Position numbers and translations under genes: made by a program | Part shown: positions 1 to 64,000 of the stretch, in pieces | Position numbering within the stretch: the first letter of the stretch is position 1 | How the letters are laid out: each line of letters starts with the position of its first letter | Source of the DNA: Mycobacterium sp. UM_CSW | GTDB lineage: Bacteria; Actinomycetota; Actinomycetes; Mycobacteriales; Mycobacteriaceae | Length of the DNA stretch: 64,000 bases | NCBI RefSeq assembly: GCF_000455205.1 | Contig: NZ_AUWQ01000055.1 | Location: 1 to 64,000 of the forward strand | Direction: 5' to 3' | The notes under the pieces: generated by a model | What the model saw: the letters and a program-made list of their open reading frames with translations, nothing else | What the model was told of the DNA's origin: nothing | Database searches by the model: none

Positions 1-228
1 GGCGCCGGCGGGGCCGGCGGAGACGGTGGCGTCGGCGGGCTCTTCGGCGGCGGCGGCAGGGGCGGCGACGCCGGCAACGGCGCCGCACCCGCCAACGGCG
101 GCAGGGGCGGCGACGCCGTATTCATCGGCAACGGTGGGAACGGCGGGAATGGCACCGGCGGCGGAAACGGCGGAAACGGCGGCTTTGCCGGGCCGTTCGG
201 CCACAGCGGGGCGCACGGTTTGCCGTAG
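1..228 (+). CDS. PE_PGRS family protein, 3' end only
   Basis: The first reading frame from base 1 is open to a TAG at 226-228 and encodes 75 residues dominated by Gly-Gly-X triplets with Asn, Asp and Ala (GGAGGAGGDGG, GNGGNGTGGGNGGNGG), ending PFGHSGAHGLP. This is the glycine-rich PGRS C-terminus of a PE_PGRS protein, a mycobacterial family exported by ESX-5 and often placed on the cell surface. The PE domain and start lie upstream of the window. The other open frames through this stretch are shadows of the low-complexity GC-rich repeat. Confidence 0.85.
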   Translation, partial: GAGGAGGDGGVGGLFGGGGRGGDAGNGAAPANGGRGGDAVFIGNGGNGGNGTGGGNGGNGGFAGPFGHSGAHGLP

Positions 229-300
229 CCCTGGCGAACCCCCCATGGTGCTGCCGGCCAAACGCTGTGATACTCGATGCAGCGTAGAGGGAGGAACGTC

Positions 301-879
301 ATGAAGCTCCGTCGTGGCCTGGCCGCGGGCGCCGGCATCTGCTCGGCCGTCGCGCTCGGAATCGCGTTGGAGTCGGGCGAACCGGCCGGTGCCGTCGCGC
401 CGCCACCGGACGGCAATTACTCCTTCAATCAGGCGGGGGTCTCCGGGGTGACCTGGACGATCACGGCGCTGTGCGATCAGGTCAACGGAAGCCGCTACTA
501 CAAGGACTATTCAAACCCGGACATCATGGCGGACTTTTGCGCCCTGAACATCGTGAGCTCGACCGACGAACGGATCAGCCGACAGGACAAGCTGCAGAAC
601 TTCAGCGGCAGGGCCCGGCTGGTGAGCCAACGCTGGACCTTCAAAGTCGACATTGCCGACGGCGTTTCGTGCCCGGGCGGCGGCGCCGCGCCATCCACCG
701 AAACCTATGCGTTTGACGACGAGACGCTGACCGGCACACACACCAGCCTGCATGGCCCGGAGTGCGGCCTGGAATCGGCGATGAGCAAGCAGCCGTTTTC
801 GTTGGCACTCACCGGCCCTCCGCCCAGCCCGATCGAGCGTTATCCATTGCGGTGCAACGACATTGCGATGTGCTTCTGA
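301..879 (+). CDS. Secreted conserved hypothetical protein (Rv3491-like)
   Basis: A 192-residue protein starting at the ATG that follows a strong ribosome site (GGGAGGAA, 289-296); an upstream in-frame ATG at 277 has no such site. The N-terminus (two Arg, then a hydrophobic stretch to about residue 25 and AGA near residue 32) is a signal peptide. The mature part has an even spread of cysteines (around residues 59, 81, 127, 155, 185 and 191), which fits a disulfide-bonded extracellular protein. Length and position match Rv3491, which lies next to mce4 in M. tuberculosis. No enzymatic motif is visible and the function is unknown. It converges on the mce4 operon. Confidence 0.85.
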   Translation: MKLRRGLAAGAGICSAVALGIALESGEPAGAVAPPPDGNYSFNQAGVSGVTWTITALCDQVNGSRYYKDYSNPDIMADFCALNIVSSTDERISRQDKLQNFSGRARLVSQRWTFKVDIADGVSCPGGGAAPSTETYAFDDETLTGTHTSLHGPECGLESAMSKQPFSLALTGPPPSPIERYPLRCNDIAMCF

Positions 880-932
880 GGGTCGGCCTGTTGCCCCACG
901 GCCGGGAGTCACGCCAGCGCAACTGTGGGCGC

Positions 933-958
933 CGAGCGTCACGCTAGCGTGACGCTCG
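933..958. terminator. Perfect CTAG-centred palindrome, likely bidirectional terminator
   Basis: Bases 933-958 are a perfect 26-base inverted repeat (left arm CGAGCGTCACGCT, right arm its exact complement) with GCTAGC at the centre. It sits between the convergent ends of the Rv3491-like gene (879) and the last mce4 gene (967). There is no U-tract, as is common for mycobacterial intrinsic terminators. GGCGCC blocks flank it on both sides. Confidence 0.6.
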
Positions 959-966
959 ACCGGCGC

Positions 967-1449
967 CTAGATCGGCGTGATGTAGGCGATCAGCCATTGC
1001 TTGCCGACTTTGGTGAAGTCGACCCGTAACCGGCTGCCGTCGTAGAGCGGCTGCCGTGACTTGTCGGTCACGGTGCGGTTCAGGTAGACCATCACCGACG
1101 CCGAATCGCGTTTGGCCGACATGACGCCCACGCCAACGACATTGGCCTGGACGACGACCTCACGCTTCTTCGCCTCCGGAATGATCTGCGCGTTGGCGCT
1201 CTTCTGGAACTCCTGGCGATAGGCGGGCGTCAGCAACGGGTACGCGGCCGACAGGCTGCGTTCGACGGTCTGATAGTCGTAGGCGAACACCTCGGGTATC
1301 TCCTTGGCGGCCAGCCCCGGCAACACCGCCCGCGCGGCCGCCTCGCCGCGCGTCTGCGCCCGCTCCCAGTAAAACCAACCCGAAGCCGCGGACAGGCCGA
1401 CGAAGGCGGCCACCAGCAGGGAGCCCGCGACGGCGATCAGCCACCGCAT
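967..1449 (-). CDS. mam4B: Mce-associated membrane protein (Rv3492c-like)
   Basis: A 160-residue protein with one N-terminal membrane segment (about residues 3-27, rich in Ala/Val/Leu) and a soluble domain predicted outside the cytoplasmic membrane. It is the last gene of the mce4 operon and its start overlaps the stop of the gene before it by one base. Mce-associated membrane (Mam) proteins accompany mce operons and are thought to stabilise the transporter. The assignment rests on position, the single anchor and similarity to remembered Rv3492c. It ends just before a strong palindrome, so it probably closes the transcript. Confidence 0.85.
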   Translation of the reverse strand: MRWLIAVAGSLLVAAFVGLSAASGWFYWERAQTRGEAAARAVLPGLAAKEIPEVFAYDYQTVERSLSAAYPLLTPAYRQEFQKSANAQIIPEAKKREVVVQANVVGVGVMSAKRDSASVMVYLNRTVTDKSRQPLYDGSRLRVDFTKVGKQWLIAYITPI

Positions 1450-2141
1450 CAGTTACCCCCGTCCGGATACTTCAGGTCGTAGCCGGTCATCCGCCCGCGC
1501 TCGTCCTCGTGCACGATCACCCGCAGCCGATACGGCATGGACGGCTTGTTCGTCCCGTCGATGTCGGCGACCGTAACCCGCACCGACACCAACACCGACG
1601 CGTTGTCGGTGACCGAATCGACCCCCTCCAGCGCGGCGCCGTTGACGACGGCTTCCGACGTCGCATTGGTCGAGCGGAACAGGCCCTTGAGGTTCTCAAT
1701 GTTGTTGTTGGCGCCCAGCATTCCACGCAGCGGGCCGCTGGTGCCGTCGTAGAACCGGTTCACGCTCTCGTCGATGTTGTCCTGCTTGTAGCTGAACATG
1801 TTGACCACCGTCTGCGTGGCGGTGTCGACGAAGCGCTGATCGCGCGCCTGCGCCGCGTCGGCGTGCCGCTGCTGGACGACCAGCACGACCAGGCAGGCGG
1901 TCAGCGCGCCGACCGCCACCAGCGCGGCGGCGAACGACGTCCACAGCACCAGGGTCCGGTTCGACCGGCGCCGCGGCGGCGGCTTGACCGGCTTCAGGGT
2001 TGCAACAGGTTTCGCCGGCGACTTCGGTGGGGCCGCAACGTCGACCTTGACCGGAGCGGCCTCGCCCTTGGCCGGCCCCGCCGCACGCGAAGCACGGCGA
2101 CGCACTCGCCGCGTCGCCGTCTCTGGCACTTCTGGGGCCAC
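1449..2141 (-). CDS. mam4A: Mce-associated membrane protein (Rv3493c-like)
   Basis: A 230-residue protein starting at a GTG that shares one base with the mce4F stop (TAGTG). Residues 1-60 are basic and rich in Ala, Pro, Lys and Arg, and likely cytoplasmic and disordered. A single membrane helix follows (around residues 64-90), then an exported domain resembling the fold of the neighbouring Mam protein. It belongs to the mce4 operon and is likely an accessory subunit of the Mce4 importer. No catalytic motif is visible. Confidence 0.85.
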   Translation of the reverse strand: MAPEVPETATRRVRRRASRAAGPAKGEAAPVKVDVAAPPKSPAKPVATLKPVKPPPRRRSNRTLVLWTSFAAALVAVGALTACLVVLVVQQRHADAAQARDQRFVDTATQTVVNMFSYKQDNIDESVNRFYDGTSGPLRGMLGANNNIENLKGLFRSTNATSEAVVNGAALEGVDSVTDNASVLVSVRVTVADIDGTNKPSMPYRLRVIVHEDERGRMTGYDLKYPDGGN

Positions 2142-3862
2142 TACATCGGCCTCGGATCAAGCATCAGGTCCACCCAGTTCTCTGCGCTGGAGGCGCCACT
2201 GGCGCCGGCCGCGAACGTACCAGTCCCGCCGGCCGGGTCCACAAACGCTCCGGTGCGCTGGTCATAGGTGGTGTAGGCCGGGCCGCTGGCCTGCGGCGGT
2301 GGACCCTGCGGCGGCCCCCACGGCTTCTCCGGGCCCGGGCCCGCCGGCGGAGGGTTGATGCCCTCCGGCGGGGCTGGCGGTGGGAGCCACTTGGGGTAGG
2401 GAAGTATCGGCGGCACCGGTGGGACGCCTGGCGGCATCCACGACGGGTTGCCCGGCGGCGGCGGCCGGTCGTTGGGGGGCGGCGGGTCGAAGGCCGGCTG
2501 GTGCGGTGCCGGCCCCGGCCCCGGCACCACGCCGGGCGGGGGCGGTCCCACAATGGGAACGCCTGGATCGGGATCGGCACCCGGCGGTATGTACGGGAAC
2601 TTGTTGGGCGGCAACACGTTCAGCCCGTTCGTCACCGGAGTGTCGTACGGCACCGGCGGCCCGCGCCACGGGTTGCGGCCGACCGGAACGTAGCCCTTCG
2701 GGTCGCGGCACAGCTGGATCGTCGGCGCCCGTTTGCCGGGGAACTCCTGACACGGGTAGTTGCGGGCACCGCGCACTGTGCTCGGATCGTTCTGCGCCGT
2801 CTTGCAATACATGTCCCTCGGGAGCTCGCGCAGCGTCTCGTCCGCCGGGGTGCGCATCAGCGGCGGGGGCAAAAAGCCGACGGCGCACGGGGGCGGGTCG
2901 TTCAGGTCGAGCTTGAAGTCCAGCTTGGCGCCCTCGTCCTGTGGGGCGCCGCCGGCGGCCGTGGTGATCGCCGCGAACAGCGCCGGCAGCACCACCAGCA
3001 GCTGCTCGATCGACTTGTGGTAGATGACGCCGACGCGGCCCAGGTTGGCCAGGCTGGCGGCCAACGCCGGGAACGACGGGCGGATGCCGGAGAACGCGGT
3101 GCTGGCCTCGTCGGTGGCGCCTGGGGCGGTGGCCAGCGTCTCGCGCAGTTGCGGGTCGGCCTGGCGCACCTCGGATGTAAAGCGCGCCAACCCATCCGAC
3201 AGCGACTTGACGTCGGCGCCGGCGCGGATCTGGGCCTGCAGGAACGGGCCGGCCTGATCGATCAGCTGTGAGACCTGCGGGTAGTTGGCGTTCGCCTCGT
3301 CCACCAGCAGCCGGGCGGACTCGATCAGCCGGGCCAGCTCGGGACCCGACCCGTTGGCCGCGATGAAGGTCTCGTGCAGCAGCTCGCGCAGCCGGGTGTC
3401 GCCGAGGCTGTTGACCAGTGCCTCCGCCCGCTTCAACAGGTCGGCGACATCCTGACCGATCCGGGTGTTCTGCCGGTCGATCCGGGATCCGTTGTGCAGC
3501 TTGGTCGATGCCGGATTGCCCGGCGGCACCAAATCGATGTACTGCTCACCCACGGCGGAGACGCTCTTGACGGTGGCGGTGACGTTCGACGGTATGGGGG
3601 TGCCGCTGTTGAGCCGCATTTCGGCGGTGACGCCGTTGGGGTTGAGGCCCACCGACTCCACCCGACCGACCGCGACGCCGCGGTAGGTGACGTTGGCGTT
3701 CTTGTACAGACCGCCCCCGGCCACGAAATCGGCGCTGACGCCGTATGTTCCGAGGCCGAAGGTGGCGGGCAGCCGCAGGTAGAAGACGGCCATCACTGTC
3801 AGCGTGATGGCGGTGATCACCGCGAAGATGCCGAGCTGGACTTTGGTGAGCTTGTCGATCAT
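2141..3862 (-). CDS. mce4F: Mce4F, MCE-family subunit of the sterol importer
   Basis: A 573-residue protein with an N-terminal membrane anchor (about residues 8-28), an MlaD/MCE domain (about residues 38-118), a long helical region (about 150-310), and a Pro/Gly-rich C-terminal tail from about residue 370 (runs such as PPPPGVVPGPGPAPH). Six MCE proteins (A-F) are thought to form a hexameric assembly that carries sterol across the periplasm to the YrbE permeases. The tail is typical of MceF proteins and may contact the cell wall. The start is an ATG 10 bases after the mce4E stop. Length is close to the 564 residues remembered for M. tuberculosis. Confidence 0.95.
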   Translation of the reverse strand: MIDKLTKVQLGIFAVITAITLTVMAVFYLRLPATFGLGTYGVSADFVAGGGLYKNANVTYRGVAVGRVESVGLNPNGVTAEMRLNSGTPIPSNVTATVKSVSAVGEQYIDLVPPGNPASTKLHNGSRIDRQNTRIGQDVADLLKRAEALVNSLGDTRLRELLHETFIAANGSGPELARLIESARLLVDEANANYPQVSQLIDQAGPFLQAQIRAGADVKSLSDGLARFTSEVRQADPQLRETLATAPGATDEASTAFSGIRPSFPALAASLANLGRVGVIYHKSIEQLLVVLPALFAAITTAAGGAPQDEGAKLDFKLDLNDPPPCAVGFLPPPLMRTPADETLRELPRDMYCKTAQNDPSTVRGARNYPCQEFPGKRAPTIQLCRDPKGYVPVGRNPWRGPPVPYDTPVTNGLNVLPPNKFPYIPPGADPDPGVPIVGPPPPGVVPGPGPAPHQPAFDPPPPNDRPPPPGNPSWMPPGVPPVPPILPYPKWLPPPAPPEGINPPPAGPGPEKPWGPPQGPPPQASGPAYTTYDQRTGAFVDPAGGTGTFAAGASGASSAENWVDLMLDPRPM

Positions 3863-3872
3863 GCGCGCCGCC

Positions 3873-5039
3873 CTACCGTCCCTCGGGACCCGAAGTCGTA
3901 CCGGGCGGAATCTTGAACGGGTCGGCCGCCTGTCCGGACAGGTTCGCCAGCTCGCCCGTCAGGAAGTCGGGCGGGTTGAGCACCTCGCTCATGTGCATCA
4001 TGTTTGGGTCGAGCGCATAAGAGGTGGTGAAGAACGTCTCACCGATCCGGCGCAGTGTCAGGTCGAAGGTGGTGAACACGTTGAGGTAGTCACCGCGCAC
4101 CGACTGCTTGATGCCGAAGTTGGGGAACGGGAACGTCAGCAGGATCTGCAGCGAGGTGATGAAGTTCTTGCGATTGTCGCTGAGGGCCTTGACCACCGAG
4201 TACAGGCCCTTGAGGTCTTCGGCGAAGTCCACCTTGGTTTTTGCCAGGATGTGGGAGGTCACCGTCGCCAGCTTCTTCAAAGCGGCGAACGCCTCGACGA
4301 TGTGGTCCCGATTCTTGTTGAGCACGCGGAGGGCCTCGGGCAGCGTGTCCAGCGCCCGGCCCAGGTTGTCCTTGTCGCGCGCCAGGATCGCGGAGAATCG
4401 GTTCAGCCCGTCGACCGCGTCGATGATGTCGTTGGTCTGCCGGTTGAGCCCCGCGGTCAATTCGGCGAGCCGGGGGATCAGGTCGACGAACTGGTCCTGG
4501 CGACCCGCGAAGGCCTGATAGGTCTCGTCGGTAATGTCTTCCAGCGCACCGAGATTGCCCTTGTTGACGACGACGCCCAATGCCGAGAGCACCTCTTCGG
4601 TGGTCGGATAGCGGCCCGTGTTGGCCTCGGTGATCCTCGAGCCATCCTTGAGCCGCCCGGTCGCCGGCTTGTCCTTGGGGCGCGCCAGGTCGATGTGCAT
4701 CGAACCCAGCAACGACGTCTGGGCCACCGTCGCGGTCGAGTTCGCCGGCAACACCACATTCTTGTTCAGCGCGAGTTTCACCGCGGCATAGAACGATCCG
4801 TCGGAGCGCTGCTCGGCGGAAATGCCCGCGACGCTGCCGACGGTGACGTCGTCGACCATCACCGGTGAGTTCTGCGGCAGCGTCGCCACGTCGGGCATCT
4901 CGACGGTGATCGAATACGCGCCGCTGCCGTGGCCGGCCGTGCCGGGCATCGACAAGGAGTTGAGGCCGTTGAATTGACAACCGGCCAGCAGCGCGCCGCC
5001 TGCCGCTAACACCCCGCCGCGCAACCAGATTCGCCTCAT
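3873..5039 (-). CDS. lprN: Mce4E (LprN) lipoprotein subunit of the sterol importer
   Basis: A 388-residue lipoprotein. The N-terminus has two Arg, a hydrophobic stretch and the lipobox LLAGC, with the lipidated cysteine at residue 21. The MCE domain (about residues 40-120) is followed by the helical region usual for MceE proteins. MceE is the only lipidated member of each Mce hexamer. The start overlaps the mce4D stop by four bases (ATGA), indicating translational coupling. Mce4 imports cholesterol in M. tuberculosis, and the sterol genes around this operon support the same substrate here. Confidence 0.95.
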   Translation of the reverse strand: MRRIWLRGGVLAAGGALLAGCQFNGLNSLSMPGTAGHGSGAYSITVEMPDVATLPQNSPVMVDDVTVGSVAGISAEQRSDGSFYAAVKLALNKNVVLPANSTATVAQTSLLGSMHIDLARPKDKPATGRLKDGSRITEANTGRYPTTEEVLSALGVVVNKGNLGALEDITDETYQAFAGRQDQFVDLIPRLAELTAGLNRQTNDIIDAVDGLNRFSAILARDKDNLGRALDTLPEALRVLNKNRDHIVEAFAALKKLATVTSHILAKTKVDFAEDLKGLYSVVKALSDNRKNFITSLQILLTFPFPNFGIKQSVRGDYLNVFTTFDLTLRRIGETFFTTSYALDPNMMHMSEVLNPPDFLTGELANLSGQAADPFKIPPGTTSGPEGR

Positions 5040-6460
5040 CCGCCACCGCCCTGATCGGCCGGCGGCGCGCTCGGCGGGGGGCCAGGCAGCGGGCCATAGG
5101 CGTTGCCCGGGCCGGGACCCGGTGCCGGACCCGAGGACAGTCCGGCCGGCGGGGGGCCCGGGGCCGGCTGCGGCGCCGTCGGGACCAACAGCGCCTGCAA
5201 ATCCGCTGGGTTCTGGGCGGCCGGCGGGAGGTGGGACCCCTGGGCCGGTATCCAGGTCAGCTGCGGAATCGGGGTGGCCGCCTTGGCCTGGGTCTCCGGG
5301 GTGTCGTAGATGATCTGGCCCTTGTACGCGGTGATCGTGTTGAGCGGGTGGAACATGACCGGCGGGTAGTTCACCGCGAGCCGGCGCAGCACCGGGCCGA
5401 GCCGCTCGCGGCAGATCTCGGCGCGCCGGTAGTAGTCGGGCGCTCGCGGTCCGCCGGCGGTCTCGAAGGAACCACCGCAGATGAACTGCACGGGGTTGGC
5501 GAATTCGGGGATGGACAACAAACCGTTCAGGGTGCCCTGCGCCGGGTCGTAGATGTTGTAGAAGTTCGCGATGCCCGGGCCGGCCACGTGCAACACCTGC
5601 TCGATGTTGTCGCTCTGGTCGTTCAACGTCTGCGCAAAGTCATTGAGGTTGTTGACCGTATCGATGATCGTCGAGTTGTTCTCGTGCAGGAATCCGCGGA
5701 TGTCCGAGAGCGCCTGGTTGAGCGTGCCCAGGGTGTTGTCCAGATGCCGGGAGCTGTCGGCGAGCACCTGCGACACCGAGGCCACATTCCCGGCGAACTG
5801 CACGATCTGTTCGTTGCTCGCCGACAGCGCATCGACGAGCACCTGCAGGTTCTTGACCGTGCCGAAGATGTCGCTGCGCGAATCGCCCAGCCGCCCGGCG
5901 ACCTGCGAGAGCTCGCGCAACGCGTTGTGGAACGACTCGCCCTTGCCGTCGAGCGTGTCAGCGGCCTGGTTGATCGCCTTGCCCAGCGGCCCCTGCATCG
6001 ATCCCGTCGTCGGACCGAGCTGGACGGCCAGCTGCGTCAGGGACTCCTTCACCTCGTCCCACTCAACCGGCACCCCGGTGCGGTTCAGGTCGATGCTGCC
6101 GCCGTCGGGCAGCACCGCCCCGCCGGTGTACGCGGGGGTGAGCTGAATGAACCGCGCCGACACCAGGTTCGGCGAGATGATCACGGCCCGGGCATCTTTG
6201 GGGATCTTGACGTCCTTGGCCACCGACATGACGATCTTCACGTCGGAAGGCCGCGGCTCGATCGTGTCGATCGAACCGACCGGCACGCCCAGGATGCGGA
6301 CCTGGTCGCCGGGATACAGACCGACGGCGGAGGTGAAGTAGCCGATGACGGTCCGGCTATTGCCTTGCGACGACAGCACATACACGCCTCCCACCAGCAT
6401 CGCGACCAGCGCGATGATGATGCCGTAGCGCACGCTCCTGCTGCCCGTGAACCGTGTCAT
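5036..6460 (-). CDS. mce4D: Mce4D, MCE-family subunit of the sterol importer
   Basis: A 474-residue protein with an N-terminal membrane helix (about residues 12-30), an MCE domain (about 35-112), a long alpha-helical segment rich in Asn/Asp/Leu heptads (about 130-290) and a Pro/Gly-rich tail from about residue 420. It overlaps both neighbours by four bases, placing it firmly in the translationally coupled mce4 cistron series. By family it is one of six non-identical Mce subunits forming the lipid channel of the importer. Confidence 0.95.
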   Translation of the reverse strand: MTRFTGSRSVRYGIIIALVAMLVGGVYVLSSQGNSRTVIGYFTSAVGLYPGDQVRILGVPVGSIDTIEPRPSDVKIVMSVAKDVKIPKDARAVIISPNLVSARFIQLTPAYTGGAVLPDGGSIDLNRTGVPVEWDEVKESLTQLAVQLGPTTGSMQGPLGKAINQAADTLDGKGESFHNALRELSQVAGRLGDSRSDIFGTVKNLQVLVDALSASNEQIVQFAGNVASVSQVLADSSRHLDNTLGTLNQALSDIRGFLHENNSTIIDTVNNLNDFAQTLNDQSDNIEQVLHVAGPGIANFYNIYDPAQGTLNGLLSIPEFANPVQFICGGSFETAGGPRAPDYYRRAEICRERLGPVLRRLAVNYPPVMFHPLNTITAYKGQIIYDTPETQAKAATPIPQLTWIPAQGSHLPPAAQNPADLQALLVPTAPQPAPGPPPAGLSSGPAPGPGPGNAYGPLPGPPPSAPPADQGGGG

Positions 6461-7521
6461 GGCGACTTCGGCCTGATGATCCAGCGTTCCTGAATCAGCC
6501 CGCGCAGGTAGTCGGCGAGGCTGGCCGGCAGCTTGCCCGGCTGGTAGAAGAAATCGAACATCGTCGCCACCAACGGCGCCGGGATCACACCGTAGACGTT
6601 GACGTTGAACCCGGGACCGGAACCGACGACCTCACCCAACTCGGTGGCATAGGTGGGCAGCCGCTTGAGCGCCTCGGTGATGTAGTCGCGCCGCTCGTTG
6701 AGGTTGGCCAGCACCAGGTTCAGCTTGCTCAGCGCCGGGCCGAACTCCTTGCGGTTGTCGGCGACAAAGCCGGAAATCTGTTGTGAGAGACCGCCGATGC
6801 CCGAGATCAGCTCGCCGATCGCGGCGCGCCGCTCGTCGAGCGCGGCGAACAACTCGTTGCCGTCGTCCACCAGCTTGTTGACCTGGTCGGCGCGCTGCGA
6901 CAACACCCCCGTCACCGACTTCGCATGCGCCAGTAAGCCCTGCAGCGCCTCGTCGCGGCGGTTCAGCGTGCGGGACAACGATGTCACGCCGTCCAGCGCG
7001 CCGCGCAGTTCGGGCGTGGCGTCGTGCAGCGTGTCCGTGAGCACGTTCAAGGCCTGCTCGAACTGCGGCTTGTTCAGGTTGCTGGCGTTGTTACCCAGAT
7101 CCTCGAGCGCGCCGGCCAGCGTGTACGGCGTCGTCGTGCGGCTCAGCGGAATCGTGGTCGCCTTGCCGCTGCCGGCGGGGGTCACCGCAATGGAGCGCTC
7201 ACCGAGGATGGTGTCGGTGCGGATCGCAGCCATCGACTGATCGCCGACGACGACATGCCGGTCGACGCTGAAGGTCACCTTGGCGCTGTCGCCGGCCAGG
7301 CCGACCGAGGCCACCTTGCCCACTTTGAAGCCGGACACGTAAACGGAGTTGCCCGGGTTGATGCCGCCCGCGTCGGTGAAGTAGGCCTCGTACATCTTGC
7401 CCTGCGGAAAGAACGGCAGGTTCGCGTATCCGAACGCGATGAGCACCACGCAAACCACCAGCACCACACCGAAGATGCCGGTGCGCAGCGGGTCGCGTTC
7501 GCGCCTTGCGTTACTTGACAA
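6457..7521 (-). CDS. mce4C: Mce4C, MCE-family subunit of the sterol importer
   Basis: A 354-residue protein with a membrane anchor at about residues 15-33, an MCE domain (about 38-118) and helical region (about 140-290), ending in the family-typical LRGLIQERWIIRPKSP. The start is a TTG that lies 11 bases inside the end of mce4B. The overlap and the immediate match from residue 10 onward (RDPLRTGIFG) to the remembered M. tuberculosis protein support this start over internal ones. It forms part of the Mce4 hexamer. Confidence 0.93.
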   Translation of the reverse strand: MSSNARRERDPLRTGIFGVVLVVCVVLIAFGYANLPFFPQGKMYEAYFTDAGGINPGNSVYVSGFKVGKVASVGLAGDSAKVTFSVDRHVVVGDQSMAAIRTDTILGERSIAVTPAGSGKATTIPLSRTTTPYTLAGALEDLGNNASNLNKPQFEQALNVLTDTLHDATPELRGALDGVTSLSRTLNRRDEALQGLLAHAKSVTGVLSQRADQVNKLVDDGNELFAALDERRAAIGELISGIGGLSQQISGFVADNRKEFGPALSKLNLVLANLNERRDYITEALKRLPTYATELGEVVGSGPGFNVNVYGVIPAPLVATMFDFFYQPGKLPASLADYLRGLIQERWIIRPKSP

Positions 7522-8563
7522 AAGCGCACCTCCCCTTGCTGGGATCCACCGGGCCGCCGAACGGTATCAGGATGTCGCCGCCGGCCGGACCGTTGATCTT
7601 GATCGTCACCGAGCAGAAGTAGATGTTGAAGAAGGACCCGTACGCGCCGAGCGCGGCCAGCCGCAGGTAGTCCTCGCCGAGTTGCTCGACATCGTTGTTC
7701 ACCTCGGCCTTGCGGTTGTCCAACTCGGTGGCCAGCGGTCGGGTGTTCTCGAGGATGCCCTGCAGCGGACGGCGCGAATTCTGCAGCAGCTCAGTCAAGT
7801 CCGTGGTGGTAGACGCCAGTGGGGGGATGGCCCCCGCGATCGAGTCCTTGTTCCTGGCCAGCCCGGTGATCAATTGCTGCAACTGGTCGACGCTGGCCGA
7901 GAACTGCGCGCTCTTCTGGTCGACGGTGCCCAACACGGTGTTGAGGTTGGTGATCGCGTCGCCGATCAGCTGGTCGCGCTGGCCCAGCGCCGACGAGAAC
8001 GCGCTGGTGTCGGCGAGCACGTTGGACAACGCTCCGCCCTGGCCCTGCAACAACTGAATCACCGCGCTGCTGATGGTGTTGACCTTGTCGGCGTCCAGGC
8101 CCTTGACCAGGGGCCGCAGCCCGCCCAGCAGCGCGTCGAGATCCAGTGCGGGCTGGGTGTGTTGGGAGTTGATCGTGCCCCCCGGCGGCAGCTTACGCAG
8201 CTCCCCCGGGCCCGAGGTGATCTCCAAATAGCGGTCGCCGACCAGGTTTTCGTACCGGATCACCGCCCGCGTCGACGAATACAACGTGTAGCGGCTGTCC
8301 ACCCCGAACTTCACGTCGATCGTGTTGTCCTGGTTGAGCTTCACGCCCGACACCGCGCCGACCGGCACGCCGGCGATGCGCACCTTTTGACCGGACTTCA
8401 GCTTCGACACGTCGGTGAACGTTGCGTGGTAAGTACTTTCGGGACCGAACCGGAAGTCGCCGAAGACCACCACCAGCGACGCACTCACCAATATCATGGC
8501 CACCGCGAAGATGCTGACCTTGATCAGCATCGACCGGTGCGACGGCATCCCCGCGGCCGCCAT
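7511..8563 (-). CDS. mce4B: Mce4B, MCE-family subunit of the sterol importer
   Basis: A 350-residue protein with an N-terminal membrane helix (about residues 12-30), an MCE domain (about 36-115) and an extended helical region, ending with a short C-terminal domain containing one Cys near residue 317. The ATG shares one base with the mce4A stop (TGATG). Typical length for an MceB protein. It is a structural subunit of the Mce4 lipid importer in the cell envelope. Confidence 0.95.
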   Translation of the reverse strand: MAAAGMPSHRSMLIKVSIFAVAMILVSASLVVVFGDFRFGPESTYHATFTDVSKLKSGQKVRIAGVPVGAVSGVKLNQDNTIDVKFGVDSRYTLYSSTRAVIRYENLVGDRYLEITSGPGELRKLPPGGTINSQHTQPALDLDALLGGLRPLVKGLDADKVNTISSAVIQLLQGQGGALSNVLADTSAFSSALGQRDQLIGDAITNLNTVLGTVDQKSAQFSASVDQLQQLITGLARNKDSIAGAIPPLASTTTDLTELLQNSRRPLQGILENTRPLATELDNRKAEVNNDVEQLGEDYLRLAALGAYGSFFNIYFCSVTIKINGPAGGDILIPFGGPVDPSKGRCAFVK

Positions 8564-9765
8564 CAGAAGTCGTCCCGTTCCGCGAAAGCTCCATGGAACA
8601 GGAACTGCAGGGTGGAGGGCGCGTCGAACTGCAGCTCGGTGAACGGCTCGTACGGGATGTTGGCGTTGTCGGTGACGAGGAAGGGCGCCCGGTAGAACGA
8701 CCCACCGGTCTGCTTGGTCGGGATGTCGGGCAGTCCGCGGCAGTTCGGACCGCCGGAGGCGTTGACGATCGGCAGGGATTCCGGATACGTGTACGACGGC
8801 GCACCCAGGACGAAGCTGGACGACGTGAACAGCCCGGCCTTGCGCACACCGATCAGCGGGGCGAATTCCTTGATGCCGCGCTCGACACCGGCGAAAAAGC
8901 AGCCGAATTCGGGCGAGTAGTCGTGGGCCACCTTGATCGGGGCGCGCAGCCTGTTGATGGCGTCGATGAAGTTCTGCTCGGCGGGTTCCAACGTCTCATA
9001 GGCGTTGTTGGACAAGCCGATCGCTGCCAGCAGCGTGTCGTTGAGGTCCTTCTGCTTGTCGACGACAGTCCGGTTGATGGTGGGCAGGTTGTCGAAGACG
9101 GCGTTGAGTTCGGGGGCGGCGTCGGCGTAGGTGTTGGTCACGATCCCGGCCTTGCGGAAGTCCTCCTGTAGGGCGGGCAGCTTCGGATTCGCCTGGCGCG
9201 CCAGCGTGTTCAGCCCGGACAGCAGCGATCCGAAGTCGTCGCCGTGGTTGCGCAGCCCTTCGGACAGCGCGCTCAGCGTGCCGTTGAGCTCCACCGGGTC
9301 GACCTTGTGGAGCAGGTCGATGAGCGATTGGAACAGCGTATTGACCTCGAGCGCCACCGCGGAGGCCTCGACGTGCGCGTCCGGGCGCAGGGATGTCGGC
9401 GAAGGGGCTTGGGGCGGAATGAATTCGACCGACTTTGCGCCGAAGATGGTATTGCCCGCGATGTGCACCGTCGCGTTAGAGGGGACGAAGTGCATCTGAT
9501 CGCTGCTGATGGCCAACGTCAGCCGAGCCTGGTCACCGGAGTAGTCGATGCTGGTGACCTTGCCGATCTGGATGCCGCGGTACTTGACCTTGGCGCCCTT
9601 GTCCATCACCAGGCCCGCCCGTGGCGCCGAGACGGTGACGGTGTCGGTCGAGGCGAAGGCCGCGGTGTACGAAAGATAGGTGAGGACGGCGAAGGCCACG
9701 ATCACGCCGGCCAGCAGCGCCGCTGCCAGCCGAACCGATGAGCGTCGTGATGCGCCGTCCGCCAT
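8563..9765 (-). CDS. mce4A: Mce4A, MCE-family subunit of the sterol importer
   Basis: A 400-residue protein, the same length as remembered M. tuberculosis Mce4A. It has a membrane helix at about residues 13-33, an MCE domain (about 40-120) and a helical domain (about 130-290). MceA is the first of the six MCE subunits, encoded directly after the two permeases. The start ATG follows yrbE4B by 19 bases with a purine-rich site. No truncation or frameshift is seen, so the whole importer appears intact. Confidence 0.96.
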   Translation of the reverse strand: MADGASRRSSVRLAAALLAGVIVAFAVLTYLSYTAAFASTDTVTVSAPRAGLVMDKGAKVKYRGIQIGKVTSIDYSGDQARLTLAISSDQMHFVPSNATVHIAGNTIFGAKSVEFIPPQAPSPTSLRPDAHVEASAVALEVNTLFQSLIDLLHKVDPVELNGTLSALSEGLRNHGDDFGSLLSGLNTLARQANPKLPALQEDFRKAGIVTNTYADAAPELNAVFDNLPTINRTVVDKQKDLNDTLLAAIGLSNNAYETLEPAEQNFIDAINRLRAPIKVAHDYSPEFGCFFAGVERGIKEFAPLIGVRKAGLFTSSSFVLGAPSYTYPESLPIVNASGGPNCRGLPDIPTKQTGGSFYRAPFLVTDNANIPYEPFTELQFDAPSTLQFLFHGAFAERDDF

Positions 9766-9784
9766 GTCTTTTCGGGAGCTCCCT

Positions 9785-10627
9785 TCACCCGGAGAGGTTG
9801 AAGTTACCGGACGCGCCGTACACGGCCAGCGAGATGAACAAGGTGATGACGACCACGACGATCAGCGAAGTGCGCACGGCCTGACCGACCGCGATGCCGA
9901 CGCCGACCGGGCCGCCGCTGGCGTTGTAGCCGTAATAGGTGTGCACCAGCATGACCGCGATGGCCATCACGATAGCCTGCAGGAACGACCACAGCAGGTC
10001 CGACGGGATGAGAAACGTATTGAAGTAGTGGTCGTAGAGGCCCTTGGACTGCCCGTTGATGTACACCGTGGTGAACCGGGCGGCGAAGAACGCGGCGAGC
10101 ACCGACAGCGAGTACAGCGGAATGATCGCGATCAGGCCGGCGATCAGCCGGGTCGACACCAGGTAGGAAACCGACTGCACGGCCATGCATTCGACGGCGT
10201 CGATCTCCTCGGACACCCGCATCGCGCCCAATTGCGCGGTGGCGCCCGCCCCGATGGTGGCCGCCAGCGCGATGCCCGCGATCACCGGGGCGACGACGCG
10301 GACGTTGAGGAACGCCGACAGGAAGCCCGTCAGCGCCTCGATGCCGATGTTGCCCAGCGACGCATACCCCTGCACGGCGATGACGCCACCGGAGGCCAGG
10401 GTCAGGAAGGCCGCGACGCCGACCGTGCCGCCGATCATGACGAGAGCCCCCGCGCCCAGCGTCATTTCGGCGACGTTCCGGATCGTCTCCTTCCGATATT
10501 GGGTGAGCGCTTGCGGCACGTAACGCACTGTCTTGCCGTAGAACAACGCCTGCTCGCCGAAGTCGTCGATGGGCCCCTGCAGCCGCGACATGAAACGGCG
10601 AAACCGGAGGGTGGCGTCGTAGCTCAT
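9785..10627 (-). CDS. yrbE4B: YrbE4B, MlaE-family permease of the Mce4 importer
   Basis: A 280-residue integral membrane protein of the MlaE/YrbE family, with five to six hydrophobic segments and the conserved cytoplasmic coupling region around residues 140-165 (GATAQLGAMRVSEEIDAVEC). The EEIDA motif is the family hallmark and contacts the ATPase. It pairs with YrbE4A to form the permease of the ABC-type sterol importer. The ATPase (MceG) is not encoded in this window and is expected elsewhere in the genome. Starts 7 bases after yrbE4A. Confidence 0.96.
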   Translation of the reverse strand: MSYDATLRFRRFMSRLQGPIDDFGEQALFYGKTVRYVPQALTQYRKETIRNVAEMTLGAGALVMIGGTVGVAAFLTLASGGVIAVQGYASLGNIGIEALTGFLSAFLNVRVVAPVIAGIALAATIGAGATAQLGAMRVSEEIDAVECMAVQSVSYLVSTRLIAGLIAIIPLYSLSVLAAFFAARFTTVYINGQSKGLYDHYFNTFLIPSDLLWSFLQAIVMAIAVMLVHTYYGYNASGGPVGVGIAVGQAVRTSLIVVVVITLFISLAVYGASGNFNLSG

Positions 10628-10634
10628 CGAGTGC

Positions 10635-11399
10635 TCACTTGGCGGTGATCCGCACGCCGACGGCGGTCATGACGACGTTGATGACGAACAGGCAGATGAA
10701 CGCGTAGACGACGGTCTCGTTGACCGCGTTACCGACGCCCTTCGGTCCGCCCTTGACGGTCAGGCCGCGGTAACATCCGACCAGCCCGGCCATCACGCCG
10801 AACAGCAGCGCCTTGACTTCGGCGAGCACCAGCTCGCGCAGCCCGGTCAGCACGGTTAAGCCGTTGATGAAGGCGCCCGGGTTGACGCCCTGCAGGAAGA
10901 CGGAAAACACATAACCGCCGGATAGGCCGATGGCGCACACCAGGCCGTTGAGGAGCAGCGCTACCACGGTCGACGCCAAAACCCTTGGCACCACGAGCCG
11001 GTGGACCGGGTCGATGCCGAGCACGCGCATCGCGTCGATCTCTTCCCGGATGGTGCGGGCACCCAGGTCGGCGCAGATCGCGGTGGCGCCCGCGCCGGCG
11101 ACGACGAGCACCGTCACCACCGGGCCGAGCTGGGTGACGGTGCCGAAAGCCGTTCCGGCGCCCGACAAGTCGGCGGCTCCGATCTCGCTCAGCAGGATGT
11201 TGAGGGTGAACGCAACCAGCACGGTGAAGGGGATGGACACCAGCAGCGTCGGCACCAGCGACACGCGGGCGATCATCCACGTCTGTTCGAGGAACTCCCC
11301 CAATTGAAACGGCCGTCGAAAAGTCTCGCGGCCGGTGTCGATCATCATCTCGAAGAACCCGCCCACAGCGCGGGCGGGAACCGAAAGTTGTTCTATCAA
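10635..11399 (-). CDS. yrbE4A: YrbE4A, MlaE-family permease of the Mce4 importer
   Basis: A 254-residue MlaE-family permease, identical in length to remembered M. tuberculosis YrbE4A. The signature REEIDAMRVLGIDP lies near residues 125-138 and is followed by hydrophobic helices. It is the first gene of the ten-gene mce4 operon. A TTG start at 11399 is chosen because it follows a purine-rich GAGGGGG site by about 8 bases. A degenerate KstR-type box lies 187 bases upstream (11587-11600), consistent with sterol-dependent derepression. Confidence 0.94.
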   Translation of the reverse strand: MIEQLSVPARAVGGFFEMMIDTGRETFRRPFQLGEFLEQTWMIARVSLVPTLLVSIPFTVLVAFTLNILLSEIGAADLSGAGTAFGTVTQLGPVVTVLVVAGAGATAICADLGARTIREEIDAMRVLGIDPVHRLVVPRVLASTVVALLLNGLVCAIGLSGGYVFSVFLQGVNPGAFINGLTVLTGLRELVLAEVKALLFGVMAGLVGCYRGLTVKGGPKGVGNAVNETVVYAFICLFVINVVMTAVGVRITAK

Positions 11400-11586
11400 C
11401 TTGGCCGCCCCCCTCTGCTGCTCGCGGCGAAGCCTGTGTGTCGCCTTAACGTTGTCTTCGGTCGCATGCGGCTCGGTGTAAGCCGGATCATATTAACTCA
11501 GAGAACGAGCACCATGTCAATGAACAGCATTTCCGTATCCGAACCGTTAATTTGTCCAGGTCAGGGGTGTTGCTGAGGGTTCAATC

Positions 11587-11600
11587 TGACACGTGTTCTA
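11587..11600. promoter_or_regulatory. KstR-type operator upstream of mce4
   Basis: TGACACGTGTTCTA matches the KstR consensus TNNAACNNGTTNNA at all but one fixed position (C instead of A at position 4). It lies between hsd4A (minus strand, ends 11637) and yrbE4A (starts 11399), so it most likely regulates the mce4 operon. Confidence 0.65.
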
Positions 11601-11636
11601 CTTGGCATTTTCAGCTCGAAAAGCGCGTTTAGCCCG

Positions 11637-12551
11637 TCATTGCTCCATGAGGTTGACGGCGGAAAAGTTCCGCTCCGGATCGCGTCCAGCAAAGTATTTC
11701 TGGAGGGCGCCGCTGAGCTGGCCGGGCTCCCAGGCCGGCCCGTCCGCCTTGAATCTGTGCTCCGCCGTCGGTGCGGCCACAAGTGTCACCTGCGGTCCGT
11801 AAACGATGAACACCTGCCCATTGACTTCCGCGGCAGCGGGCGATGACAAGAACTTGACCAGGCTCACCACGTGCTCGGGCGAGAGCGGGTCGATGCCGCC
11901 TTCCTCCACCTCCGGCGCGTCGCCGAAGACGTCGGCCGTCATCGCCGTGCGCGCCCGCGGGCAGATCGCGTTCGCGCACACCCCGTAGCGTCCCAGCGCC
12001 CGCGCGGCCGTGAGGGTGAGCGAGATGATGCCGGCCTTGGCCGCGCCGTAGTTGGCCTGCCCCACCGGCCCCACCAGGCCCGCTTCCGACGCGGTGTTGA
12101 CGATCCTGCCGAAGATCTGACCGCCCGCGTCCTTGGCCTTACCGCGCCAATAGGTGGCCGCGTTGCGGGTCAGCAGGAAGTGGCCGCGCAGGTGCACGGC
12201 GATGACGAGGTCCCATTCCTCATCGGACATGTTGAACAGCATCCGGTCACGGGTGATCCCGGCGTTGTTCACGACGATGTCCAGGCCGCCCAGCCCGTCG
12301 GCGGTGGCGACGAGCTCGTCGGCGGTCGCGCGCTGGCTAATGTCGCCCGCCACCGCGACCGCCTTGGCCCCTGCCGAGTTGATCTCGTCGATGACGTCGG
12401 AGGCGTCCAGCGCCGCGGCGATGTCGTTGACGACGACGGTGGCGCCGAGCCCGGCCAGGCCGAGCGCCTCGGCGCGTCCCAGCCCCGCGGCCGCGCCGGT
12501 CACCACCGCGACCTTTCCGGATAGATCGGTCGCGTTTGTGCTGCTAGTCAA
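11637..12551 (-). CDS. hsd4A: Short-chain dehydrogenase Hsd4A (17-beta-hydroxysteroid / beta-hydroxyacyl-CoA dehydrogenase type)
   Basis: A 304-residue classical SDR. The nucleotide motif is TGAAAGLG near residues 18-25, the catalytic Ser lies in the VNTASEAG segment, and Tyr/Lys are in YGAAK. The C-terminus extends beyond a minimal SDR by about 50 residues, as in Hsd4A proteins. In M. neoaurum the homologue acts on steroid side-chain intermediates as a beta-hydroxyacyl-CoA dehydrogenase and also as a 17-beta-hydroxysteroid dehydrogenase; Rv3502c is the M. tuberculosis counterpart. The TTG start has AGAGG about 10 bases upstream. It lies 24 bases after fdxD and probably shares its transcript. 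Confidence 0.88.
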   Translation of the reverse strand: MTSSTNATDLSGKVAVVTGAAAGLGRAEALGLAGLGATVVVNDIAAALDASDVIDEINSAGAKAVAVAGDISQRATADELVATADGLGGLDIVVNNAGITRDRMLFNMSDEEWDLVIAVHLRGHFLLTRNAATYWRGKAKDAGGQIFGRIVNTASEAGLVGPVGQANYGAAKAGIISLTLTAARALGRYGVCANAICPRARTAMTADVFGDAPEVEEGGIDPLSPEHVVSLVKFLSSPAAAEVNGQVFIVYGPQVTLVAAPTAEHRFKADGPAWEPGQLSGALQKYFAGRDPERNFSAVNLMEQ

Positions 12552-12575
12552 TTTATGAATACCTCTAGTCTGTGT

Positions 12576-12767
12576 TCAGTCTTCACGGAGCAGCGCGGCG
12601 CGCGGGCACTCGGCGATCGCCTGCTCGGCCAGCTGCTCCCGGTCGGGCGGAATCGGATCGATCTTCACGACGGCATAGTCTTCATCGTCCAGATCGAAGA
12701 GGTCGGGTGCGATTCCCAAGCACACCGCGTTCCCTTCACACCGGTCACGATCCACGATCACCCGCAC
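12576..12767 (-). CDS. fdxD: 3Fe-4S-type ferredoxin FdxD
   Basis: A 63-residue ferredoxin beginning VRVIVDRDRCEGNAVC. The three cysteines (Cys10 and Cys16 in the N-terminal motif and one in AECPRAALL) with Ala-Val in place of a fourth Cys indicate a 3Fe-4S cluster, as in ferredoxins that serve P450s. The GTG start is chosen over a longer frame because GAGGAGG lies directly upstream and the length matches the remembered Rv3503c product. Likely electron donor to CYP125/CYP142 or another sterol oxygenase; this partner assignment is inferred from the locus. Confidence 0.9.
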   Translation of the reverse strand: MRVIVDRDRCEGNAVCLGIAPDLFDLDDEDYAVVKIDPIPPDREQLAEQAIAECPRAALLRED

Positions 12768-12875
12768 GGCACCCTCCTCGAAACTGGCCCTCAACCTGAG
12801 CACACGCCCTATCGGTTCGTAGGTCCACCATAGGGCCCCGGTGCGCCAGGCGAAACGGTCGCTGGATTCCCAGAC

Positions 12876-12889
12876 TAGAACGTGTTACA
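12876..12889. promoter_or_regulatory. KstR-type operator between fdxD and fadE26
   Basis: TAGAACGTGTTACA is a full match to TNNAACNNGTTNNA. It lies in the divergent spacer, 108 bases from the fdxD start and 67 bases from the fadE26 start, and could control both directions. Confidence 0.85.
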
Positions 12890-12956
12890 ACCGGGGAGGC
12901 GAACGGGTAGCCGTTGGTCGAGCTACGCGTGTCACGTTAACCAAAGGACGGCTGGA

Positions 12957-14138
<1,182 letters not shown>

Positions 14139-14171
14139 AGCTTCTCTCTATATATATAAGGACGAACATTC

Positions 14172-15269
14172 ATGGACTTCACGACGACAGAAGCGGCACA
14201 GGACCTCGGCGGGTTGGTCGACACCATCGTGGATGCGGTGTGCACGCCGCAGCACCACCGCGAGCTGGACGGGCTGGAGCAACGATTCGACCGCTCGCTG
14301 TGGGACAAGCTGGTCGAGGCCGACATCCTGACCAGCGCGGCGCCGGCGGCATTGGGTGGCGACGGCTTCGGCGTGCTCGAGCAGGTCGCCATTCTGGTGG
14401 CGCTGGGCCACCAACTGGCCGCGGTGCCCTACCTGGAATCGGTAATGCTGGGCGCCGGGGCGCTGGCCCGGTTCGGCTCCGAGGAGCTGCAGCAGGCCTG
14501 GGGCGCCCAGGCGGTGCGAGGGGAAAAGATCCTCACCGTCGCGCTCGACGGCGAGATGGGTGAGGGCGCGGTGCAAGCGGTCAGCGACGGTGCGGGCTAC
14601 CGGCTGACCGGGACGCGCACCCAGATCGGCTTTGCGCCCGTCTCCGACGCATTCCTGGTTCCGGCCGAAACCGATTCCGGGACAGCCGTTTTCCTCGTCG
14701 CAGCCGACGACCCGGGCGTCACGGTGACGGCGCTGCAAACCACGGGGCGGGGCAGCGTCGGGCACCTGGCCCTGGACGGGACGCAGGTGGACGCCGGACG
14801 AATCGTCGGCGACGGGGTTGTGGTCGCCTGGCTCGACACGCTGATTAATTTGGGGCGCAGCGCCTTCCAGCTCGGGGTGCTCGAGCGGGGATTGCAAATG
14901 ACGGCCGAATACGCGCGCACCCGCGAGCAATTCGACCGCCCGATCGGCAGCTTCCAGGCGGTGGGACAGCGACTGGCCGACGGGTACATCGACGTCAAGG
15001 GCCTGCGGCTGACGCTCACCCAGGCGGCCTGGCGGGTCTCGGAGGACATGGCCGCCGACATCGACGTCGCCAGCGCGGCGTTCTGGGCCGCCGACGCCGG
15101 GCACCGGGTGGCGCACACCATCGTGCACATCCACGGTGGCGTCGGCGTCGACACCGATCACCCGGTGCACCGTTACTTCCTGGCCGCCAAGGAGATCGAG
15201 TTCGCGTTGCACGGTGCCACCGGACAGTTGCGCCGCATCGGCCGCGAACTGGCGGAAACGCCGGCCTGA
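14172..15269 (+). CDS. fadE27: Acyl-CoA dehydrogenase subunit FadE27 (ChsE5)
   Basis: A 365-residue acyl-CoA dehydrogenase-like protein, shorter and more diverged than FadE26. It retains the C-terminal HIHGGVGVDTDHPVHRYF segment that helps bind FAD across the subunit interface. Such proteins act only as heteromers with their neighbour (ChsE4-ChsE5). The ATG follows AAGGACG. The 33-base spacer contains a short TA run (14149-14157) that could be a weak internal promoter but more likely is neutral. Its stop is 31 bases before fadD17. Confidence 0.92.
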   Translation: MDFTTTEAAQDLGGLVDTIVDAVCTPQHHRELDGLEQRFDRSLWDKLVEADILTSAAPAALGGDGFGVLEQVAILVALGHQLAAVPYLESVMLGAGALARFGSEELQQAWGAQAVRGEKILTVALDGEMGEGAVQAVSDGAGYRLTGTRTQIGFAPVSDAFLVPAETDSGTAVFLVAADDPGVTVTALQTTGRGSVGHLALDGTQVDAGRIVGDGVVVAWLDTLINLGRSAFQLGVLERGLQMTAEYARTREQFDRPIGSFQAVGQRLADGYIDVKGLRLTLTQAAWRVSEDMAADIDVASAAFWAADAGHRVAHTIVHIHGGVGVDTDHPVHRYFLAAKEIEFALHGATGQLRRIGRELAETPA

Positions 15270-15300
15270 GGGCGACGTCCGTGGAACAGGCGGGGTCACC

Positions 15301-16818
15301 GTGGGCTTCGTGATCCCAGCCGACCCGACCGTCACCAAGCTCCTGGTTCCGCTGGCCGAAATCGACGACCGCGGCGTCTATTTCGAGGACACGTTCGTCA
15401 GCTGGCGTGATCACCTCCGGCACGGTGCCGCGATCGCGGCGACGCTGCGTGAGCGCCTCGACCCGGCCAAGCCGCCGCACGTCGGCGTGCTGCTGGAGAA
15501 CACCCCGTTCTTCTCGGCGATGCTGGTGGCAGCCGGGATGTCCGGCATCGTGCCGGTGGGGCTCAATCCGGTGCGGCGCGGTGAGGCGCTGGCCCGCGAC
15601 ATCGCCCACGCCGACTGTCAAGTGGTGCTGGCCGATTCGAAGTCGGCCGAGCCGCTGGGCGACATCGAGCATGTCAACGTCGAGTCCGCGGCGTGGGCCG
15701 CCGAGGTGGACGCGCATCGCGACGCGGAGCCCCGTTTTCAGTCCGCCTCGGCCGCGGACCTGTTCATGCTGATCTTCACCTCGGGCACCAGCGGGGAACC
15801 CAAGGCGGTGAAGTGTAGCCACGGCAAGGTCGCGATCGCCGGTGTGACGATGACGCAGCGCTTCGGCCTAGGGCGCGACGACGTCTGCTACGTGTCGATG
15901 CCGCTGTTTCATTCCAATGCAGTACTGGTCGGCTGGGCGGTGGCCGCCGCGTGCCAGGGGTCAATGGCGTTGCGGCGCAAATTCTCCGCGTCTGGATTCT
16001 TGCCGGACGTCCGCCGCTACGGCGCCACCTACGCCAACTACGTCGGCAAGCCGTTGTCGTACGTGCTCGCCACGCCGGAGCGGCCCGACGACGCGGACAA
16101 CCCGCTGCGGGCGGTCTACGGCAACGAGGGCGTGCCCGGCGACATCGAACGCTTCGGCCGCAGGTTCGGCTGCGTCGTGCAGGACGGCTTCGGCTCGACC
16201 GAGGGCGGGGTGGCGATCGCCCGCACGCCCGACACCCCGCCGGGCGCGCTGGGCCCACTGCCGGACGGCGTCGAGATCGTCGACCCCGACACCGGCGAGC
16301 CGTGCCCCGTCGGGGTGGTCGGCGAGATCGTGAACACCGCCGGGCCGGGCCGCTTCGAGGGTTACTACAACGACGAGGCCGCCGAGGCAGAGCGGATGGC
16401 CGGCGGCATCTACCACAGCGGTGATCTGGGCTACCGCGACGAGGCCGGCTACGTGTATTTCGCTGGACGGCTGGGTGATTGGATGCGGGTGGACGGGGAG
16501 AACCTAGGCGCGGCCCCGATCGAGCGCGTGCTGCTGCGCTACCCCGACGCCACCGAGGTCGCGGTGTACGCGGTGCCCGACCCGGTCGTCGGCGACCAGG
16601 TGATGGCCGCGTTGGTCATGGCGGCCGGCGTCGAGTTCGATCCCGAAAAGTTCCGGGCCTTCCTCGCCGAACAACCCGACCTGGGCCCCAAGCAGTGGCC
16701 GTCGTACGTGCGGGTGAGCGCGGAGCTGCCGCGAACGGTGACCTTCAAGGTGCTCAAGCGCCAGTTGTCGGCGCAGGGTGTCGACTGCGGTGATCCGGTA
16801 TGGCCGATTCGCCGCTAG
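15301..16818 (+). CDS. fadD17: Steroid side-chain acyl-CoA synthetase FadD17
   Basis: A 505-residue member of the AMP-forming acyl-CoA synthetase family. The phosphate-binding loop FTSGTSGEPKAVK lies near residues 158-170, followed by the motif DGFGSTEGG and the hinge GDLGYRDEAGYVYFAGR. In M. tuberculosis FadD17 activates shortened steroid side chains. The frame is open from 15136, but that part overlaps fadE27. GTG at 15301 or 15310 brings the protein to the family length and is preceded by a GGCGGGG purine run. The last 19 bases overlap the next gene, suggesting coupled translation. Confidence 0.9.
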   Translation: MGFVIPADPTVTKLLVPLAEIDDRGVYFEDTFVSWRDHLRHGAAIAATLRERLDPAKPPHVGVLLENTPFFSAMLVAAGMSGIVPVGLNPVRRGEALARDIAHADCQVVLADSKSAEPLGDIEHVNVESAAWAAEVDAHRDAEPRFQSASAADLFMLIFTSGTSGEPKAVKCSHGKVAIAGVTMTQRFGLGRDDVCYVSMPLFHSNAVLVGWAVAAACQGSMALRRKFSASGFLPDVRRYGATYANYVGKPLSYVLATPERPDDADNPLRAVYGNEGVPGDIERFGRRFGCVVQDGFGSTEGGVAIARTPDTPPGALGPLPDGVEIVDPDTGEPCPVGVVGEIVNTAGPGRFEGYYNDEAAEAERMAGGIYHSGDLGYRDEAGYVYFAGRLGDWMRVDGENLGAAPIERVLLRYPDATEVAVYAVPDPVVGDQVMAALVMAAGVEFDPEKFRAFLAEQPDLGPKQWPSYVRVSAELPRTVTFKVLKRQLSAQGVDCGDPVWPIRR

Positions 16819-17513
16819 CGCCCGCGATCGAAGCGAGCTTCGAGAAGCTGGCCGCCACCGTCCCGGCGACCATCGGCATCGCGATCGCTCCCCCGGGTGT
16901 TGCCGAGGTGTACTCGTGGGGCCGATGGTCGTCCGGCGTCGCATGGTCAACGATCAAGGTGCCGTTGACGATTGCGGCCCTGCGCGCCGACCCGGGGCGT
17001 GCCGAAGATCTGGTCGTCAAGGCCATCACCGAATCCGACAACCATGCCTCCGAGCAGTTGTGGTCCCAGCTGGGCGAGCCCGCGGAGGCCGCCGGGCGGG
17101 TGCGGGCCGTCGTCAACGAATGCGGCGATCCGGACACCGTGGTCGAATCACAACGACTTCGCCGCGGCTACACCGCTTTTGGGCAGACGCAATGGGCGCT
17201 GCGCCGGCAGGCGCGATTCGCCGCCCAGCTTCCGGGCCTCGCCGACGCGGCCACGGTCGTCGACCTCATGCGGCGCCTCACGCCCGCCCAACGATGGGGG
17301 TTGGCCGCCAAAGGGTTTGCGGCCAAGGGGGGTTGGGGCCCGGGCGTGCGCGGCGACTACCTGGTCCGGCAATTCGGCATCGTGCCAACGGATTCCGGGC
17401 ACGTGGGTGTGGGAGTGGCCGCCCAGGCGCACGCGTTCGAGGCCGGTGTCGAGGTTGTCGACGCGATGACGGACTGGCTCGTCGCACACCTCCCGGCGCT
17501 GAGCGAGCGGTGA
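16800..17513 (+). CDS. Beta-lactamase/penicillin-binding-fold serine hydrolase
   Basis: A 237-residue protein with the three motifs of the serine beta-lactamase/DD-peptidase superfamily: STIK (Ser50-Lys53, SxxK), SDN (79-81) and KGG (176-178). No signal peptide or lipobox is visible, unlike exported beta-lactamases, so it appears cytoplasmic. It starts at an ATG 19 bases inside fadD17 and is probably co-expressed with it under KstR control. I do not recall a counterpart at this position in M. tuberculosis. Possible roles include esterase or thioesterase chemistry on sterol CoA intermediates, or an antibiotic-hydrolase relative; only the fold assignment is well supported. Confidence 0.8.
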   Translation: MADSPLAPAIEASFEKLAATVPATIGIAIAPPGVAEVYSWGRWSSGVAWSTIKVPLTIAALRADPGRAEDLVVKAITESDNHASEQLWSQLGEPAEAAGRVRAVVNECGDPDTVVESQRLRRGYTAFGQTQWALRRQARFAAQLPGLADAATVVDLMRRLTPAQRWGLAAKGFAAKGGWGPGVRGDYLVRQFGIVPTDSGHVGVGVAAQAHAFEAGVEVVDAMTDWLVAHLPALSER

Positions 17514-17530
17514 GGCGGCGCACAGCCGCC
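17514..17530. terminator. Short GC hairpin between convergent genes
   Basis: GGCGGC, a five-base loop GCACA, then GCCGCC directly after the serine hydrolase stop (17511-17513) and six bases before the end of the convergent ThDP enzyme gene at 17536. A compact candidate terminator without a U-tract. Confidence 0.45.
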
Positions 17531-17535
17531 CGATC

Positions 17536-19086
17536 CTAGCCCGTCAGTGAGGGCACCACGGCGTCAATCAGATGCGGCCCCGGTTCGGCCAGGGCCACGC
17601 GGAGGGCATCGGCGAACTCCTCAGCCGTGGTGACGCGCCGCGCTGGAACTCCCATGCCCTCGGCGATCTTGACGAAATCCATTGTGGGACGTGACAAGTC
17701 CAGCAGATCGAGCGCCTTCGGGCCGGGCGACGACCCGGCCCCGACGCGCCCCAGCTCGATCCGCAGGATGTCGTAGGCGCTGTTGTCGTAGAGCACGGTG
17801 GTCACGTTGAGGTTTTCGCGCGCCTGGGTCCACAACCCCGAGATCGTGTACATCGACGACCCGTCGGATTCCAGGCACAGCACCGGACGATCGGGCGCGG
17901 CCACCGCTGCCCCCACCGCGGCGGGAATGCCGTAGCCGATCGCGCCGCCGGTCAGCGTCAGCCAATCATGGGCCGGCGCACCGGCCGTGGCCCGCTCCAG
18001 CATGATGCCCGACGTGTTCGACTCGTCGACGACGATCGCCCCTTCCGGCAGGAGCGCCCCGATCACCTCGGCCGCCGACGCGGACGTCAGCGCACCGGTG
18101 GGCAGCTGCGGACGCGATGCGGCCGCCATCGGCGCGACCGTCCCGGGCGCCAGCTCGTCGGCCAATGCGGCCAAAGCCTTTGCGGCGCAGTTGTATTCAG
18201 CGAGCACGTGCACCTGGCAGCCGGCCGGCACCAGGTCGCTGGGCATGCCCGGGTAGGCGAAGAACGACACCGGCGACTTGGCGCCCGCCAGCACCAGGTG
18301 CTTGGCGCCGTTGAGCTGGGCGGTGGCCGCCTCGGCGAAGTAGGCCAGCCGCTCGACGGCGGGGACTCCCGCGCCGCGCTCCAGCCGGGTCGGGAACGTC
18401 TCGCACAACAGCCTGGTCCCGGTCGCCTCGGCGATGCGGGCCGCGGCCGCCAGCCCGGGCCCTCGGGTGGCGTCGCCGCCGATCATGAGCACCGCGGGCT
18501 CCCCCGAACGCAAAACCTCGAGCACCTCGGACGCCAGGGCGGGATCGGGTCGCGGCGGCTCGGCGGGCGGTGTTCGCGCCGGCTGACCGCCGTCCGACCA
18601 GGACACGTCGGCGGGGAGGATCAGCGTCGAAATCTGCGATCCCGACCGGCTGGCGGCGATCGCCTCCGCGGCGTCGGACGCGACGTCGGCGGTCTGCTCG
18701 GTGCGGCGCAGCCATCCCGAGACGGTGCCGGCCAGGGCGTCGATGTCGGATTCCAGTGGGGCGTCGTACTTTTTGTGATAGGTGGCGTGGTCGCCGACGA
18801 CCACCACCATCGGCACCCGGGCGCGGCGCGCGTTGTGCAGGTTGGCGAGGCCGTTACCCAGCCCGGGGCCCAGGTGCAACAGCACCGCGGCCGGCCGACC
18901 GGCCATGCGCGCGTATCCGTCGGCCGCGCCGGTGGCCACTCCCTCGAAAAGGGCCAGCACGCCGCGCATTTGGGGCACCGCGTCAAGTGCGGCCACGAAG
19001 TGCATCTCCGACGTGCCGGGATTGGCAAAGCACACGTCGACGCCGCCGTCGACCAGGGTATTGATCAGGGCTTGTGCGCCGTTCAC
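17536..19086 (-). CDS. ilvX: Thiamine-diphosphate enzyme, acetolactate-synthase-like (IlvX)
   Basis: A 516-residue three-domain ThDP enzyme. The N-terminal pyrimidine-binding domain has GTSEMHFVAALD with a Glu for cofactor activation (near residue 28), and the C-terminal domain has the diphosphate-binding GDG-type motif as ESDGSSMYTISGLWTQARENLN. It resembles acetolactate synthase large subunits, but true ALS lies elsewhere in mycobacteria and no regulatory subunit gene is adjacent, so the substrate is unknown. The GTG start overlaps the upstream amidohydrolase stop by four bases (GTGA), and the spurious open frame upstream is the amidohydrolase read in another frame. Confidence 0.88.
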   Translation of the reverse strand: MNGAQALINTLVDGGVDVCFANPGTSEMHFVAALDAVPQMRGVLALFEGVATGAADGYARMAGRPAAVLLHLGPGLGNGLANLHNARRARVPMVVVVGDHATYHKKYDAPLESDIDALAGTVSGWLRRTEQTADVASDAAEAIAASRSGSQISTLILPADVSWSDGGQPARTPPAEPPRPDPALASEVLEVLRSGEPAVLMIGGDATRGPGLAAAARIAEATGTRLLCETFPTRLERGAGVPAVERLAYFAEAATAQLNGAKHLVLAGAKSPVSFFAYPGMPSDLVPAGCQVHVLAEYNCAAKALAALADELAPGTVAPMAAASRPQLPTGALTSASAAEVIGALLPEGAIVVDESNTSGIMLERATAGAPAHDWLTLTGGAIGYGIPAAVGAAVAAPDRPVLCLESDGSSMYTISGLWTQARENLNVTTVLYDNSAYDILRIELGRVGAGSSPGPKALDLLDLSRPTMDFVKIAEGMGVPARRVTTAEEFADALRVALAEPGPHLIDAVVPSLTG

Positions 19087-19907
19087 CTGTTTTCCTCCAG
19101 TTTGAAAACGCGTTGGGCGTTGCCGCGCAAGAAGTCCCGGCGGGCGTCGTCGCTGAGCCCAAGTTCGTCCAGTCCCGCGAGAGCGTGGGTGTGGATGATC
19201 ATCGGGTAGTTGGTGCCGAACAAGACCTTGCGTTGCCCGGTGCCGGTTTTCATGAACCTGACGAGCTCTTCCGGCAGCCGCTTGATGGTGTAGGCCGAGG
19301 TGTCGATGTAGACGTTCTCGTGCTTGCGGGCGACGGCCACCATCTCCTCGGTCCACGGGTAGCCGACGTGGCCGCAAACGATGACCAGTTCGGGAAAATC
19401 GAGGGCCACTTGGTCGATGTAGGGAATCGGCCGGCCGGTCTCCGACGGCCGCAGCGGGCCGGTGTGGCCGACCTGGGTGCAGAACGGCACCCCGGACTCC
19501 ACGCATTCGGCGAACAGCGGGTAGTAGCGGCGGTCGGTGGGCGGTGCGTCCCACAGCCAGGGCACCACCCGCAAGCCGACGAATCCCTCCTTCAGGCGGC
19601 GCCGCAGCTCGCGGACCGCGACCATCGGGCGATCGAGGTCGACCGTGGCCAGACCGGCAAAACGGGTCGGGTGCGACCGCACCCATCCCGCGACCTCGTC
19701 GTTGGAGACCAAGTCCTGGCCGGCCGGGCCGAGCCACGCACTCAGCAGGCCGAAGTCGACGCCGGCGGCGTCCATCGCCGCGAGGGTTGCTTCGATCGGG
19801 ATGTCGGTGTCGGGGATCGATCCCCCGGTCCAACGCCGCAGCGAGGCCAGCATGTCGCTGCGCAGAAACCGTTGCGTCGGATGTTGCATCCACACGTCGA
19901 TCGTCAT
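19083..19907 (-). CDS. Amidohydrolase-2 family protein (Rv3510c-like)
   Basis: A 274-residue TIM-barrel metal-dependent hydrolase of the amidohydrolase-2 (ACMSD-like) type. Visible landmarks are CGHVGYPWTEE and LFGTNYPMIIHTH, the late barrel strands that carry metal and substrate ligands. The family includes hydrolases and decarboxylases of cyclic or aromatic carboxylates. The start, MTIDVWMQHPT, lacks the usual N-terminal HxH, so the metal site may be reduced. It is translationally coupled to the ThDP enzyme, suggesting that the two act on the same, still unknown, intermediate. Confidence 0.82.
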   Translation of the reverse strand: MTIDVWMQHPTQRFLRSDMLASLRRWTGGSIPDTDIPIEATLAAMDAAGVDFGLLSAWLGPAGQDLVSNDEVAGWVRSHPTRFAGLATVDLDRPMVAVRELRRRLKEGFVGLRVVPWLWDAPPTDRRYYPLFAECVESGVPFCTQVGHTGPLRPSETGRPIPYIDQVALDFPELVIVCGHVGYPWTEEMVAVARKHENVYIDTSAYTIKRLPEELVRFMKTGTGQRKVLFGTNYPMIIHTHALAGLDELGLSDDARRDFLRGNAQRVFKLEENR

Positions 19908-19959
19908 CGCGATTCGACTCTAGACCCACCACACCGTGGGTCACGCGGCTAGGAGCCGA

Positions 19960-21609
19960 TCAGGTTGTTACGTGGCTCGCATGCACTTCGTCGGCGGGGC
20001 GCGCCTCGGTCTGCTCCTTGGCCCACCGGTAGTCGGGCTTGCCCGCGGGCGACCGCTTGACCTCGTCGACCAGCCAAAGGCTGCGCGGCACTTTGTATCC
20101 CGCGATCTCGGAGCGCACGAAGCTGTCCAGCTCCGCCAGCGAGGGCCGCGCACCGACCCGCGGCTGCACGACGGCGGCCACGTGCTGCCCGTAGCGGGGA
20201 TCGGGCACGCCGACCACCAGGGCGTCGAAGACGTCGGGGTGGCCCTTGAGCGCCGCCTCGACCTCCTCGGGGTAGATCTTCTCGCCGCCGCTGTTGATCG
20301 ACACCGAGCCGCGGCCCAGCATCGTGACCGTGCCGTCCTCCTCGACCAAGGCCCAGTCGCCCGGGATCGCGTAGCGAACACCGTTGATGGTCCGGAACGT
20401 TTCGGCCGTCTTCTTCTCGTCCTTGTAGTAGCCGACCGGGATGTTGCCCTTCTTGGCGATGAAACCGCGCACGCCCGAGCCGGGCTTCACCTCGTTGCCG
20501 TCCTCGTCGAGCACGACGGTGCGGTGGTCGATCGTGACGCGGGGCCCACCGCTGTGCGGGGCGTCTTTGGCGACGATGCTGGTGCCACCAAAGCCGGTCT
20601 CCGAGGAGCCGATCGAGTCGGTGATGACCCGGTTGGGCAGCAGCTCGAGCAGGCGCTCCTTGATGCTCGGCGAGAACAACGCCGCGGTGCTGCCCAGCAT
20701 GAACAGCGACGAAAGGTCGTAGTCGTTTTGCCGGTCAAGCGCATCGAGCAACGGCCGGGCCATCGCGTCGCCGGTGAAGAACAGCATGTTCACCTTATGA
20801 TCGTGGATCGTGCGCCAGACCTCGTCGGCGTTGAATTCCGGTGCCAGCACGGTGGTTTGGCCCGAGAAGAGCGACCTCCAGGTGGCCGACTGGGTGGCGC
20901 CGTGGATCATCGGCGGAACCGGATAGTTGATCATCGGCGGGTTGGCGGCGGCGGCCTTGGCCAGATCGTATTCGTCCTTGACGAATTCGCCCGTGGCGAA
21001 GTCGGTTCCACCGAGCAGCACCCGGTAGACGTCCTCGTGGCGCCACATCACGCCCTTGGGAAAGCCCGTCGTGCCACCCGTATACAGCAGGTAGATGTCG
21101 TCGGCGCTGCGCGGAGCGAAGTCGCGCTCCGGCGAGCCCTGCGCGATCGCCGCGTAGAACTCGACGCCGCCATAGCGCTGGTAGTCGTTGTCCGAAATAT
21201 CCGAGCCGTCCTCGACGACCAGGATCGTCTTGACGTTCGGGGTGTCCGGCAGCACGTTGGCGACCCGGTCGGAGTACTGGCGCTCGTGCACCAGCGCGAC
21301 CATGTCGGAGTTGTCGAACAGGTAGCGCAGCTCGCCCTCGACGTAGCGGTAGTTGACGTTGACGATGATGGCGCCGGCCTTGACGATGCCGAGCATCGCG
21401 ATGACGATCTCGATGCGGTTGCGGCAGTACAGCCCGACCTTGTCGTCCTTCTTGACACCCTGGTCGATCAGGTAGTGGGCGAAGCGGTTGGCCTTCTCCT
21501 CCAGCTGGGCGTAGGTCAGCTTCTCGTCGCCGCAGATGAGGGCAACACGGTCAGGCACAGCGTCGATGGCGTGCTCGGCAAGGTCGGCAATATTCAGGGC
21601 CACGGCCAC
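19960..21609 (-). CDS. fadD19: Steroid side-chain acyl-CoA synthetase FadD19
   Basis: A 549-residue AMP-forming ligase. The P-loop [14 protein letters not shown] lies near residue 180, then SSETGFGG, and [20 protein letters not shown] with the catalytic Lys in PAGKPDYRW near the C-terminus. FadD19 forms CoA esters of C26-oxidised cholestenone and of branched phytosterol side chains. GTG at 21609 ([10 protein letters not shown]-type start) matches the remembered homologue; a second GTG at 21603 fits a leaderless start better, because TAATTT (21616-21611) sits about 8 bases upstream of it. A KstR box abuts the start, and the gene is divergent from echA19. Confidence 0.93.
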
Positions 21610-21614
21610 CAAAT

Positions 21615-21628
21615 TAGAACGTGTTACA
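21615..21628. promoter_or_regulatory. KstR-type operator between fadD19 and echA19
   Basis: TAGAACGTGTTACA, full consensus match, identical to the box at 12876. It ends 6 bases from the fadD19 GTG and 46 bases before the echA19 GTG, so it can block both promoters. A -10-like TACATT (21625-21630) faces echA19. Confidence 0.9.
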
Positions 21629-21673
21629 TTTCTTGACAAGCTCACCCCCAACGTCGACGGAAAGGCACCCGCC

Positions 21674-22486
21674 GTGGCCGAGTCTTCAGCAAACGAACAA
21701 ACGGGACCTGACGCACTCGTCGAACAGCGCGGTCACACCCTGATCGTCACCTTGAACCGGCCGCACGCCCGCAACGCGCTGAGCACCGAAATGATGGAAA
21801 TCATGGTGCAGGCCTGGGACCGAGTCGACAACGACGACGACATTCGGTGCTGCATCCTGACGGGGGCCGGTGGCTACTTCTGCGCCGGCATGGACCTCAA
21901 GACGGCAACCAAGAAACCACCGGGCGACTCGTTCAAGGACGGCAGCTACGACCCGTCACGGATCGACGCGTTGCTGAAGGGGCGCCGGCTGACAAAACCG
22001 CTCATCGCGGCCGTCGAGGGACCCGCGATCGCCGGAGGAACCGAGATCCTGCAGGGCACCGACATCCGGGTGGCCGGTGAGAGCGCCAAATTCGGCATCT
22101 CGGAAGCCAAGTGGAGCCTGTATCCGATGGGCGGGTCCGCCGTGCGGCTGGTGCGGCAGATCCCCTACACGGTCGCCTGCGACCTGCTGCTGACCGGACG
22201 GCACATCACCGCCGCCGAGGCGAAGGAGATGGGCCTGATCGGGCACGTCGTCCCGGACGGTCAGGCGCTGACCAAGGCGCTGGAGATCGCCGAGATCATC
22301 GAGAACAACGGCCCGCTCGCCGTGCAGGCGATCCTGCGGGCGATCCGGGAGACCGAGGGATTGCACGAGAACGACGCGTTCAAGATCGACACCCAGATCG
22401 GCATCAAGGTGTTCCTGTCCGACGACGCCAAGGAAGGTCCGCGGGCGTTCGCCGAGAAGCGCAAGCCCAACTTCCAGAACCGCTGA
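21674..22486 (+). CDS. echA19: Steroid side-chain enoyl-CoA hydratase EchA19
   Basis: A 270-residue crotonase-fold enoyl-CoA hydratase. The CoA oxyanion-hole segments are [12 protein letters not shown] (near residue 72) and [19 protein letters not shown] (near residue 117), with [11 protein letters not shown] forming the active-site wall. In M. tuberculosis EchA19 hydrates the C27 and C24 unsaturated steroid-CoA produced by the FadE complexes. GTG at 21674 is chosen because GGAAAGG lies eight bases upstream and the frame before it runs through the KstR operator. It is followed by a large palindromic repeat. Confidence 0.93.
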
Positions 22487-22492
22487 CGCACC

Positions 22493-22660
22493 ATTCGCCA
22501 CACCAGCACCTCGGCCGGGCGAGTGCCTTCGTGCCCGCCTCACAGCGACAGACGCCCGTAGGTTGCGCGATCACACCCGCCGTATCGACGACTTGTCGCT
22601 CGGAGGCGGGCACAACGCATGGTGCTTTCCGCCAGAGGCCAATGGTGCTGATGTGACGAA
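22493..22660. repeat. Composite palindromic intergenic repeat, copy 1
   Basis: Between convergent echA19 and cyp142. The inner arms GTGCCCGCCTCACAGCGACA (22531-22550) and TGTCGCTCGGAGGCGGGCAC (22594-22613) pair at 18 of 20 positions around a 43-base loop. An outer pair, TTCGCCACACCAGCACC near 22495 against its near-complement at 22644-22660, encloses them. The inner left arm recurs with one change at 31741-31760. It may be a bidirectional terminator, a REP-like element, or both. Confidence 0.75.
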
Positions 22661-22686
22661 GGCCCGCGCCAGGCGCAAACCGATGC

Positions 22687-23889
22687 TCAGCCCAGCGGCG
22701 CGCTCGGCGTGAACGCCACCGGCATCTGCTCCAGGCCGGAGACGAAGTTCGCCGGGCGCAACGGCAGCGCCGCGTCCGACGCCAGCCGCAAGTCCGGCAG
22801 ACGCTGCAGCAGCCGCGTCTGCATGATCGACAACTCGAGCCGCGCGAGCTGATTGCCGAGGCAGAAGTGCGTCCCGAAGCCGAACGCCAGATGGTTGTTC
22901 GGGTAGCGCTCGATGTTGAAGCTCTCCGGATCCTCGAAGACCTTCTCATCGAAGTTGGCCGACTCGAACAACAGGATCATCTTTTCGCCCTGGCGCAGCG
23001 CCGTGCCGTGGAATTCGGTGTCGGCGGTGATGGTGCGGGCCATGTTCTTCACCGGCGCAGTCCAGCGCAACATCTCTTCGATCGCGTTGGGCAGCAGGCT
23101 CAGATCGTCGACCAACCGCCGGTGCTGATCGGGATGCAACAGCAGCTGCCGGGTGCCGCCGGACAGCGTGTGGCGGGTGGTCTCGTCGCCGCCGATCAGC
23201 AGCAGCAGAACCTCGGTGACGATCTGGTGGTCCTCCAGGCGTGACCCCTCGACCTCCGCGTGCACCAGGACGCTGACGAGATCGTCCGTCGACTCGGCCT
23301 TTCGGGCCGCGATCATTCCCATCATGTATTCGCTGTAGGCGGCGAAGGCGTCCATGGTGACCTGGATATCGGCTTCGGCCGCGGTGCTGCTCAACGCGCC
23401 GACCAACTCGTCGGACCACTTGAGGAACATCGCGCGTTCCTCCGGCAGCACGCCCAGCATGTCACCGATGACCGCCATCGGCAGCGGCGCGGCGAGGTCC
23501 CAGACGAAGTCGCACTCGCCGCGTTCGCACACCGCGTCGATCAGCGTGTCGCACAGCGAAACAATCTTGGACTCCTGGTCTTTCACGCGCTTGCGGGTGA
23601 ATCCGGAGTTGACGAGCTTGCGGCGCAACAGATGTTGCGGATCGTCCATCTCGATCATCATCTCGACGCCGTCTTGGTCGGGCCGGATGCCGCCGGCGTT
23701 CGAAAACAACTCGGGGTTGCGCTCGGCATCGATGACGGCCTGATACGTCGACGCGGCGGCCAGCCCGTTGCGGTCCCGGAAGACCGGCTCGTTCTCCCGC
23801 ATCCAGCGGTAGACGGCGTGCGAGTCACCGGCGTAGAAGGTTCCGTCGGTCAGGTCCACATCGGGTCTGGTCACTGACGTCACGGTCAT
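22687..23889 (-). CDS. cyp142: Cytochrome P450 CYP142, cholestenone C26-oxidase
   Basis: A 400-residue P450. The I-helix oxygen-activation motif is LLLIGGDETTRHT (near residue 238), the ExxR equivalent follows, and the haem-ligating Cys lies in FGFGTHFCLGNQLAR (near residue 342). CYP142 oxidises the terminal side-chain carbon of cholesterol/cholestenone to the acid, with 25R selectivity in M. tuberculosis, and backs up CYP125. It is the second gene of a KstR-controlled pair, its ATG overlapping the preceding stop by four bases. Confidence 0.94.
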   Translation of the reverse strand: MTVTSVTRPDVDLTDGTFYAGDSHAVYRWMRENEPVFRDRNGLAAASTYQAVIDAERNPELFSNAGGIRPDQDGVEMMIEMDDPQHLLRRKLVNSGFTRKRVKDQESKIVSLCDTLIDAVCERGECDFVWDLAAPLPMAVIGDMLGVLPEERAMFLKWSDELVGALSSTAAEADIQVTMDAFAAYSEYMMGMIAARKAESTDDLVSVLVHAEVEGSRLEDHQIVTEVLLLLIGGDETTRHTLSGGTRQLLLHPDQHRRLVDDLSLLPNAIEEMLRWTAPVKNMARTITADTEFHGTALRQGEKMILLFESANFDEKVFEDPESFNIERYPNNHLAFGFGTHFCLGNQLARLELSIMQTRLLQRLPDLRLASDAALPLRPANFVSGLEQMPVAFTPSAPLG

Positions 23890-24602
23890 GAGATCTCCTG
23901 AGCATCGCCGAAGGTCATCTGTACGTTGTCGACCGAACTGGACAGCATGGCACGCTTCGGAAGGCCCAGCGACGCCAGCTCTTTCGCGTAGGGGTGATCG
24001 CCCAGCCGGACGCGCACCCCGCCGAATCGGGTGCGCACGCCGTCCAGCGTGTGTTCGAAGGAGGTCTCGCGGGTGACGCCGTCGCGGTGCGAGTAGGTGC
24101 GCTGCGCCTGCTGGCGCGGGGTCAGCGAAAACGGCAGGCCCCGACGGAATTCCATGTCGACCACCAGTTGCCCGTCTATCGCGCAGTCGAATGCGAAATC
24201 ACGGCCCTCGCGAACGGTGAAGTCCGCCATGACTTTCGGGTACCCCCAGATCTTGGTCCCCGCCTCCAGCGTGAACGGCTGGTCGACAGGCAGGTGGTGG
24301 ATGAAGGCGCCGGCCGACTGCAGCGCGCGCGGTCCGCTGGCCGCAGAGCCCGGCGGGTTGACCATCACGCTGGTGCCGAATTCGTAGTACTGGCCGAGGT
24401 CACCGTCGATGTAGTGCATCAGCATCAGCACGACAACCGTGCGGCCCGGCAGGTAACGGCAGACCTGCAGGCCGCTGTAGTCGATCAGGCGTTGCGCGGC
24501 GTCGGCGTCCACCGAGAACATCGCCATGTGCTGATTTGCCCGGCGGATCCGCACCGGCATCGTGAGTACGGTGCCGGCGATCGTGTGTTGCGAGGCTGTC
24601 AT
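23886..24602 (-). CDS. Acetoacetate-decarboxylase-like protein (Rv3519-like)
   Basis: A 238-residue protein with the motif TKIWGYPKVMADF (near residues 118-130), typical of the acetoacetate decarboxylase (ADC) fold, and a central GRTVVVLMLMHYIDG segment. Its substrate is unknown. It is translationally coupled to cyp142 (ATGA overlap) and led by a perfect KstR box. In M. tuberculosis the similar Rv3519 is named as a plus-strand gene, so orientation may differ here. Its ATG has no Shine-Dalgarno sequence, but TAGATT lies at -12 to -7, which suggests a leaderless mRNA whose -10 overlaps the operator. Confidence 0.85.
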   Translation of the reverse strand: MTASQHTIAGTVLTMPVRIRRANQHMAMFSVDADAAQRLIDYSGLQVCRYLPGRTVVVLMLMHYIDGDLGQYYEFGTSVMVNPPGSAASGPRALQSAGAFIHHLPVDQPFTLEAGTKIWGYPKVMADFTVREGRDFAFDCAIDGQLVVDMEFRRGLPFSLTPRQQAQRTYSHRDGVTRETSFEHTLDGVRTRFGGVRVRLGDHPYAKELASLGLPKRAMLSSSVDNVQMTFGDAQEIS

Positions 24603-24612
24603 CGGGCCAATC

Positions 24613-24626
24613 TAGAACGCGTTCTA
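24613..24626. promoter_or_regulatory. KstR-type operator for the ADC-like gene and cyp142
   Basis: TAGAACGCGTTCTA is a perfect palindrome and full KstR consensus. It ends 10 bases before the ATG at 24602 and overlaps the predicted -10 TAGATT. Confidence 0.92.
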
Positions 24627-24645
24627 TTCGGACGGCAATACCGGG

Positions 24646-25698
24646 CTAGACCAACGTAGCAAGCTCGCTGATCTGCTCGGCATTGCGGCCGTTGACCACC
24701 ATCATCGTCACGCCCGCGGCCTCCCACACCTTCACCTGCTTACGGACGTAGTCGATGTCGCCGACGATCGCGGCGTCGTCGACCAGCTCGTCGGGGATGA
24801 CCTCGGCGGCTCGTTCTTTGCCGTCCTTTTGTCCACTGCGGAAGAGCTTGGTGACGTCATCGACGACCTCGGAGTAGCCCATCCGGCGGTAGACGTCGGC
24901 GTGGAAGTTGGTGTCCTCGGCGCCCATGCCGCCCATGTACAGCGCCAAATAGGGCTTCATGGCCGCGAAGGCGCCGCCGCGGTCGTCGGTGATGACGATG
25001 GTGGCCGTCGCACAGATCTCGAAGTCCTTCCGGGTACGACGGGCACCGGGACGGGCGAAGCCCTCGTCGAGCCATTCGTTGTACATGTCGGCGAGCCGCG
25101 GGGTGTAGAAGATCGGCAGCCAACCGTCGCAGATCTCGGCGGCCAACGCCACGTTCTTGGGGCCCTCGGCGCCCAGCATGATCGGGATGTCGGCCCGCAG
25201 CGGATGGGTGATGGGCTTGAGCGGCTTGCCCAGCCCGGTTGTCGCAGGAAACCCGGCCCCGTCCTTCAGTGGAAGCGGGTAGTGCGGCCCGGCGCTGGTC
25301 ACCGGCTTTTCCCGGGCCCATACCTGCCGCAGGATGTCGATGTATTCACGGGTGCGGGCCAGCGGCTTCGGGAAGGACTGGCCGTACCAGCCCTCCACCA
25401 CCTGTGGGCCGGACACGCCCAGCCCCAGGATGTGCCGGCCCCCGGACAGGTGGTCGAGCGTCAGGGCCGCCATCGCGCACGCCGTGGGCGTCCGCGCCGA
25501 CAGCTGCACCACCGACGTGCCCAGCCGCACCCGCGACGTCGACGAGCCGTACCAGGCCAGCGGCGTGTAGGCGTCCGATCCCCACGCCTCGGCGGTGAAG
25601 ACGGCGTCGAATCCGGCCTCCTCGGCCGCCGCGACGAGCTCCGCGTGGTTCTCCGGCGGTTGGGCGCCCCAATACCCCAGCTGCAACCCCAGCTTCAT
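24646..25698 (-). CDS. F420-dependent LLM-class oxidoreductase (Rv3520c-like)
   Basis: A 350-residue luciferase-like TIM-barrel oxidoreductase (MKLGLQLGYWGAQPP start, LGTSVVQLSARTPTACAMAA and HILGLGVSGPQVVEGWYG). These proteins use the deazaflavin F420 for hydride transfer or oxygenation. It lies in the KstR regulon and is often assigned to sterol metabolism, but the substrate is not known. It is transcribed divergently from the DUF35-ltp4-ltp3 operon and shares a KstR box with it. A second F420-linked enzyme (Ddn) lies at 55.7 kb, indicating that F420 chemistry recurs in this locus. Confidence 0.9.
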   Translation of the reverse strand: MKLGLQLGYWGAQPPENHAELVAAAEEAGFDAVFTAEAWGSDAYTPLAWYGSSTSRVRLGTSVVQLSARTPTACAMAALTLDHLSGGRHILGLGVSGPQVVEGWYGQSFPKPLARTREYIDILRQVWAREKPVTSAGPHYPLPLKDGAGFPATTGLGKPLKPITHPLRADIPIMLGAEGPKNVALAAEICDGWLPIFYTPRLADMYNEWLDEGFARPGARRTRKDFEICATATIVITDDRGGAFAAMKPYLALYMGGMGAEDTNFHADVYRRMGYSEVVDDVTKLFRSGQKDGKERAAEVIPDELVDDAAIVGDIDYVRKQVKVWEAAGVTMMVVNGRNAEQISELATLV

Positions 25699-25736
25699 GA
25701 TGAGTGCCTCTCCTGACCCGATGTTGAAACGATTCT

Positions 25737-25750
25737 TAGAACCTGTTCTA
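25737..25750. promoter_or_regulatory. KstR-type operator between Rv3520c-like and DUF35-ltp4-ltp3 genes
   Basis: TAGAACCTGTTCTA, full consensus match. It lies 38 bases from the F420 oxidoreductase start and 9 bases before the GTG at 25760, and probably controls both. Confidence 0.9.
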
Positions 25751-25759
25751 CTCGATGGC

Positions 25760-26755
25760 GTGACAGCCAGTTCGAGCAGCCCGACCTTGATGGATCACCC
25801 TGAGCCACCGCTCTCCGCGCCACTGACGTTGTCATTCGACTACACCCGTTCGGTGGGCGCCACGCTGAGCAAGTTCTTCACCGCGTTGCGTGACCGCCGC
25901 ATCCTCGGGGTGCGCGGATCGGATGGCCGGGTGCATGTGCCGCCGGCGGAATATGACCCGGTTACCTACGAGCCGCTGGGCGAGATGGTACCGGTGTCGA
26001 GCGTCGGCACCGTCGCGTCCTGGACGTGGCAGCCCGAGCCGATCGAGGGCCAGCCGCTGGACCGGCCCTTCGCGTGGGCGCTGATCAAGCTGGACGGCGC
26101 AGACACCCTGCTGATGCACGCCATTGATGTGGGAGCTGCTGGTCCTTCGGGCATCCACACCGGCGCCCGGGTGCACGCGCACTGGGCCGACGAGACGGTG
26201 GGCGCGATCACCGATATCGCCTACTTCGCGCTGGGTGAGGAGGCCGAGCCGGAAGGTCCCGCCAGCGACCAGGACCCCGTCACTATGATCGTCACGCCGG
26301 TCTCGCTGACCATTCAGCACAGCGCGTCGCACGAGGAGAGCGCTTACCTGCGCGCCATCGCGGAGGGCAAGCTGCTGGGCGCAAAAACTGGCGAGAACGG
26401 AAAGGTGTATTTCCCGCCACACGGCGCGGACCCGGCCACTGGCCTGCCGACCACCGACTTCGTCGAGCTGCCCGACAAGGGCACGGTGACGACGTTCGCG
26501 ATCATCAACATTCCGTTCCAGGGCCAACGCATCAAGCCGCCTTACGTGGCCGCCTACGTGCTGCTCGACGGCGCCGACATCCCGTTCCTGCATCTCGTCG
26601 CCGACATCGACGCGCACGAGGTGCGAATGGGCATGCGCGTCGAGGCGGTCTGGAAACCCCGCGACGAGTGGGGATTCGGCATCGACAACATCGAGTACTT
26701 CCGGCCGACCGGTGAACCCGACGCCGAGTACGACACCTACAAGCACCACCTGTAA
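25760..26755 (+). CDS. Tandem DUF35 (OB-fold) acyl-CoA-binding protein (Rv3521-like)
   Basis: About 331 residues made of two similar DUF35/OB-fold units. The first runs over about residues 25-165 (TLSFDYTRSVGATLSKFF, GRVHVPPAEYDP). The second covers residues 175-325 (SLTIQHSASHEESAYLRAI, GKVYFPPHGADP). DUF35 domains chaperone thiolase-like aldolases: ChsH2-DUF35 binds Ltp2. Here the gene directly precedes ltp4 and ltp3, so it likely docks those enzymes. The GTG start is uncertain; an ATG at 25790 is an alternative, and neither has a clear Shine-Dalgarno sequence. Confidence 0.85.
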   Translation: MTASSSSPTLMDHPEPPLSAPLTLSFDYTRSVGATLSKFFTALRDRRILGVRGSDGRVHVPPAEYDPVTYEPLGEMVPVSSVGTVASWTWQPEPIEGQPLDRPFAWALIKLDGADTLLMHAIDVGAAGPSGIHTGARVHAHWADETVGAITDIAYFALGEEAEPEGPASDQDPVTMIVTPVSLTIQHSASHEESAYLRAIAEGKLLGAKTGENGKVYFPPHGADPATGLPTTDFVELPDKGTVTTFAIINIPFQGQRIKPPYVAAYVLLDGADIPFLHLVADIDAHEVRMGMRVEAVWKPRDEWGFGIDNIEYFRPTGEPDAEYDTYKHHL

Positions 26756-26770
26756 AGGACTCAGCTGCAC

Positions 26771-27832
26771 ATGAGCGCTCGCAACGTTGCGGTCGTCGGC
26801 TTCGCGCACGCGCCGCACGTCCGTCGCACCGACGGCACCACCAACGGCGTCGAGATGTTGATGCCGTGCTTCGCCGAGCTCTACGAAGAGCTGGGCATCA
26901 CCAAGTCCGACATCGGATTCTGGTGCTCGGGATCGTCCGATTACCTTGCCGGGCGGGCGTTTTCGTTCATCTCGGCGATCGACTCGATTGGCGCCGTTCC
27001 CCCGATCAACGAGTCGCACGTCGAGATGGACGCTGCGTGGGCGCTGTACGAGGCCTACATCAAGATCCTGACCGGTGAGGTCGACACCGCCCTGGTGTAC
27101 GGCTTCGGCAAGTCGTCGGCGGGGATCCTGCGGCAGATCCTGTCGCGGCAGACCGACCCTTACACGGTGGCACCGTTGTGGCCGGACTCGGTGTCGATGG
27201 CCGGCCTGCAGGCCCGCATCGGGCTCGACTCCGGCAAATGGACGCCCGAACAGATGGCCCAAGTCGCCCTCGACTCGTTTGCGTACGCCGACCGCAATGA
27301 CTCGGTAAAGCCGGCCAAGAGCATCGACGAACTGCTTGCCCGGCCGTTCTTCAACGACCCGCTGCGCCGGCACGACATCGCGCCCATCACCGACGGCGCC
27401 GCGGCCATCGTGCTCGCCGCCGACGGACGGGCGCGCGAACTTCGCGAAAACCCCGCCTGGATAACGGGAATCGAGCATCGCATCGAAACCCCCGTCCTGG
27501 GTGCCCGCGACCTGACGCAGTCGCCGTCAACGGCGGTTTCGGCCAAGGCGGCCACCGGCGGCAACACCTCGGTTGACATCGCCGAGATTCATGCGCCATT
27601 CACCCACCAGCACCTGATTCTGGCCGAAGCCATTGGGCTTGCCGGCACGACGAAGGTCAACCCGTCCGGCGGGGCGCTGGCCGCCAACCCCATGTTCGTC
27701 GCCGGCCTGGAACGGATCGGCTTTGCCGCACAACACATCTGGAACGGTTCGGCCGGACGGGTGCTGGCGCACGCCACCAGCGGGCCCGCCCTGCAACAGA
27801 ACCTGGTCGCGGTCATGGAAGGAAAGAACTGA
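26771..27832 (+). CDS. ltp4: Thiolase-like lipid-transfer/aldolase protein Ltp4
   Basis: A 353-residue thiolase-fold protein of the SCP-x/Ltp group. It lacks the classical nucleophile context CxS/G of degradative thiolases but keeps the C-terminal VNPSGGALAANPMFVAGLERI loop. Ltp3 and Ltp4 are implicated in retro-aldol cleavage of branched C24 sterol side chains in actinobacteria. It starts with an ATG 15 bases after the DUF35 gene and ends sharing one base with ltp3. The DUF35 partner and Ltp3 probably form one complex with it. Confidence 0.9.
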   Translation: MSARNVAVVGFAHAPHVRRTDGTTNGVEMLMPCFAELYEELGITKSDIGFWCSGSSDYLAGRAFSFISAIDSIGAVPPINESHVEMDAAWALYEAYIKILTGEVDTALVYGFGKSSAGILRQILSRQTDPYTVAPLWPDSVSMAGLQARIGLDSGKWTPEQMAQVALDSFAYADRNDSVKPAKSIDELLARPFFNDPLRRHDIAPITDGAAAIVLAADGRARELRENPAWITGIEHRIETPVLGARDLTQSPSTAVSAKAATGGNTSVDIAEIHAPFTHQHLILAEAIGLAGTTKVNPSGGALAANPMFVAGLERIGFAAQHIWNGSAGRVLAHATSGPALQQNLVAVMEGKN

Positions 27833-29025
27833 TGGCCGGTGCAGGGGCGCACCTTGCCGCGGTACTCGGTACCGGGCAGACGAAGTATGTTGCCAAGCGC
27901 AAAGACGTCTCGATGAACGGCCTGGTGCGCGAGGCGATCGACCGCGCACTGGAAGACTCCGGTTCGACCTTCGACGACATCGACGCCGTCGTGGTCGGCA
28001 AGGCTCCGGACTTCTTCGAGGGCGTCATGATGCCCGAACTGTTCATGGCCGACGCCATGGGGGCCACCGGCAAGCCGATGATCCGGGTGCACACCGCGGG
28101 TTCTGTCGGCGGGTCCACCGCCGTCGTCGCCGCCAGCCTGGTGCAATCCGGAAAGTACCGCCGCGTCCTGGCGATGGCCTGGGAAAAGCAGTCGGAATCA
28201 AATGCCATGTGGGCGTTGTCGATTCCGATCCCGTTCATCAAGCCGGTCGGTGCCGGCGCGGGCGGATACTTCGCCCCGCACGTGCGGTCCTATATCCGCC
28301 GTTCGGGGGCACCATTGAACATCGGTGCAATCGTCGCGGTGAAGGACCGGCTCAACGGGGCGCGCAACCCGCTGGCCCATCTGCACCAGCCCGACATCAC
28401 CGTCGAGAAGGTGATGGAGTCCCCCATGCTGTGGGACCCGATCCGCTACGACGAGACGTGCCCGTCGTCCGACGGCGCGGCGGCAGTCGTCATCGGCAAC
28501 GAGGAGGCCGCCGAAGCCCGTGTGGCGCAAGGGCAGCCGGTGGCCTGGATTCACGCAACCGCGCTGCGCACCGAGCCGCTGCAGTTCTCCGGACGCGACC
28601 AGGTCAGCCCGCAGGCAGGGCGTGACGCGGCCGCGGCGCTGTGGAAGGCGGCCGGCATCACCAGCCCGATCGACGAGATCGACGCGGCCGAGATCTACGT
28701 GCCCTTCTCCTGGTTCGAGCCGATGTGGTTGGAAAACCTCGGGTTTGCCCCCGAGGGCGAGGGCTGGAAGCTCACCGAGGCGGGCGAGACCAAGATCGGC
28801 GGCCGGCTTCCGGTGAACCCGTCGGGCGGCGTGCTGTCGTCGAACCCCATCGGGGCGTCGGGCCTGATTCGCTTCGCGGAGGCCGCGATCCAGGTGATGG
28901 GCAAGGGCGGCGATCACCAGGTTCCCAACGCACGAAAGGCGTTGGGCCACGCCTACGGTGGCGGTTCGCAGTACTACTCCATGTGGGTCGTCGGCGCAGA
29001 CAAGCCCGAAAAGGTCCCGGCATGA
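27832..29025 (+). CDS. ltp3: Thiolase-like lipid-transfer/aldolase protein Ltp3
   Basis: A 397-residue thiolase-fold protein (VHTAGSVGGSTAVVAAS in the nucleophile-loop position, VNPSGGVLSSNPIGASGLIRFAEA near the C-terminus, and a terminal KALGHAYGGGSQYYSMWV). The SGG and HAYGG loops correspond to thiolase His/Cys regions, though a nucleophilic Cys is not evident, which fits an aldolase role. It overlaps ltp4 by one base and the following NTF2-like gene by four, making a tight operon with the tandem DUF35 protein. Confidence 0.9.
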   Translation: MAGAGAHLAAVLGTGQTKYVAKRKDVSMNGLVREAIDRALEDSGSTFDDIDAVVVGKAPDFFEGVMMPELFMADAMGATGKPMIRVHTAGSVGGSTAVVAASLVQSGKYRRVLAMAWEKQSESNAMWALSIPIPFIKPVGAGAGGYFAPHVRSYIRRSGAPLNIGAIVAVKDRLNGARNPLAHLHQPDITVEKVMESPMLWDPIRYDETCPSSDGAAAVVIGNEEAAEARVAQGQPVAWIHATALRTEPLQFSGRDQVSPQAGRDAAAALWKAAGITSPIDEIDAAEIYVPFSWFEPMWLENLGFAPEGEGWKLTEAGETKIGGRLPVNPSGGVLSSNPIGASGLIRFAEAAIQVMGKGGDHQVPNARKALGHAYGGGSQYYSMWVVGADKPEKVPA

Positions 29026-29429
29026 CCGAGCACCCGGCTCACGAGGCCGGGCGACGCTCCCGCGAGGCGGTCATCGCCAGGGACAAGGAGGCGTGGCTGT
29101 CGGTGTTCGCCGACGACGCGATCGTCGAGGACCCCATCGGGCCGTCGCCGCTCGACCCCGAAGGCAAAGGACACCGCGGCCGCGACGCGATCGAGGCGTT
29201 CTGGGACAACACCATCGCGCCCACCACCAAGATCGAGTTCTTCTTCCGCGACACCTACCAATGCGGCAACGAGGAAGCCAACGTCGGGCACATCCTCATC
29301 ACCACGGGCGACTACCAGACCACCGCGGAGGGCGTCTTCACCTACAAGGCCAACGACGAGGGCCAGATGGTCGCCCTGCGCGCGTACTGGGAGATGGACC
29401 GCGCCATCGCGAACACCAAAAAGGTCTAG
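29022..29429 (+). CDS. NTF2-like/SnoaL-type protein, possible ketosteroid isomerase relative
   Basis: A 135-residue alpha+beta-cone protein. The pattern REAVIARDKEAWLSVFADDAIVEDPIGPS, then GRDAIEAFWDNTIAP and a terminal AYWEMDRAI, is typical of NTF2/SnoaL folds that include ketosteroid delta-isomerases. Candidate acid/base residues are Asp in the VEDPIG loop and nearby Asp/Glu. It starts inside the ltp3 stop (ATGA), so it is part of the sterol operon. Whether it isomerises a steroid or hydrates a side-chain intermediate cannot be read from sequence. Its stop overlaps the convergent carbonic anhydrase stop. Confidence 0.85.
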   Translation: MTEHPAHEAGRRSREAVIARDKEAWLSVFADDAIVEDPIGPSPLDPEGKGHRGRDAIEAFWDNTIAPTTKIEFFFRDTYQCGNEEANVGHILITTGDYQTTAEGVFTYKANDEGQMVALRAYWEMDRAIANTKKV

Positions 29430-29950
29430 ATCGGCTCTAGCCCGGCGAGGTGGCGCTGTGCCAGATCGCGATAGGCCTGCGGGTTGATGTTGACCCACAT
29501 CTCCGCGCCCGTCCCGGCAACCGGGCCCTTCACCTGCGCCGGCGCGCCGACCGCCAGCATCCCGGCCGGAATCTGGGTGCCCGCCAGCACCAGTGACCCG
29601 GCGGCGATCAGGCTCCGCGCGCCGATCACCGCGCCGTCCAGAACGGTGGCGTGGTTGGCGATCAGCGCCTCCTTGCCGACGTGCACGCCGTGGATGACGC
29701 ACATGTGCGCCACCGTCGCGCCCGGTCCGATGTCCACCGGGATGCCGGGCGGCGCGTGCAACACCGACCCGTCCTGAACGTTGGCGCCTTCCCGCACCAC
29801 GATCGGCCCGTAGTCGCCGCGCAGCACAGCGTTGAACCAGACCGACGCCCCCGCCTCGACGGTGACGTCACCGATCAGGGTCGCGGTCGGGGCCACGAAC
29901 GCGGTCGGATCGACGCGTGGCGAGCGGCCCTCGAAAGAATACAGCGGCAT
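29426..29950 (-). CDS. Gamma-class carbonic anhydrase-like hexapeptide-repeat protein (Rv3525c-like)
   Basis: A 174-residue left-handed beta-helix protein with imperfect hexapeptide repeats (residues 15-150), for example VDPTAFVAPTATLIGDVTVE and GATVAHMCVIHGVHVGKEAL. The His residues in HAPPG, VAHMCVIHG and NHATV fit the three zinc/iron ligands of gamma carbonic anhydrases, but catalytic activity is untested in this family. It converges on the NTF2-like gene, the two stop codons overlapping within one CTAG (29426-29429). The nearest upstream element is the KstR box at 30022. Confidence 0.88.
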   Translation of the reverse strand: MPLYSFEGRSPRVDPTAFVAPTATLIGDVTVEAGASVWFNAVLRGDYGPIVVREGANVQDGSVLHAPPGIPVDIGPGATVAHMCVIHGVHVGKEALIANHATVLDGAVIGARSLIAAGSLVLAGTQIPAGMLAVGAPAQVKGPVAGTGAEMWVNINPQAYRDLAQRHLAGLEPI

Positions 29951-30021
29951 CGTTTACATATACCGCAGCGTGAATATCACGTGGCCAGACCCGCCGTCGT
30001 TGCGCATGCAGACCGAAAAAC

Positions 30022-30035
30022 TGTAACGTGTTCTA
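30022..30035. promoter_or_regulatory. KstR-type operator upstream of kshA
   Basis: TGTAACGTGTTCTA, full consensus match. It ends 26 bases before the kshA GTG and lies 71 bases from the start of the divergent carbonic-anhydrase-like gene, so it may act on both. Confidence 0.9.
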
Positions 30036-30061
30036 GTTAGAGACCACACTGGAGGTGACTG

Positions 30062-31231
30062 GTGACTACCGACACCAAGGCGGCGGGTATCCGGGAAATC
30101 GATCCCGGCGCCTTGCCGACGAGATATGCCCGGGGCTGGCATTGCCTGGGCGTCGCAGAGGAGTTCCGCGACGGCAAGCCGCACTCCGTGCAGGCATTCG
30201 GCACCAAGCTGGTGGTCTTCGCCGACTCGCACGGGGATTTGAAGGTGCTCGACGGCTACTGCCGGCACATGGGCGGTGACCTGTCCGAGGGCACCATCAA
30301 GGGCGACGAGGTCGCCTGCCCGTTCCACGACTGGCGCTGGGGCGGCGACGGCCGCTGCAAGCTGGTGCCTTACGCCAAGCGCACACCCAAGACCGCGCGC
30401 ACGCGCTCCTGGACGACCGACGTGCGCGGCGGCCTGCTGTTCGTCTGGCACGACCACGAGGGCAATCCGCCGGACCCCGCGGTCAGGATCCCCGAGATCC
30501 CCGAGGCGCACAGCGACGAATGGACCGAATGGCGTTGGAACCGCATCCTCATCGAGGGATCCAACTGCCGCGACATCATCGACAACGTCACCGACATGGC
30601 GCACTTCTTCTACATCCATTTCGGGCTGCCGACGTACTTCAAGAACGTCTTCGAGGGCCACATCGCCTCGCAATACCTGCACAACGTGGGCCGGCCCGAC
30701 GTCGACGACCTGGGGACGTCTTACGGTGAGGCGCACCTGGATTCGGAGGCCTCCTACTTCGGGCCGTCGTTCATGATCAACTGGCTGCACAACAGCTACG
30801 GCGGCTACAAGGCCGAGTCGATCCTGATCAACTGCCACTACCCGGTCACCCAGAACTCGTTCGTGTTGCAGTGGGGCGTCATCGTCGAAAAGCCCAAGGG
30901 CATGGACGAAAAGATGACCGACAAGCTCTCGCGGGTCTTCACCGAAGGGGTCAGCAAGGGCTTCCTGCAGGACGTCGAGATCTGGCAGCACAAGACCCGT
31001 ATCGACAATCCCCTGCTGGTCGAGGAGGACGGCGCCGTCTACCAGCTGCGCCGCTGGTACCAGCAGTTCTACGTCGACGTCGCCGACATCACGCCAGAAA
31101 TGGTGGAGCGCTTCGAGATTGAGATCGACACCACCCGCGCCATCGAACACTGGAACGTCGAGGTCGAGGAGAACCTGAAGGCAAGGGAATCCGAATCCCA
31201 ATCCGAAGGCGTACCCGCCGAGCAGCACTGA
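30062..31231 (+). CDS. kshA: 3-ketosteroid 9-alpha-hydroxylase oxygenase subunit KshA
   Basis: A 389-residue Rieske non-haem iron oxygenase. The [2Fe-2S] ligands are Cys67 and His69 (CRHMGG) and Cys86 and His89 (CPFH). The mononuclear iron motif is DNVTDMAHFFYIHFG, near residues 174-188. It hydroxylates C9 of androstadienedione-type steroids; with KstD this opens ring B. The reductase KshB is not in the window. GTG at 30062 follows GGAGG (30051-30055) by six bases. A short conserved gene follows after four bases. Confidence 0.96.
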   Translation: MTTDTKAAGIREIDPGALPTRYARGWHCLGVAEEFRDGKPHSVQAFGTKLVVFADSHGDLKVLDGYCRHMGGDLSEGTIKGDEVACPFHDWRWGGDGRCKLVPYAKRTPKTARTRSWTTDVRGGLLFVWHDHEGNPPDPAVRIPEIPEAHSDEWTEWRWNRILIEGSNCRDIIDNVTDMAHFFYIHFGLPTYFKNVFEGHIASQYLHNVGRPDVDDLGTSYGEAHLDSEASYFGPSFMINWLHNSYGGYKAESILINCHYPVTQNSFVLQWGVIVEKPKGMDEKMTDKLSRVFTEGVSKGFLQDVEIWQHKTRIDNPLLVEEDGAVYQLRRWYQQFYVDVADITPEMVERFEIEIDTTRAIEHWNVEVEENLKARESESQSEGVPAEQH

Positions 31232-31235
31232 GACC

Positions 31236-31685
31236 ATGCCCGAGGACCCGCCGGCAGTACCCGACGTCGATCGGCTCGCCCGGTCGATGCTGCTGCTGCA
31301 CGGCGATCATCACGATCACGACGAACCGCCCGCGCCAAACGGCGGGACGGGACCCTGGTCGAAATCAAGGGATTTCGCCGACGACCCGCAACGCGCCGCA
31401 GCGGTCGCCGAAGCCAGCCGCGCGGATCGTGAGCGCTATCTGACGTCGGGCCTGCTGCCGGTGGATTGCCGGTTCTGCCACGTCACGGTCACGGTCAAGA
31501 GGCTCGGCCCGGGTCACACCGCGGTGCAGTGGAACACCCAGGCGGCGCAGCGTTGCGCGCACTTCACCGAGATTCGCGAATCCGGTGGCGACACCGCGCG
31601 TGCGCGTGCCTGCCCGAAGCTGAGCGACAGCATCGAGCATGCCGCCGCGGAGGGCTACCTCGACCACCCCGACGATCCCGACTAA
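31236..31685 (+). CDS. Conserved hypothetical protein (Rv3527-like), possible small metal- or Fe-S-binding protein
   Basis: A 149-residue protein of the same length as remembered Rv3527. The N-terminus is His/Asp-rich (LLLHGDHHDHDEPP, near residues 15-28). The C-terminal half has four cysteines (in VDCRFC, RCAHF and RACPKL), which could bind metal or an Fe-S cluster. It follows kshA after four bases and likely shares its transcript. No enzyme family was recognised. The gene fits an accessory for KshA or another iron enzyme, but this is only inferred from location and cysteines. Confidence 0.8.
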   Translation: MPEDPPAVPDVDRLARSMLLLHGDHHDHDEPPAPNGGTGPWSKSRDFADDPQRAAAVAEASRADRERYLTSGLLPVDCRFCHVTVTVKRLGPGHTAVQWNTQAAQRCAHFTEIRESGGDTARARACPKLSDSIEHAAAEGYLDHPDDPD

Positions 31686-31701
31686 GCACCCCGGGCAGTC
31701 A

Positions 31702-31840
31702 CATTCGCCACACGGGCCCCTGTCTGCGCGGGCACTCGTTGTGCCCGCCTCATAGCGACAACGTCACCGGCTCACCGATTGTCGCTGTGAGGCGGGCGCG
31801 TTGGATGCCGCCCGGCGCAGAGGCTGGTGTGGCAGCCGTG
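31702..31840. repeat. Composite palindromic intergenic repeat, copy 2
   Basis: Between the convergent Rv3527-like gene and the sulfotransferase gene. Inner arms GTGCCCGCCTCATAGCGACA (31741-31760) and TGTCGCTGTGAGGCGGGCGC (31780-31799) pair at 18 of 20 positions around a 19-base loop. The left arm is 19/20 identical to copy 1 at 22531. Both copies begin with CATTCGCCACAC, and GCTGGTGTGGC (31823-31833) is the complement of the left outer arm of copy 1. Confidence 0.75.
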
Positions 31841-31862
31841 ACCGACATGAGCAACTCGCGGG

Positions 31863-33008
31863 CTACAGTCCCGCGAACCGCTCCTTGACCTCTTCGACGG
31901 TCAGCCCGTAGTCGGCCAGCGAATACGTGTGTTTGGGCGCCCGCTCACCGGATTGGCTTGCGGCATGGCTCTTTTCCATGGCGGCCCGGGCCTCGTCAGT
32001 CAGCGTCAAGCCGAAGTGCCGGTAGATGTCGGCCACAGTGCCCAAGGGGTCGGCGATCAGGTCGCGGTAGTTGACGTCGTAGAACTGAGCCGGATCGTAC
32101 TTGGCGCGGGCGGCGTTGAAACATTCCAGCCCACGCGACCAGGTTTCCATTGCGTCGGCACCGATCCGGGGTCCGACGAAGGTCTCCGACCAGCCCTCCG
32201 CCGTGTGCTGGGCCAGCGAGCACATCGAGGCCATGATCGTTTCCACCGGCCGGTGGGTCTGGATCACCAGCGCGTCGGGATAGGTCGCCATCAAAGCGTC
32301 CAGCGCAAAGAGGTGGCTGGGGTTCTTCAGCACCCAGCGCTTGTCGGCGTCGTTGAGCCCGATCAGCTGAAGGTTCTTGCGGTGCCGGCGATACGACGGC
32401 GTCCAGTCCTGCTGCGACAACCACTTTGAGTAGCTGGGCAGATGAGACAGAGTTTCGTAGGACACCGAATGCAGCGACTGCCGCAGCAGCTGCCAGCACT
32501 CCTCCAGCTCGTATGCGGCCATGAAGTGCAGGCCGGTGTAGCCGGGATTTTCCCGGTGGTGCCGGGTGAATTGGGCGTCGAGCTGGCGATAGAACGGGTT
32601 CGAGTCCCATTCTTCGCGGGGCGGCCGCGGCTGCGGGAACTCCGCAAGCCACATGTGCAGGCCCTGATGCGCGGGGTCGGCGCCGAGCAACCGGTGCAGC
32701 GCCGTGGTGCCGGTGCGCACCAGCCCGGTCACGAAGATCGGCCGTTCGATCGCCACATCGGCGTGCTCGGGATACTGCTTCCAGGAAGCTTCGGAGAGCA
32801 GGCGGGCCACCAGCGCGCCGCGCAGGAAGAACCGATTCATCTTGCTGCCCAACACCGTTAGGTCCGCTTCGCGCCGGTAGGAGTCGAGCAGCACCTCCAG
32901 CGCCTCGCGGTAGTTGTCGTCGTCGGCCCCGAAGTCGTCGAGGCCGACCAGCTTGGTGGCCGATGCGTGCAGTTCGTCGACCGTGGCTACATCTGTACGG
33001 TCAGGCAT
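31863..33008 (-). CDS. Sulfotransferase-family protein (Rv3529c-like)
   Basis: A 381-residue protein with the 5'-phosphosulfate-binding loop of PAPS sulfotransferases, PIFVTGLVRTGTTALHRLLG (near residues 90-109), and a 3'-phosphate-binding-like segment VIQTHRPVETIMASMCSL (near residues 234-251). It belongs to a sulfotransferase subfamily abundant in mycobacteria. It is the last gene of a three-gene minus-strand operon with an SDR and a DUF1214 protein led by a KstR box, so its substrate may be a steroid or sterol-derived alcohol; no direct evidence. The ATG shares one base with the SDR stop. Confidence 0.85.
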   Translation of the reverse strand: MPDRTDVATVDELHASATKLVGLDDFGADDDNYREALEVLLDSYRREADLTVLGSKMNRFFLRGALVARLLSEASWKQYPEHADVAIERPIFVTGLVRTGTTALHRLLGADPAHQGLHMWLAEFPQPRPPREEWDSNPFYRQLDAQFTRHHRENPGYTGLHFMAAYELEECWQLLRQSLHSVSYETLSHLPSYSKWLSQQDWTPSYRRHRKNLQLIGLNDADKRWVLKNPSHLFALDALMATYPDALVIQTHRPVETIMASMCSLAQHTAEGWSETFVGPRIGADAMETWSRGLECFNAARAKYDPAQFYDVNYRDLIADPLGTVADIYRHFGLTLTDEARAAMEKSHAASQSGERAPKHTYSLADYGLTVEEVKERFAGL

Positions 33009-33790
33009 CAGGTGTGGTACTCCCCGCAGTTGACGTCCAGGGTCTGCCCGGTGATGCCGCTGGACAGGTCGCTGGCCAGGAAAAGAATCGCCGAAGCCAC
33101 CTCGTCCTCGGTGGGCAGGCGCTTGAGGTCGGAATTCGCCGCGGTGGCCTGGTAGATCTGGTCCACCGTGGTGCCGTACTTGCCGGCTTGATGCTCGAAG
33201 TAGCTCTGCAAGGTGTCGCCCCAGATATAGCCAGGGGCAACGGAATTGACGCGAATCCCCTTCTCCCCCAGCTCGGTGGCCAGCGACTGTGACATGGCCA
33301 GCAGGGCGGACTTGGCCATCTTGTAGGCGCCGTACTTCGCCTGGGAGTGCCGCAGCACCATGGAGTTGACGTTCACGACGGATCCCGACGACTCCTCAAG
33401 GGCGGGCGTAAGGGCCTGGATGAGGCGTAGCGCCCCCAGGGCGCTCAGCTCGATCGCGTCACGGATGTGCTGAAACGACGTGCCGGCCAACGGTTTCATC
33501 GACGGCACCCGGAACGCGTTGTTGATCAGCACGTCCACCTTGCCGTAGGTGCCCATGGTGGTCTCGACGAGGTAGGCCACCTCCTCGTCGTCGGTGATGT
33601 CGGCGCGCACCGCCAACGCCTTGTGCCCGGTGTCGTTGATCTGCTTGGCGACGGCCTCCAGCCGGTCGAGGGAGCGCGCCGCCAGCACCAGGTCGGCACC
33701 GTCACGCGAACACCGGTGCGCCAGCGTGGTACCAAGCCCCGGCCCGACGCCGCTGATGACGACGACCTTCCCCTCGAGCATTCCTGACAT
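33008..33790 (-). CDS. Short-chain dehydrogenase/reductase (Rv3530c-like)
   Basis: A 260-residue SDR. The cofactor loop is SGVGPGLG (near residues 13-20), the catalytic Ser lies in VNVNSMVL, and the active-site Tyr/Lys are in YGAYK. A C-terminal LDVNCGEYHT completes the fold. ATG at 33790 is preferred: it gives the homologue length and follows GGGGTGACG, while the open frame extends 20 codons further into the DUF1214 gene. The substrate is unknown; position in a KstR-boxed operon suggests a steroid alcohol or ketone. Confidence 0.87.
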   Translation of the reverse strand: MSGMLEGKVVVISGVGPGLGTTLAHRCSRDGADLVLAARSLDRLEAVAKQINDTGHKALAVRADITDDEEVAYLVETTMGTYGKVDVLINNAFRVPSMKPLAGTSFQHIRDAIELSALGALRLIQALTPALEESSGSVVNVNSMVLRHSQAKYGAYKMAKSALLAMSQSLATELGEKGIRVNSVAPGYIWGDTLQSYFEHQAGKYGTTVDQIYQATAANSDLKRLPTEDEVASAILFLASDLSSGITGQTLDVNCGEYHT

Positions 33791-33792
33791 CG

Positions 33793-34920
33793 TCACCCCA
33801 GCATCCTTGCCGCGATTTGCTGTTGGCGCAACGTGATTCGCTCGCGCCACTGGTCCTCGGAGATCTTGTTGTGCTCAAAATACGGCAACGCGGCGGGTAC
33901 GGCGTCGAAGTCGACCAGCTCGACGGTGGGACCGTCGGCGTCGGTCAGCTCACGCGACACTCGTTGCCAGCGGAACTGCAAGAAGCCGCGCCGATGCCCA
34001 AGCGTTTCCACCCAGTTGGTCACGCCCGGGTTCTGGTCGGCGACGACGATGCGGACCTTGCCGTCCGGATCCGCTTGGGCCTGAGTGTTGTTGAGCGAGG
34101 TCTGGTGGTTGATGTAGTCCAGCGAGATGTACCACATGCCGCCCAGCTGGAAGCCGAGGTAGGGGGCGTCCGAGACCGGGATCGTGATCACCAGTGCCTG
34201 GTCGGGGTTCAGGTCGAAATGCCCGACCGACGAGTACTGCGTCGCCAACCCCCCGGGGGTCAACCTAGGCGGGACCATGGTGTTGACCGGGATGTCCAGG
34301 TAGAACCACTTCGGAAACTCCAACCAGGTCTTCACCCTGTTGACCAGTTGCTTGCCCGCTGTGGCATAACGCTTTTCGATCGTCTGGCGGGTCAGTGGTG
34401 GCGGTGCGGTGCCCGCGGTGTCCAGCCGGGAAATCGTAAGCGTGCCGCGCTGAGCCGACCAGTCCCCGTATACCTCGCGAATCACCAATTGCCCAGGGCT
34501 GTTTGGGCGCACTCGCCATTCGAAGCTGCCGTCCGCGGCGATGTCGATCTCGCGGTCGTCGAAGGCGGCCTGGCTGGCGGGCACGTTGTCGTCGGTGTAT
34601 TCGCCGCCGAGCAGCTGAAAACTGAGGTCGGTCGTGGTCCCGCGCCGGCCGGTCACGACGTAGTCGTGGTTGGCCTGCACCCGGGTGCCGAAATAGAGGG
34701 TGTCGGGGTTGTCCAGGCCCATCTTGGTGAACGGCCCGGTGCCCGACTGCAGGAATGGATGGTCGCGCTCATAATCGAAGGCGAGATGCGTACACCCGGC
34801 GATGCAGCCGGCCAAGTACTGCAGCCCTTCCAGCAGGTCGGCTTCGGTCTCGATGAACGGCGCGGCAGCCACCAGCTGCTCGGCTTCGGCGATCGCATTG
34901 GTGAGGGGATCAGAGAACAC
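33793..34920 (-). CDS. DUF1214-domain protein (Rv3531c-like)
   Basis: A 375-residue protein with a C-terminal DUF1214 domain (about residues 215-340, including YLGFQLGGMWYISLDYINHQTSLN) and an upstream region with GRRGTTTDLSFQLLGGEY. DUF1214 is a beta-rich domain with no settled function and often follows a DUF1254 domain, absent here. It heads the SDR-sulfotransferase operon. The GTG start has no Shine-Dalgarno sequence, and TAGGTT at -11 to -6 overlaps the KstR box, so a leaderless transcript is likely. Confidence 0.87.
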   Translation of the reverse strand: MFSDPLTNAIAEAEQLVAAAPFIETEADLLEGLQYLAGCIAGCTHLAFDYERDHPFLQSGTGPFTKMGLDNPDTLYFGTRVQANHDYVVTGRRGTTTDLSFQLLGGEYTDDNVPASQAAFDDREIDIAADGSFEWRVRPNSPGQLVIREVYGDWSAQRGTLTISRLDTAGTAPPPLTRQTIEKRYATAGKQLVNRVKTWLEFPKWFYLDIPVNTMVPPRLTPGGLATQYSSVGHFDLNPDQALVITIPVSDAPYLGFQLGGMWYISLDYINHQTSLNNTQAQADPDGKVRIVVADQNPGVTNWVETLGHRRGFLQFRWQRVSRELTDADGPTVELVDFDAVPAALPYFEHNKISEDQWRERITLRQQQIAARMLG

Positions 34921-34929
34921 GCCTAAACC

Positions 34930-34943
34930 TAGAACGTGTTCTA
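34930..34943. promoter_or_regulatory. KstR-type operator for the Rv3531c-like operon
   Basis: TAGAACGTGTTCTA, full consensus and near-perfect palindrome. It ends nine bases before the GTG at 34920, overlapping the candidate -10 TAGGTT on the minus strand. Confidence 0.93.
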
Positions 34944-35007
34944 CTTTTTAGTCAATGGCGAACGTTCCCGCGCGTCGCCGACGGCGTTTCGAGACGACAC
35001 CCGCTCG

Positions 35008-35298
35008 CTAGGGCACACACTGTTGGGACAGGTCGATCAGATGCTGCCGCACATCGGGATGCCGATTCAGGTAGTCGATGACGTTGCCGCCGCTACCCTC
35101 GGCCTGGGACCTGGCCTGCAGCTGCTGCTTCACGTCCGGATGCCGGGTCAGGTACGAGTCGATGGATTGACCCACGGTCTGATCGCATTGGGGATCGGCG
35201 CCAGCCAGCGGCAACACGAGCACAGGGGCGCTCAGCAGACCGGCGGCAACCAGGCCACAAAGTCCGCGCCGAACGGGGCTGAGAGTTTTCACGGTCAT
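35008..35298 (-). CDS. Small secreted haemophore-like (MHB-type) protein
   Basis: A 96-residue protein with a signal peptide (basic start, hydrophobic core, AGA-D cleavage near residue 34) and a mature part of about 62 residues. That part holds two copies of the YLxRHPDV motif (SYLTRHPDVKQQL near residue 48, DYLNRHPDVRQHL near 75), typical of the mycobacterial haemophore family named after Rv0203. One Cys near each end of the mature chain (PQC and QQC) could form a disulfide. It lies beside two PPE genes on the same strand, one of them PPE62-like. Haem binding is a family-based inference. Confidence 0.78.
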   Translation of the reverse strand: MTVKTLSPVRRGLCGLVAAGLLSAPVLVLPLAGADPQCDQTVGQSIDSYLTRHPDVKQQLQARSQAEGSGGNVIDYLNRHPDVRQHLIDLSQQCVP

Positions 35299-35370
35299 CG
35301 GATCACTCCTTTGCCAGAGACGTCGCGATCAACACTACCCGCGGCGACGGCTACCGATCCGGGCCGAAGG

Positions 35371-36594
35371 TTAGTTGGCCCGCGCTTCGGCTTCCGGTAC
35401 ATCGTCGAGCGCCAGCGCCACTCGCTCGCGCTCCCCCGCCTCCGATGTCTCCCGGGCTCCCGCGGCCTTGGGTTCGACCGCCGAGATCTCCGCGGCCGGC
35501 CCGGCCGCGGCCTGTGTCGTCCCGAGAGGTGTTGCAGCCACCGGAATCGCTTCCTCGACTTCCGGTGCCACTGCTTCCTCGACTGGACGCGCAGCGGGCG
35601 CCGTTTCCTCCGCCACCTTGGCCGGCGGAACCTGCTGCGCCGACGGCGTGGTCGACGAGCCCGACGCCCCCATCGCGGCGGACGCCATCATCATCGCGCC
35701 CATACCGCCGGCCCCGAGCATGCCCATGCCGGGGGCAGAGCCGCCACCACCGCCACTCACGGCAGCGGCATTCGCCGCGGTTGGGTCTCCGGTTGCGATG
35801 TAGCTGCCGCCGGTGGCTGCGGCGCCGGCGTTGGGATCGGCGGTGCCGACACCACTCGCGTAACCGCTGTCCGCACCCCCGGCAGCGACCGCGCTACCGG
35901 CCGTATCGCCTCCACCGCCACCGCCAGCGGCGCCGCCCGCGGCCACACCGCCCGCGCCGCCGCCCCCGCCACCCGAGCTGGCCGCGGCTGCTCCGCCCGT
36001 GCCGGCGGCGGTGCCACCCGCCGGGCTCGAGCCGCCGGCGCCGATGCCGCCCAGCCCGGGCAGGCTCGGAATCGGCGGCAGACTCGCCTGCCCCGAGAGC
36101 AGTTGACCGGCCGCCGCCGAGGCGCCGCCGTGGTAGCCCACCATCGCCGTCACGTCCTGGGCCCACATCTCCATGTAGTTGAACTCGGTCTCCGCGATCG
36201 CCGGCCAGTTCTGCCCGAACAGGTTGCTCATCACCAACTGGACCAGGCCGTTGCGGTTGGCCTCCACCTGCAAGGGATGCACCGTCGCGGCAAGCGCGGA
36301 CTCGAACGCGCTCACGACGGCCTGGGCCTGAGCCGCCGCCCCGGCCGCCTGGGCGGCCGCCGCGTTCAACCACCCGGCGTACGGGGCGGCCGCCGCCGCC
36401 ATCGCCTGCGCGGCCGCGCCTTGCCAGGCCTGGCCGGCCAGTGTCGACGTCACCGACGCAAACGACTGGGCGGCCGACGACAACTCAGACGCGAGCCCGT
36501 TCCACGCCGCCGCGGCCTCCAGCATCGGAGCCGAACCCGCACCCGCGTACATCAGGAGCGAGTTGATCTCCGGCGGCAACGTGAAAAAACTCAT
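35371..36594 (-). CDS. PPE-family protein with Ala/Gly-rich C-terminus
   Basis: A 407-residue PPE protein. The PPE domain covers about residues 1-175, with PPE at residues 7-9 ([18 protein letters not shown]) and the WQG motif ([11 protein letters not shown]). The C-terminal half is low-complexity Ala/Gly/Ser, containing [20 protein letters not shown], and ends with an acidic Ala/Glu-rich tail. No SVP or MPTR signature is present. PPE proteins are exported by ESX systems, usually paired with a PE partner; none is adjacent. The ATG at 36594 is chosen over an upstream in-frame ATG because it gives the canonical PPE start. Confidence 0.92.
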
Positions 36595-36756
36595 CCAAAC
36601 CCCTCGCGCGTGCAGTCGATTAAACAACGCTAGGCCAAGGCCGACGGCAGATCAGCACCTTCCGCCGCTTTCAAAGCATTCTATGAGAAGCGGGGGGCGT
36701 GATAAGCGACAACAGCGATTTCAAGGTCGTCGGCAGCGCCCACGTCACCTGTGACG

Positions 36757-38526
36757 TCAGTGGCCGAAGCCAGACTGGTTGTTGGAGCGATTGAACCCAC
36801 CAGAGCTGATGGCACCCGAGTTGAAGATGCCGCTGACCACCGAGCCGGAGTTCCCCAGGCCAGCATCTTGGTGGCCCGAGTTCGCGATGCCCGCCGTCTG
36901 CAGCGCGCCCGCCAGGTTCTCGTAACCCGAACTGCTATTGGCCGCGTTGAACAGGCCGGAGCTGGTGCCGCCCGAGTTGAAGAACCCGGAGGTGAAGGAG
37001 CCGGTGTTGCCGAAGCCGGAGGTGTTGCCGGGGCCGACAGCGATGGCTCCGACGCCGGTGTTCACCGACCCCGAGTTGAAGGCACCAGTGTTGAGGTTCC
37101 CGGAGTTTGCGCTGCCGGTATTCACCTGCCCGGAGTTGAAGTCGCCGGTGTTCACGGTTCCCGAGTTGAAGTTGCCGGTGTTCAAAAGGCCCGAGTTGAA
37201 GAAGCCGGCGTTGAGCTGACCCGAGTTGCCGTAGCCGAAGTTCCCCGCGCCGCCGTTGCCGATGCCGCTGTCCAGGCCGCCGCCGTTGAACAGGCCCGTG
37301 TCGAGACCACCCGAATTGAAGAAACCCGTGTTATGACCCGCCATGATGCCGCCGACCATGGTGCCCGAGTTTCCGACGCCGACATTGCCGACGCTCGAGT
37401 TGAAAATCCCGACATTGCCGTCGCCGGAGTTGAAGAACCCGATGTTGTTGTTGCCGGAATTGAACAACCCGATATTGCCGCTGCCGGAATTGAGCAGGCC
37501 GGCGAGGTTGATGCCCACTTGACCGTTTCCGGTCATTCCGATACCGATGTTGTTGTTTCCGCTGTTGCCGAAGCCGATGTTGCCGATGCCGCTGTTCCCG
37601 AAACCTTGGTTACCAGACCCGGTGTTGCCGGCTCCGGCATTGTTGCTGCCACTGTTTCCTATGCCCATGTTGGCGTTGCCCGCATTGCCCAGGCCGATGT
37701 TGCCGTTGCCGTTGTTTCCGCTGCCGAAGTTGTTATTTCCGATGTTTCCGTCGCCATAGTTTCCGCTGCTCGGGGTTGTGTTCACCCCATTGCCATTGCC
37801 GAAGTTGCCATTGCCGACGTTGCCGCTGCCCATGTTGAAATTGCCGGTGTTGCCGCTGCCCAGGTTGGAGCTGCCTTGGTTGCCGCCGCCGAAGTTTCCG
37901 CTGCCGATGTTGCCGTTGCCAAGGTTCTGCCCGCCGTTGTTGCCGCTGCCCAGGTTCCCGGTGCCGCCCTGGTTGCCGATGCCGATGTTGGGCAGGCCGG
38001 CCAGCAAGTCCTGCAGAGTCTGCGCCGGGGTCAGCCCGGCGGCCGCGGCCGACGCCCCCGAGTAGTAGCCCGACATCGCCGAGACGTCGCGCGCCCACAT
38101 CTCCTCGTACTCAGACTCCAACTGTGCGATCGCCGGGGCATTCAGCCCGAACCAATTCGACATCACCGTCTGGACAAACGAATTGCGGTTCAGCTCCACC
38201 ATGATCGGCTGCACGGTCGCCGCCTGCGCCGCTTCGAAAGCGCTCACCACCGCCCGCGCCTGCCCGGCCGCGCCGGAGGCCTGCGCCGCCGCGGCGCTCA
38301 GCCACCCGCTGTAGGGAGCGGCCGCCGCCGCCATCGCCTGCGACGCCGGCCCCTGCCACGTCTGGCCGGCCAACCCCGAGGTAACTGAGGAGAATGACGC
38401 CGCCGCCGCACCCAACTCCGACGCCAGCCCGTCCCACGCCGCCGCCGCCTCCAGCAACGGCGCGGATCCCGCACCGGAAAACATGAGCAAAGAGTTGATC
38501 TCCGGTGGCAACGCCATAAAACTCAT
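36757..38526 (-). CDS. PPE-MPTR family protein, PPE62-like
   Basis: A 589-residue PPE protein. The N-terminal PPE domain (1-175, WQG at [10 protein letters not shown]) is followed by about 400 residues of major polymorphic tandem repeats of the form NxGxGNxG ([34 protein letters not shown]). Length and location before hsaF match M. tuberculosis PPE62, a surface PPE reported to be needed for haem use. The repeats likely form a beta-solenoid. The neighbouring PPE and haemophore-like genes on the same strand make a possible haem-uptake group. The two PPE domains are closely similar, suggesting duplication. Confidence 0.92.
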
Positions 38527-38651
38527 GTGGTGTAGTCCTTTTCAGCCCGAATGCCTACGACGACACCGAACGGTAAAGCAACCAGGGGCGCGACGTCTCA
38601 GATTTCGGCAAATTGGGTGGCTAACGTGGCCACCCCAGCATCAGGACCTCG

Positions 38652-39710
38652 TCAGTGCGTGACGACGGCGCCGCTCTCTTGTTCGCGCTTGATCTCCAGG
38701 GCGATGTCGATCAGCTGGTCCTCCTGGCCGCCGATGAGCTTGCGCTGACCGGCCCGGTGCAACAGCGCGTGCGCGGGCACGCCGTAGCGCTCCGCCTGGC
38801 GCACGGCGTGCTTGAGGAAGCTTGAGTAGACACCCGAATACCCCATGATCAGGGCGTTGCGGTCGAGCACGCATTCGGCCGGCATGGCCGGGCGCACGAC
38901 GTCCTCGGCGGCGTCGGCGATGTCGAAGAAGTCGATGCCGGTCTTCACGCCGATCTTGTCGAACACCCCGATCAGGGCCTCGACCGGCGCGTTGCCCGCA
39001 CCGGCCCCGAACCGGCGGCAGGAGCCGTCGATCTGTTTCGCCCCGGCGCGGACGGCCTCCACGGAGTTGGCCACCCCCAGGCCCAGGTTTTCGTGGCCGT
39101 GGAAGCCGACCTGGGCGTCGTCGCCGAGTTCGGCGACCAGCGCCGCGACCCGGTCGCGCACTCCTTCGAGGACCAGCGCCCCGGCCGAGTCGACCACGTA
39201 GACGCACTGACATCCGGCGTCGGCCATGATGCGGGCCTGGGCCGCCAGCTTCTCCGGCGCGATGGTGTGGGCCATCATCAGAAAGCCGACGGTTTCCAGT
39301 CCCAGCTCCCGGGCCAGCCCGAAGTGCTGGATCGAGACGTCGGCCTCGGTGCAGTGCGTGGCGATGCGGCAGATCGAGCCGCCGTTGTCCTGCGCTTGTT
39401 TGATGTCCTCTTTGGTGCCCACGCCGGGCAGCATCAGGAACGCGATCTTGGCCTCTTTGGCCGTCTCGGCCGCGAGCTTGATCAGCTCCTGCTCGGGTGT
39501 CTTGGAGAACCCGTAGTTGAAGCTCGAGCCGCCCAGCCCGTCCCCGTGGGTCACCTCGATCACGGGCACGCCCGCGGCGTCCAGGGCGGCCACGATCGCG
39601 CCGACCTCGTCCTTGGTGAATTGGTGGCGCTTGTGATGAGACCCGTCGCGCAGGGACGTGTCGGTCATCCGAACGTCCCAAATGGGGTTGAAAAAGACGT
39701 CGGTACTCAT
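38652..39710 (-). CDS. hsaF: 4-hydroxy-2-oxovalerate (4-hydroxy-2-oxohexanoate) aldolase HsaF
   Basis: A 352-residue class II pyruvate aldolase with a DmpG/BphI-like TIM barrel. The catalytic Arg21-Asp22 lie in SLRDGSHH, and the metal-binding His pair in [12 protein letters not shown]. It cleaves the hydroxy-oxo acid from HsaE to pyruvate and an aldehyde, which is channelled to HsaG. ATG at 39710 matches homologue length and overlaps the hsaG stop by four bases; the long open frame upstream is a shadow within hsaG. It is the last step of ring A/B catabolism. Confidence 0.95.
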
Positions 39711-40624
39711 TGCGCTCCTCCCGCCGTCGCAGTCAAAGATTCCTTCGCGATCTCCTCGCCGACCTTGGTCGCCGCGGCGGTCATGATGTCGAGGTTGCCC
39801 GCGTAGGGCGGCAGGTAATCCCCGGCGCCCTCGACCTCGACGAACGTGGTGACCAGGGCCTGACCGCCGGAGTTGAGCGACGGGTCGTCGAACTGGGGCT
39901 CGTTGAGCAGCCGGTATCCGGGCACGTAGGTCTGCACCTCGGCGACGACGTCGTGAATGGACTTGGCGATGGCGTCGCGGTCGGCATCCTCGGGGATGGC
40001 GCAGAAGATGGTGTCGCGCATGATCATCGGCGGGTCGGCGGGGTTCAGGATGATGATGGCCTTGCCGCGCGTGGCGCCGCCGATGGTCTCGACGCCCTTG
40101 CTGGTGGTCTTGGTGAACTCGTCGATGTTGGCGCGCGTCCCAGGCCCAGCGGAGACCGAGGCCACCGACGCGACGATTTCGGCATACGGCACCTCGACAA
40201 CCCGACTGACGGCGTAGACGATCGGGATGGTGGCCTGCCCGCCGCACGTGATCATGTTGACGTTGGGCGCGTCCAGATGCTCACGCAGGTTCGCCGGCGG
40301 GATCACCGCCGGGCCCACCGCGGCCGGGGTCAAGTCGATGGCCCGGATGCCGGCGGCCGCGTATTTCGGCGCCGCGTCACGATGCACGTAGGCGCTGGTC
40401 GCCTCGAACACCAGGTCGGGTTTCTCCGGCTGAGCCAGCAACCAGTCGACCCCCTCATGGGTCGTCTCCAAGCCGAGTTTGCGGGCCCGCGCCAAGCCCT
40501 CGCTTTCCGGGTCGATGCCCACCATCCAGCGAGGTTCCAGCCAATCCGACCGCAGCAGCTTGTAGAGCAGGTCGGTGCTGATGTTTCCCGACCCGACAAT
40601 GGCAACACTCGCCTTGGACGGCAT
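39707..40624 (-). CDS. hsaG: CoA-acylating aldehyde dehydrogenase HsaG
   Basis: A 305-residue acetaldehyde/propionaldehyde dehydrogenase (DmpF/BphJ-like). The NAD loop is GSGNIST at residues 11-17, and the catalytic Cys127 lies in [12 protein letters not shown]. It forms a channelling complex with HsaF, converting the released aldehyde into propionyl-CoA. The middle gene of hsaE-hsaG-hsaF, starting 42 bases after hsaE. Length agrees with the 303-residue homologue. Confidence 0.95.
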
Positions 40625-40666
40625 GATGCTCCTCGTTTTCTGGACTAATTCAAAGCTATTCCGGCG

Positions 40667-41452
40667 CTATTCAAAGGACAACCGCACGGAACCCAATCCC
40701 GTGAAGTCGGCGACGAATTCATCTCCCGCGCGTGCATCTATCGCTCGCGTGCACGATCCCGGTAACACGATGTCACCCTTTCGCAGCCGCACCCCGAAGC
40801 TTTCCACCTTGCGGGACAACCATGCGACCGCGGTGACGGGGTTGCCCAGCACGGCGTCGCTGCGGCCCTCGGCGATCACCTCGCCGTTGCGGGTCAGCAC
40901 CGCGTCGATCGCCTTGACATCGATGTCGGCCGGCGACACCCTCGCCTCCCCCAGCACGAAACCCGCCGACGAGGCGTTGTCGGCGATGGTGTCGCACAAC
41001 GCGATCTTCCAGTCGGTGATGCGGGTGTCGATCAGCTCGATCGACGGGACCAGGGCCTCGGTGGCCGCCAGCACGTCGTCCTCGGTGCAGCCGGCGCCGG
41101 GCAGGTCGTCGGACAGGATGAAACCCACCTCGACCTCGACGCGCGGGTACAGGTAGCGGCCCGCCTTGACCGGGACGTCCTCGAACACCTGCATCTCGTC
41201 GAGCAGGTGGCCGTAGTCCGGCTCGTCCACCCCCATCATCTGCTGCATGGCCTTGCTGGACAGCCCGACTTTGTGGCCCAGCACCCGGGCGCCCTCTGCC
41301 ACGCGCTGGCGGATGTTGATCAGCTGAATCTCGTAGGCGTCGACGACGTCGATGTCCGGGTATGTCGCGGTCAGCGGGGCGATGGGCTCGCGGCTGCGCT
41401 CGGCTTGCGCCAGGTCGGCGGCCAGCTCGTCGCGGATCGCAACACTGAGCAT
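40667..41452 (-). CDS. hsaE: 2-hydroxypenta-2,4-dienoate (hydroxyhexadienoate) hydratase HsaE
   Basis: A 261-residue member of the FAH-like hydratase group. The signature YLYPRVEVEVGFILSDDLPG (near residues 98-117) carries the metal-binding acidic residues, with LGHKVGLSSKAMQQMMG upstream. It hydrates the dienoate from steroid ring A cleavage, feeding HsaF/HsaG. The first gene of the minus-strand hsaEGF operon. The ATG lies 57 bases from a KstR box shared with the divergent kstD gene. Confidence 0.94.
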   Translation of the reverse strand: MLSVAIRDELAADLAQAERSREPIAPLTATYPDIDVVDAYEIQLINIRQRVAEGARVLGHKVGLSSKAMQQMMGVDEPDYGHLLDEMQVFEDVPVKAGRYLYPRVEVEVGFILSDDLPGAGCTEDDVLAATEALVPSIELIDTRITDWKIALCDTIADNASSAGFVLGEARVSPADIDVKAIDAVLTRNGEVIAEGRSDAVLGNPVTAVAWLSRKVESFGVRLRKGDIVLPGSCTRAIDARAGDEFVADFTGLGSVRLSFE

Positions 41453-41509
41453 TTACCGAAGTCCCCTCGTTCTCGTGACCGGGCCGGTAGCGCCCAACCC
41501 GGGCAATTC

Positions 41510-41523
41510 TATAACGTGTTCTA
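41510..41523. promoter_or_regulatory. KstR-type operator between hsaE and kstD
   Basis: TATAACGTGTTCTA, full consensus match, ending one base before the kstD ATG. It contains TAACGT (41512-41517), which fits a -10 for a leaderless kstD transcript. It likely regulates hsaE as well. Confidence 0.92.
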
Positions 41524-41524
41524 C

Positions 41525-43207
41525 ATGACATCGCAGGAGTACGACGTCGTCGTGGTCGGGAGCGGCGGAGCCGGCATGGTGGCCGCCCTTGCCGCCGCGC
41601 ACCGAGGCCTTTCGACAGTAGTCATCGAGAAGGCCCCGCATTTCGGCGGCTCCACCGCGCGGTCCGGGGGCGGAGTGTGGATTCCGAACAACGAGGTGCT
41701 CAAGCGCGACGGGGTGAAGGACACGCCCGAGGCGGCCCGGACCTACCTGCACGGGATCATCGGCGACATCGTGGAGCCGGAGCGCATCGACACCTACCTC
41801 GAACGCGGTCCGGAGATGCTGTCCTTCGTGCTGAAGCACACACCCCTGAAGATGTGCTGGGTGCCGCGCTATTCCGACTACTACCCCGAGGCGCCCGGCG
41901 GCCGTGCCGACGGGCGCTCGATCGAACCCAAGCCGTTCAACGCCCGCAAGCTCGGCGCCGACGAGGCGGGGCTGGAGCCCGCCTACGGCAAGGTGCCGCT
42001 CAACGTCGTTGTGATGCAACAGGACTACGTGCGGCTCAACCAGCTCAAGCGGCATCCGCGGGGCGTGGCGCGCAGCTTGAAGGTGGGCGCGCGCACGATG
42101 TGGGCCAAGGCGACCGGCAAGAACCTGGTCGGCATGGGCCGGGCGCTGATCGGGCCGCTGCGCATCGGGTTGCAGCGCGCCGGTGTTCCGGTGCTGCTCA
42201 ATACTGCGCTCACCGATCTCCACGTCGAGGACGGGGTGGTGCGCGGGGTGTACGTTCGCGATACCACCACATCGGATTCCGTTGATCCACAACTGATCCG
42301 GGCCCGGCGCGGCGTGATCTTGGCCAGCGGCGGGTTTGAGCACAACGAGCAGATGCGGGTGAAATACCAACGCGCCCCCATCACCACCGAATGGACCGTC
42401 GGGGCGAAGGCCAACACCGGTGACGGCATCCTCGCGGGCGAAAAGCTCGGCGCCGCATTGGATCTGATGGAGGACGCCTGGTGGGGGCCGACGGTGCCGC
42501 TGGTGGGCGCACCCTGGTTCGCGTTGTCCGAGCGCAACTCGCCCGGGTCGATCATCGTCAACATGTCGGGCAAGCGATTCATGAACGAATCGATGCCGTA
42601 CGTCGAGGCCTGCCATCACATGTACGGCGGCGAATTCGGCCAGGGCCCGGGACCAGGCGAGAACATCCCGGCGTGGCTGGTGTTCGACCAGCAGTACCGC
42701 GACCGCTACATCTTCGCGGGACTGCAACCGGGCCAACGCATCCCGCGCAAGTGGCTGGATTCGGGAGTGATCATCCAGGCCGACACCCTCGAGCAGCTGG
42801 CCGAGAAGGCGGGACTGCCGGTGTCCGACTTCACCGCCACCGTCGAGCGGTTCAACGGTTTCGCGCGCTCCGGCGTCGACGAGGACTACCACCGCGGGGA
42901 GAGCGCCTACGACCGCTACTACGGTGATCCCACCAATAAGCCGAACGCCAACCTCGGTGAGATCAGCCACGCGCCTTTCTACGCCGCCAAGATGGTGCCC
43001 GGGGACCTGGGCACCAAGGGCGGCATCCGCACCGACGTGCACGGCCGGGCGCTGCGCGACGACGGCAGCGTCATCGAAGGCCTTTACGCCGCAGGCAATG
43101 TGAGCGCGCCGGTGATGGGCCACACCTATCCCGGCCCGGGCGGCACCATCGGGCCGGCGATGACCTTCGGCTACCTCGCCGCGCTGCACATCGCGGGGAC
43201 TAACTGA
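41525..43207 (+). CDS. kstD: 3-ketosteroid delta-1-dehydrogenase KstD
   Basis: A 560-residue FAD-dependent 3-ketosteroid dehydrogenase. The ADP-binding GSGGAG loop is near residues 13-18 (VVVVGSGGAGMVAALAAA), GGSTARSGGGVWIP follows, and the C-terminal GNVSAPVMGHTYPGPGGTIG carries substrate-binding residues. It introduces the C1-C2 double bond of ring A, needed for ring B opening. The ATG is taken at 41525, since upstream in-frame codons lie inside the operator and hsaE. No Shine-Dalgarno sequence is present, which supports leaderless translation. Confidence 0.96.
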   Translation: MTSQEYDVVVVGSGGAGMVAALAAAHRGLSTVVIEKAPHFGGSTARSGGGVWIPNNEVLKRDGVKDTPEAARTYLHGIIGDIVEPERIDTYLERGPEMLSFVLKHTPLKMCWVPRYSDYYPEAPGGRADGRSIEPKPFNARKLGADEAGLEPAYGKVPLNVVVMQQDYVRLNQLKRHPRGVARSLKVGARTMWAKATGKNLVGMGRALIGPLRIGLQRAGVPVLLNTALTDLHVEDGVVRGVYVRDTTTSDSVDPQLIRARRGVILASGGFEHNEQMRVKYQRAPITTEWTVGAKANTGDGILAGEKLGAALDLMEDAWWGPTVPLVGAPWFALSERNSPGSIIVNMSGKRFMNESMPYVEACHHMYGGEFGQGPGPGENIPAWLVFDQQYRDRYIFAGLQPGQRIPRKWLDSGVIIQADTLEQLAEKAGLPVSDFTATVERFNGFARSGVDEDYHRGESAYDRYYGDPTNKPNANLGEISHAPFYAAKMVPGDLGTKGGIRTDVHGRALRDDGSVIEGLYAAGNVSAPVMGHTYPGPGGTIGPAMTFGYLAALHIAGTN

Positions 43208-43208
43208 A

Positions 43209-44069
43209 ATGCCGATCGATGTCGACGTCGCGCTGAACGCCGAGCTGGACCCCATCGAATTCTCTTGGGTCAGCAGCGATATCCAGCTCTATCACCTGGG
43301 GTTGGGCGCCGGCTCGGACCCGATGGATCCGCGCGAGCTGCGCTATCTGGTGGACGACACCCCGCAGGTGCTGCCGACGTTCGGCAACGTCGCCGCCACC
43401 TTTCACATGACCAAGCCGCCGACGGTGCAGTTCCCCGGCATCGACATCGAGCTGGCCAAGGTGTTGCACGCCAGCGAGCGGGTCGAGGTGCCCGGGCCGC
43501 TGCCGCCGTCGGGCTCGGCCAAGGCCGTCACCCGGTTCACCGATATCTGGGACAAGGGCAAGGCCGCGGTGATCTGGAGCGAGACGACGGTCAGCGCCCC
43601 GGACGGCACGCTGCTGTGGACGCAGCGGCGCTCGATCTTCGCCCGCGGCGAGGGCGGCTTCGGCGGCGAGCGCGGGCCGTCATCGTCCGACGCCGCGCCG
43701 GACCGGGGCCCCGACCTGGAGGTCGACGTGCCGATCCTGCCGCAGCAGGCGTTGCTGTACCGGCTGTGCGGCGACCGCAACCCCCTGCACTCCGATCCCG
43801 AATTCGCCGCTGCCGCAGGGTTTCCCAGGCCAATCCTGCACGGCCTGTGCACCTACGGCATGACCTGCAAGGCGATCACCGATGCGCTGCTGGACGGCGA
43901 CGCCGGGGCGGTGGCGGCCTACGGCGCGCGGTTCGCCGGCGTGGCCTACCCCGGGGAAACCCTCAAGGTGGGCATCTGGAAGGAGAACGGCCGTTACGTG
44001 GCCACCGTCGTCGCGCCGTCGCGCGACAACGCCGTCGTGCTGAGCGGCGTCGAGCTGGTCCCCGCGTAG
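43209..44069 (+). CDS. MaoC-like enoyl-CoA hydratase (Rv3538-like; ChsH3/Hsd4B)
   Basis: A 286-residue double hot-dog protein. The second half carries the hydratase-2 motif YRLCGDRNPLHSDPEFAAAAGFPRPILHG (near residues 181-209), with catalytic Asp and His. The first half is degenerate. Such (R)-specific enoyl-CoA hydratases act in peroxisome-like beta-oxidation of steroid side chains. It matches the 286 residues remembered for Rv3538, once annotated hsd4B and later linked to side-chain hydration; the name should be confirmed. It begins two bases after kstD and is co-transcribed with it. Confidence 0.9.
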   Translation: MPIDVDVALNAELDPIEFSWVSSDIQLYHLGLGAGSDPMDPRELRYLVDDTPQVLPTFGNVAATFHMTKPPTVQFPGIDIELAKVLHASERVEVPGPLPPSGSAKAVTRFTDIWDKGKAAVIWSETTVSAPDGTLLWTQRRSIFARGEGGFGGERGPSSSDAAPDRGPDLEVDVPILPQQALLYRLCGDRNPLHSDPEFAAAAGFPRPILHGLCTYGMTCKAITDALLDGDAGAVAAYGARFAGVAYPGETLKVGIWKENGRYVATVVAPSRDNAVVLSGVELVPA

Positions 44070-44124
44070 CGCCTTCACGTCGTGCGGACTACCGCTAAAC
44101 GGCGCAATATGCTTTCGTCCTTGC

Positions 44125-45879
44125 ATGGTCGCTGAACGGCAGCCGCCCGAACCGCGTGCGGCCGACGAGCGAACCGCGCTGCGCAGTATTCCGATATTCG
44201 CCGAGATCGACGACGGACAACTCGACCTCCTCACGAGCACCGTCGATCGCCAGCACGTCCCCGCCAACGAGTGGCTCTTTCACTTGGGCGACCCGTCGGA
44301 CGCCATCTATGTAATTGCCTCGGGGCGGTTCGCGGCCGTCGGCCTCGATGGACAGGTGCTTCGTGAGATGGCATCCGGTGATTCGATCGGAGACCTGGGC
44401 GTGATCACCGGCGCCCCTCGCTCGGCCGGAGTACGAGCCCTTCGGGACGGCGTCGTCTGGAGGATCGCCGCTGACACATTCAGCGAGGTGCTCGCCAAGG
44501 CGCCGCAGCTGCAATCGGCGATGTTCCGGGCGATGGCGGTGATGCTGCGCGAGTCACGAGCCGCCACCGTCTCTCGCGGTCGCCGGGTGGTCGGTGTGGT
44601 GTCGACCGGGGATGCGGTCGCGATGCCGATCGTCGACGCGATCGCGGCTCGGCTGAGATCGCACGGACAAGCCGCCGTTGTCGCTCCGCCCGTCGAAACA
44701 ACGGCCGCGGCCAATCATTATGGCGAGCTCGTCGACGCGTTCAGCGAGAGCCTCGACCGTGCCGAGCGAAGCAACGATTGGGTCCTGCTGGTGGCCGACC
44801 GGGGCTCGGGCGATAGCTGGCGACGGTATGTTACCGCGCAAAGCGACCGGGTCGTGGTGCTTGCCGATCAGGCCCGCCCGCCGGAAGCGCTCGAAGCACC
44901 CATCACGCAGGGGCCGGTCCACCTGGTCACTTGCGGCGTCGTGGCGGACCCGACGTGGTGGGATCTGCTGGAGCCGGTCTCGCATCACCCCGCCGACGAC
45001 GACGGCATCGGCGCGCTGGCCCGCAGAATCGCCGGGCGCTCCCTCGGTCTCGTGCTCGGCGGTGGGGGCGCTCGGGGCCTCGCGCATTACGGCGTGTACG
45101 AAGAGCTCACCCGGGCGGGCGTCGTCATCGACCGGTTCGGCGGAACCAGTTCGGGTGCCCTCGCTGCCGCCACCTTCGCGCTGGGGCTGGACGCGCGGGA
45201 TTGCACCGCGGCGGCACGGAAATACGTCGCGGAGACCAGGCCGGTCAGCGACTACACGATCCCCGCGATAGCCCTCACGCGAGGTCGCCGTGTCGACCGT
45301 CTGATAGAGGGATTCTTCGGCAGCAGCACCCTGATCGAGCAGCTGCCGAGGGAGTTCTTCTCCGTCTCCACCGACATCATCACGGGCGACCAGATCATCC
45401 ATCGGCGGGGGCTGCTGTGGGTCGCCGTGCGCGCATCGATCTCGATACCCGGCCTCCTGCCGCCGGTGCAACATCGCGAGCGGCTCCTCGTCGACGGCGG
45501 ACTGCTGAACATCCTGCCGGCCGACGTGATGTGCGCCGACCCGGACGGCGAAGTGATATGCGTCGATCTGCGCACAACGTGGGTGCCGTCGAAGGGCTTT
45601 GGCCCGCTGCCGGCAAAGCTTCAGCCTCCCGCGTTCATCCGGCGGCTCGTGACCGGCACGGACGTAGCCCTGCCACCACTGCAAGATACGTTGCTCCGCA
45701 GCGTCGAACTCGCGGCCCCCAAGTGGAACCTGCGCGAGCTCCCCCGAGTCACGGCGATCATCGAGCCGGACGTCTCGGCGATCGGTCCATTGGACTTCAA
45801 AAACATCGACGCCGCCCTCGATGCCGGGCGGAAAGCGGCCCAGGCGGCTCTCGAAGCGCAACCGGCTCTCGCTCGCTGA
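44125..45879 (+). CDS. cNMP-binding-domain patatin-like phospholipase (NTE family)
   Basis: A 584-residue protein. Residues about 22-140 form a cyclic-nucleotide-binding domain (IPIFAEIDDGQLDLL, then the phosphate cassette GDSIGDLGVITGAPRSAGV, residues 85-103, with Arg99). Residues 150-285 are a Rossmann-like middle region (RRVVGVVSTGDAVAMPIV). The patatin domain has the oxyanion loop GGGGARG (312-318), nucleophile Ser342 in GTSSG, and Asp457 in VDGG. It resembles M. tuberculosis Rv2565 in length and domains. The cassette Glu is replaced by Asp90. It neighbours an FHA-cyclase gene, suggesting cNMP-controlled lipid hydrolysis. Confidence 0.88.
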   Translation: MVAERQPPEPRAADERTALRSIPIFAEIDDGQLDLLTSTVDRQHVPANEWLFHLGDPSDAIYVIASGRFAAVGLDGQVLREMASGDSIGDLGVITGAPRSAGVRALRDGVVWRIAADTFSEVLAKAPQLQSAMFRAMAVMLRESRAATVSRGRRVVGVVSTGDAVAMPIVDAIAARLRSHGQAAVVAPPVETTAAANHYGELVDAFSESLDRAERSNDWVLLVADRGSGDSWRRYVTAQSDRVVVLADQARPPEALEAPITQGPVHLVTCGVVADPTWWDLLEPVSHHPADDDGIGALARRIAGRSLGLVLGGGGARGLAHYGVYEELTRAGVVIDRFGGTSSGALAAATFALGLDARDCTAAARKYVAETRPVSDYTIPAIALTRGRRVDRLIEGFFGSSTLIEQLPREFFSVSTDIITGDQIIHRRGLLWVAVRASISIPGLLPPVQHRERLLVDGGLLNILPADVMCADPDGEVICVDLRTTWVPSKGFGPLPAKLQPPAFIRRLVTGTDVALPPLQDTLLRSVELAAPKWNLRELPRVTAIIEPDVSAIGPLDFKNIDAALDAGRKAAQAALEAQPALAR

Positions 45880-46027
45880 GCGTCGGATACGATTACCAGC
45901 TAACAGCTCAGCATCTTCAGATGGCAGACGCTTAGTGTGTGCACAGGGTGGTCACGGCGGGCGGGGCAGACAACGACGGGTCTCGCTCGCACACCCGGCC
46001 GTTCGAGTGCGGCGAGGCCGCTAGGCG

Positions 46028-46975
46028 ATGCGCTCCGACTGGTTGGACAAGCCGCAGGCCAATCTGGTCATGCACTTGAACGGCGGCGAGAAAATCGTGC
46101 CGATCTTTGATCAACTATTCGTCGGCCGGCAGTGCGCGGGCATCGACGAAGCGCGCCGACTGGTTATCCCGGACCCGAACATCTCCCGTAACCACCTCGA
46201 GATCCGATTGGACGTCGTAACCGACCGCGCTTACCTCATCGACACCAGCACCAACGGAACGTTGCTCAACGGCATGCCGCTGGAGCGCGCCGTGCAGGTC
46301 CCCATCAAGCCCGACGACCAGATCTCGATAGGCGACGTGGTGCTGATCTTCCGGTCGGACCGGTTCAAAACCGCGGGGTTGACCAACACCAGCCCGACCC
46401 TGACCCGGATCGCCGAGGAGACCATGGTCATGGTGGTCGGCGATATCACCACCTACTCGACGATCTCGGAGGTCACCGACAACCGGGTGATCGCCCAGAG
46501 CCTGAACTATCTGTGGCACGACCTAAACCAGGTGCTGCGTGCCCACCGCGGCACACTCAACCATTACGCCGGCGATGCGCTGTATGCCGTCTGGGAGCTG
46601 CGGACGATTCCAAGGGCCAATGAGCTCGCGATCGACTTCGCGCTCGCCGCGAACCGGAGGGTCGAGGAGCTCGGGCCCACACTCCCGCTGCGTAGCCCGG
46701 ACGGCTCGCCGATCCGCATGGGCTGGGGGGTGGTGCAGGGCCGGGCCGCGATCGCGGCAATGACGAGAACGGTCACGGCCGTGATTGGCGACGCGACCAA
46801 CGTGGCGTTCCGGCTGGCCGGCATCGCCGGGCGGGCCGGGCGCCCGGCCGTGATGGTCAGCACCAGCGTTCACGCCGCCGCCGAGGCGCAATACGTTTGG
46901 GGCGACTCCGAGCAGGTGGAGATCAAGGGCCGGCGCGGAATGGAGACCGTCTTCCCGGTTGTCGCACGCGCGTAG
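46028..46975 (+). CDS. FHA-domain class III nucleotidyl cyclase with non-canonical substrate residues
   Basis: A 315-residue protein. An FHA domain (about residues 28-110) has GRQ (33-35), SRNH (53-56) and STNGTLLNG (74-82), the phosphothreonine-binding loops. A class III cyclase domain (about 130-312) keeps both metal Asp residues (Asp139 in VGDI, Asp183 in AGDA) and the transition-state Asn258 and Arg262 (NVAFR). By eye the substrate-specifying Lys and Asp are replaced by His179 and Ala251, so its product may not be cAMP, or activity may be low. It lies 148 bases after the cNMP-patatin gene on the same strand. Confidence 0.83.
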   Translation: MRSDWLDKPQANLVMHLNGGEKIVPIFDQLFVGRQCAGIDEARRLVIPDPNISRNHLEIRLDVVTDRAYLIDTSTNGTLLNGMPLERAVQVPIKPDDQISIGDVVLIFRSDRFKTAGLTNTSPTLTRIAEETMVMVVGDITTYSTISEVTDNRVIAQSLNYLWHDLNQVLRAHRGTLNHYAGDALYAVWELRTIPRANELAIDFALAANRRVEELGPTLPLRSPDGSPIRMGWGVVQGRAAIAAMTRTVTAVIGDATNVAFRLAGIAGRAGRPAVMVSTSVHAAAEAQYVWGDSEQVEIKGRRGMETVFPVVARA

Positions 46976-46990
46976 CTGAACCCTATGCGT

Positions 46991-47016
46991 CGAACGTGCG
47001 GCTAGCCGCACGTTCG
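46991..47016. terminator. Perfect CTAG-centred palindrome at a convergent junction
   Basis: A perfect 26-base inverted repeat (left arm CGAACGTGCGGCT, right arm its complement) centred on GCTAGC at 47001-47006. It sits 15 bases after the cyclase stop and contains the TAG stop of the convergent DUF559 gene (47002-47004). A likely bidirectional terminator lacking a U-tract. Confidence 0.6.
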
Positions 47017-47847
47017 GCGGGCCCATGCGGCCCGGACGCGACCAATAATGTCGGCCGGCCGGTCGGCGGCCACTACCCGGATGACGATCCACCCGACTCG
47101 CTCGAGCCTTTCCAATCGCCGGATGTCCCAGGTGTATTGGCGGCGATCGTTGCGGTGTTGCTCGCCGTCGTACTCCACGGCGACTTTGACCTCGTCCCAT
47201 CCCATATCCAAATATGCGAAGGCCCTGCCGAACTCGTCGAGCACCGGGATTTGTGTCTGGGGCCTCGGCAGGCCGGCCTCGATCAGCACGAGGCGAAGCC
47301 ATGACTCTTTGGGCGACTGCGCCCCGGGATCAAACAGGTCCGCGGCTCGGCGTGCTCGCGCAATGCCTCGGCGCCCGACGTATCTGCGGGCCAGCAGCTC
47401 GACATCAGCCGCTTTGATTTCCGTCGCTGCCGCGAGAGCGTCGATCCCTGCCACTGCGGTCATGGTCGGGTACCAACAGCCGAGGTCCAGCGCCGTCCTC
47501 GGCGGCGACGTAACCCCCAGACCGCCGATGGTTTCGATTTCATCCGCCGCGACGGCGTCTCGGTGCAGCTGTATGCCCGCCGAGCGATGGTGGTTGTCGT
47601 GGATTAGTTCCACGACTCTGCTGTCATCGACCCAGTTGCTTCCGTGCAACGCGGCGGCGGAGAACCCCGCCACGACGCCGCGACGGCCCGTCCACAACCA
47701 CCCGGCCTTCGCGCGCACCGCGGCGGTGAGCTCGGCATCGCGATCGATGTATACCCCTCGAAAAACGCGGTGGTAGCGCGTTTCCAATTGACTCTTGGTC
47801 ACCAGTCCACACGCGATGGCTTCGCTTCCTAGAAATGGCTCACCCAT
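47002..47847 (-). CDS. DUF559/Vsr-like endonuclease-fold protein with AbiEi-like N-terminus
   Basis: A 281-residue protein. The N-terminal half resembles transcriptional/antitoxin AbiEi-type folds (LVTKSQLETRYHRVFRGVYI, a winged-helix-like start, then WLWTGRRGVVAGFSAAALHG). The C-terminal region AVEYDGEQHRNDRRQYTWD followed by RRLERLERVGWIVIRV matches the DUF559/very-short-patch-repair-like nuclease fold, with candidate acidic residues in EYDGEQH. This two-part family is common in actinobacteria and its role is unresolved. No toxin partner (AbiEii) is adjacent. It may be a housekeeping orphan or a remnant of a mobile defence cassette. Confidence 0.7.
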   Translation of the reverse strand: MGEPFLGSEAIACGLVTKSQLETRYHRVFRGVYIDRDAELTAAVRAKAGWLWTGRRGVVAGFSAAALHGSNWVDDSRVVELIHDNHHRSAGIQLHRDAVAADEIETIGGLGVTSPPRTALDLGCWYPTMTAVAGIDALAAATEIKAADVELLARRYVGRRGIARARRAADLFDPGAQSPKESWLRLVLIEAGLPRPQTQIPVLDEFGRAFAYLDMGWDEVKVAVEYDGEQHRNDRRQYTWDIRRLERLERVGWIVIRVVAADRPADIIGRVRAAWARRTCG

Positions 47848-47919
47848 CGCCGCAGGGTCGCACGCGTAACCACCGGCGTCACTTCAGCCGCCGAGTGCCC
47901 GGCCAGCCGAGCGTTGAGC

Positions 47920-47949
47920 GCCGAACGCCCGGCTAGGCGGGCGTCCGGC
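47920..47949. terminator. GC-rich hairpin with CTAG loop after ltp2
   Basis: Twelve-base arms with one mismatch (left 47920-47931, right 47938-47949) flank the loop GCTAGG; the inner arms are ACGCCCG and CGGGCGT. It lies just beyond the ltp2 stop (47960-47962) in the direction of ltp2 transcription and upstream of the DUF559 gene, so it likely ends the cyp125-to-ltp2 operon. Confidence 0.55.
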
Positions 47950-47959
47950 CGACCATAAG

Positions 47960-49129
47960 CTAGCCGAGGATCAGGCCCGATGTGGGTACGCCCGTACCCG
48001 CCGTGACGAGGACGTGCTCGACGTCGGGCACCGGGTTGACCGATGTCCCACGCAATTGCCGCACACCCTCCGCGATGCCGTTCATGCCGTGGATGTAGGC
48101 CTCCCCGAGCTGACCGCCGTGGGTGTTGATCGGCAGCCGGCCGCCTACCTCGATGGCGCCGTCGGCGATGAAGTCCTTCGCCTCGCCGCGACCGCAGAAT
48201 CCCAACTCCTCCAACTGAATCAGCGTGAACGGAGTGAAATGGTCGTACAGGATGGCGGTCTGGATGTCGGTCGGCTTGAGACCGGATTGCTGCCAGAGCT
48301 GCCGGCCCACCACGCCCATCTCGGGCAGACCGAGTTCGGAGCGGTAGTAGCTGACCATCGTGTATTGGTCGGGACTGGCGCCCTGAGCCGCCGCCTCGAT
48401 GACGGCCGGCCGCTGCTTGAGGTCACGCGCGCGCTCCACCGATGTCACGACCAGGGCCACCGCACCGTCGGTCTCCTGGCAGCAGTCCAGCAGCCGCAGC
48501 GGCTCGGCGATCCACCGCGAATTCTGGTGGTCCTCAATGGTTATCGGCTTCTCGTAGAAGTATGCCTTGGGGTTCTTGGCGGCGTGCTTGCGGTCCGCCA
48601 CCGAGACCGCACCGAAGTCGCGGCTCGTCGCGCACGACCAGTGCATGTACCGCTGCGCGATCATCGCGACCTGCGCGGCCGGCGTCGAGAGCCCGTGTGG
48701 GTAAGAGAACGAATTGTCCGCCGCGGTCGAATCGGCCTGTACGCCGGCATTTCCCACCAGCCGGGTCTGCACCTGCCCGAAGCGCTGGCCGGAACGCTCG
48801 TTGAACGCCCGGTAGGCCACCACGACGTCCGCCAGTCCGGTCGCGACAGCCGCCGCGGCATGCGCGACGGTCCCGCACGCGGCACCCCCGCCGTAGCCCG
48901 TCTGGGCGAAGAACCTCAGGTCACCGATGCCGGTCGCCCGCGCCACGGCGGTCTCGTTGTTGCTGTCCATCGTGAACGTCGTGAGCCCGTCGACGTCGGA
49001 CGGGCTCAAACCGGCGTCGTCCAGCGCATCAAGGACCGCCTCGGCCGCAAGCCGCAGCTCGCTTCGGCCGGAATTCTTCGAGAAGTCGGTAGCGCCAATG
49101 CCGACGATGGCGGCCTTACCCGACAGCAT
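47960..49129 (-). CDS. ltp2: Steroid side-chain retro-aldolase Ltp2
   Basis: A 389-residue thiolase-fold aldolase. It cleaves the 17-hydroxy-C22 CoA ester to androstadienedione-type C19 steroid and propionyl-CoA, in complex with the DUF35 domain of ChsH2. Visible segments include QTGYGGGAACGTVAHAAAA (nucleophile-loop region), YDHFTPFTLIQLEELGF (residues near 295, typical of Ltp2 aldolases) and INTHGGQLGEAYIHG. Its ATG overlaps the chsH1 stop by one base. It ends the KstR-controlled cyp125 operon. Confidence 0.93.
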   Translation of the reverse strand: MLSGKAAIVGIGATDFSKNSGRSELRLAAEAVLDALDDAGLSPSDVDGLTTFTMDSNNETAVARATGIGDLRFFAQTGYGGGAACGTVAHAAAAVATGLADVVVAYRAFNERSGQRFGQVQTRLVGNAGVQADSTAADNSFSYPHGLSTPAAQVAMIAQRYMHWSCATSRDFGAVSVADRKHAAKNPKAYFYEKPITIEDHQNSRWIAEPLRLLDCCQETDGAVALVVTSVERARDLKQRPAVIEAAAQGASPDQYTMVSYYRSELGLPEMGVVGRQLWQQSGLKPTDIQTAILYDHFTPFTLIQLEELGFCGRGEAKDFIADGAIEVGGRLPINTHGGQLGEAYIHGMNGIAEGVRQLRGTSVNPVPDVEHVLVTAGTGVPTSGLILG

Positions 49130-49530
49130 TAGGCGTCCCCAATCGTGAGCGTCGCGGTAGCGATGACATGGTCGCCAAGGCTGTTGCGGCCCACCACTTT
49201 CACCGTGATCAGCCCGTCCTCTACCGCCGTCACCTCACCGGAGAAGGTGGTCGTGTCATAGGCGTACCACGGCACGCCCAGCCGCAACCCGATCGATTTG
49301 ATCAACGCCGTCGGCCCCGCCCAGTCGGTCAGGAAGCGCTGCACCAGCCCGGTGTCGGTGAGGATGTTGACGAAGATGTCCTTGGATCCCTTGGCCTGCG
49401 CCAGATCCCGGTCGTGGTGCACGTCCTGGAAGTCTCGGGTGGCGATGGCCGTCGAGATGATGAACGTGGGGGTGCCTTCGATCTTGAGCTCGGGCAGCTT
49501 CGTACCCACTTCGATGGCGGGTGCGCTCAT
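49129..49530 (-). CDS. chsH1: MaoC-like enoyl-CoA hydratase subunit ChsH1
   Basis: A 133-residue single hot-dog protein. ChsH1 pairs with the N-terminal MaoC domain of ChsH2 to hydrate the C22 steroid-CoA ester; the catalytic hydratase-2 residues lie here in TRDFQDVHHDRDLAQ (near residues 31-45). ATG at 49530 gives the homologue length (129 residues remembered) and overlaps the chsH2 stop by four bases. A longer open frame upstream belongs to a shadow in chsH2. Confidence 0.92.
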   Translation of the reverse strand: MSAPAIEVGTKLPELKIEGTPTFIISTAIATRDFQDVHHDRDLAQAKGSKDIFVNILTDTGLVQRFLTDWAGPTALIKSIGLRLGVPWYAYDTTTFSGEVTAVEDGLITVKVVGRNSLGDHVIATATLTIGDA

Positions 49531-50489
49531 GCTTGGGGCTCCCATGCGTACAGGGTCCATTCGGGGCCGGACTCGCCGGCGGGAAAGTCGATATAGGTTG
49601 CCCGGACTGGCATTCCGATCTTCACCGCGGCGGCGTCCACCCCCCGCAGCTCTCCCAGCATGCGGACACCCTCTTCGAGTTCCACCAACGCGATGACGAA
49701 CGGCAGCGTGCGCCCGGGCACCTTCGGCGCGTGGTGCACCACGAAGCTGTACACCGTGCCCGTACCACCGGCCACCACGTAGTCGATCGGCTGATCTTTG
49801 TCCTGCCACACCGCCGGCACCGGCGGATGCTGCAGGCTTCCGTCGGGCCGCCGCTGAATACGCAACTCGTGAGCCGCCACGCCTTCCCAGAAGAAGGCGG
49901 TGTCGCGCGACACCGCGGGGCGCATCATGGCGTCGGCGTCCAGATCCTCCGGCACCGAAGACGCGGTCGCGGCAGCCTCGCGAGGCTTGAATTTGAGTAT
50001 CCGCCAGGCCATCTCGGCGACGTCCTCGTCGCCGACGCGCCAGGTGATGTGCTGGTTGATGAACCAGCCCTCACCGAGCGCCGTCTGCTTGGGGCCGACC
50101 ACGTCGCGCATTTCGGAGTGGACCGTCACGTGCTCGCCCGGCCGCAGATACCGGTGGTAGGTCTGCTCGCAGTTGGTGGCGACGACGCCGACATAGCCTG
50201 CGTTGTCGAACAATTCCATGATGGGGCCTATGGGATCGTCGGCCGGACGTTCACCGCCTAGGCCGAACATCGTCCACACCTGGATCATCGCCGGCGGCGC
50301 CACTAGGCCGGGATGGCCGGCGGCGCGCGCCGCGGCCTCGTCGGTGTAGATCGGGTTGCGGTCACCGATGGCCTCGACCCAGTTGTTGATGATCGGTTGG
50401 TTCACCGGATCCCGGCCCGTGCGGGGCGCGGCTACGACGGTGGACGTGATCTCGGCGACGGCCTTCTTGATGGTGTCCGCGTCCGTCAT
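49527..50489 (-). CDS. chsH2: ChsH2, MaoC hydratase / DUF35 fusion
   Basis: A 320-residue two-domain protein. The N-terminal MaoC-like hot-dog domain (about residues 1-175, including IGDRNPIYTDEAAARAAGHPGLVAPP) pairs with ChsH1. The C-terminal DUF35/OB-fold domain (about residues 195-315, with TGTVYSFVVHHAPKVPG) binds Ltp2, so the hydrated product passes directly to the aldolase. Its ATG overlaps fadE29's stop by four bases. The linker between domains is Ala-rich. Confidence 0.93.
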   Translation of the reverse strand: MTDADTIKKAVAEITSTVVAAPRTGRDPVNQPIINNWVEAIGDRNPIYTDEAAARAAGHPGLVAPPAMIQVWTMFGLGGERPADDPIGPIMELFDNAGYVGVVATNCEQTYHRYLRPGEHVTVHSEMRDVVGPKQTALGEGWFINQHITWRVGDEDVAEMAWRILKFKPREAAATASSVPEDLDADAMMRPAVSRDTAFFWEGVAAHELRIQRRPDGSLQHPPVPAVWQDKDQPIDYVVAGGTGTVYSFVVHHAPKVPGRTLPFVIALVELEEGVRMLGELRGVDAAAVKIGMPVRATYIDFPAGESGPEWTLYAWEPQA

Positions 50490-51649
50490 CGGGGCACCCG
50501 CGGCACCTTGAGGCCGGCGGCCGCGATCATCTCACGCATCACTTCGTTAACGCCTCCACCGAAGGTGATTACCAGGTTGCGCTTGGTTTGCGAGTCCAGC
50601 CAACGCAGCAGCTCGGCGGTGTCCGGTTCCGCCGGGTTCCCGTACTTGCCGACGACCTCCTCGGCGAGTCGGCCGATGTACTGGATGCGCTCGGTGCCAA
50701 AGACTTTCGTCGACGCGGCGTCGGCCACGTTGATGTCCTCGCCCGCGGCGGCGACCTGCCAGTTCAGCAGCTCGTTGATCCGCCACATCGCGTAGATCTC
50801 CCCGAGCGCCCGCTTGACGTCGTCGTGGTCGATCGGCGTGACACCATTACCGCCCGGTTTGGACGCCCAGGCGTGCAGCCGGTCGTAGATGCCGGCGGTG
50901 CGGCCCGCGGGGCCCAGCATGACCCGCTCGTTGTTGAGCTGCGTGGTGATCAGCCGCCATCCGCCGTTCTCCTCGCCGACCAGCATGTCGGCGGGTACCC
51001 GGACGTCGTTGTAGTACGTGGCGTTGGTGTGGTGGGCGCCGTCGGACAGGATGATCGGCGTCCAGGAGTATCCGGGGTCCTTCGTGTCGACGATCAGGAT
51101 CGAGATGCCCTTGTGCTTCACGGCTTCCGGGTCGGTGCGGCAGGCCAGCCAGATGTAGTCGGCGTCGTGGGCTCCGGTGGTGAAGATCTTCTGGCCGTTG
51201 ACGATGTACTCGTCGCCCTGGCGCACGGCGGTGGTCCGCAGGGACGCCAGATCGGTGCCCGCCTCGGGCTCGGTGTAGCCGATCGCGAAATGGACCTCAC
51301 CGGCCAGGATCGCCGGCAGGAACTTCTTCTTCTGCGCCTCGCTGCCGAACTGCTGCAGAACCGGTCCCACGGTCTGCAACGTCACCGCCGGCAACGGCAC
51401 GTCGGCCCGGTGCGCCTCGTTGACGAAGATCGACTGCTCGATCGGGCCGAAGCCCAAGCCGCCGAACTCCTTTGGCCACCCCACCCCCAGCTTTCGGTCC
51501 TTGCCCATTCGCCGGATCACCGCGCGATAGGCCTCGTTGTGCCGGTCCTGCTCCATCGCCTTCATCTCGTCAGACGAGATCAGATTCGAAAAGTATTCCC
51601 GCAGTTCGGCTTGCAGCTGTCGCTGCTCGGGGGTCAGGTCTATGAACAT
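50486..51649 (-). CDS. fadE29: Acyl-CoA dehydrogenase subunit FadE29 (ChsE2)
   Basis: A 387-residue acyl-CoA dehydrogenase with the FAD/substrate loops GYTEPEAGTDLASLRT (near residue 130) and ITFGGGVNEVMREMIAAAG at the C-terminus. With FadE28 it forms the ChsE1-ChsE2 heterotetramer that oxidises the C22 (three-carbon side chain) steroid-CoA. The ATG lies 10 bases inside the end of fadE28, indicating coupled translation and fixed stoichiometry. Confidence 0.94.
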   Translation of the reverse strand: MFIDLTPEQRQLQAELREYFSNLISSDEMKAMEQDRHNEAYRAVIRRMGKDRKLGVGWPKEFGGLGFGPIEQSIFVNEAHRADVPLPAVTLQTVGPVLQQFGSEAQKKKFLPAILAGEVHFAIGYTEPEAGTDLASLRTTAVRQGDEYIVNGQKIFTTGAHDADYIWLACRTDPEAVKHKGISILIVDTKDPGYSWTPIILSDGAHHTNATYYNDVRVPADMLVGEENGGWRLITTQLNNERVMLGPAGRTAGIYDRLHAWASKPGGNGVTPIDHDDVKRALGEIYAMWRINELLNWQVAAAGEDINVADAASTKVFGTERIQYIGRLAEEVVGKYGNPAEPDTAELLRWLDSQTKRNLVITFGGGVNEVMREMIAAAGLKVPRVPR

Positions 51650-52662
51650 TGCGCTCCCACCAGGTCAAGGCGAAGAGACGGCCCGCCCAGCAGGCGGGTC
51701 AGGTCTTTGATCGTGGAGTAGTACCGGTGCATGGGATACGTGATGTCCATGCCCATGCCGCCGTGCAGGTGATGGCAGGTCTGCATCACCGGCGGCGCCT
51801 GCGACGTTATCCAGTAACCCAGGACGTCCAGGTCGCTATCGGCGTCACGCCCTTCGGACAGCCGCCACACCACCGACTTCGACGCCAAATCGATGGTGCG
51901 CGAGGCGATGTAGACCTCCGCGAGCTGCGCCGCCACCGTCTGGAACGTCGACAGCGGCTTGCCGAACTGCTTGCGGTTGGCGACGTAGTCGGCGGTCAGG
52001 CGCAGCGCCCCTGCCACCAACCCGTCGGCGAACGCGCCCACCGCGGCCAGCGCCAGCTGGTTTACCCGACGCGGCCCGTTACTATCGGCGCCCGCCAACA
52101 CGTCCGAATCACTAACCGCCACACCGTCAAACGTGACCGTGTATTCGTCCGAACCGTTCGACGTCGGCGTGCCCACCAGCCGCACGCCCTCCGCCTTGGG
52201 CGACACCACCACCACCGCGCTGTCGGTGGTCACGATCATCCAATCCGCTTGCTCGGCATAGGCCACACCGATCTTGGTGCCGGACAACCGCCCGCCCGCG
52301 AACGTGACGCCGGGCCGGTCGGGCAGCGCCGCGCCGGGCTCGTTGAGCGCCGCGGTCAGCACCGAGCCCTTCGCGACCCCGGCCAGGTAACGGTCCTGCT
52401 GCTCGTCGGATGCCAGTTCGAGCAGCGGCAGCACGCCGAAGCCCAGCGTGGCCAGCGCCGGCGTGATGGCGCCGTGGCGGCCCACTTCGGTCAGCACCGT
52501 GGCGACCTCGGGCAGACCCACGCCGTCGCCCCCGAGGCGTTCGGGCACCGGGAGCGCGGTCACGCCCCCGCTGACCAGCGCCTCCCACGAAAGATCCCGT
52601 TCCAGCACCGACGTCGCGACGTCGGCGACGGCCTGCTGCTCGGCGGTGAGATCGAAGTCCAT
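51640..52662 (-). CDS. fadE28: Acyl-CoA dehydrogenase subunit FadE28 (ChsE1)
   Basis: A 340-residue acyl-CoA dehydrogenase-like partner of FadE29. It keeps the C-terminal HHLHGGMGMDITYPMHRYYS segment that completes the FAD site across the dimer, with a reduced middle domain as in other small ChsE subunits. ATG at 52662 is preferred over codons seven residues upstream because it follows cyp125 by two bases and matches the homologue length of 339. Confidence 0.93.
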   Translation of the reverse strand: MDFDLTAEQQAVADVATSVLERDLSWEALVSGGVTALPVPERLGGDGVGLPEVATVLTEVGRHGAITPALATLGFGVLPLLELASDEQQDRYLAGVAKGSVLTAALNEPGAALPDRPGVTFAGGRLSGTKIGVAYAEQADWMIVTTDSAVVVVSPKAEGVRLVGTPTSNGSDEYTVTFDGVAVSDSDVLAGADSNGPRRVNQLALAAVGAFADGLVAGALRLTADYVANRKQFGKPLSTFQTVAAQLAEVYIASRTIDLASKSVVWRLSEGRDADSDLDVLGYWITSQAPPVMQTCHHLHGGMGMDITYPMHRYYSTIKDLTRLLGGPSLRLDLVGAQCS

Positions 52663-52664
52663 TG

Positions 52665-53918
52665 TCAGTGCGCCACCGGGCATTTACCGGTGTAGTCCAC
52701 CTGCCAGCGCTTGATGCCGTTGAGCCAACCCGAGCGCAGCCGCTCCGGCTCCGAGATCGGCTTCAGGTCCGGCATGTGATCGGCCACGGCGTTGAAGATC
52801 AGGTTGATCGTCAGCTTGGCCAGGTTCGCGCCGATGCAGTAGTGCGCACCGGTGCCGCCGAAACCGACGTGCGGGTTGGGGTCCCGCAGGATGTTAAAGG
52901 TATAAGGGTCGTCGAAGATCTCTTCGTCGAAATTGGCCGACCGGTAGAACAGCACCACCCGTTGGCCCTTCTTGATCTGCACGCCGGAGAGTTCGTAGTC
53001 CTCCAGAGCGGTCCGCTGGAAACAGGTGACCGGGGTGGCCCACCGGACGATCTCGTCGGCGGCGGTCTCCGGGCGCTCCTTCTTGAACAGCTCCCACTGG
53101 TCGGGGAAGTCGGCGAACGCCATCATCCCCTGCGTGATCGAGTTCCGCGTGGTCTCGTTGCCGGCCACCGCGAGCATCATCACGAAGAAGCCGAACTCGT
53201 CGTCGGAAAGCTTTTCCCCGTCGATGTCGGCGTTGATCAGCGTGGTGACGATGTCGTCGCCGGGCTTCTCCGCCTTGATGGCGGCCATCTGCATCGCGTA
53301 GTTGAGCACCTCGAACGACGACGTCTTGGGGTCGATGTCGGCATACTCGGGATCGTCATTTCCGGTCATCTCGTTGGACCAGCGGAAAAGCTTTTCGCGG
53401 TCCTCCTGCGGCACCCCGAGCAAGCCGGCAATCGCCTGCAGCGGGAGCTCGCAGGACACCTGCTCGACGAAGTCCCCGGAACCGGCGGCCGCCGCGTCCC
53501 GGGCGATCTTCTGGGCGCGCTCCCGGAGCTCGTCCTCCAGCCGCCCCACGGCCCGCGGGGTGAAGCCGCGCGAGATGATCTTGCGCAGCCGGGTGTGGTG
53601 CGGCGCGTCCATGTTGAGCATGACGAACCGCTGCAGCTCGATGTCCTCGCGCGCGATGTCGTCGTTGAACCGCGGGATCACGCAGTTCTCGTAGCTCGAG
53701 AAGACGTCGCTGCGCCGCGAGATTTCCTTGACGTCGTTGAGCTTGGTGATCGCCCAGAAACCGCCGTCGTTGAACCCCCCGCCGTGGCCCGGGACCTGCT
53801 CGTTCCACCAGATCGGTGCGGTCGAGCGCACCTCCGCAAACTCTTCGACGGGAATCCGCTCCGCGTAGATGTCCGGGTCGGTGAAATCGAACCCGGGCGG
53901 AAGGTTGGGGCTGGGCAC
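52665..53918 (-). CDS. cyp125: Cytochrome P450 CYP125, cholesterol/cholestenone C26-monooxygenase
   Basis: A 417-residue P450. The oxygen-binding I-helix is MLAVAGNETTRNSITQ (near residue 259), and the haem Cys lies in FGGTGAHYCIGANLAK (near residue 368). CYP125 performs the three-step oxidation of the side-chain terminus that starts cholesterol side-chain breakdown. The GTG start (MPSPNLPPGFDFTD) follows AAGGAGA by seven bases and omits about 16 residues annotated at the N-terminus in M. tuberculosis. It heads the operon through ltp2, divergent from fadA5. Confidence 0.95.
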   Translation of the reverse strand: MPSPNLPPGFDFTDPDIYAERIPVEEFAEVRSTAPIWWNEQVPGHGGGFNDGGFWAITKLNDVKEISRRSDVFSSYENCVIPRFNDDIAREDIELQRFVMLNMDAPHHTRLRKIISRGFTPRAVGRLEDELRERAQKIARDAAAAGSGDFVEQVSCELPLQAIAGLLGVPQEDREKLFRWSNEMTGNDDPEYADIDPKTSSFEVLNYAMQMAAIKAEKPGDDIVTTLINADIDGEKLSDDEFGFFVMMLAVAGNETTRNSITQGMMAFADFPDQWELFKKERPETAADEIVRWATPVTCFQRTALEDYELSGVQIKKGQRVVLFYRSANFDEEIFDDPYTFNILRDPNPHVGFGGTGAHYCIGANLAKLTINLIFNAVADHMPDLKPISEPERLRSGWLNGIKRWQVDYTGKCPVAH

Positions 53919-54088
53919 GCTACTTCTCCTTACTGCTGGTCCCTATGCTGGTCCTGCGACTGGCTCTGCGACTTCCCCAGTGACTGGCGATCACAGGACA
54001 CTAGCTCTCCTAGTGGAGCTCTGTTGCCAGTAAAACATGCCTCCACCGTAGAAAAAAGGCGCCGACGCATCGTCGCTTGTCATAGTAA

Positions 54089-54102
54089 TGAAACGTGTTC
54101 TA
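54089..54102. promoter_or_regulatory. KstR-type operator between cyp125 and fadA5
   Basis: TGAAACGTGTTCTA, full consensus match. It ends ten bases before the fadA5 ATG; TAGCCT (54101-54106) overlaps its end and sits at -12 to -7 of the ATG. The cyp125 start lies 170 bases on the other side, and the spacer holds no other clear signal apart from a small AGCTC/GAGCT inverted repeat at 54003-54020. Confidence 0.92.
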
Positions 54103-54103
54103 G

Positions 54104-56128
<2,025 letters not shown>

Positions 56129-56278
56129 CGCTCCTGCTGGCCAAGCACTTTGCGCGCGCCCGCGGCTGGGTGTACCGCAGGATCGGGTGGCGTGCGAGCC
56201 GCGTCGCCGAGCGTGAAGCCAGCGCGTTAAATCAGCGGAAATCTCGCAACAAGTTTCACGTTTGGCGCGGGCGGCCCG

Positions 56279-57184
56279 CTAGGCCCCGTAAACGGGAACC
56301 GGCGGCCGCGCCTTGGCGAGCAGGTCGGCGACGACGGGTCCCAGCTCGGCCGGATCCCACCGGGCGCCCTTGTCGATCTGCGGGCCGTGCGCCCAGCCCT
56401 CGGCGACCCGGATCTTGCCGCCCTCGACCTCGAACACCTTGCCGGTGACGTCGCGGGATTCTGCGCTGCCCAGCCAGACGACCAGCGGGGAGATGTTCTC
56501 GGGCGCCATGGCGTCGAAATCCTGGTCCTGCGTGGCCATCATCTCGGCGAAGACGGTCTCGGTCATGCGGGTGCGGGCCGACGGCGCGATCGCGTTGACC
56601 GTCACGCCGTACCGGCCCATCTCGGCGGCGCCGACGAGCGTCATCGCCGCGATGCCCGCCTTGGCCGCGCTGTAGTTACCCTGCCCGACGCTGCCCTGCA
56701 GGCCGGCACCGGAACTGGTGTTGATGATCCGCGCGTCGACGGTTTTGCCCTCTTTGGAGAGCCCCCGCCAATACGACGCGGCGTGCCGCATGGTGGCGAA
56801 GTGCCCCTTCAGGTGCACCGCGATGACGGCGTCGAACTCCTCCTCGCTGGTGTTGGCCATCATCCGGTCGCGCACGATGCCGGCGTTGTTCACCAAAACG
56901 TCTAGGCCACCGAAGGTTTCGACGGCGGCCTGGATCAGCCCGGCCGCCTGGTTCCAGTCGGCGATGTTGGATCCGTCGGCGACGGCTTCGCCGCCGGCCG
57001 CGGTGATCTCGTCGACCACGCCCTGCGCGGCGCTGCCGCCGCCGGCGGGCGAGCCGTCCAGGCCCACGCCGATGTCGTTGACGACCACGCGCGCGCCTTC
57101 GGCCGCGAAGGCGAGCGCATGGGCGCGACCGATACCGCCGCCCGCTCCGGTGACGATGACGACCCGGCCGTCAACTAGCCCCAT
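56279..57184 (-). CDS. Short-chain dehydrogenase (Rv3548c-like), sterol ring C/D regulon
   Basis: A 301-residue SDR. The cofactor loop is TGAGGGIGRAHA (near residues 12-23), the catalytic Ser lies in IINTSSGAG, and Tyr/Lys are in YSAAK (near residue 169). The C-terminal extension resembles MFE-type hydroxyacyl-CoA dehydrogenases. In M. tuberculosis Rv3548c belongs to the KstR2 regulon for the hydrindane (rings C/D) fragment. It starts 24 bases after the next SDR and is probably co-transcribed with it from the KstR2-boxed promoter. The exact substrate is not evident. Confidence 0.87.
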   Translation of the reverse strand: MGLVDGRVVIVTGAGGGIGRAHALAFAAEGARVVVNDIGVGLDGSPAGGGSAAQGVVDEITAAGGEAVADGSNIADWNQAAGLIQAAVETFGGLDVLVNNAGIVRDRMMANTSEEEFDAVIAVHLKGHFATMRHAASYWRGLSKEGKTVDARIINTSSGAGLQGSVGQGNYSAAKAGIAAMTLVGAAEMGRYGVTVNAIAPSARTRMTETVFAEMMATQDQDFDAMAPENISPLVVWLGSAESRDVTGKVFEVEGGKIRVAEGWAHGPQIDKGARWDPAELGPVVADLLAKARPPVPVYGA

Positions 57185-57208
57185 TGATACCCATCCCGTT
57201 CTTCTCCT

Positions 57209-58006
57209 CTACTTGATCGCGCTCGCGTTCGTGCTGGCCAAGTAGTGCGGCGGCTCCCCGCCGCCGTGCACCTCCAGCGAGGCGCCGCTGATATAGCACG
57301 CCGCGTCCGAGGCCAAAAACGCTGCGGCCCAACCGACATCCTCCGGCTTGGCCAGCCGGCCCAGCGGCACATTCTTCGAGATTGCGGCGATCGACTCGGC
57401 GTCGCCGTAGAACAGGTCGGCCTGTTCGGTCTCGACCATCCCGACCACGCAGGCGTTCACCCGCACCCTGGGTCCCCATTCCACCGCCAGCGTCTGCGTG
57501 AGGCTCTCCAGGCCGGCCTTGGCTGCGCCGTACGCGCCGGTGCCCGGCGACGGCCGACGGCCGGACAGGCTGCAGATGTTGACGATCGAACCACCCCCGG
57601 GCTGGTCCTGCATCTTGTTGTTGGCGCACTGCGAAACCAGCAGCGCACCAATGAGGTTGAGCTCGATGATCTTGCGGTTGAACTTCGCGCTGGATTCGGC
57701 GGTCAGCACGTAGGGCGATCCCCCGGCGTTGTTGACGACGACGTCCAACCGGCCGTGCTGGTCGACGATGGAGTCGATCAACGACTTGACGGCCTCCTCG
57801 TCGCGCACATCGCACGGGTGAAACTCGTACGGCAAGCCCTCGACGGGCCGGCGCGCGCAGGTGATCACGGTGGCGCCTTGCTTGGCGAAAACCGAACTGA
57901 TGCCGGCGCCGACGCCGCGCACACCGCCTGTAACCAGAACCACCCGCCCGGCCAGCCCCAGGTTGATGCCTTCCGAAAGGGGCGAGCCTGCTTCGGCGGG
58001 AGTCAC
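57209..58006 (-). CDS. Short-chain dehydrogenase (Rv3549c-like), sterol ring C/D regulon
   Basis: A 265-residue SDR with TGGVRGVGAGIS (near residues 26-37), a catalytic Ser in VNICSLSG and YGAAK (near residue 163). A 17-residue N-terminal extension precedes the Rossmann fold. It is divergent from echA20 across a KstR2-type palindrome 15 bases from its start, so it likely acts on a ring C/D intermediate, such as a hydroxy or keto group of the hydrindane CoA ester. Substrate not determined from sequence. Confidence 0.87.
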   Translation of the reverse strand: MTPAEAGSPLSEGINLGLAGRVVLVTGGVRGVGAGISSVFAKQGATVITCARRPVEGLPYEFHPCDVRDEEAVKSLIDSIVDQHGRLDVVVNNAGGSPYVLTAESSAKFNRKIIELNLIGALLVSQCANNKMQDQPGGGSIVNICSLSGRRPSPGTGAYGAAKAGLESLTQTLAVEWGPRVRVNACVVGMVETEQADLFYGDAESIAAISKNVPLGRLAKPEDVGWAAAFLASDAACYISGASLEVHGGGEPPHYLASTNASAIK

Positions 58007-58021
58007 TGTGCTAGCGTACCA

Positions 58022-58035
58022 AGCAAGTGCTTGCT
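58022..58035. promoter_or_regulatory. KstR2-type operator between the SDR pair and echA20
   Basis: AGCAAGTGCTTGCT matches ANCAAGNNCTTGNT fully and is a near-perfect palindrome, extending to 16 bases (58021-58036). It lies in the 59-base divergent spacer and marks the switch from KstR- to KstR2-type control within the window. Confidence 0.93.
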
Positions 58036-58065
58036 TAGGTAGTTACCCCACAAGGAAGTGGCACC

Positions 58066-58824
58066 TTGCCCATCACAACCACCACCACCGAACCGGGCAT
58101 CGTCGCGGTCACCGTCGACTACCCGCCCGTCAACGCCATCCCGTCGCGCGGCTGGTTCGAACTGGCCGACGCCGTCACGGCCGCTGGCGCCAACCCCGAG
58201 ACCCACGCGGTGATCCTGCGGGCCGAAGGCCGGGGCTTCAATGCGGGCGTGGACATCAAGGAGATGCAGCGCACCGACGGATTCACCGCGCTGATCGACG
58301 CCAACCGCGGCTGCTTCGCCGCCTTCCGCGCGGTCTACGAATGCGCCGTGCCGGTGATCACGGCCGTGAACGGATTCTGCGTCGGCGGCGGCATCGGCCT
58401 GGTGGGCAACTCCGACGTCATCGTGGCCTCCGACGACGCCACGTTCGGGTTGCCGGAGGTCGAACGCGGCGCGCTCGGCGCGGCGACGCACCTGTCGCGG
58501 CTGGTGCCGCAGCACCTGATGCGGCGGCTGTTCTTCACCGCCGCCACCGTCGACGCCGCCACCCTGCATCACTTCGGTTCCGTGCATGAGGTGGTGCCCC
58601 GGGATCAGCTGGACGAGGCCGCTTTACGGGTCGCCCGCGACATCGCCACCAAGGACACCCGCGTCATCCGCGCGGCCAAGGAGGCGCTCAACCTCATCGA
58701 CGTGCAGCGGGTCAACTCGAGTTATCGCATGGAACAAGGGTTTACGTTCGAGCTCAACCTTGCCGGGGTGGCCGACGAGCACCGCGACGCGTTCGCCGGC
58801 ACGACGAAGGGTGAAAAGTCGTGA
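58066..58824 (+). CDS. echA20: Steroid ring D enoyl-CoA hydratase-family hydrolase EchA20
   Basis: A 252-residue crotonase-fold protein (VDYPPVNAI, GRGFNAGVDIKEM near residue 58, GFCVGGGIGLVGNSDVIVA near residue 104). In M. tuberculosis EchA20 hydrolyses the ring D ketone of the CoA-linked hydrindanone, opening the last-but-one ring. The TTG start follows AAGGAAG by eight bases. It overlaps ipdA by four bases and forms the echA20-ipdA-ipdB-ipdC operon under a KstR2 box. Confidence 0.95.
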   Translation: MPITTTTTEPGIVAVTVDYPPVNAIPSRGWFELADAVTAAGANPETHAVILRAEGRGFNAGVDIKEMQRTDGFTALIDANRGCFAAFRAVYECAVPVITAVNGFCVGGGIGLVGNSDVIVASDDATFGLPEVERGALGAATHLSRLVPQHLMRRLFFTAATVDAATLHHFGSVHEVVPRDQLDEAALRVARDIATKDTRVIRAAKEALNLIDVQRVNSSYRMEQGFTFELNLAGVADEHRDAFAGTTKGEKS

Positions 58825-59705
58825 GCGACAAGCGGACCACCCTCGACGACGCCGTCGCACAATTGCGCAGCGGCATGACGATCGGCATCGGCGGCTGGGG
58901 CTCCCGGCGCAAGCCCATGGCCTTCGTGCGGGCGATGCTGCGCACCGACGTCACGGACCTGACGGTTGTCACCTATGGCGGACCCGACCTCGGGCTGCTG
59001 TGCTCGGCGGGCAAGGTCAAGCGCGTCTACTACGGCTTCGTGTCGCTGGACTCCGCGCCGTTCTACGACCCGTGGTTCGCCAAGGCCCGCACCAGCGGCG
59101 CCATCGAAGCGCGCGAGATGGACGAGGGCATGCTGCGCTGCGGGTTACAGGCGGCGGCGCAGCGCCTGCCGTTCCTGCCGATTCGCGCCGGGCTGGGCAG
59201 TTCGGTTCCCGACTTCTGGGAGGGCGAGCTGCAGACGGTCACCAGCCCCTACCCGGCGCCCGGCGGCGGGCACGAAACGCTGCTCGCGATGCCCGCCCTG
59301 CGCCTGGACGCCGCCTTCGTGCACCTCAATCTCGGTGACAGCCAAGGCAATGCGGCCTACAGCGGCATCGACCCCTACTTCGACGACCTCTTCCTGATGG
59401 CGGCCGACAAGCGCTACCTGTCGGTGGAGCGCGTCGTATCGACCGAGGAACTCGTCAAGGCTGTCCCACCCCAGGCGCTGCTGGTGAACCGCATGATGGT
59501 CGACGCGGTCGTGGAGGCGCCCGGCGGGGCCCACTTCACCACCGCAGCACCGGATTACGGCCGCGACGAGAAGTTTCAGCGACACTACGCCGAGGCGGCC
59601 TCCACCGACGAGGGCTGGCAAACTTTCGTCCAGACCTACCTCTCGGGCGGCGAGGACGACTACCAGGCGGCGGTTCGCGCATTTGCAGAGGAGGCCGCGA
59701 AATGA
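58821..59705 (+). CDS. ipdA: COCHEA-CoA hydrolase alpha subunit IpdA
   Basis: A 294-residue protein of the class I CoA-transferase alpha fold, with the N-terminal GMTIGIGGWGSRRKPMAFVRAM loop and GNAAYSGIDPYFDDLFLMAA. IpdAB is a hydrolase that opens ring C of the CoA-linked intermediate rather than a true CoA transferase. It starts with GTG inside the echA20 stop and ends four bases inside ipdB, so the two subunits are coupled. Length fits the homologue (292). Confidence 0.95.
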   Translation: MSDKRTTLDDAVAQLRSGMTIGIGGWGSRRKPMAFVRAMLRTDVTDLTVVTYGGPDLGLLCSAGKVKRVYYGFVSLDSAPFYDPWFAKARTSGAIEAREMDEGMLRCGLQAAAQRLPFLPIRAGLGSSVPDFWEGELQTVTSPYPAPGGGHETLLAMPALRLDAAFVHLNLGDSQGNAAYSGIDPYFDDLFLMAADKRYLSVERVVSTEELVKAVPPQALLVNRMMVDAVVEAPGGAHFTTAAPDYGRDEKFQRHYAEAASTDEGWQTFVQTYLSGGEDDYQAAVRAFAEEAAK

Positions 59706-60442
59706 GCACCCGAGCCGAGGTGTGCGCGGTCGCCTGCGCCGAGTTGTTCAGGGACGCGGGCGAAATCATGATCAGCCCGATGACGAACATGGCGTCCGTC
59801 GGTGCGCGGCTGGCCCGGCTTACATTCTCGCCGGACATCCTGCTGACCGACGGCGAGGCGCAGCTGCTGGCGGACACCCCGGCGCTGGGCAAGACCGGCG
59901 CGATCGAAGGCTGGATGCCCTTCGGCCGCGTCTTCGAGACCCTGGCCTGGGGGCGCCGCCACGTGGTGATGGGCGCCAATCAGGTGGATCGCTTTGGCAA
60001 TCAGAACATCTCGGCGTTCGGTCCGCTGCAGCACCCTACCCGGCAGATGTTCGGCCTGCGCGGCGCGCCCGGCAATGCGATCAACCACTCGACCAGTTAC
60101 TGGGTGGGCAACCATTCCAAGCGGGTGTTCTGCGAGGCGGTCGACGTGGTGTGCGGCATCGGCTGGGACAAGATCGATCCGAACAACCCGGCGTTCCGGT
60201 TCGCCAACCCGTATCGGGTGGTGTCCAACCTCGGGGTGTTCGACTTCAACGGGCCCGGCAGGACGATGCGGGCCGTGTCCCTACACCCCGGTGTGTCGCC
60301 CGATGACGTCCGGGAGAACACGTCGTTCGAGGTGGACGGCCTCGACGACGCGCAAGAAACCCGGCTGCCGACCGACGACGAGCTGCGCCTGATCCGCGAC
60401 GTGATCGATCCGAAAGCGCTGCGCGACAGAGAGATCCGCTAA
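59702..60442 (+). CDS. ipdB: COCHEA-CoA hydrolase beta subunit IpdB
   Basis: A 246-residue class I CoA-transferase beta-fold protein (VMGANQVDRFGNQNISAFG near residues 89-107, NHSTSYWVGNHSKRVF). With IpdA it forms the ring C hydrolase heterotetramer. It overlaps ipdA by four bases and shares one base with ipdC. No disruption is seen. Confidence 0.95.
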   Translation: MSTRAEVCAVACAELFRDAGEIMISPMTNMASVGARLARLTFSPDILLTDGEAQLLADTPALGKTGAIEGWMPFGRVFETLAWGRRHVVMGANQVDRFGNQNISAFGPLQHPTRQMFGLRGAPGNAINHSTSYWVGNHSKRVFCEAVDVVCGIGWDKIDPNNPAFRFANPYRVVSNLGVFDFNGPGRTMRAVSLHPGVSPDDVRENTSFEVDGLDDAQETRLPTDDELRLIRDVIDPKALRDREIR

Positions 60443-61527
60443 TGAGGCTGCGCACACCGCTGACCGAGCTGGTCGGCGTCGAGCATCCGGTGGTGCAAAC
60501 GGGCATGGGCTGGGTGGCCGGTGCCCGGCTGGTTTCCGCCACGGCCAATGCGGGCGGGCTGGGCATCCTGGCCTCGGCGACGATGACCCTGGACGAGTTG
60601 GCGGCGGCCATCAAGAAGGTCAAGGCCGCGACCGACAAGCCGTTCGGCGTGAACATCCGCGCCGACGCCGCCGACGCGGGTGACCGCGTCGAGCTGATGA
60701 TCCGAGAGGGCGTCAAGGTGGCGTCGTTCGCGTTGGCACCCAAACAAGAGCTGATCGCCCGGCTCAAAGATGCTGGGGCGGTGGTCATCCCGTCGATCGG
60801 TGCAGCCAAACACGCGCGCAAGGTCGCGGGCTGGGGCGCCGATGCGATGATCGTGCAGGGCGGCGAGGGCGGCGGGCACACCGGGCCCGTCGCGACGACT
60901 CTGCTGTTGCCGTCGGTACTGGACGCCGTGCAGGGCACCGGGATCCCGGTGATCGCGGCGGGCGGATTCTTCGACGGGCGTGGTCTCGCGGCGGCGTTGT
61001 CCTACGGCGCCGCGGGTGTGGCGATGGGCACCAGGTTCCTGCTCACCTCGGATTCCACCGTGCCCGACGCGGTCAAACGGCGGTACCTCGAGGCCGCGCT
61101 GGACGGCACGGTCGTCACCACGCGAGTCGACGGCATGCCGCACCGGGTGCTGCGCACCGGGCTGGTCGAGAAGCTGGAAAGCGGCTCGCCGGTAAGGGGT
61201 TTGGCGGCGGCGGTGCGCAACGCGGCGAAGTTCAAGAGCATGTCGCAGATGACGTGGGCCTCGATGATCCGCGACGGCCTGGCGATGCGCCACGGCAAGG
61301 AGCTGACCTGGTCGCAGGTGGTGATGGCGGCGAACACCCCGATGCTGCTCAAGGCGGGGCTGGTCGAGGGCAACACCGAAGCCGGCGTGCTGGCGTCTGG
61401 TCAGGTGGCCGGCATCCTGGACGACTTGCCGTCGTGTGCCGAGCTGATCGAATCGATCGTCCGCGACGCGATCGCCCACTTGAAGGCCGCGACGGCGCTG
61501 GTCGAAGAACCGTCAGCGGTGGACTAA
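60442..61527 (+). CDS. ipdC: Flavin-dependent reductase IpdC (nitronate monooxygenase-like)
   Basis: A 361-residue FMN-binding TIM barrel of the nitronate monooxygenase/enoyl reductase II group (LVGVEHPVVQTGMGWVAG at the start, QGGEGGGHTGPVATTLLLP near residue 138, and AAGGFFDGRGLAAALSYGAAGVAMGTRFLLT for the phosphate site). IpdC acts in catabolism of steroid rings C/D as an NADH-dependent reductase. It shares one base with ipdB and closes the operon; the next gene begins 41 bases later. Confidence 0.93.
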   Translation: MRLRTPLTELVGVEHPVVQTGMGWVAGARLVSATANAGGLGILASATMTLDELAAAIKKVKAATDKPFGVNIRADAADAGDRVELMIREGVKVASFALAPKQELIARLKDAGAVVIPSIGAAKHARKVAGWGADAMIVQGGEGGGHTGPVATTLLLPSVLDAVQGTGIPVIAAGGFFDGRGLAAALSYGAAGVAMGTRFLLTSDSTVPDAVKRRYLEAALDGTVVTTRVDGMPHRVLRTGLVEKLESGSPVRGLAAAVRNAAKFKSMSQMTWASMIRDGLAMRHGKELTWSQVVMAANTPMLLKAGLVEGNTEAGVLASGQVAGILDDLPSCAELIESIVRDAIAHLKAATALVEEPSAVD

Positions 61528-61568
61528 GGACCCTGGCCGCGACCGGGGCGGGGCGTCATCCTGGATGC

Positions 61569-61991
61569 ATGATGACGCTGGCACCGGGATCCTGGCCCAC
61601 TCCGCTCTTGAACGCCGTTCGCGCTTCGAACAAATACCTGCTCAACCCGCTGATGGTGCAACTGGCCGGCCACAAGCACTGGTACGCGGCCGCGATCAAG
61701 CACACCGGGCGGCGCTCCGGCAAGCAGTACACCACGCCGGTGGTGGCCGAGCGCATCGCCGACGGCTTCGTCGTACCGCTGCCCTATGGCACCGACGTGG
61801 ATTGGTTGCAGAACGTCCGCGCGGCGGGGCGTGCGACGATCGCGTCCCAAGGCCACGACTACGAGGTGGGGCAGCCCGAGATCATCGACGCGACGACGGC
61901 GCTGCCCATGCTGTCGGCCCCGCGTCGGCGCACTTTCGAGCGTGTCGGCATCGACGGATACCTCAAGCTCACGGACCAGGCAACTAACTGA
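61569..61991 (+). CDS. Ddn-like deazaflavin-dependent nitroreductase-family protein
   Basis: A 140-residue protein of the F420/deazaflavin-dependent nitroreductase family (AAIKHTGRRSGKQYTTPVVAER as the core motif, then VVPLPYGTDVDWLQNVRAAG). It is shorter than Ddn and lacks the C-terminal tyrosine cluster, so prodrug activation is not implied. The first of two adjacent ATGs (61569) is used. It follows ipdC by 41 bases and might be read from the same transcript. Confidence 0.85.
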   Translation: MMTLAPGSWPTPLLNAVRASNKYLLNPLMVQLAGHKHWYAAAIKHTGRRSGKQYTTPVVAERIADGFVVPLPYGTDVDWLQNVRAAGRATIASQGHDYEVGQPEIIDATTALPMLSAPRRRTFERVGIDGYLKLTDQATN

Positions 61992-62031
61992 CCTCGAGTC
62001 TCGATTAAGGTATCTTCTAAATTCGGGATAA

Positions 62032-62050
62032 ATGAAGCTATAGTCTTCAT
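62032..62050 (+). promoter_or_regulatory. Palindrome over a leaderless -10 ahead of the SatD-family gene
   Basis: ATGAAG and CTTCAT (62032-62037 and 62045-62050) flank CTATAGT. The -10-like TATAGT (62039-62044) lies at -12 to -7 of the ATG at 62051, the spacing of leaderless mycobacterial promoters. The palindrome is centred on the -10, which suits binding of a dimeric repressor, possibly the HTH protein encoded immediately downstream. Confidence 0.65.
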
Positions 62051-62698
62051 ATGACAATGGTGAAGGCCACACCTTCACTGCGTGCGACGATGATCGGCGA
62101 CGTCGTCGGGTCCCGGCGTGCGCGCGACCGGCCTGCGCTGCATCGGCGGGTCGCCACCGCCCTGCGGCAGGTCGCCGACGGCGCCCTCGACCCGCCCGCC
62201 TTCACCGTCGGCGATGAGTTCCAGGGCAGCTACCCCACCCTGGGTGCCGCCATCGACGCCGCATTGACGGTGCGCCTGCTGCTTGCCCCCGAGACGGACG
62301 TCCGGTTCGGGATCGGCTGGGGTACCGTCGCCATCCTCGACGCCGACGCCCGGATCCAGGACGGCCCGGGCTGGTGGACCGCCCGGGCGGCCATCCAGCA
62401 GACGGCGGAGTCCCAGCGGCAGCCCGGCTTCACGCTGGTGCGCACCACATTCCGGGCGGACGAGGACGATCGCACCGACGTCGCCGCCGTCAACGCCGCC
62501 CTGATTTGTCGGGACCATCTGCTTGGATCGCTCGATGAAAGATCGTTACGGATTGTGAGGGGCTTGATGGCGGGCCAGACCAAGAAGGAACTCGCCGCGG
62601 CCGAGGGCATCAGCCCGTCCGCGGTGTCCCAACGGGCGGCCCGTGACGGTCTGGACCTCATTGTCCGTGCCTCCCAATATCTTCGGACTCTGCCATGA
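62051..62698 (+). CDS. SatD-family protein with C-terminal helix-turn-helix
   Basis: A 215-residue protein. The N-terminal part (residues 10-125) has the SatD pattern: IGDVVGSR (15-22), VGDEFQGS (53-60), VRFGIGWG (84-91) and DGPGWWTARAAI (104-115). The order resembles a nucleotidyl-cyclase core (metal Asp, GD(E), GIxxG, AR), which suggests a degenerate cyclase fold. The C-terminus (about 160-205) is a helix-turn-helix (GQTKKELAAAEGISPSAVSQRAARD). The start has no Shine-Dalgarno sequence and appears leaderless. It overlaps a membrane-protein gene by four bases. SatD's biochemical role is unknown. Confidence 0.82.
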   Translation: MTMVKATPSLRATMIGDVVGSRRARDRPALHRRVATALRQVADGALDPPAFTVGDEFQGSYPTLGAAIDAALTVRLLLAPETDVRFGIGWGTVAILDADARIQDGPGWWTARAAIQQTAESQRQPGFTLVRTTFRADEDDRTDVAAVNAALICRDHLLGSLDERSLRIVRGLMAGQTKKELAAAEGISPSAVSQRAARDGLDLIVRASQYLRTLP

Positions 62699-63435
62699 GC
62701 GCCGTCGCGGTGCTGCTGATCGCGCTCGGGATCGCCGACCTGTGTCGGCGGGCGGTCCGCACGGCGTGGCTCCCTGTGGTGATCGCGCCGATCGTGGTGG
62801 CGGGCTGCGCGGCGCTGGGTGCGCTGTGGCATCGCGGCGATATCCCGCTGCTCGTACTGGCGGCCACCGCGGCCGTCGTGTGGGAGTGGCTGTGCCTGCG
62901 CGCCGAGCGCAGCGGCAAACGACAGGCAGCCCCGTTGGCCGTGTTCGCCGCCGCGCTGGTATTGCTGATCGGGTTGTCCGGCTGGTCCTCTCCCGTCCAC
63001 GGCCTGATCGCGCGGTGGTCCGCCTGGGCGCAACTGCCGCTGAGCAACGTGACGCCCACCCGGCTGCTGATGATCGTCGCCGTGGTGCTGGTGCAGCTCG
63101 CCACCGGAAATCAGTTGGTGCGCCTCGTGCTTGGCTCGGTGGGTGCGGTGCGCCCGGCCGGTGAGCCGCAGCCATCCGACCGACTCAAGGGCGGCCGGCT
63201 GCTGGGCCCGATGGAACGCCTGCTGATCCTGAGCCTCGGCGTCGGCGGGCAGGTGGCCGCGGCCAGCGCCGTCGTAGCCGCCAAGGGCATCATCCGCTTT
63301 CCCGAGCTGAGCGCCCAAAAGAACCGCAACGGCGACGTCGGCATCGACGAGGTGACCGAATACTTTCTGGTCGGCAGCTTCACCAGCTGGCTGCTGGCCT
63401 TGGGCGGAATCGCGCTGGTGCTGGCCGCGCGATGA
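62695..63435 (+). CDS. SatD-associated integral membrane protein (DUF3307-like C-terminus)
   Basis: A 246-residue membrane protein with about six hydrophobic segments. The C-terminal region GRLLGPMERLLILSLGVGG, AAKGIIRF and EYFLVGSFTSWLLAL is the pattern I associate with DUF3307 proteins that accompany SatD genes in other bacteria. It starts four bases inside the SatD stop (ATGA), so the two are coupled. Function unknown; a membrane sensor or transporter controlled by the SatD-HTH protein is possible. Confidence 0.78.
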   Translation: MSAVAVLLIALGIADLCRRAVRTAWLPVVIAPIVVAGCAALGALWHRGDIPLLVLAATAAVVWEWLCLRAERSGKRQAAPLAVFAAALVLLIGLSGWSSPVHGLIARWSAWAQLPLSNVTPTRLLMIVAVVLVQLATGNQLVRLVLGSVGAVRPAGEPQPSDRLKGGRLLGPMERLLILSLGVGGQVAAASAVVAAKGIIRFPELSAQKNRNGDVGIDEVTEYFLVGSFTSWLLALGGIALVLAAR

Positions 63436-63454
63436 TGGCGGGCACACTATAGAG

Positions 63455-63931
63455 GTGGCATCTGCACCGATAGCCCGGCACCTGCTGCGGGCCAAAGACC
63501 TCGTCGACGCGCATTACTACGAACCGCTTTGCGTCACCGACCTGGCGGCGGCCGCTGGCCTGTCTCCGGCGCACTTCAGTCGACGGTTCAAGCGGGCGTT
63601 CGGCGAGTCGCCGCACCAGTACCTGCTGACACGGCGACTGGAACGAGCCGCGGCATTGCTACGCACGACCGACTGGACGGTGGCCGCCATTTGCATTGCC
63701 GTGGGTTGGGAAAGCGTGGGCTCGTTCACCACAAGCTTTCGCCGCATGTTCGGCGCGACGCCACAGACCTATCGGGCCAGCTTCCCACCGGCCGAGCGTC
63801 ACATACGAATTCCCCGCTGTGTAGCCCTGGCTTACGGGCGACCGCGAAACCGCACGTTTCGAGAAGACGACGAACCCACGCCGGCCGTAGCGTCAATGCA
63901 ACGCAACCATGACAGGAGAGCCGATGCTTAA
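63455..63931 (+). CDS. AraC-family transcriptional regulator
   Basis: A 158-residue protein that is essentially a bare AraC DNA-binding domain (residues about 8-105). It has two helix-turn-helix units, VTDLAAAAGLSPAHFSRRFKRAFG and TVAAICIAVGWESVGSFTTSFRRMFG, and no separate ligand domain. The GTG follows AGAGG. Its stop lies eight bases inside the next gene (a VOC/glyoxalase protein), which it probably regulates or is expressed with, an arrangement seen often in actinobacteria. Confidence 0.9.
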   Translation: MASAPIARHLLRAKDLVDAHYYEPLCVTDLAAAAGLSPAHFSRRFKRAFGESPHQYLLTRRLERAAALLRTTDWTVAAICIAVGWESVGSFTTSFRRMFGATPQTYRASFPPAERHIRIPRCVALAYGRPRNRTFREDDEPTPAVASMQRNHDRRADA

Positions 63932-64000
63932 GATTGCCAACGCCCAGTTCTGGGTGCACGACCAAGAGGCGGCGCTGGAGTTCTACACCAAAACGCTCGG
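63924..64000 (+). CDS. VOC (glyoxalase/bleomycin-resistance-like) protein, 5' end only
   Basis: An ATG at 63924, after ACAGGAGAG, opens a frame that runs off the window. The 25 visible residues (MLKIANAQFWVHDQEAALEFY followed by TKTL) are the first beta-alpha unit of a vicinal-oxygen-chelate domain. It overlaps the AraC gene by eight bases. Substrate unknown. Confidence 0.8.
   Translation, partial: MLKIANAQFWVHDQEAALEFYTKTL

What the first reader, a model, noticed from the sequence alone, without database searches (positions are those of the whole stretch)
44125..46975. FHA-cyclase beside a cNMP-binding patatin lipase: a possible cyclic-nucleotide-controlled lipid hydrolase module
Seen: one gene encodes a cNMP-binding domain, a Rossmann-like middle part and a patatin domain with an intact GxSxG (Ser342) and DGG (Asp457). 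The next gene on the same strand encodes FHA plus class III cyclase. Known: cNMP-patatin (NTE) proteins and FHA domains exist separately in mycobacteria; FHA domains read Ser/Thr kinase phosphorylation. Inference: a kinase signal read by FHA alters a local cyclic nucleotide pool that gates lipid release by the lipase. The pair sits inside the sterol locus, where I recall PPE63 in M. tuberculosis, and may link lipid-store use to cholesterol catabolism.
Basis: partly seen in the sequence, partly recalled or inferred. Interest (0 to 1): 0.75.

Follow-up and report, generated by a model that had tools for sequence, protein, structure and literature searches.

The report
FHA-cyclase with swappable cyclic-nucleotide effectors
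Mycobacteria carry an enzyme that looks built to turn a protein-kinase signal into a cyclic nucleotide, and its gene keeps turning up beside proteins that bind cyclic nucleotides, here a lipase inserted in the steroid-breakdown gene cluster; this suggests a switchable signalling cassette that can now be tested.

Summary
The genes are as described: a cNMP-binding patatin (44125-45879) and an FHA plus class III cyclase (46028-46975). The pairing is not accidental. Over 51 distinct loci of this FHA-cyclase family, 37 have a cNMP-binding (CNB) protein within 5 kb, 23 a Ser/Thr kinase, 48 either; of 33 other cyclase places in the window's genome one has a CNB gene that near. In 18 of 19 genus genomes holding both families the genes are adjacent. 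The partner changes: patatin, MFS-patatin, peptidase/ABC exporter, glutaminase, aldehyde dehydrogenase, PIG-L. All 51 cyclases keep the phosphothreonine-reading and catalytic residues, but the purine-choosing pair is mostly His/Ala. Best reading: a cassette, kinase to FHA-cyclase to cyclic nucleotide to swappable CNB effector, here a lipase. No activity was tested. The sterol position is most simply a 2.9 kb insertion in one clade (13 loci) and no kinase lies nearby there, so the sterol and kinase links are inference. It resembles Pycsar in logic but lacks its residue signatures. Five library searches pairing FHA with cyclases listed no paper on it by title or abstract; none listed was opened.

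The parts
44125..45879 (+). cNMP-binding patatin (PAT), 584 aa
44251..44499 (+). cyclic-nucleotide-binding domain, residues 43-125; phosphate-binding cassette keeps Arg99, Glu replaced by Asp90
44578..45039 (+). middle part, residues 152-305, no Pfam match, alternating beta/alpha in a low-confidence model
45049..45528 (+). patatin domain, residues 309-468, with Ser342 (45148-45150) and Asp457 (45493-45495)
45918..45939 (+). 22-bp element between the two genes, found in 9 of 13 sterol-type loci; only copy in this genome at up to 3 mismatches
46028..46975 (+). FHA plus class III nucleotide cyclase (FHA-cyclase), 315 aa
46121..46333 (+). FHA domain, residues 32-102; G33 R34 S53 R54 H56 N76 kept in 51 of 51
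46424..46954 (+). class III cyclase domain, residues 133-309; D139, D183, N258, R262 kept in 51 of 51; H179 and A251 where purine cyclases have Lys/Glu and Asp/Thr/Cys
41525..43207 (+). kstD, 3-oxosteroid 1-dehydrogenase, upstream on the same strand
43209..44069 (+). MaoC hydratase (hsd4B-like by position, recalled); ends 55 bp before PAT
47002..47847 (-). DUF559/AbiEi-like gene between the pair and ltp2
47960..49129 (-). lipid-transfer protein (ltp2-type, name recalled), right border of the insertion

Best explanation
The pair is one form of a modular signalling cassette. A Ser/Thr kinase (or a phosphoprotein) is read by the FHA domain; this turns on the attached class III cyclase; the cyclic nucleotide made is read by the CNB domain of the neighbouring effector. 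In this locus the effector is a patatin lipase, so the output is lipid hydrolysis. Shown by sequence and comparison: the domains, the kept catalytic and binding residues, the repeated adjacency, and the exchange of effectors. Inferred: that the FHA engagement activates the cyclase, that the neighbour is the receptor, which nucleotide is made, that binding raises lipase activity, and what lipid is cut.
For: CNB protein within 5 kb in 37 of 51 distinct FHA-cyclase loci, kinase in 23, either in 48, both in 12; chance per locus from this genome's gene counts is 1.4% and 2.8%. Of 33 other cyclase places in this one genome, one has a CNB and one a kinase within 5 kb (Fisher for CNB 4e-11). Partners are different proteins sharing the CNB domain: CNB-patatin, MFS-CNB-patatin, 2xCNB-C39-ABC, MFS-2xCNB, glutaminase-STAS-CNB, CNB-aldehyde dehydrogenase, redox-CNB, PIG-L-CNB. 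The ABC-exporter partner is joined to two separate cyclase clades. A Pseudonocardia locus with a 50%-identical cyclase has CNB-patatin, two other CNB proteins and, 5.4 kb away, a kinase. 10 of 11 CNB domains examined in linked effectors keep the acid and Arg of the phosphate-binding cassette. All 51 cyclases keep the FHA and catalytic residues.
Against: No kinase within 5 kb in any of the 13 sterol-type loci, the window included, and 14 of 51 loci have no CNB within 5 kb. Patatin and cyclase trees are not congruent: the cyclase tree groups the sterol type with the other same-strand type and one ABC type (97), the patatin tree groups it with the divergent type (90, not starred), so pairs did not simply travel together. 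Nine fetched loci hold a patatin of the same family without an FHA-cyclase. Pairing is not private to FHA-cyclases: a cyclase-AAA family is next to MFS-CNB-patatins in five fetched loci. The CNB cassette here has Asp for Glu. Loci are related, and the other-cyclase control is one genome, so the p-values overstate the case.
Confidence: 0.6

Rival explanations
1. Pycsar-like anti-phage defence: the cyclase makes a cyclic pyrimidine on infection and the CNB-patatin destroys the membrane, as patatin effectors do in CBASS (recalled).
For: PADLOC Pycsar profiles match both proteins: PycTIR over the CNB part (2e-13), PycC over the cyclase part (2.8e-10); the next gene matches AbiEi profiles (2e-12). 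A TIR-kinase lies beside one FHA-cyclase. The base-choosing residues are unusual.
Against: The matches cover shared domains only. Residues at the positions reported for PycC clades B, D and E (PMC11224242, passages) are V137, H179, A181, G182 here, matching none. No match in 50,697 phage (E 1e-10) or 72,556 plasmid records (E 1e-20). The sterol-type loci lie in a metabolic cluster. Defence genes were not sought systematically: only three window proteins were scanned with PADLOC.
Confidence: 0.12
2. The cyclase feeds the general cAMP pool and the CNB-patatin is one of several cAMP readers; adjacency only reflects co-regulation.
For: 34 cyclase places and 9 CNB genes in the genome; a cyclase beside a CNB-MscS channel also exists here, and other cyclases neighbour MFS-CNB-patatins in relatives.
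Against: FHA-cyclases are near CNB genes in 37 of 51 loci against 1 of 33 other cyclase places in this genome, and the partners swap.
Confidence: 0.15
3. The cyclase domain is degenerate and the protein is an FHA scaffold.
For: Lys to His and Asp/Thr to Ala at the base-choosing positions; weak Pfam score, just under cut-off in the distant L201 protein.
Against: Both metal Asp and both transition-state residues are invariant in 51 of 51; Foldseek's best matches are class III cyclases (E about 1e-11).
Confidence: 0.08
4. A dedicated sterol-catabolism module in which the lipase frees sterol or acyl chains from stores under the kstD promoter.
For: PAT starts 55 bp after MaoC on the same strand, kstD and MaoC are 1 bp apart; MaoC is the gene before PAT in 11 of 13 sterol-type loci as called (in one the contig ends, in one my gene call differs).
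Against: Only 13 of 51 loci; in four relatives MaoC and ltp2 are 15-80 bp apart (G005, G012, G036, G039). Other pairs lie elsewhere.
Confidence: 0.05

Closest known systems
Rv2565-type cNMP-binding patatins of mycobacteria (NTE-like)
   Same: Same order of domains; unpaired relatives L078/L080 sit beside a protein of 1108 aa (DUF2126, checked in L078) and one of about 880 aa, as I recall for Rv2565-Rv2566-Rv2567.
   Different: Here it is beside an FHA-cyclase in the steroid locus. Identity to Rv2565 itself was not measured; the name and its neighbours are recalled.
Pycsar (PycC cyclase plus CNB effector)
   Same: Two-gene logic: class III-like cyclase beside a CNB-fused effector with exchangeable output.
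   Different: FHA domain and kinases, patatin and metabolic outputs, no PycC residue signature, not found in phage or plasmid records.
Rv2435c/Rv2434c-type pair (cyclase beside CNB-MscS channel; names recalled)
   Same: Cyclase adjacent to a CNB protein in mycobacteria; such a pair is in this genome at C7.
   Different: Its CNB has lost the acid and the Arg; no FHA was looked for in its cyclase.
FHA-containing adenylyl cyclases elsewhere (e.g. cyanobacterial CyaD, recalled)
   Same: FHA and class III cyclase in one protein.
   Different: Not compared here; the link to CNB effectors and kinases is what is new.

Membership tests
class III nucleotide cyclases | two metal-binding Asp, transition-state Asn and Arg, cyclase fold | tested here: met
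   51 of 51; Foldseek top hits CyaC, Cya2, RhGC, further down Ma1120; model pLDDT 78
class III nucleotide cyclases | Lys/Asp (ATP) or Glu/Cys (GTP) base-choosing pair | tested here: not met
   H179 in 44 of 51 (Y 4, E 1, S 1, A 1) and A251 in 47 of 51 (S 2, T 2); aligned to Glu and Cys of 6sir
FHA domains | GR...SRxH...NG phosphothreonine-binding residues (motif recalled) | tested here: met
   51 of 51; binding not testable here
NTE-like cNMP-binding patatins | CNB domain plus patatin with GxSxG and DG[GA] dyad | tested here: met
   61 of 61 distinct CNB-patatins keep Ser and Asp
NTE-like cNMP-binding patatins | functional cyclic nucleotide binding | not testable with these tools
   Arg kept in 60 of 60 with the region present (one contig-end fragment lacks it), acid is Asp or Glu
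Pycsar | PycC clade residues at the pyrimidine pocket (BcPycC Y50/D94/R97; AnPycC F60/K104/F109; EaPycC F100/R142/Q144) | tested here: not met
   V137, H179, A181, G182; positions matched by my own spacing from the metal Asp, not by a structure alignment (PMC11224242 passages)
Pycsar | CNB effector beside the cyclase | tested here: met
Pycsar | cCMP or cUMP product and anti-phage activity | not testable with these tools
   needs biochemistry

The most novel reading that the evidence does not exclude
A new kind of relay: a kinase-gated FHA-cyclase makes a private, possibly non-purine cyclic nucleotide that is read by the plug-in CNB effector next to it. Effectors are exchanged over evolution (lipase, exporter, glutaminase, dehydrogenase), so phosphorylation signals are converted into locally gated enzyme outputs.
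Probability: 0.2. Interest if true: 0.85.

Novelty: new variant of a known kind. Interest (0 to 1): 0.68.

Why it matters
This genome has 34 cyclase places and 18 Ser/Thr kinase domains over cut-off, and how single cyclases are wired to single outputs in mycobacteria is largely open. This family offers candidate wires, kinase to cyclase to receptor, whose partners often lie in one locus. If true it joins threonine phosphorylation to cyclic-nucleotide gating of lipid hydrolysis, and supplies small two- or three-gene systems in which substrate, ligand and output can be tested directly.

Tried and rejected
Patatin structure: AlphaFold gave mean pLDDT 53; no fold search was run on it. The second aligner library was not available. 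Pycsar as a filing was tried and rejected on residues and on absence from phage and plasmid records. Strict co-inheritance of the pair was tested by two trees and not supported. A sigma-70 promoter or a terminator in the gap was looked for and not found on the + strand. The 22-bp element was sought genome-wide to find a regulon: only one copy. A patatin in the Pseudonocardia locus, missed by my first gene calls, was checked with Pfam and is real.

Literature: ten searches. Five of them pair FHA with a cyclase (28, 44, 46, 85, 94); two of these found nothing and the other three listed 2, 13 and 4 papers, of which no title or abstract start is on an FHA-cyclase of mycobacteria. I opened none of those; PMC7291507 (Arthrospira) and PMC8195603 hold both words and could mention such a protein. 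Rv2565 is held by 5 papers; I saw passages of two, a table row in PMC10865251, and in PMC4886424 passages that did not show the term. PMC12287305 was looked into by passages only. PMC2447327, a 2004 survey of actinobacterial cyclases, was held mostly as a reference list, so an earlier mention there is not excluded. Most subscription papers are not in the library.

Limits: gene calls in fetched loci are my own rough ones (GC bias); partners named here were checked by Pfam for one example each, the kinases of the divergent type only by my own profile. Genome searches scored few first-look candidates per genome (5, up to 9). Ten of the 51 loci have under 5 kb on one side, eight of them under 2.6 kb, so partners may be unseen. 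Distances are between ORFs for the 51 loci but between domains for the other cyclases; at 8 kb the latter still show one CNB. Chance values assume independent loci and uniform spacing.

Full report
What is there. The first, 584 aa, has a cNMP-binding domain and a patatin domain with the Ser-Asp dyad. The second starts 148 bp later on the same strand and has an FHA domain and a class III cyclase domain. Upstream on the same strand lie kstD and a MaoC hydratase, 1 bp apart, with the patatin starting 55 bp after MaoC; downstream, on the other strand, are a DUF559 gene and an ltp2-type gene. The genome is of the genus Mycobacterium by its neighbours, 6.39 Mb in 186 contigs; the nearest named FHA-cyclases are those of Mycobacterium sp. 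E796 (97%) and E183 (94%).

Is the adjacency more than chance? In 248 genomes of the genus, relatives of the patatin at 65% identity or more are in 22 and the FHA-cyclase in 32; 19 have both, 3 only the patatin, 13 only the cyclase (read off; Fisher 3.6e-17, not corrected for kinship). In 18 of the 19 the two are neighbours; the exception is G015, on separate contigs. The order differs: same strand in 10 of the 18, head to head in 8.

How widespread. At E 1e-20 the family is in 11 of 397 genomes of the order (2 of 85 genera; the second is G576, of another family), and at E 1e-40 in 2 of 396 genomes of the phylum, both of this genus. The named scan adds a Pseudonocardia (50%) and an Actinomycetota MAG (48%). 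So it is mainly mycobacterial, scattered among species, with rare distant members. It was not found in the phage or plasmid records.

The family view. A CNB protein lies within 5 kb in 37 (within 2 kb in 36), a Ser/Thr kinase in 23, either in 48, both in 12. From the 9 CNB and 18 above-cut-off kinase places of this genome the chance per locus is 1.4% and 2.8%. As a control, of 33 other class III cyclase places of this genome one has a CNB gene within 5 kb (a pair of the Rv2435c/Rv2434c type, names recalled) and one a kinase. The three loci with neither are of one clade, beside a lipoprotein with NHL repeats (Pfam in two of them); two are cut by a contig end on one side and the third has a kinase at 6.6 kb.

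The partners. Pfam shows that the CNB partners differ in everything but the CNB domain: CNB-patatin; MFS-CNB-patatin; double CNB with a C39 peptidase and an ABC transporter; MFS with two CNB and glutaminase-STAS-CNB in M. iranicum; CNB-aldehyde dehydrogenase, redox-CNB and CNB-patatin in Pseudonocardia; PIG-L-CNB in G576 (3.1 kb from the cyclase). The Pseudonocardia patatin is 36% identical to the window's. Kinase neighbours include plain kinases, a TIR-kinase, a kinase-STAND protein and a kinase-cyclase-AAA protein. On the cyclase tree the ten partner labels (mine) need 11 changes, against 32.8 in shuffles; the sterol type is one clade (support 100), the divergent type one clade (97), the kinase-only label needs 5 changes, and the ABC exporter is joined to two separate clades. 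The patatin tree also has the sterol type as one clade (100) but branches differently, so re-pairing or separate transfer has to be allowed.

Residues. All 51 cyclases keep the FHA set G33, R34, S53, R54, H56, N76 and the cyclase set D139, D183, N258, R262. The base-choosing positions are H179 (44 of 51; also Y 4, E, S, A) and A251 (47 of 51). The top Foldseek matches of the model (pLDDT 78) are class III cyclases. So the enzyme looks live, but its nucleotide cannot be read from the usual rules. PycC enzymes also depart from the purine pair but with other residues (PMC11224242, abstract and passages). In the patatins the phosphate-binding Arg is kept in 60 of 60 that hold the region and the acid is Asp or Glu; 10 of 11 CNB domains examined in linked effectors keep acid and Arg (the exception is the second CNB of the M. 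iranicum MFS protein), while the channel of the control pair has lost both.

The steroid locus. Of 41 genus genomes searched for each gene, four have MaoC and ltp2 15-80 bp apart, seven about 1.0 kb (room for the DUF559 gene; not looked into), G026 0.8 kb, G001 3.0 kb and the window 3.9 kb; in the rest the two are further apart, on different contigs or not found (read off; gaps). The pair is thus most simply an insertion of about 2.9 kb in one clade. Being just behind kstD-MaoC, the patatin may share their transcript (inference). The 22-bp element before the cyclase is in 9 of 13 sterol-type loci at up to 4 mismatches, in none of the other fetched loci scanned, and once in the genome.

Lipid context. 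Other hints that the patatin branch serves lipid stores or envelope lipids: in L086 (M. szulgai, matched by contig) and L087 (M. angelicum) a cyclase-AAA gene, an MFS-CNB-patatin, a wax ester synthase/diacylglycerol acyltransferase and a CNB-patatin lie in one tight run (Pfam for the acyltransferase of L086 and the cyclase of L095 of the same cluster); a fatty acid desaturase follows an MFS-CNB-patatin in L095, with the same protein cluster in L091 and L102; MmpS/MmpL genes lie near the FHA-cyclase in M. simiae (Pfam, L065) and, by likeness, in L138 and L148. These show as well that cyclases without FHA can neighbour CNB-patatins.

Verdict. It is wider than it thought: the constant part is the FHA-cyclase, and the lipase is one of several exchangeable outputs. 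The cholesterol link is local to one clade, and every biochemical step is still inference.

Noticed in passing
L086 (G113:C174) and L087 (G216:C108): Tight run of cyclase-AAA, MFS-CNB-patatin, WS/DGAT acyltransferase and CNB-patatin (junctions -4, +6 and -4 bp): a candidate operon for regulated storage-lipid turnover without an FHA-cyclase.
   Followed up: partly
L094, L096-L099: A protein of about 1478 aa (checked in L096: zinc ribbon, Ser/Thr kinase, AAA, C-terminal cyclase) lies near MFS-CNB-patatin genes, with DegV-like genes (recalled) between.
   Followed up: no
L150:9029-10915: TIR domain fused to a Ser/Thr kinase, next to an FHA-cyclase.
   Followed up: no
G244:C1:1047778-1048581: A second, broken FHA-cyclase copy (47% identical, one in-frame stop) near the intact one; not read through.
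   Followed up: no
G242:C1:4889181-4889531: A patatin fragment (last 117 residues) where related loci hold a whole patatin head to head with the cyclase.
   Followed up: no
window 47002-47847 (-): DUF559/MTES_1575 gene that also matches AbiEi profiles (2e-12); about the size of the spacer between MaoC and ltp2 in seven relatives.
   Followed up: partly
L142 (M. iranicum): Glutaminase fused to STAS and CNB, and MFS with two CNB domains, on one side of an FHA-cyclase with a kinase on the other.
   Followed up: partly
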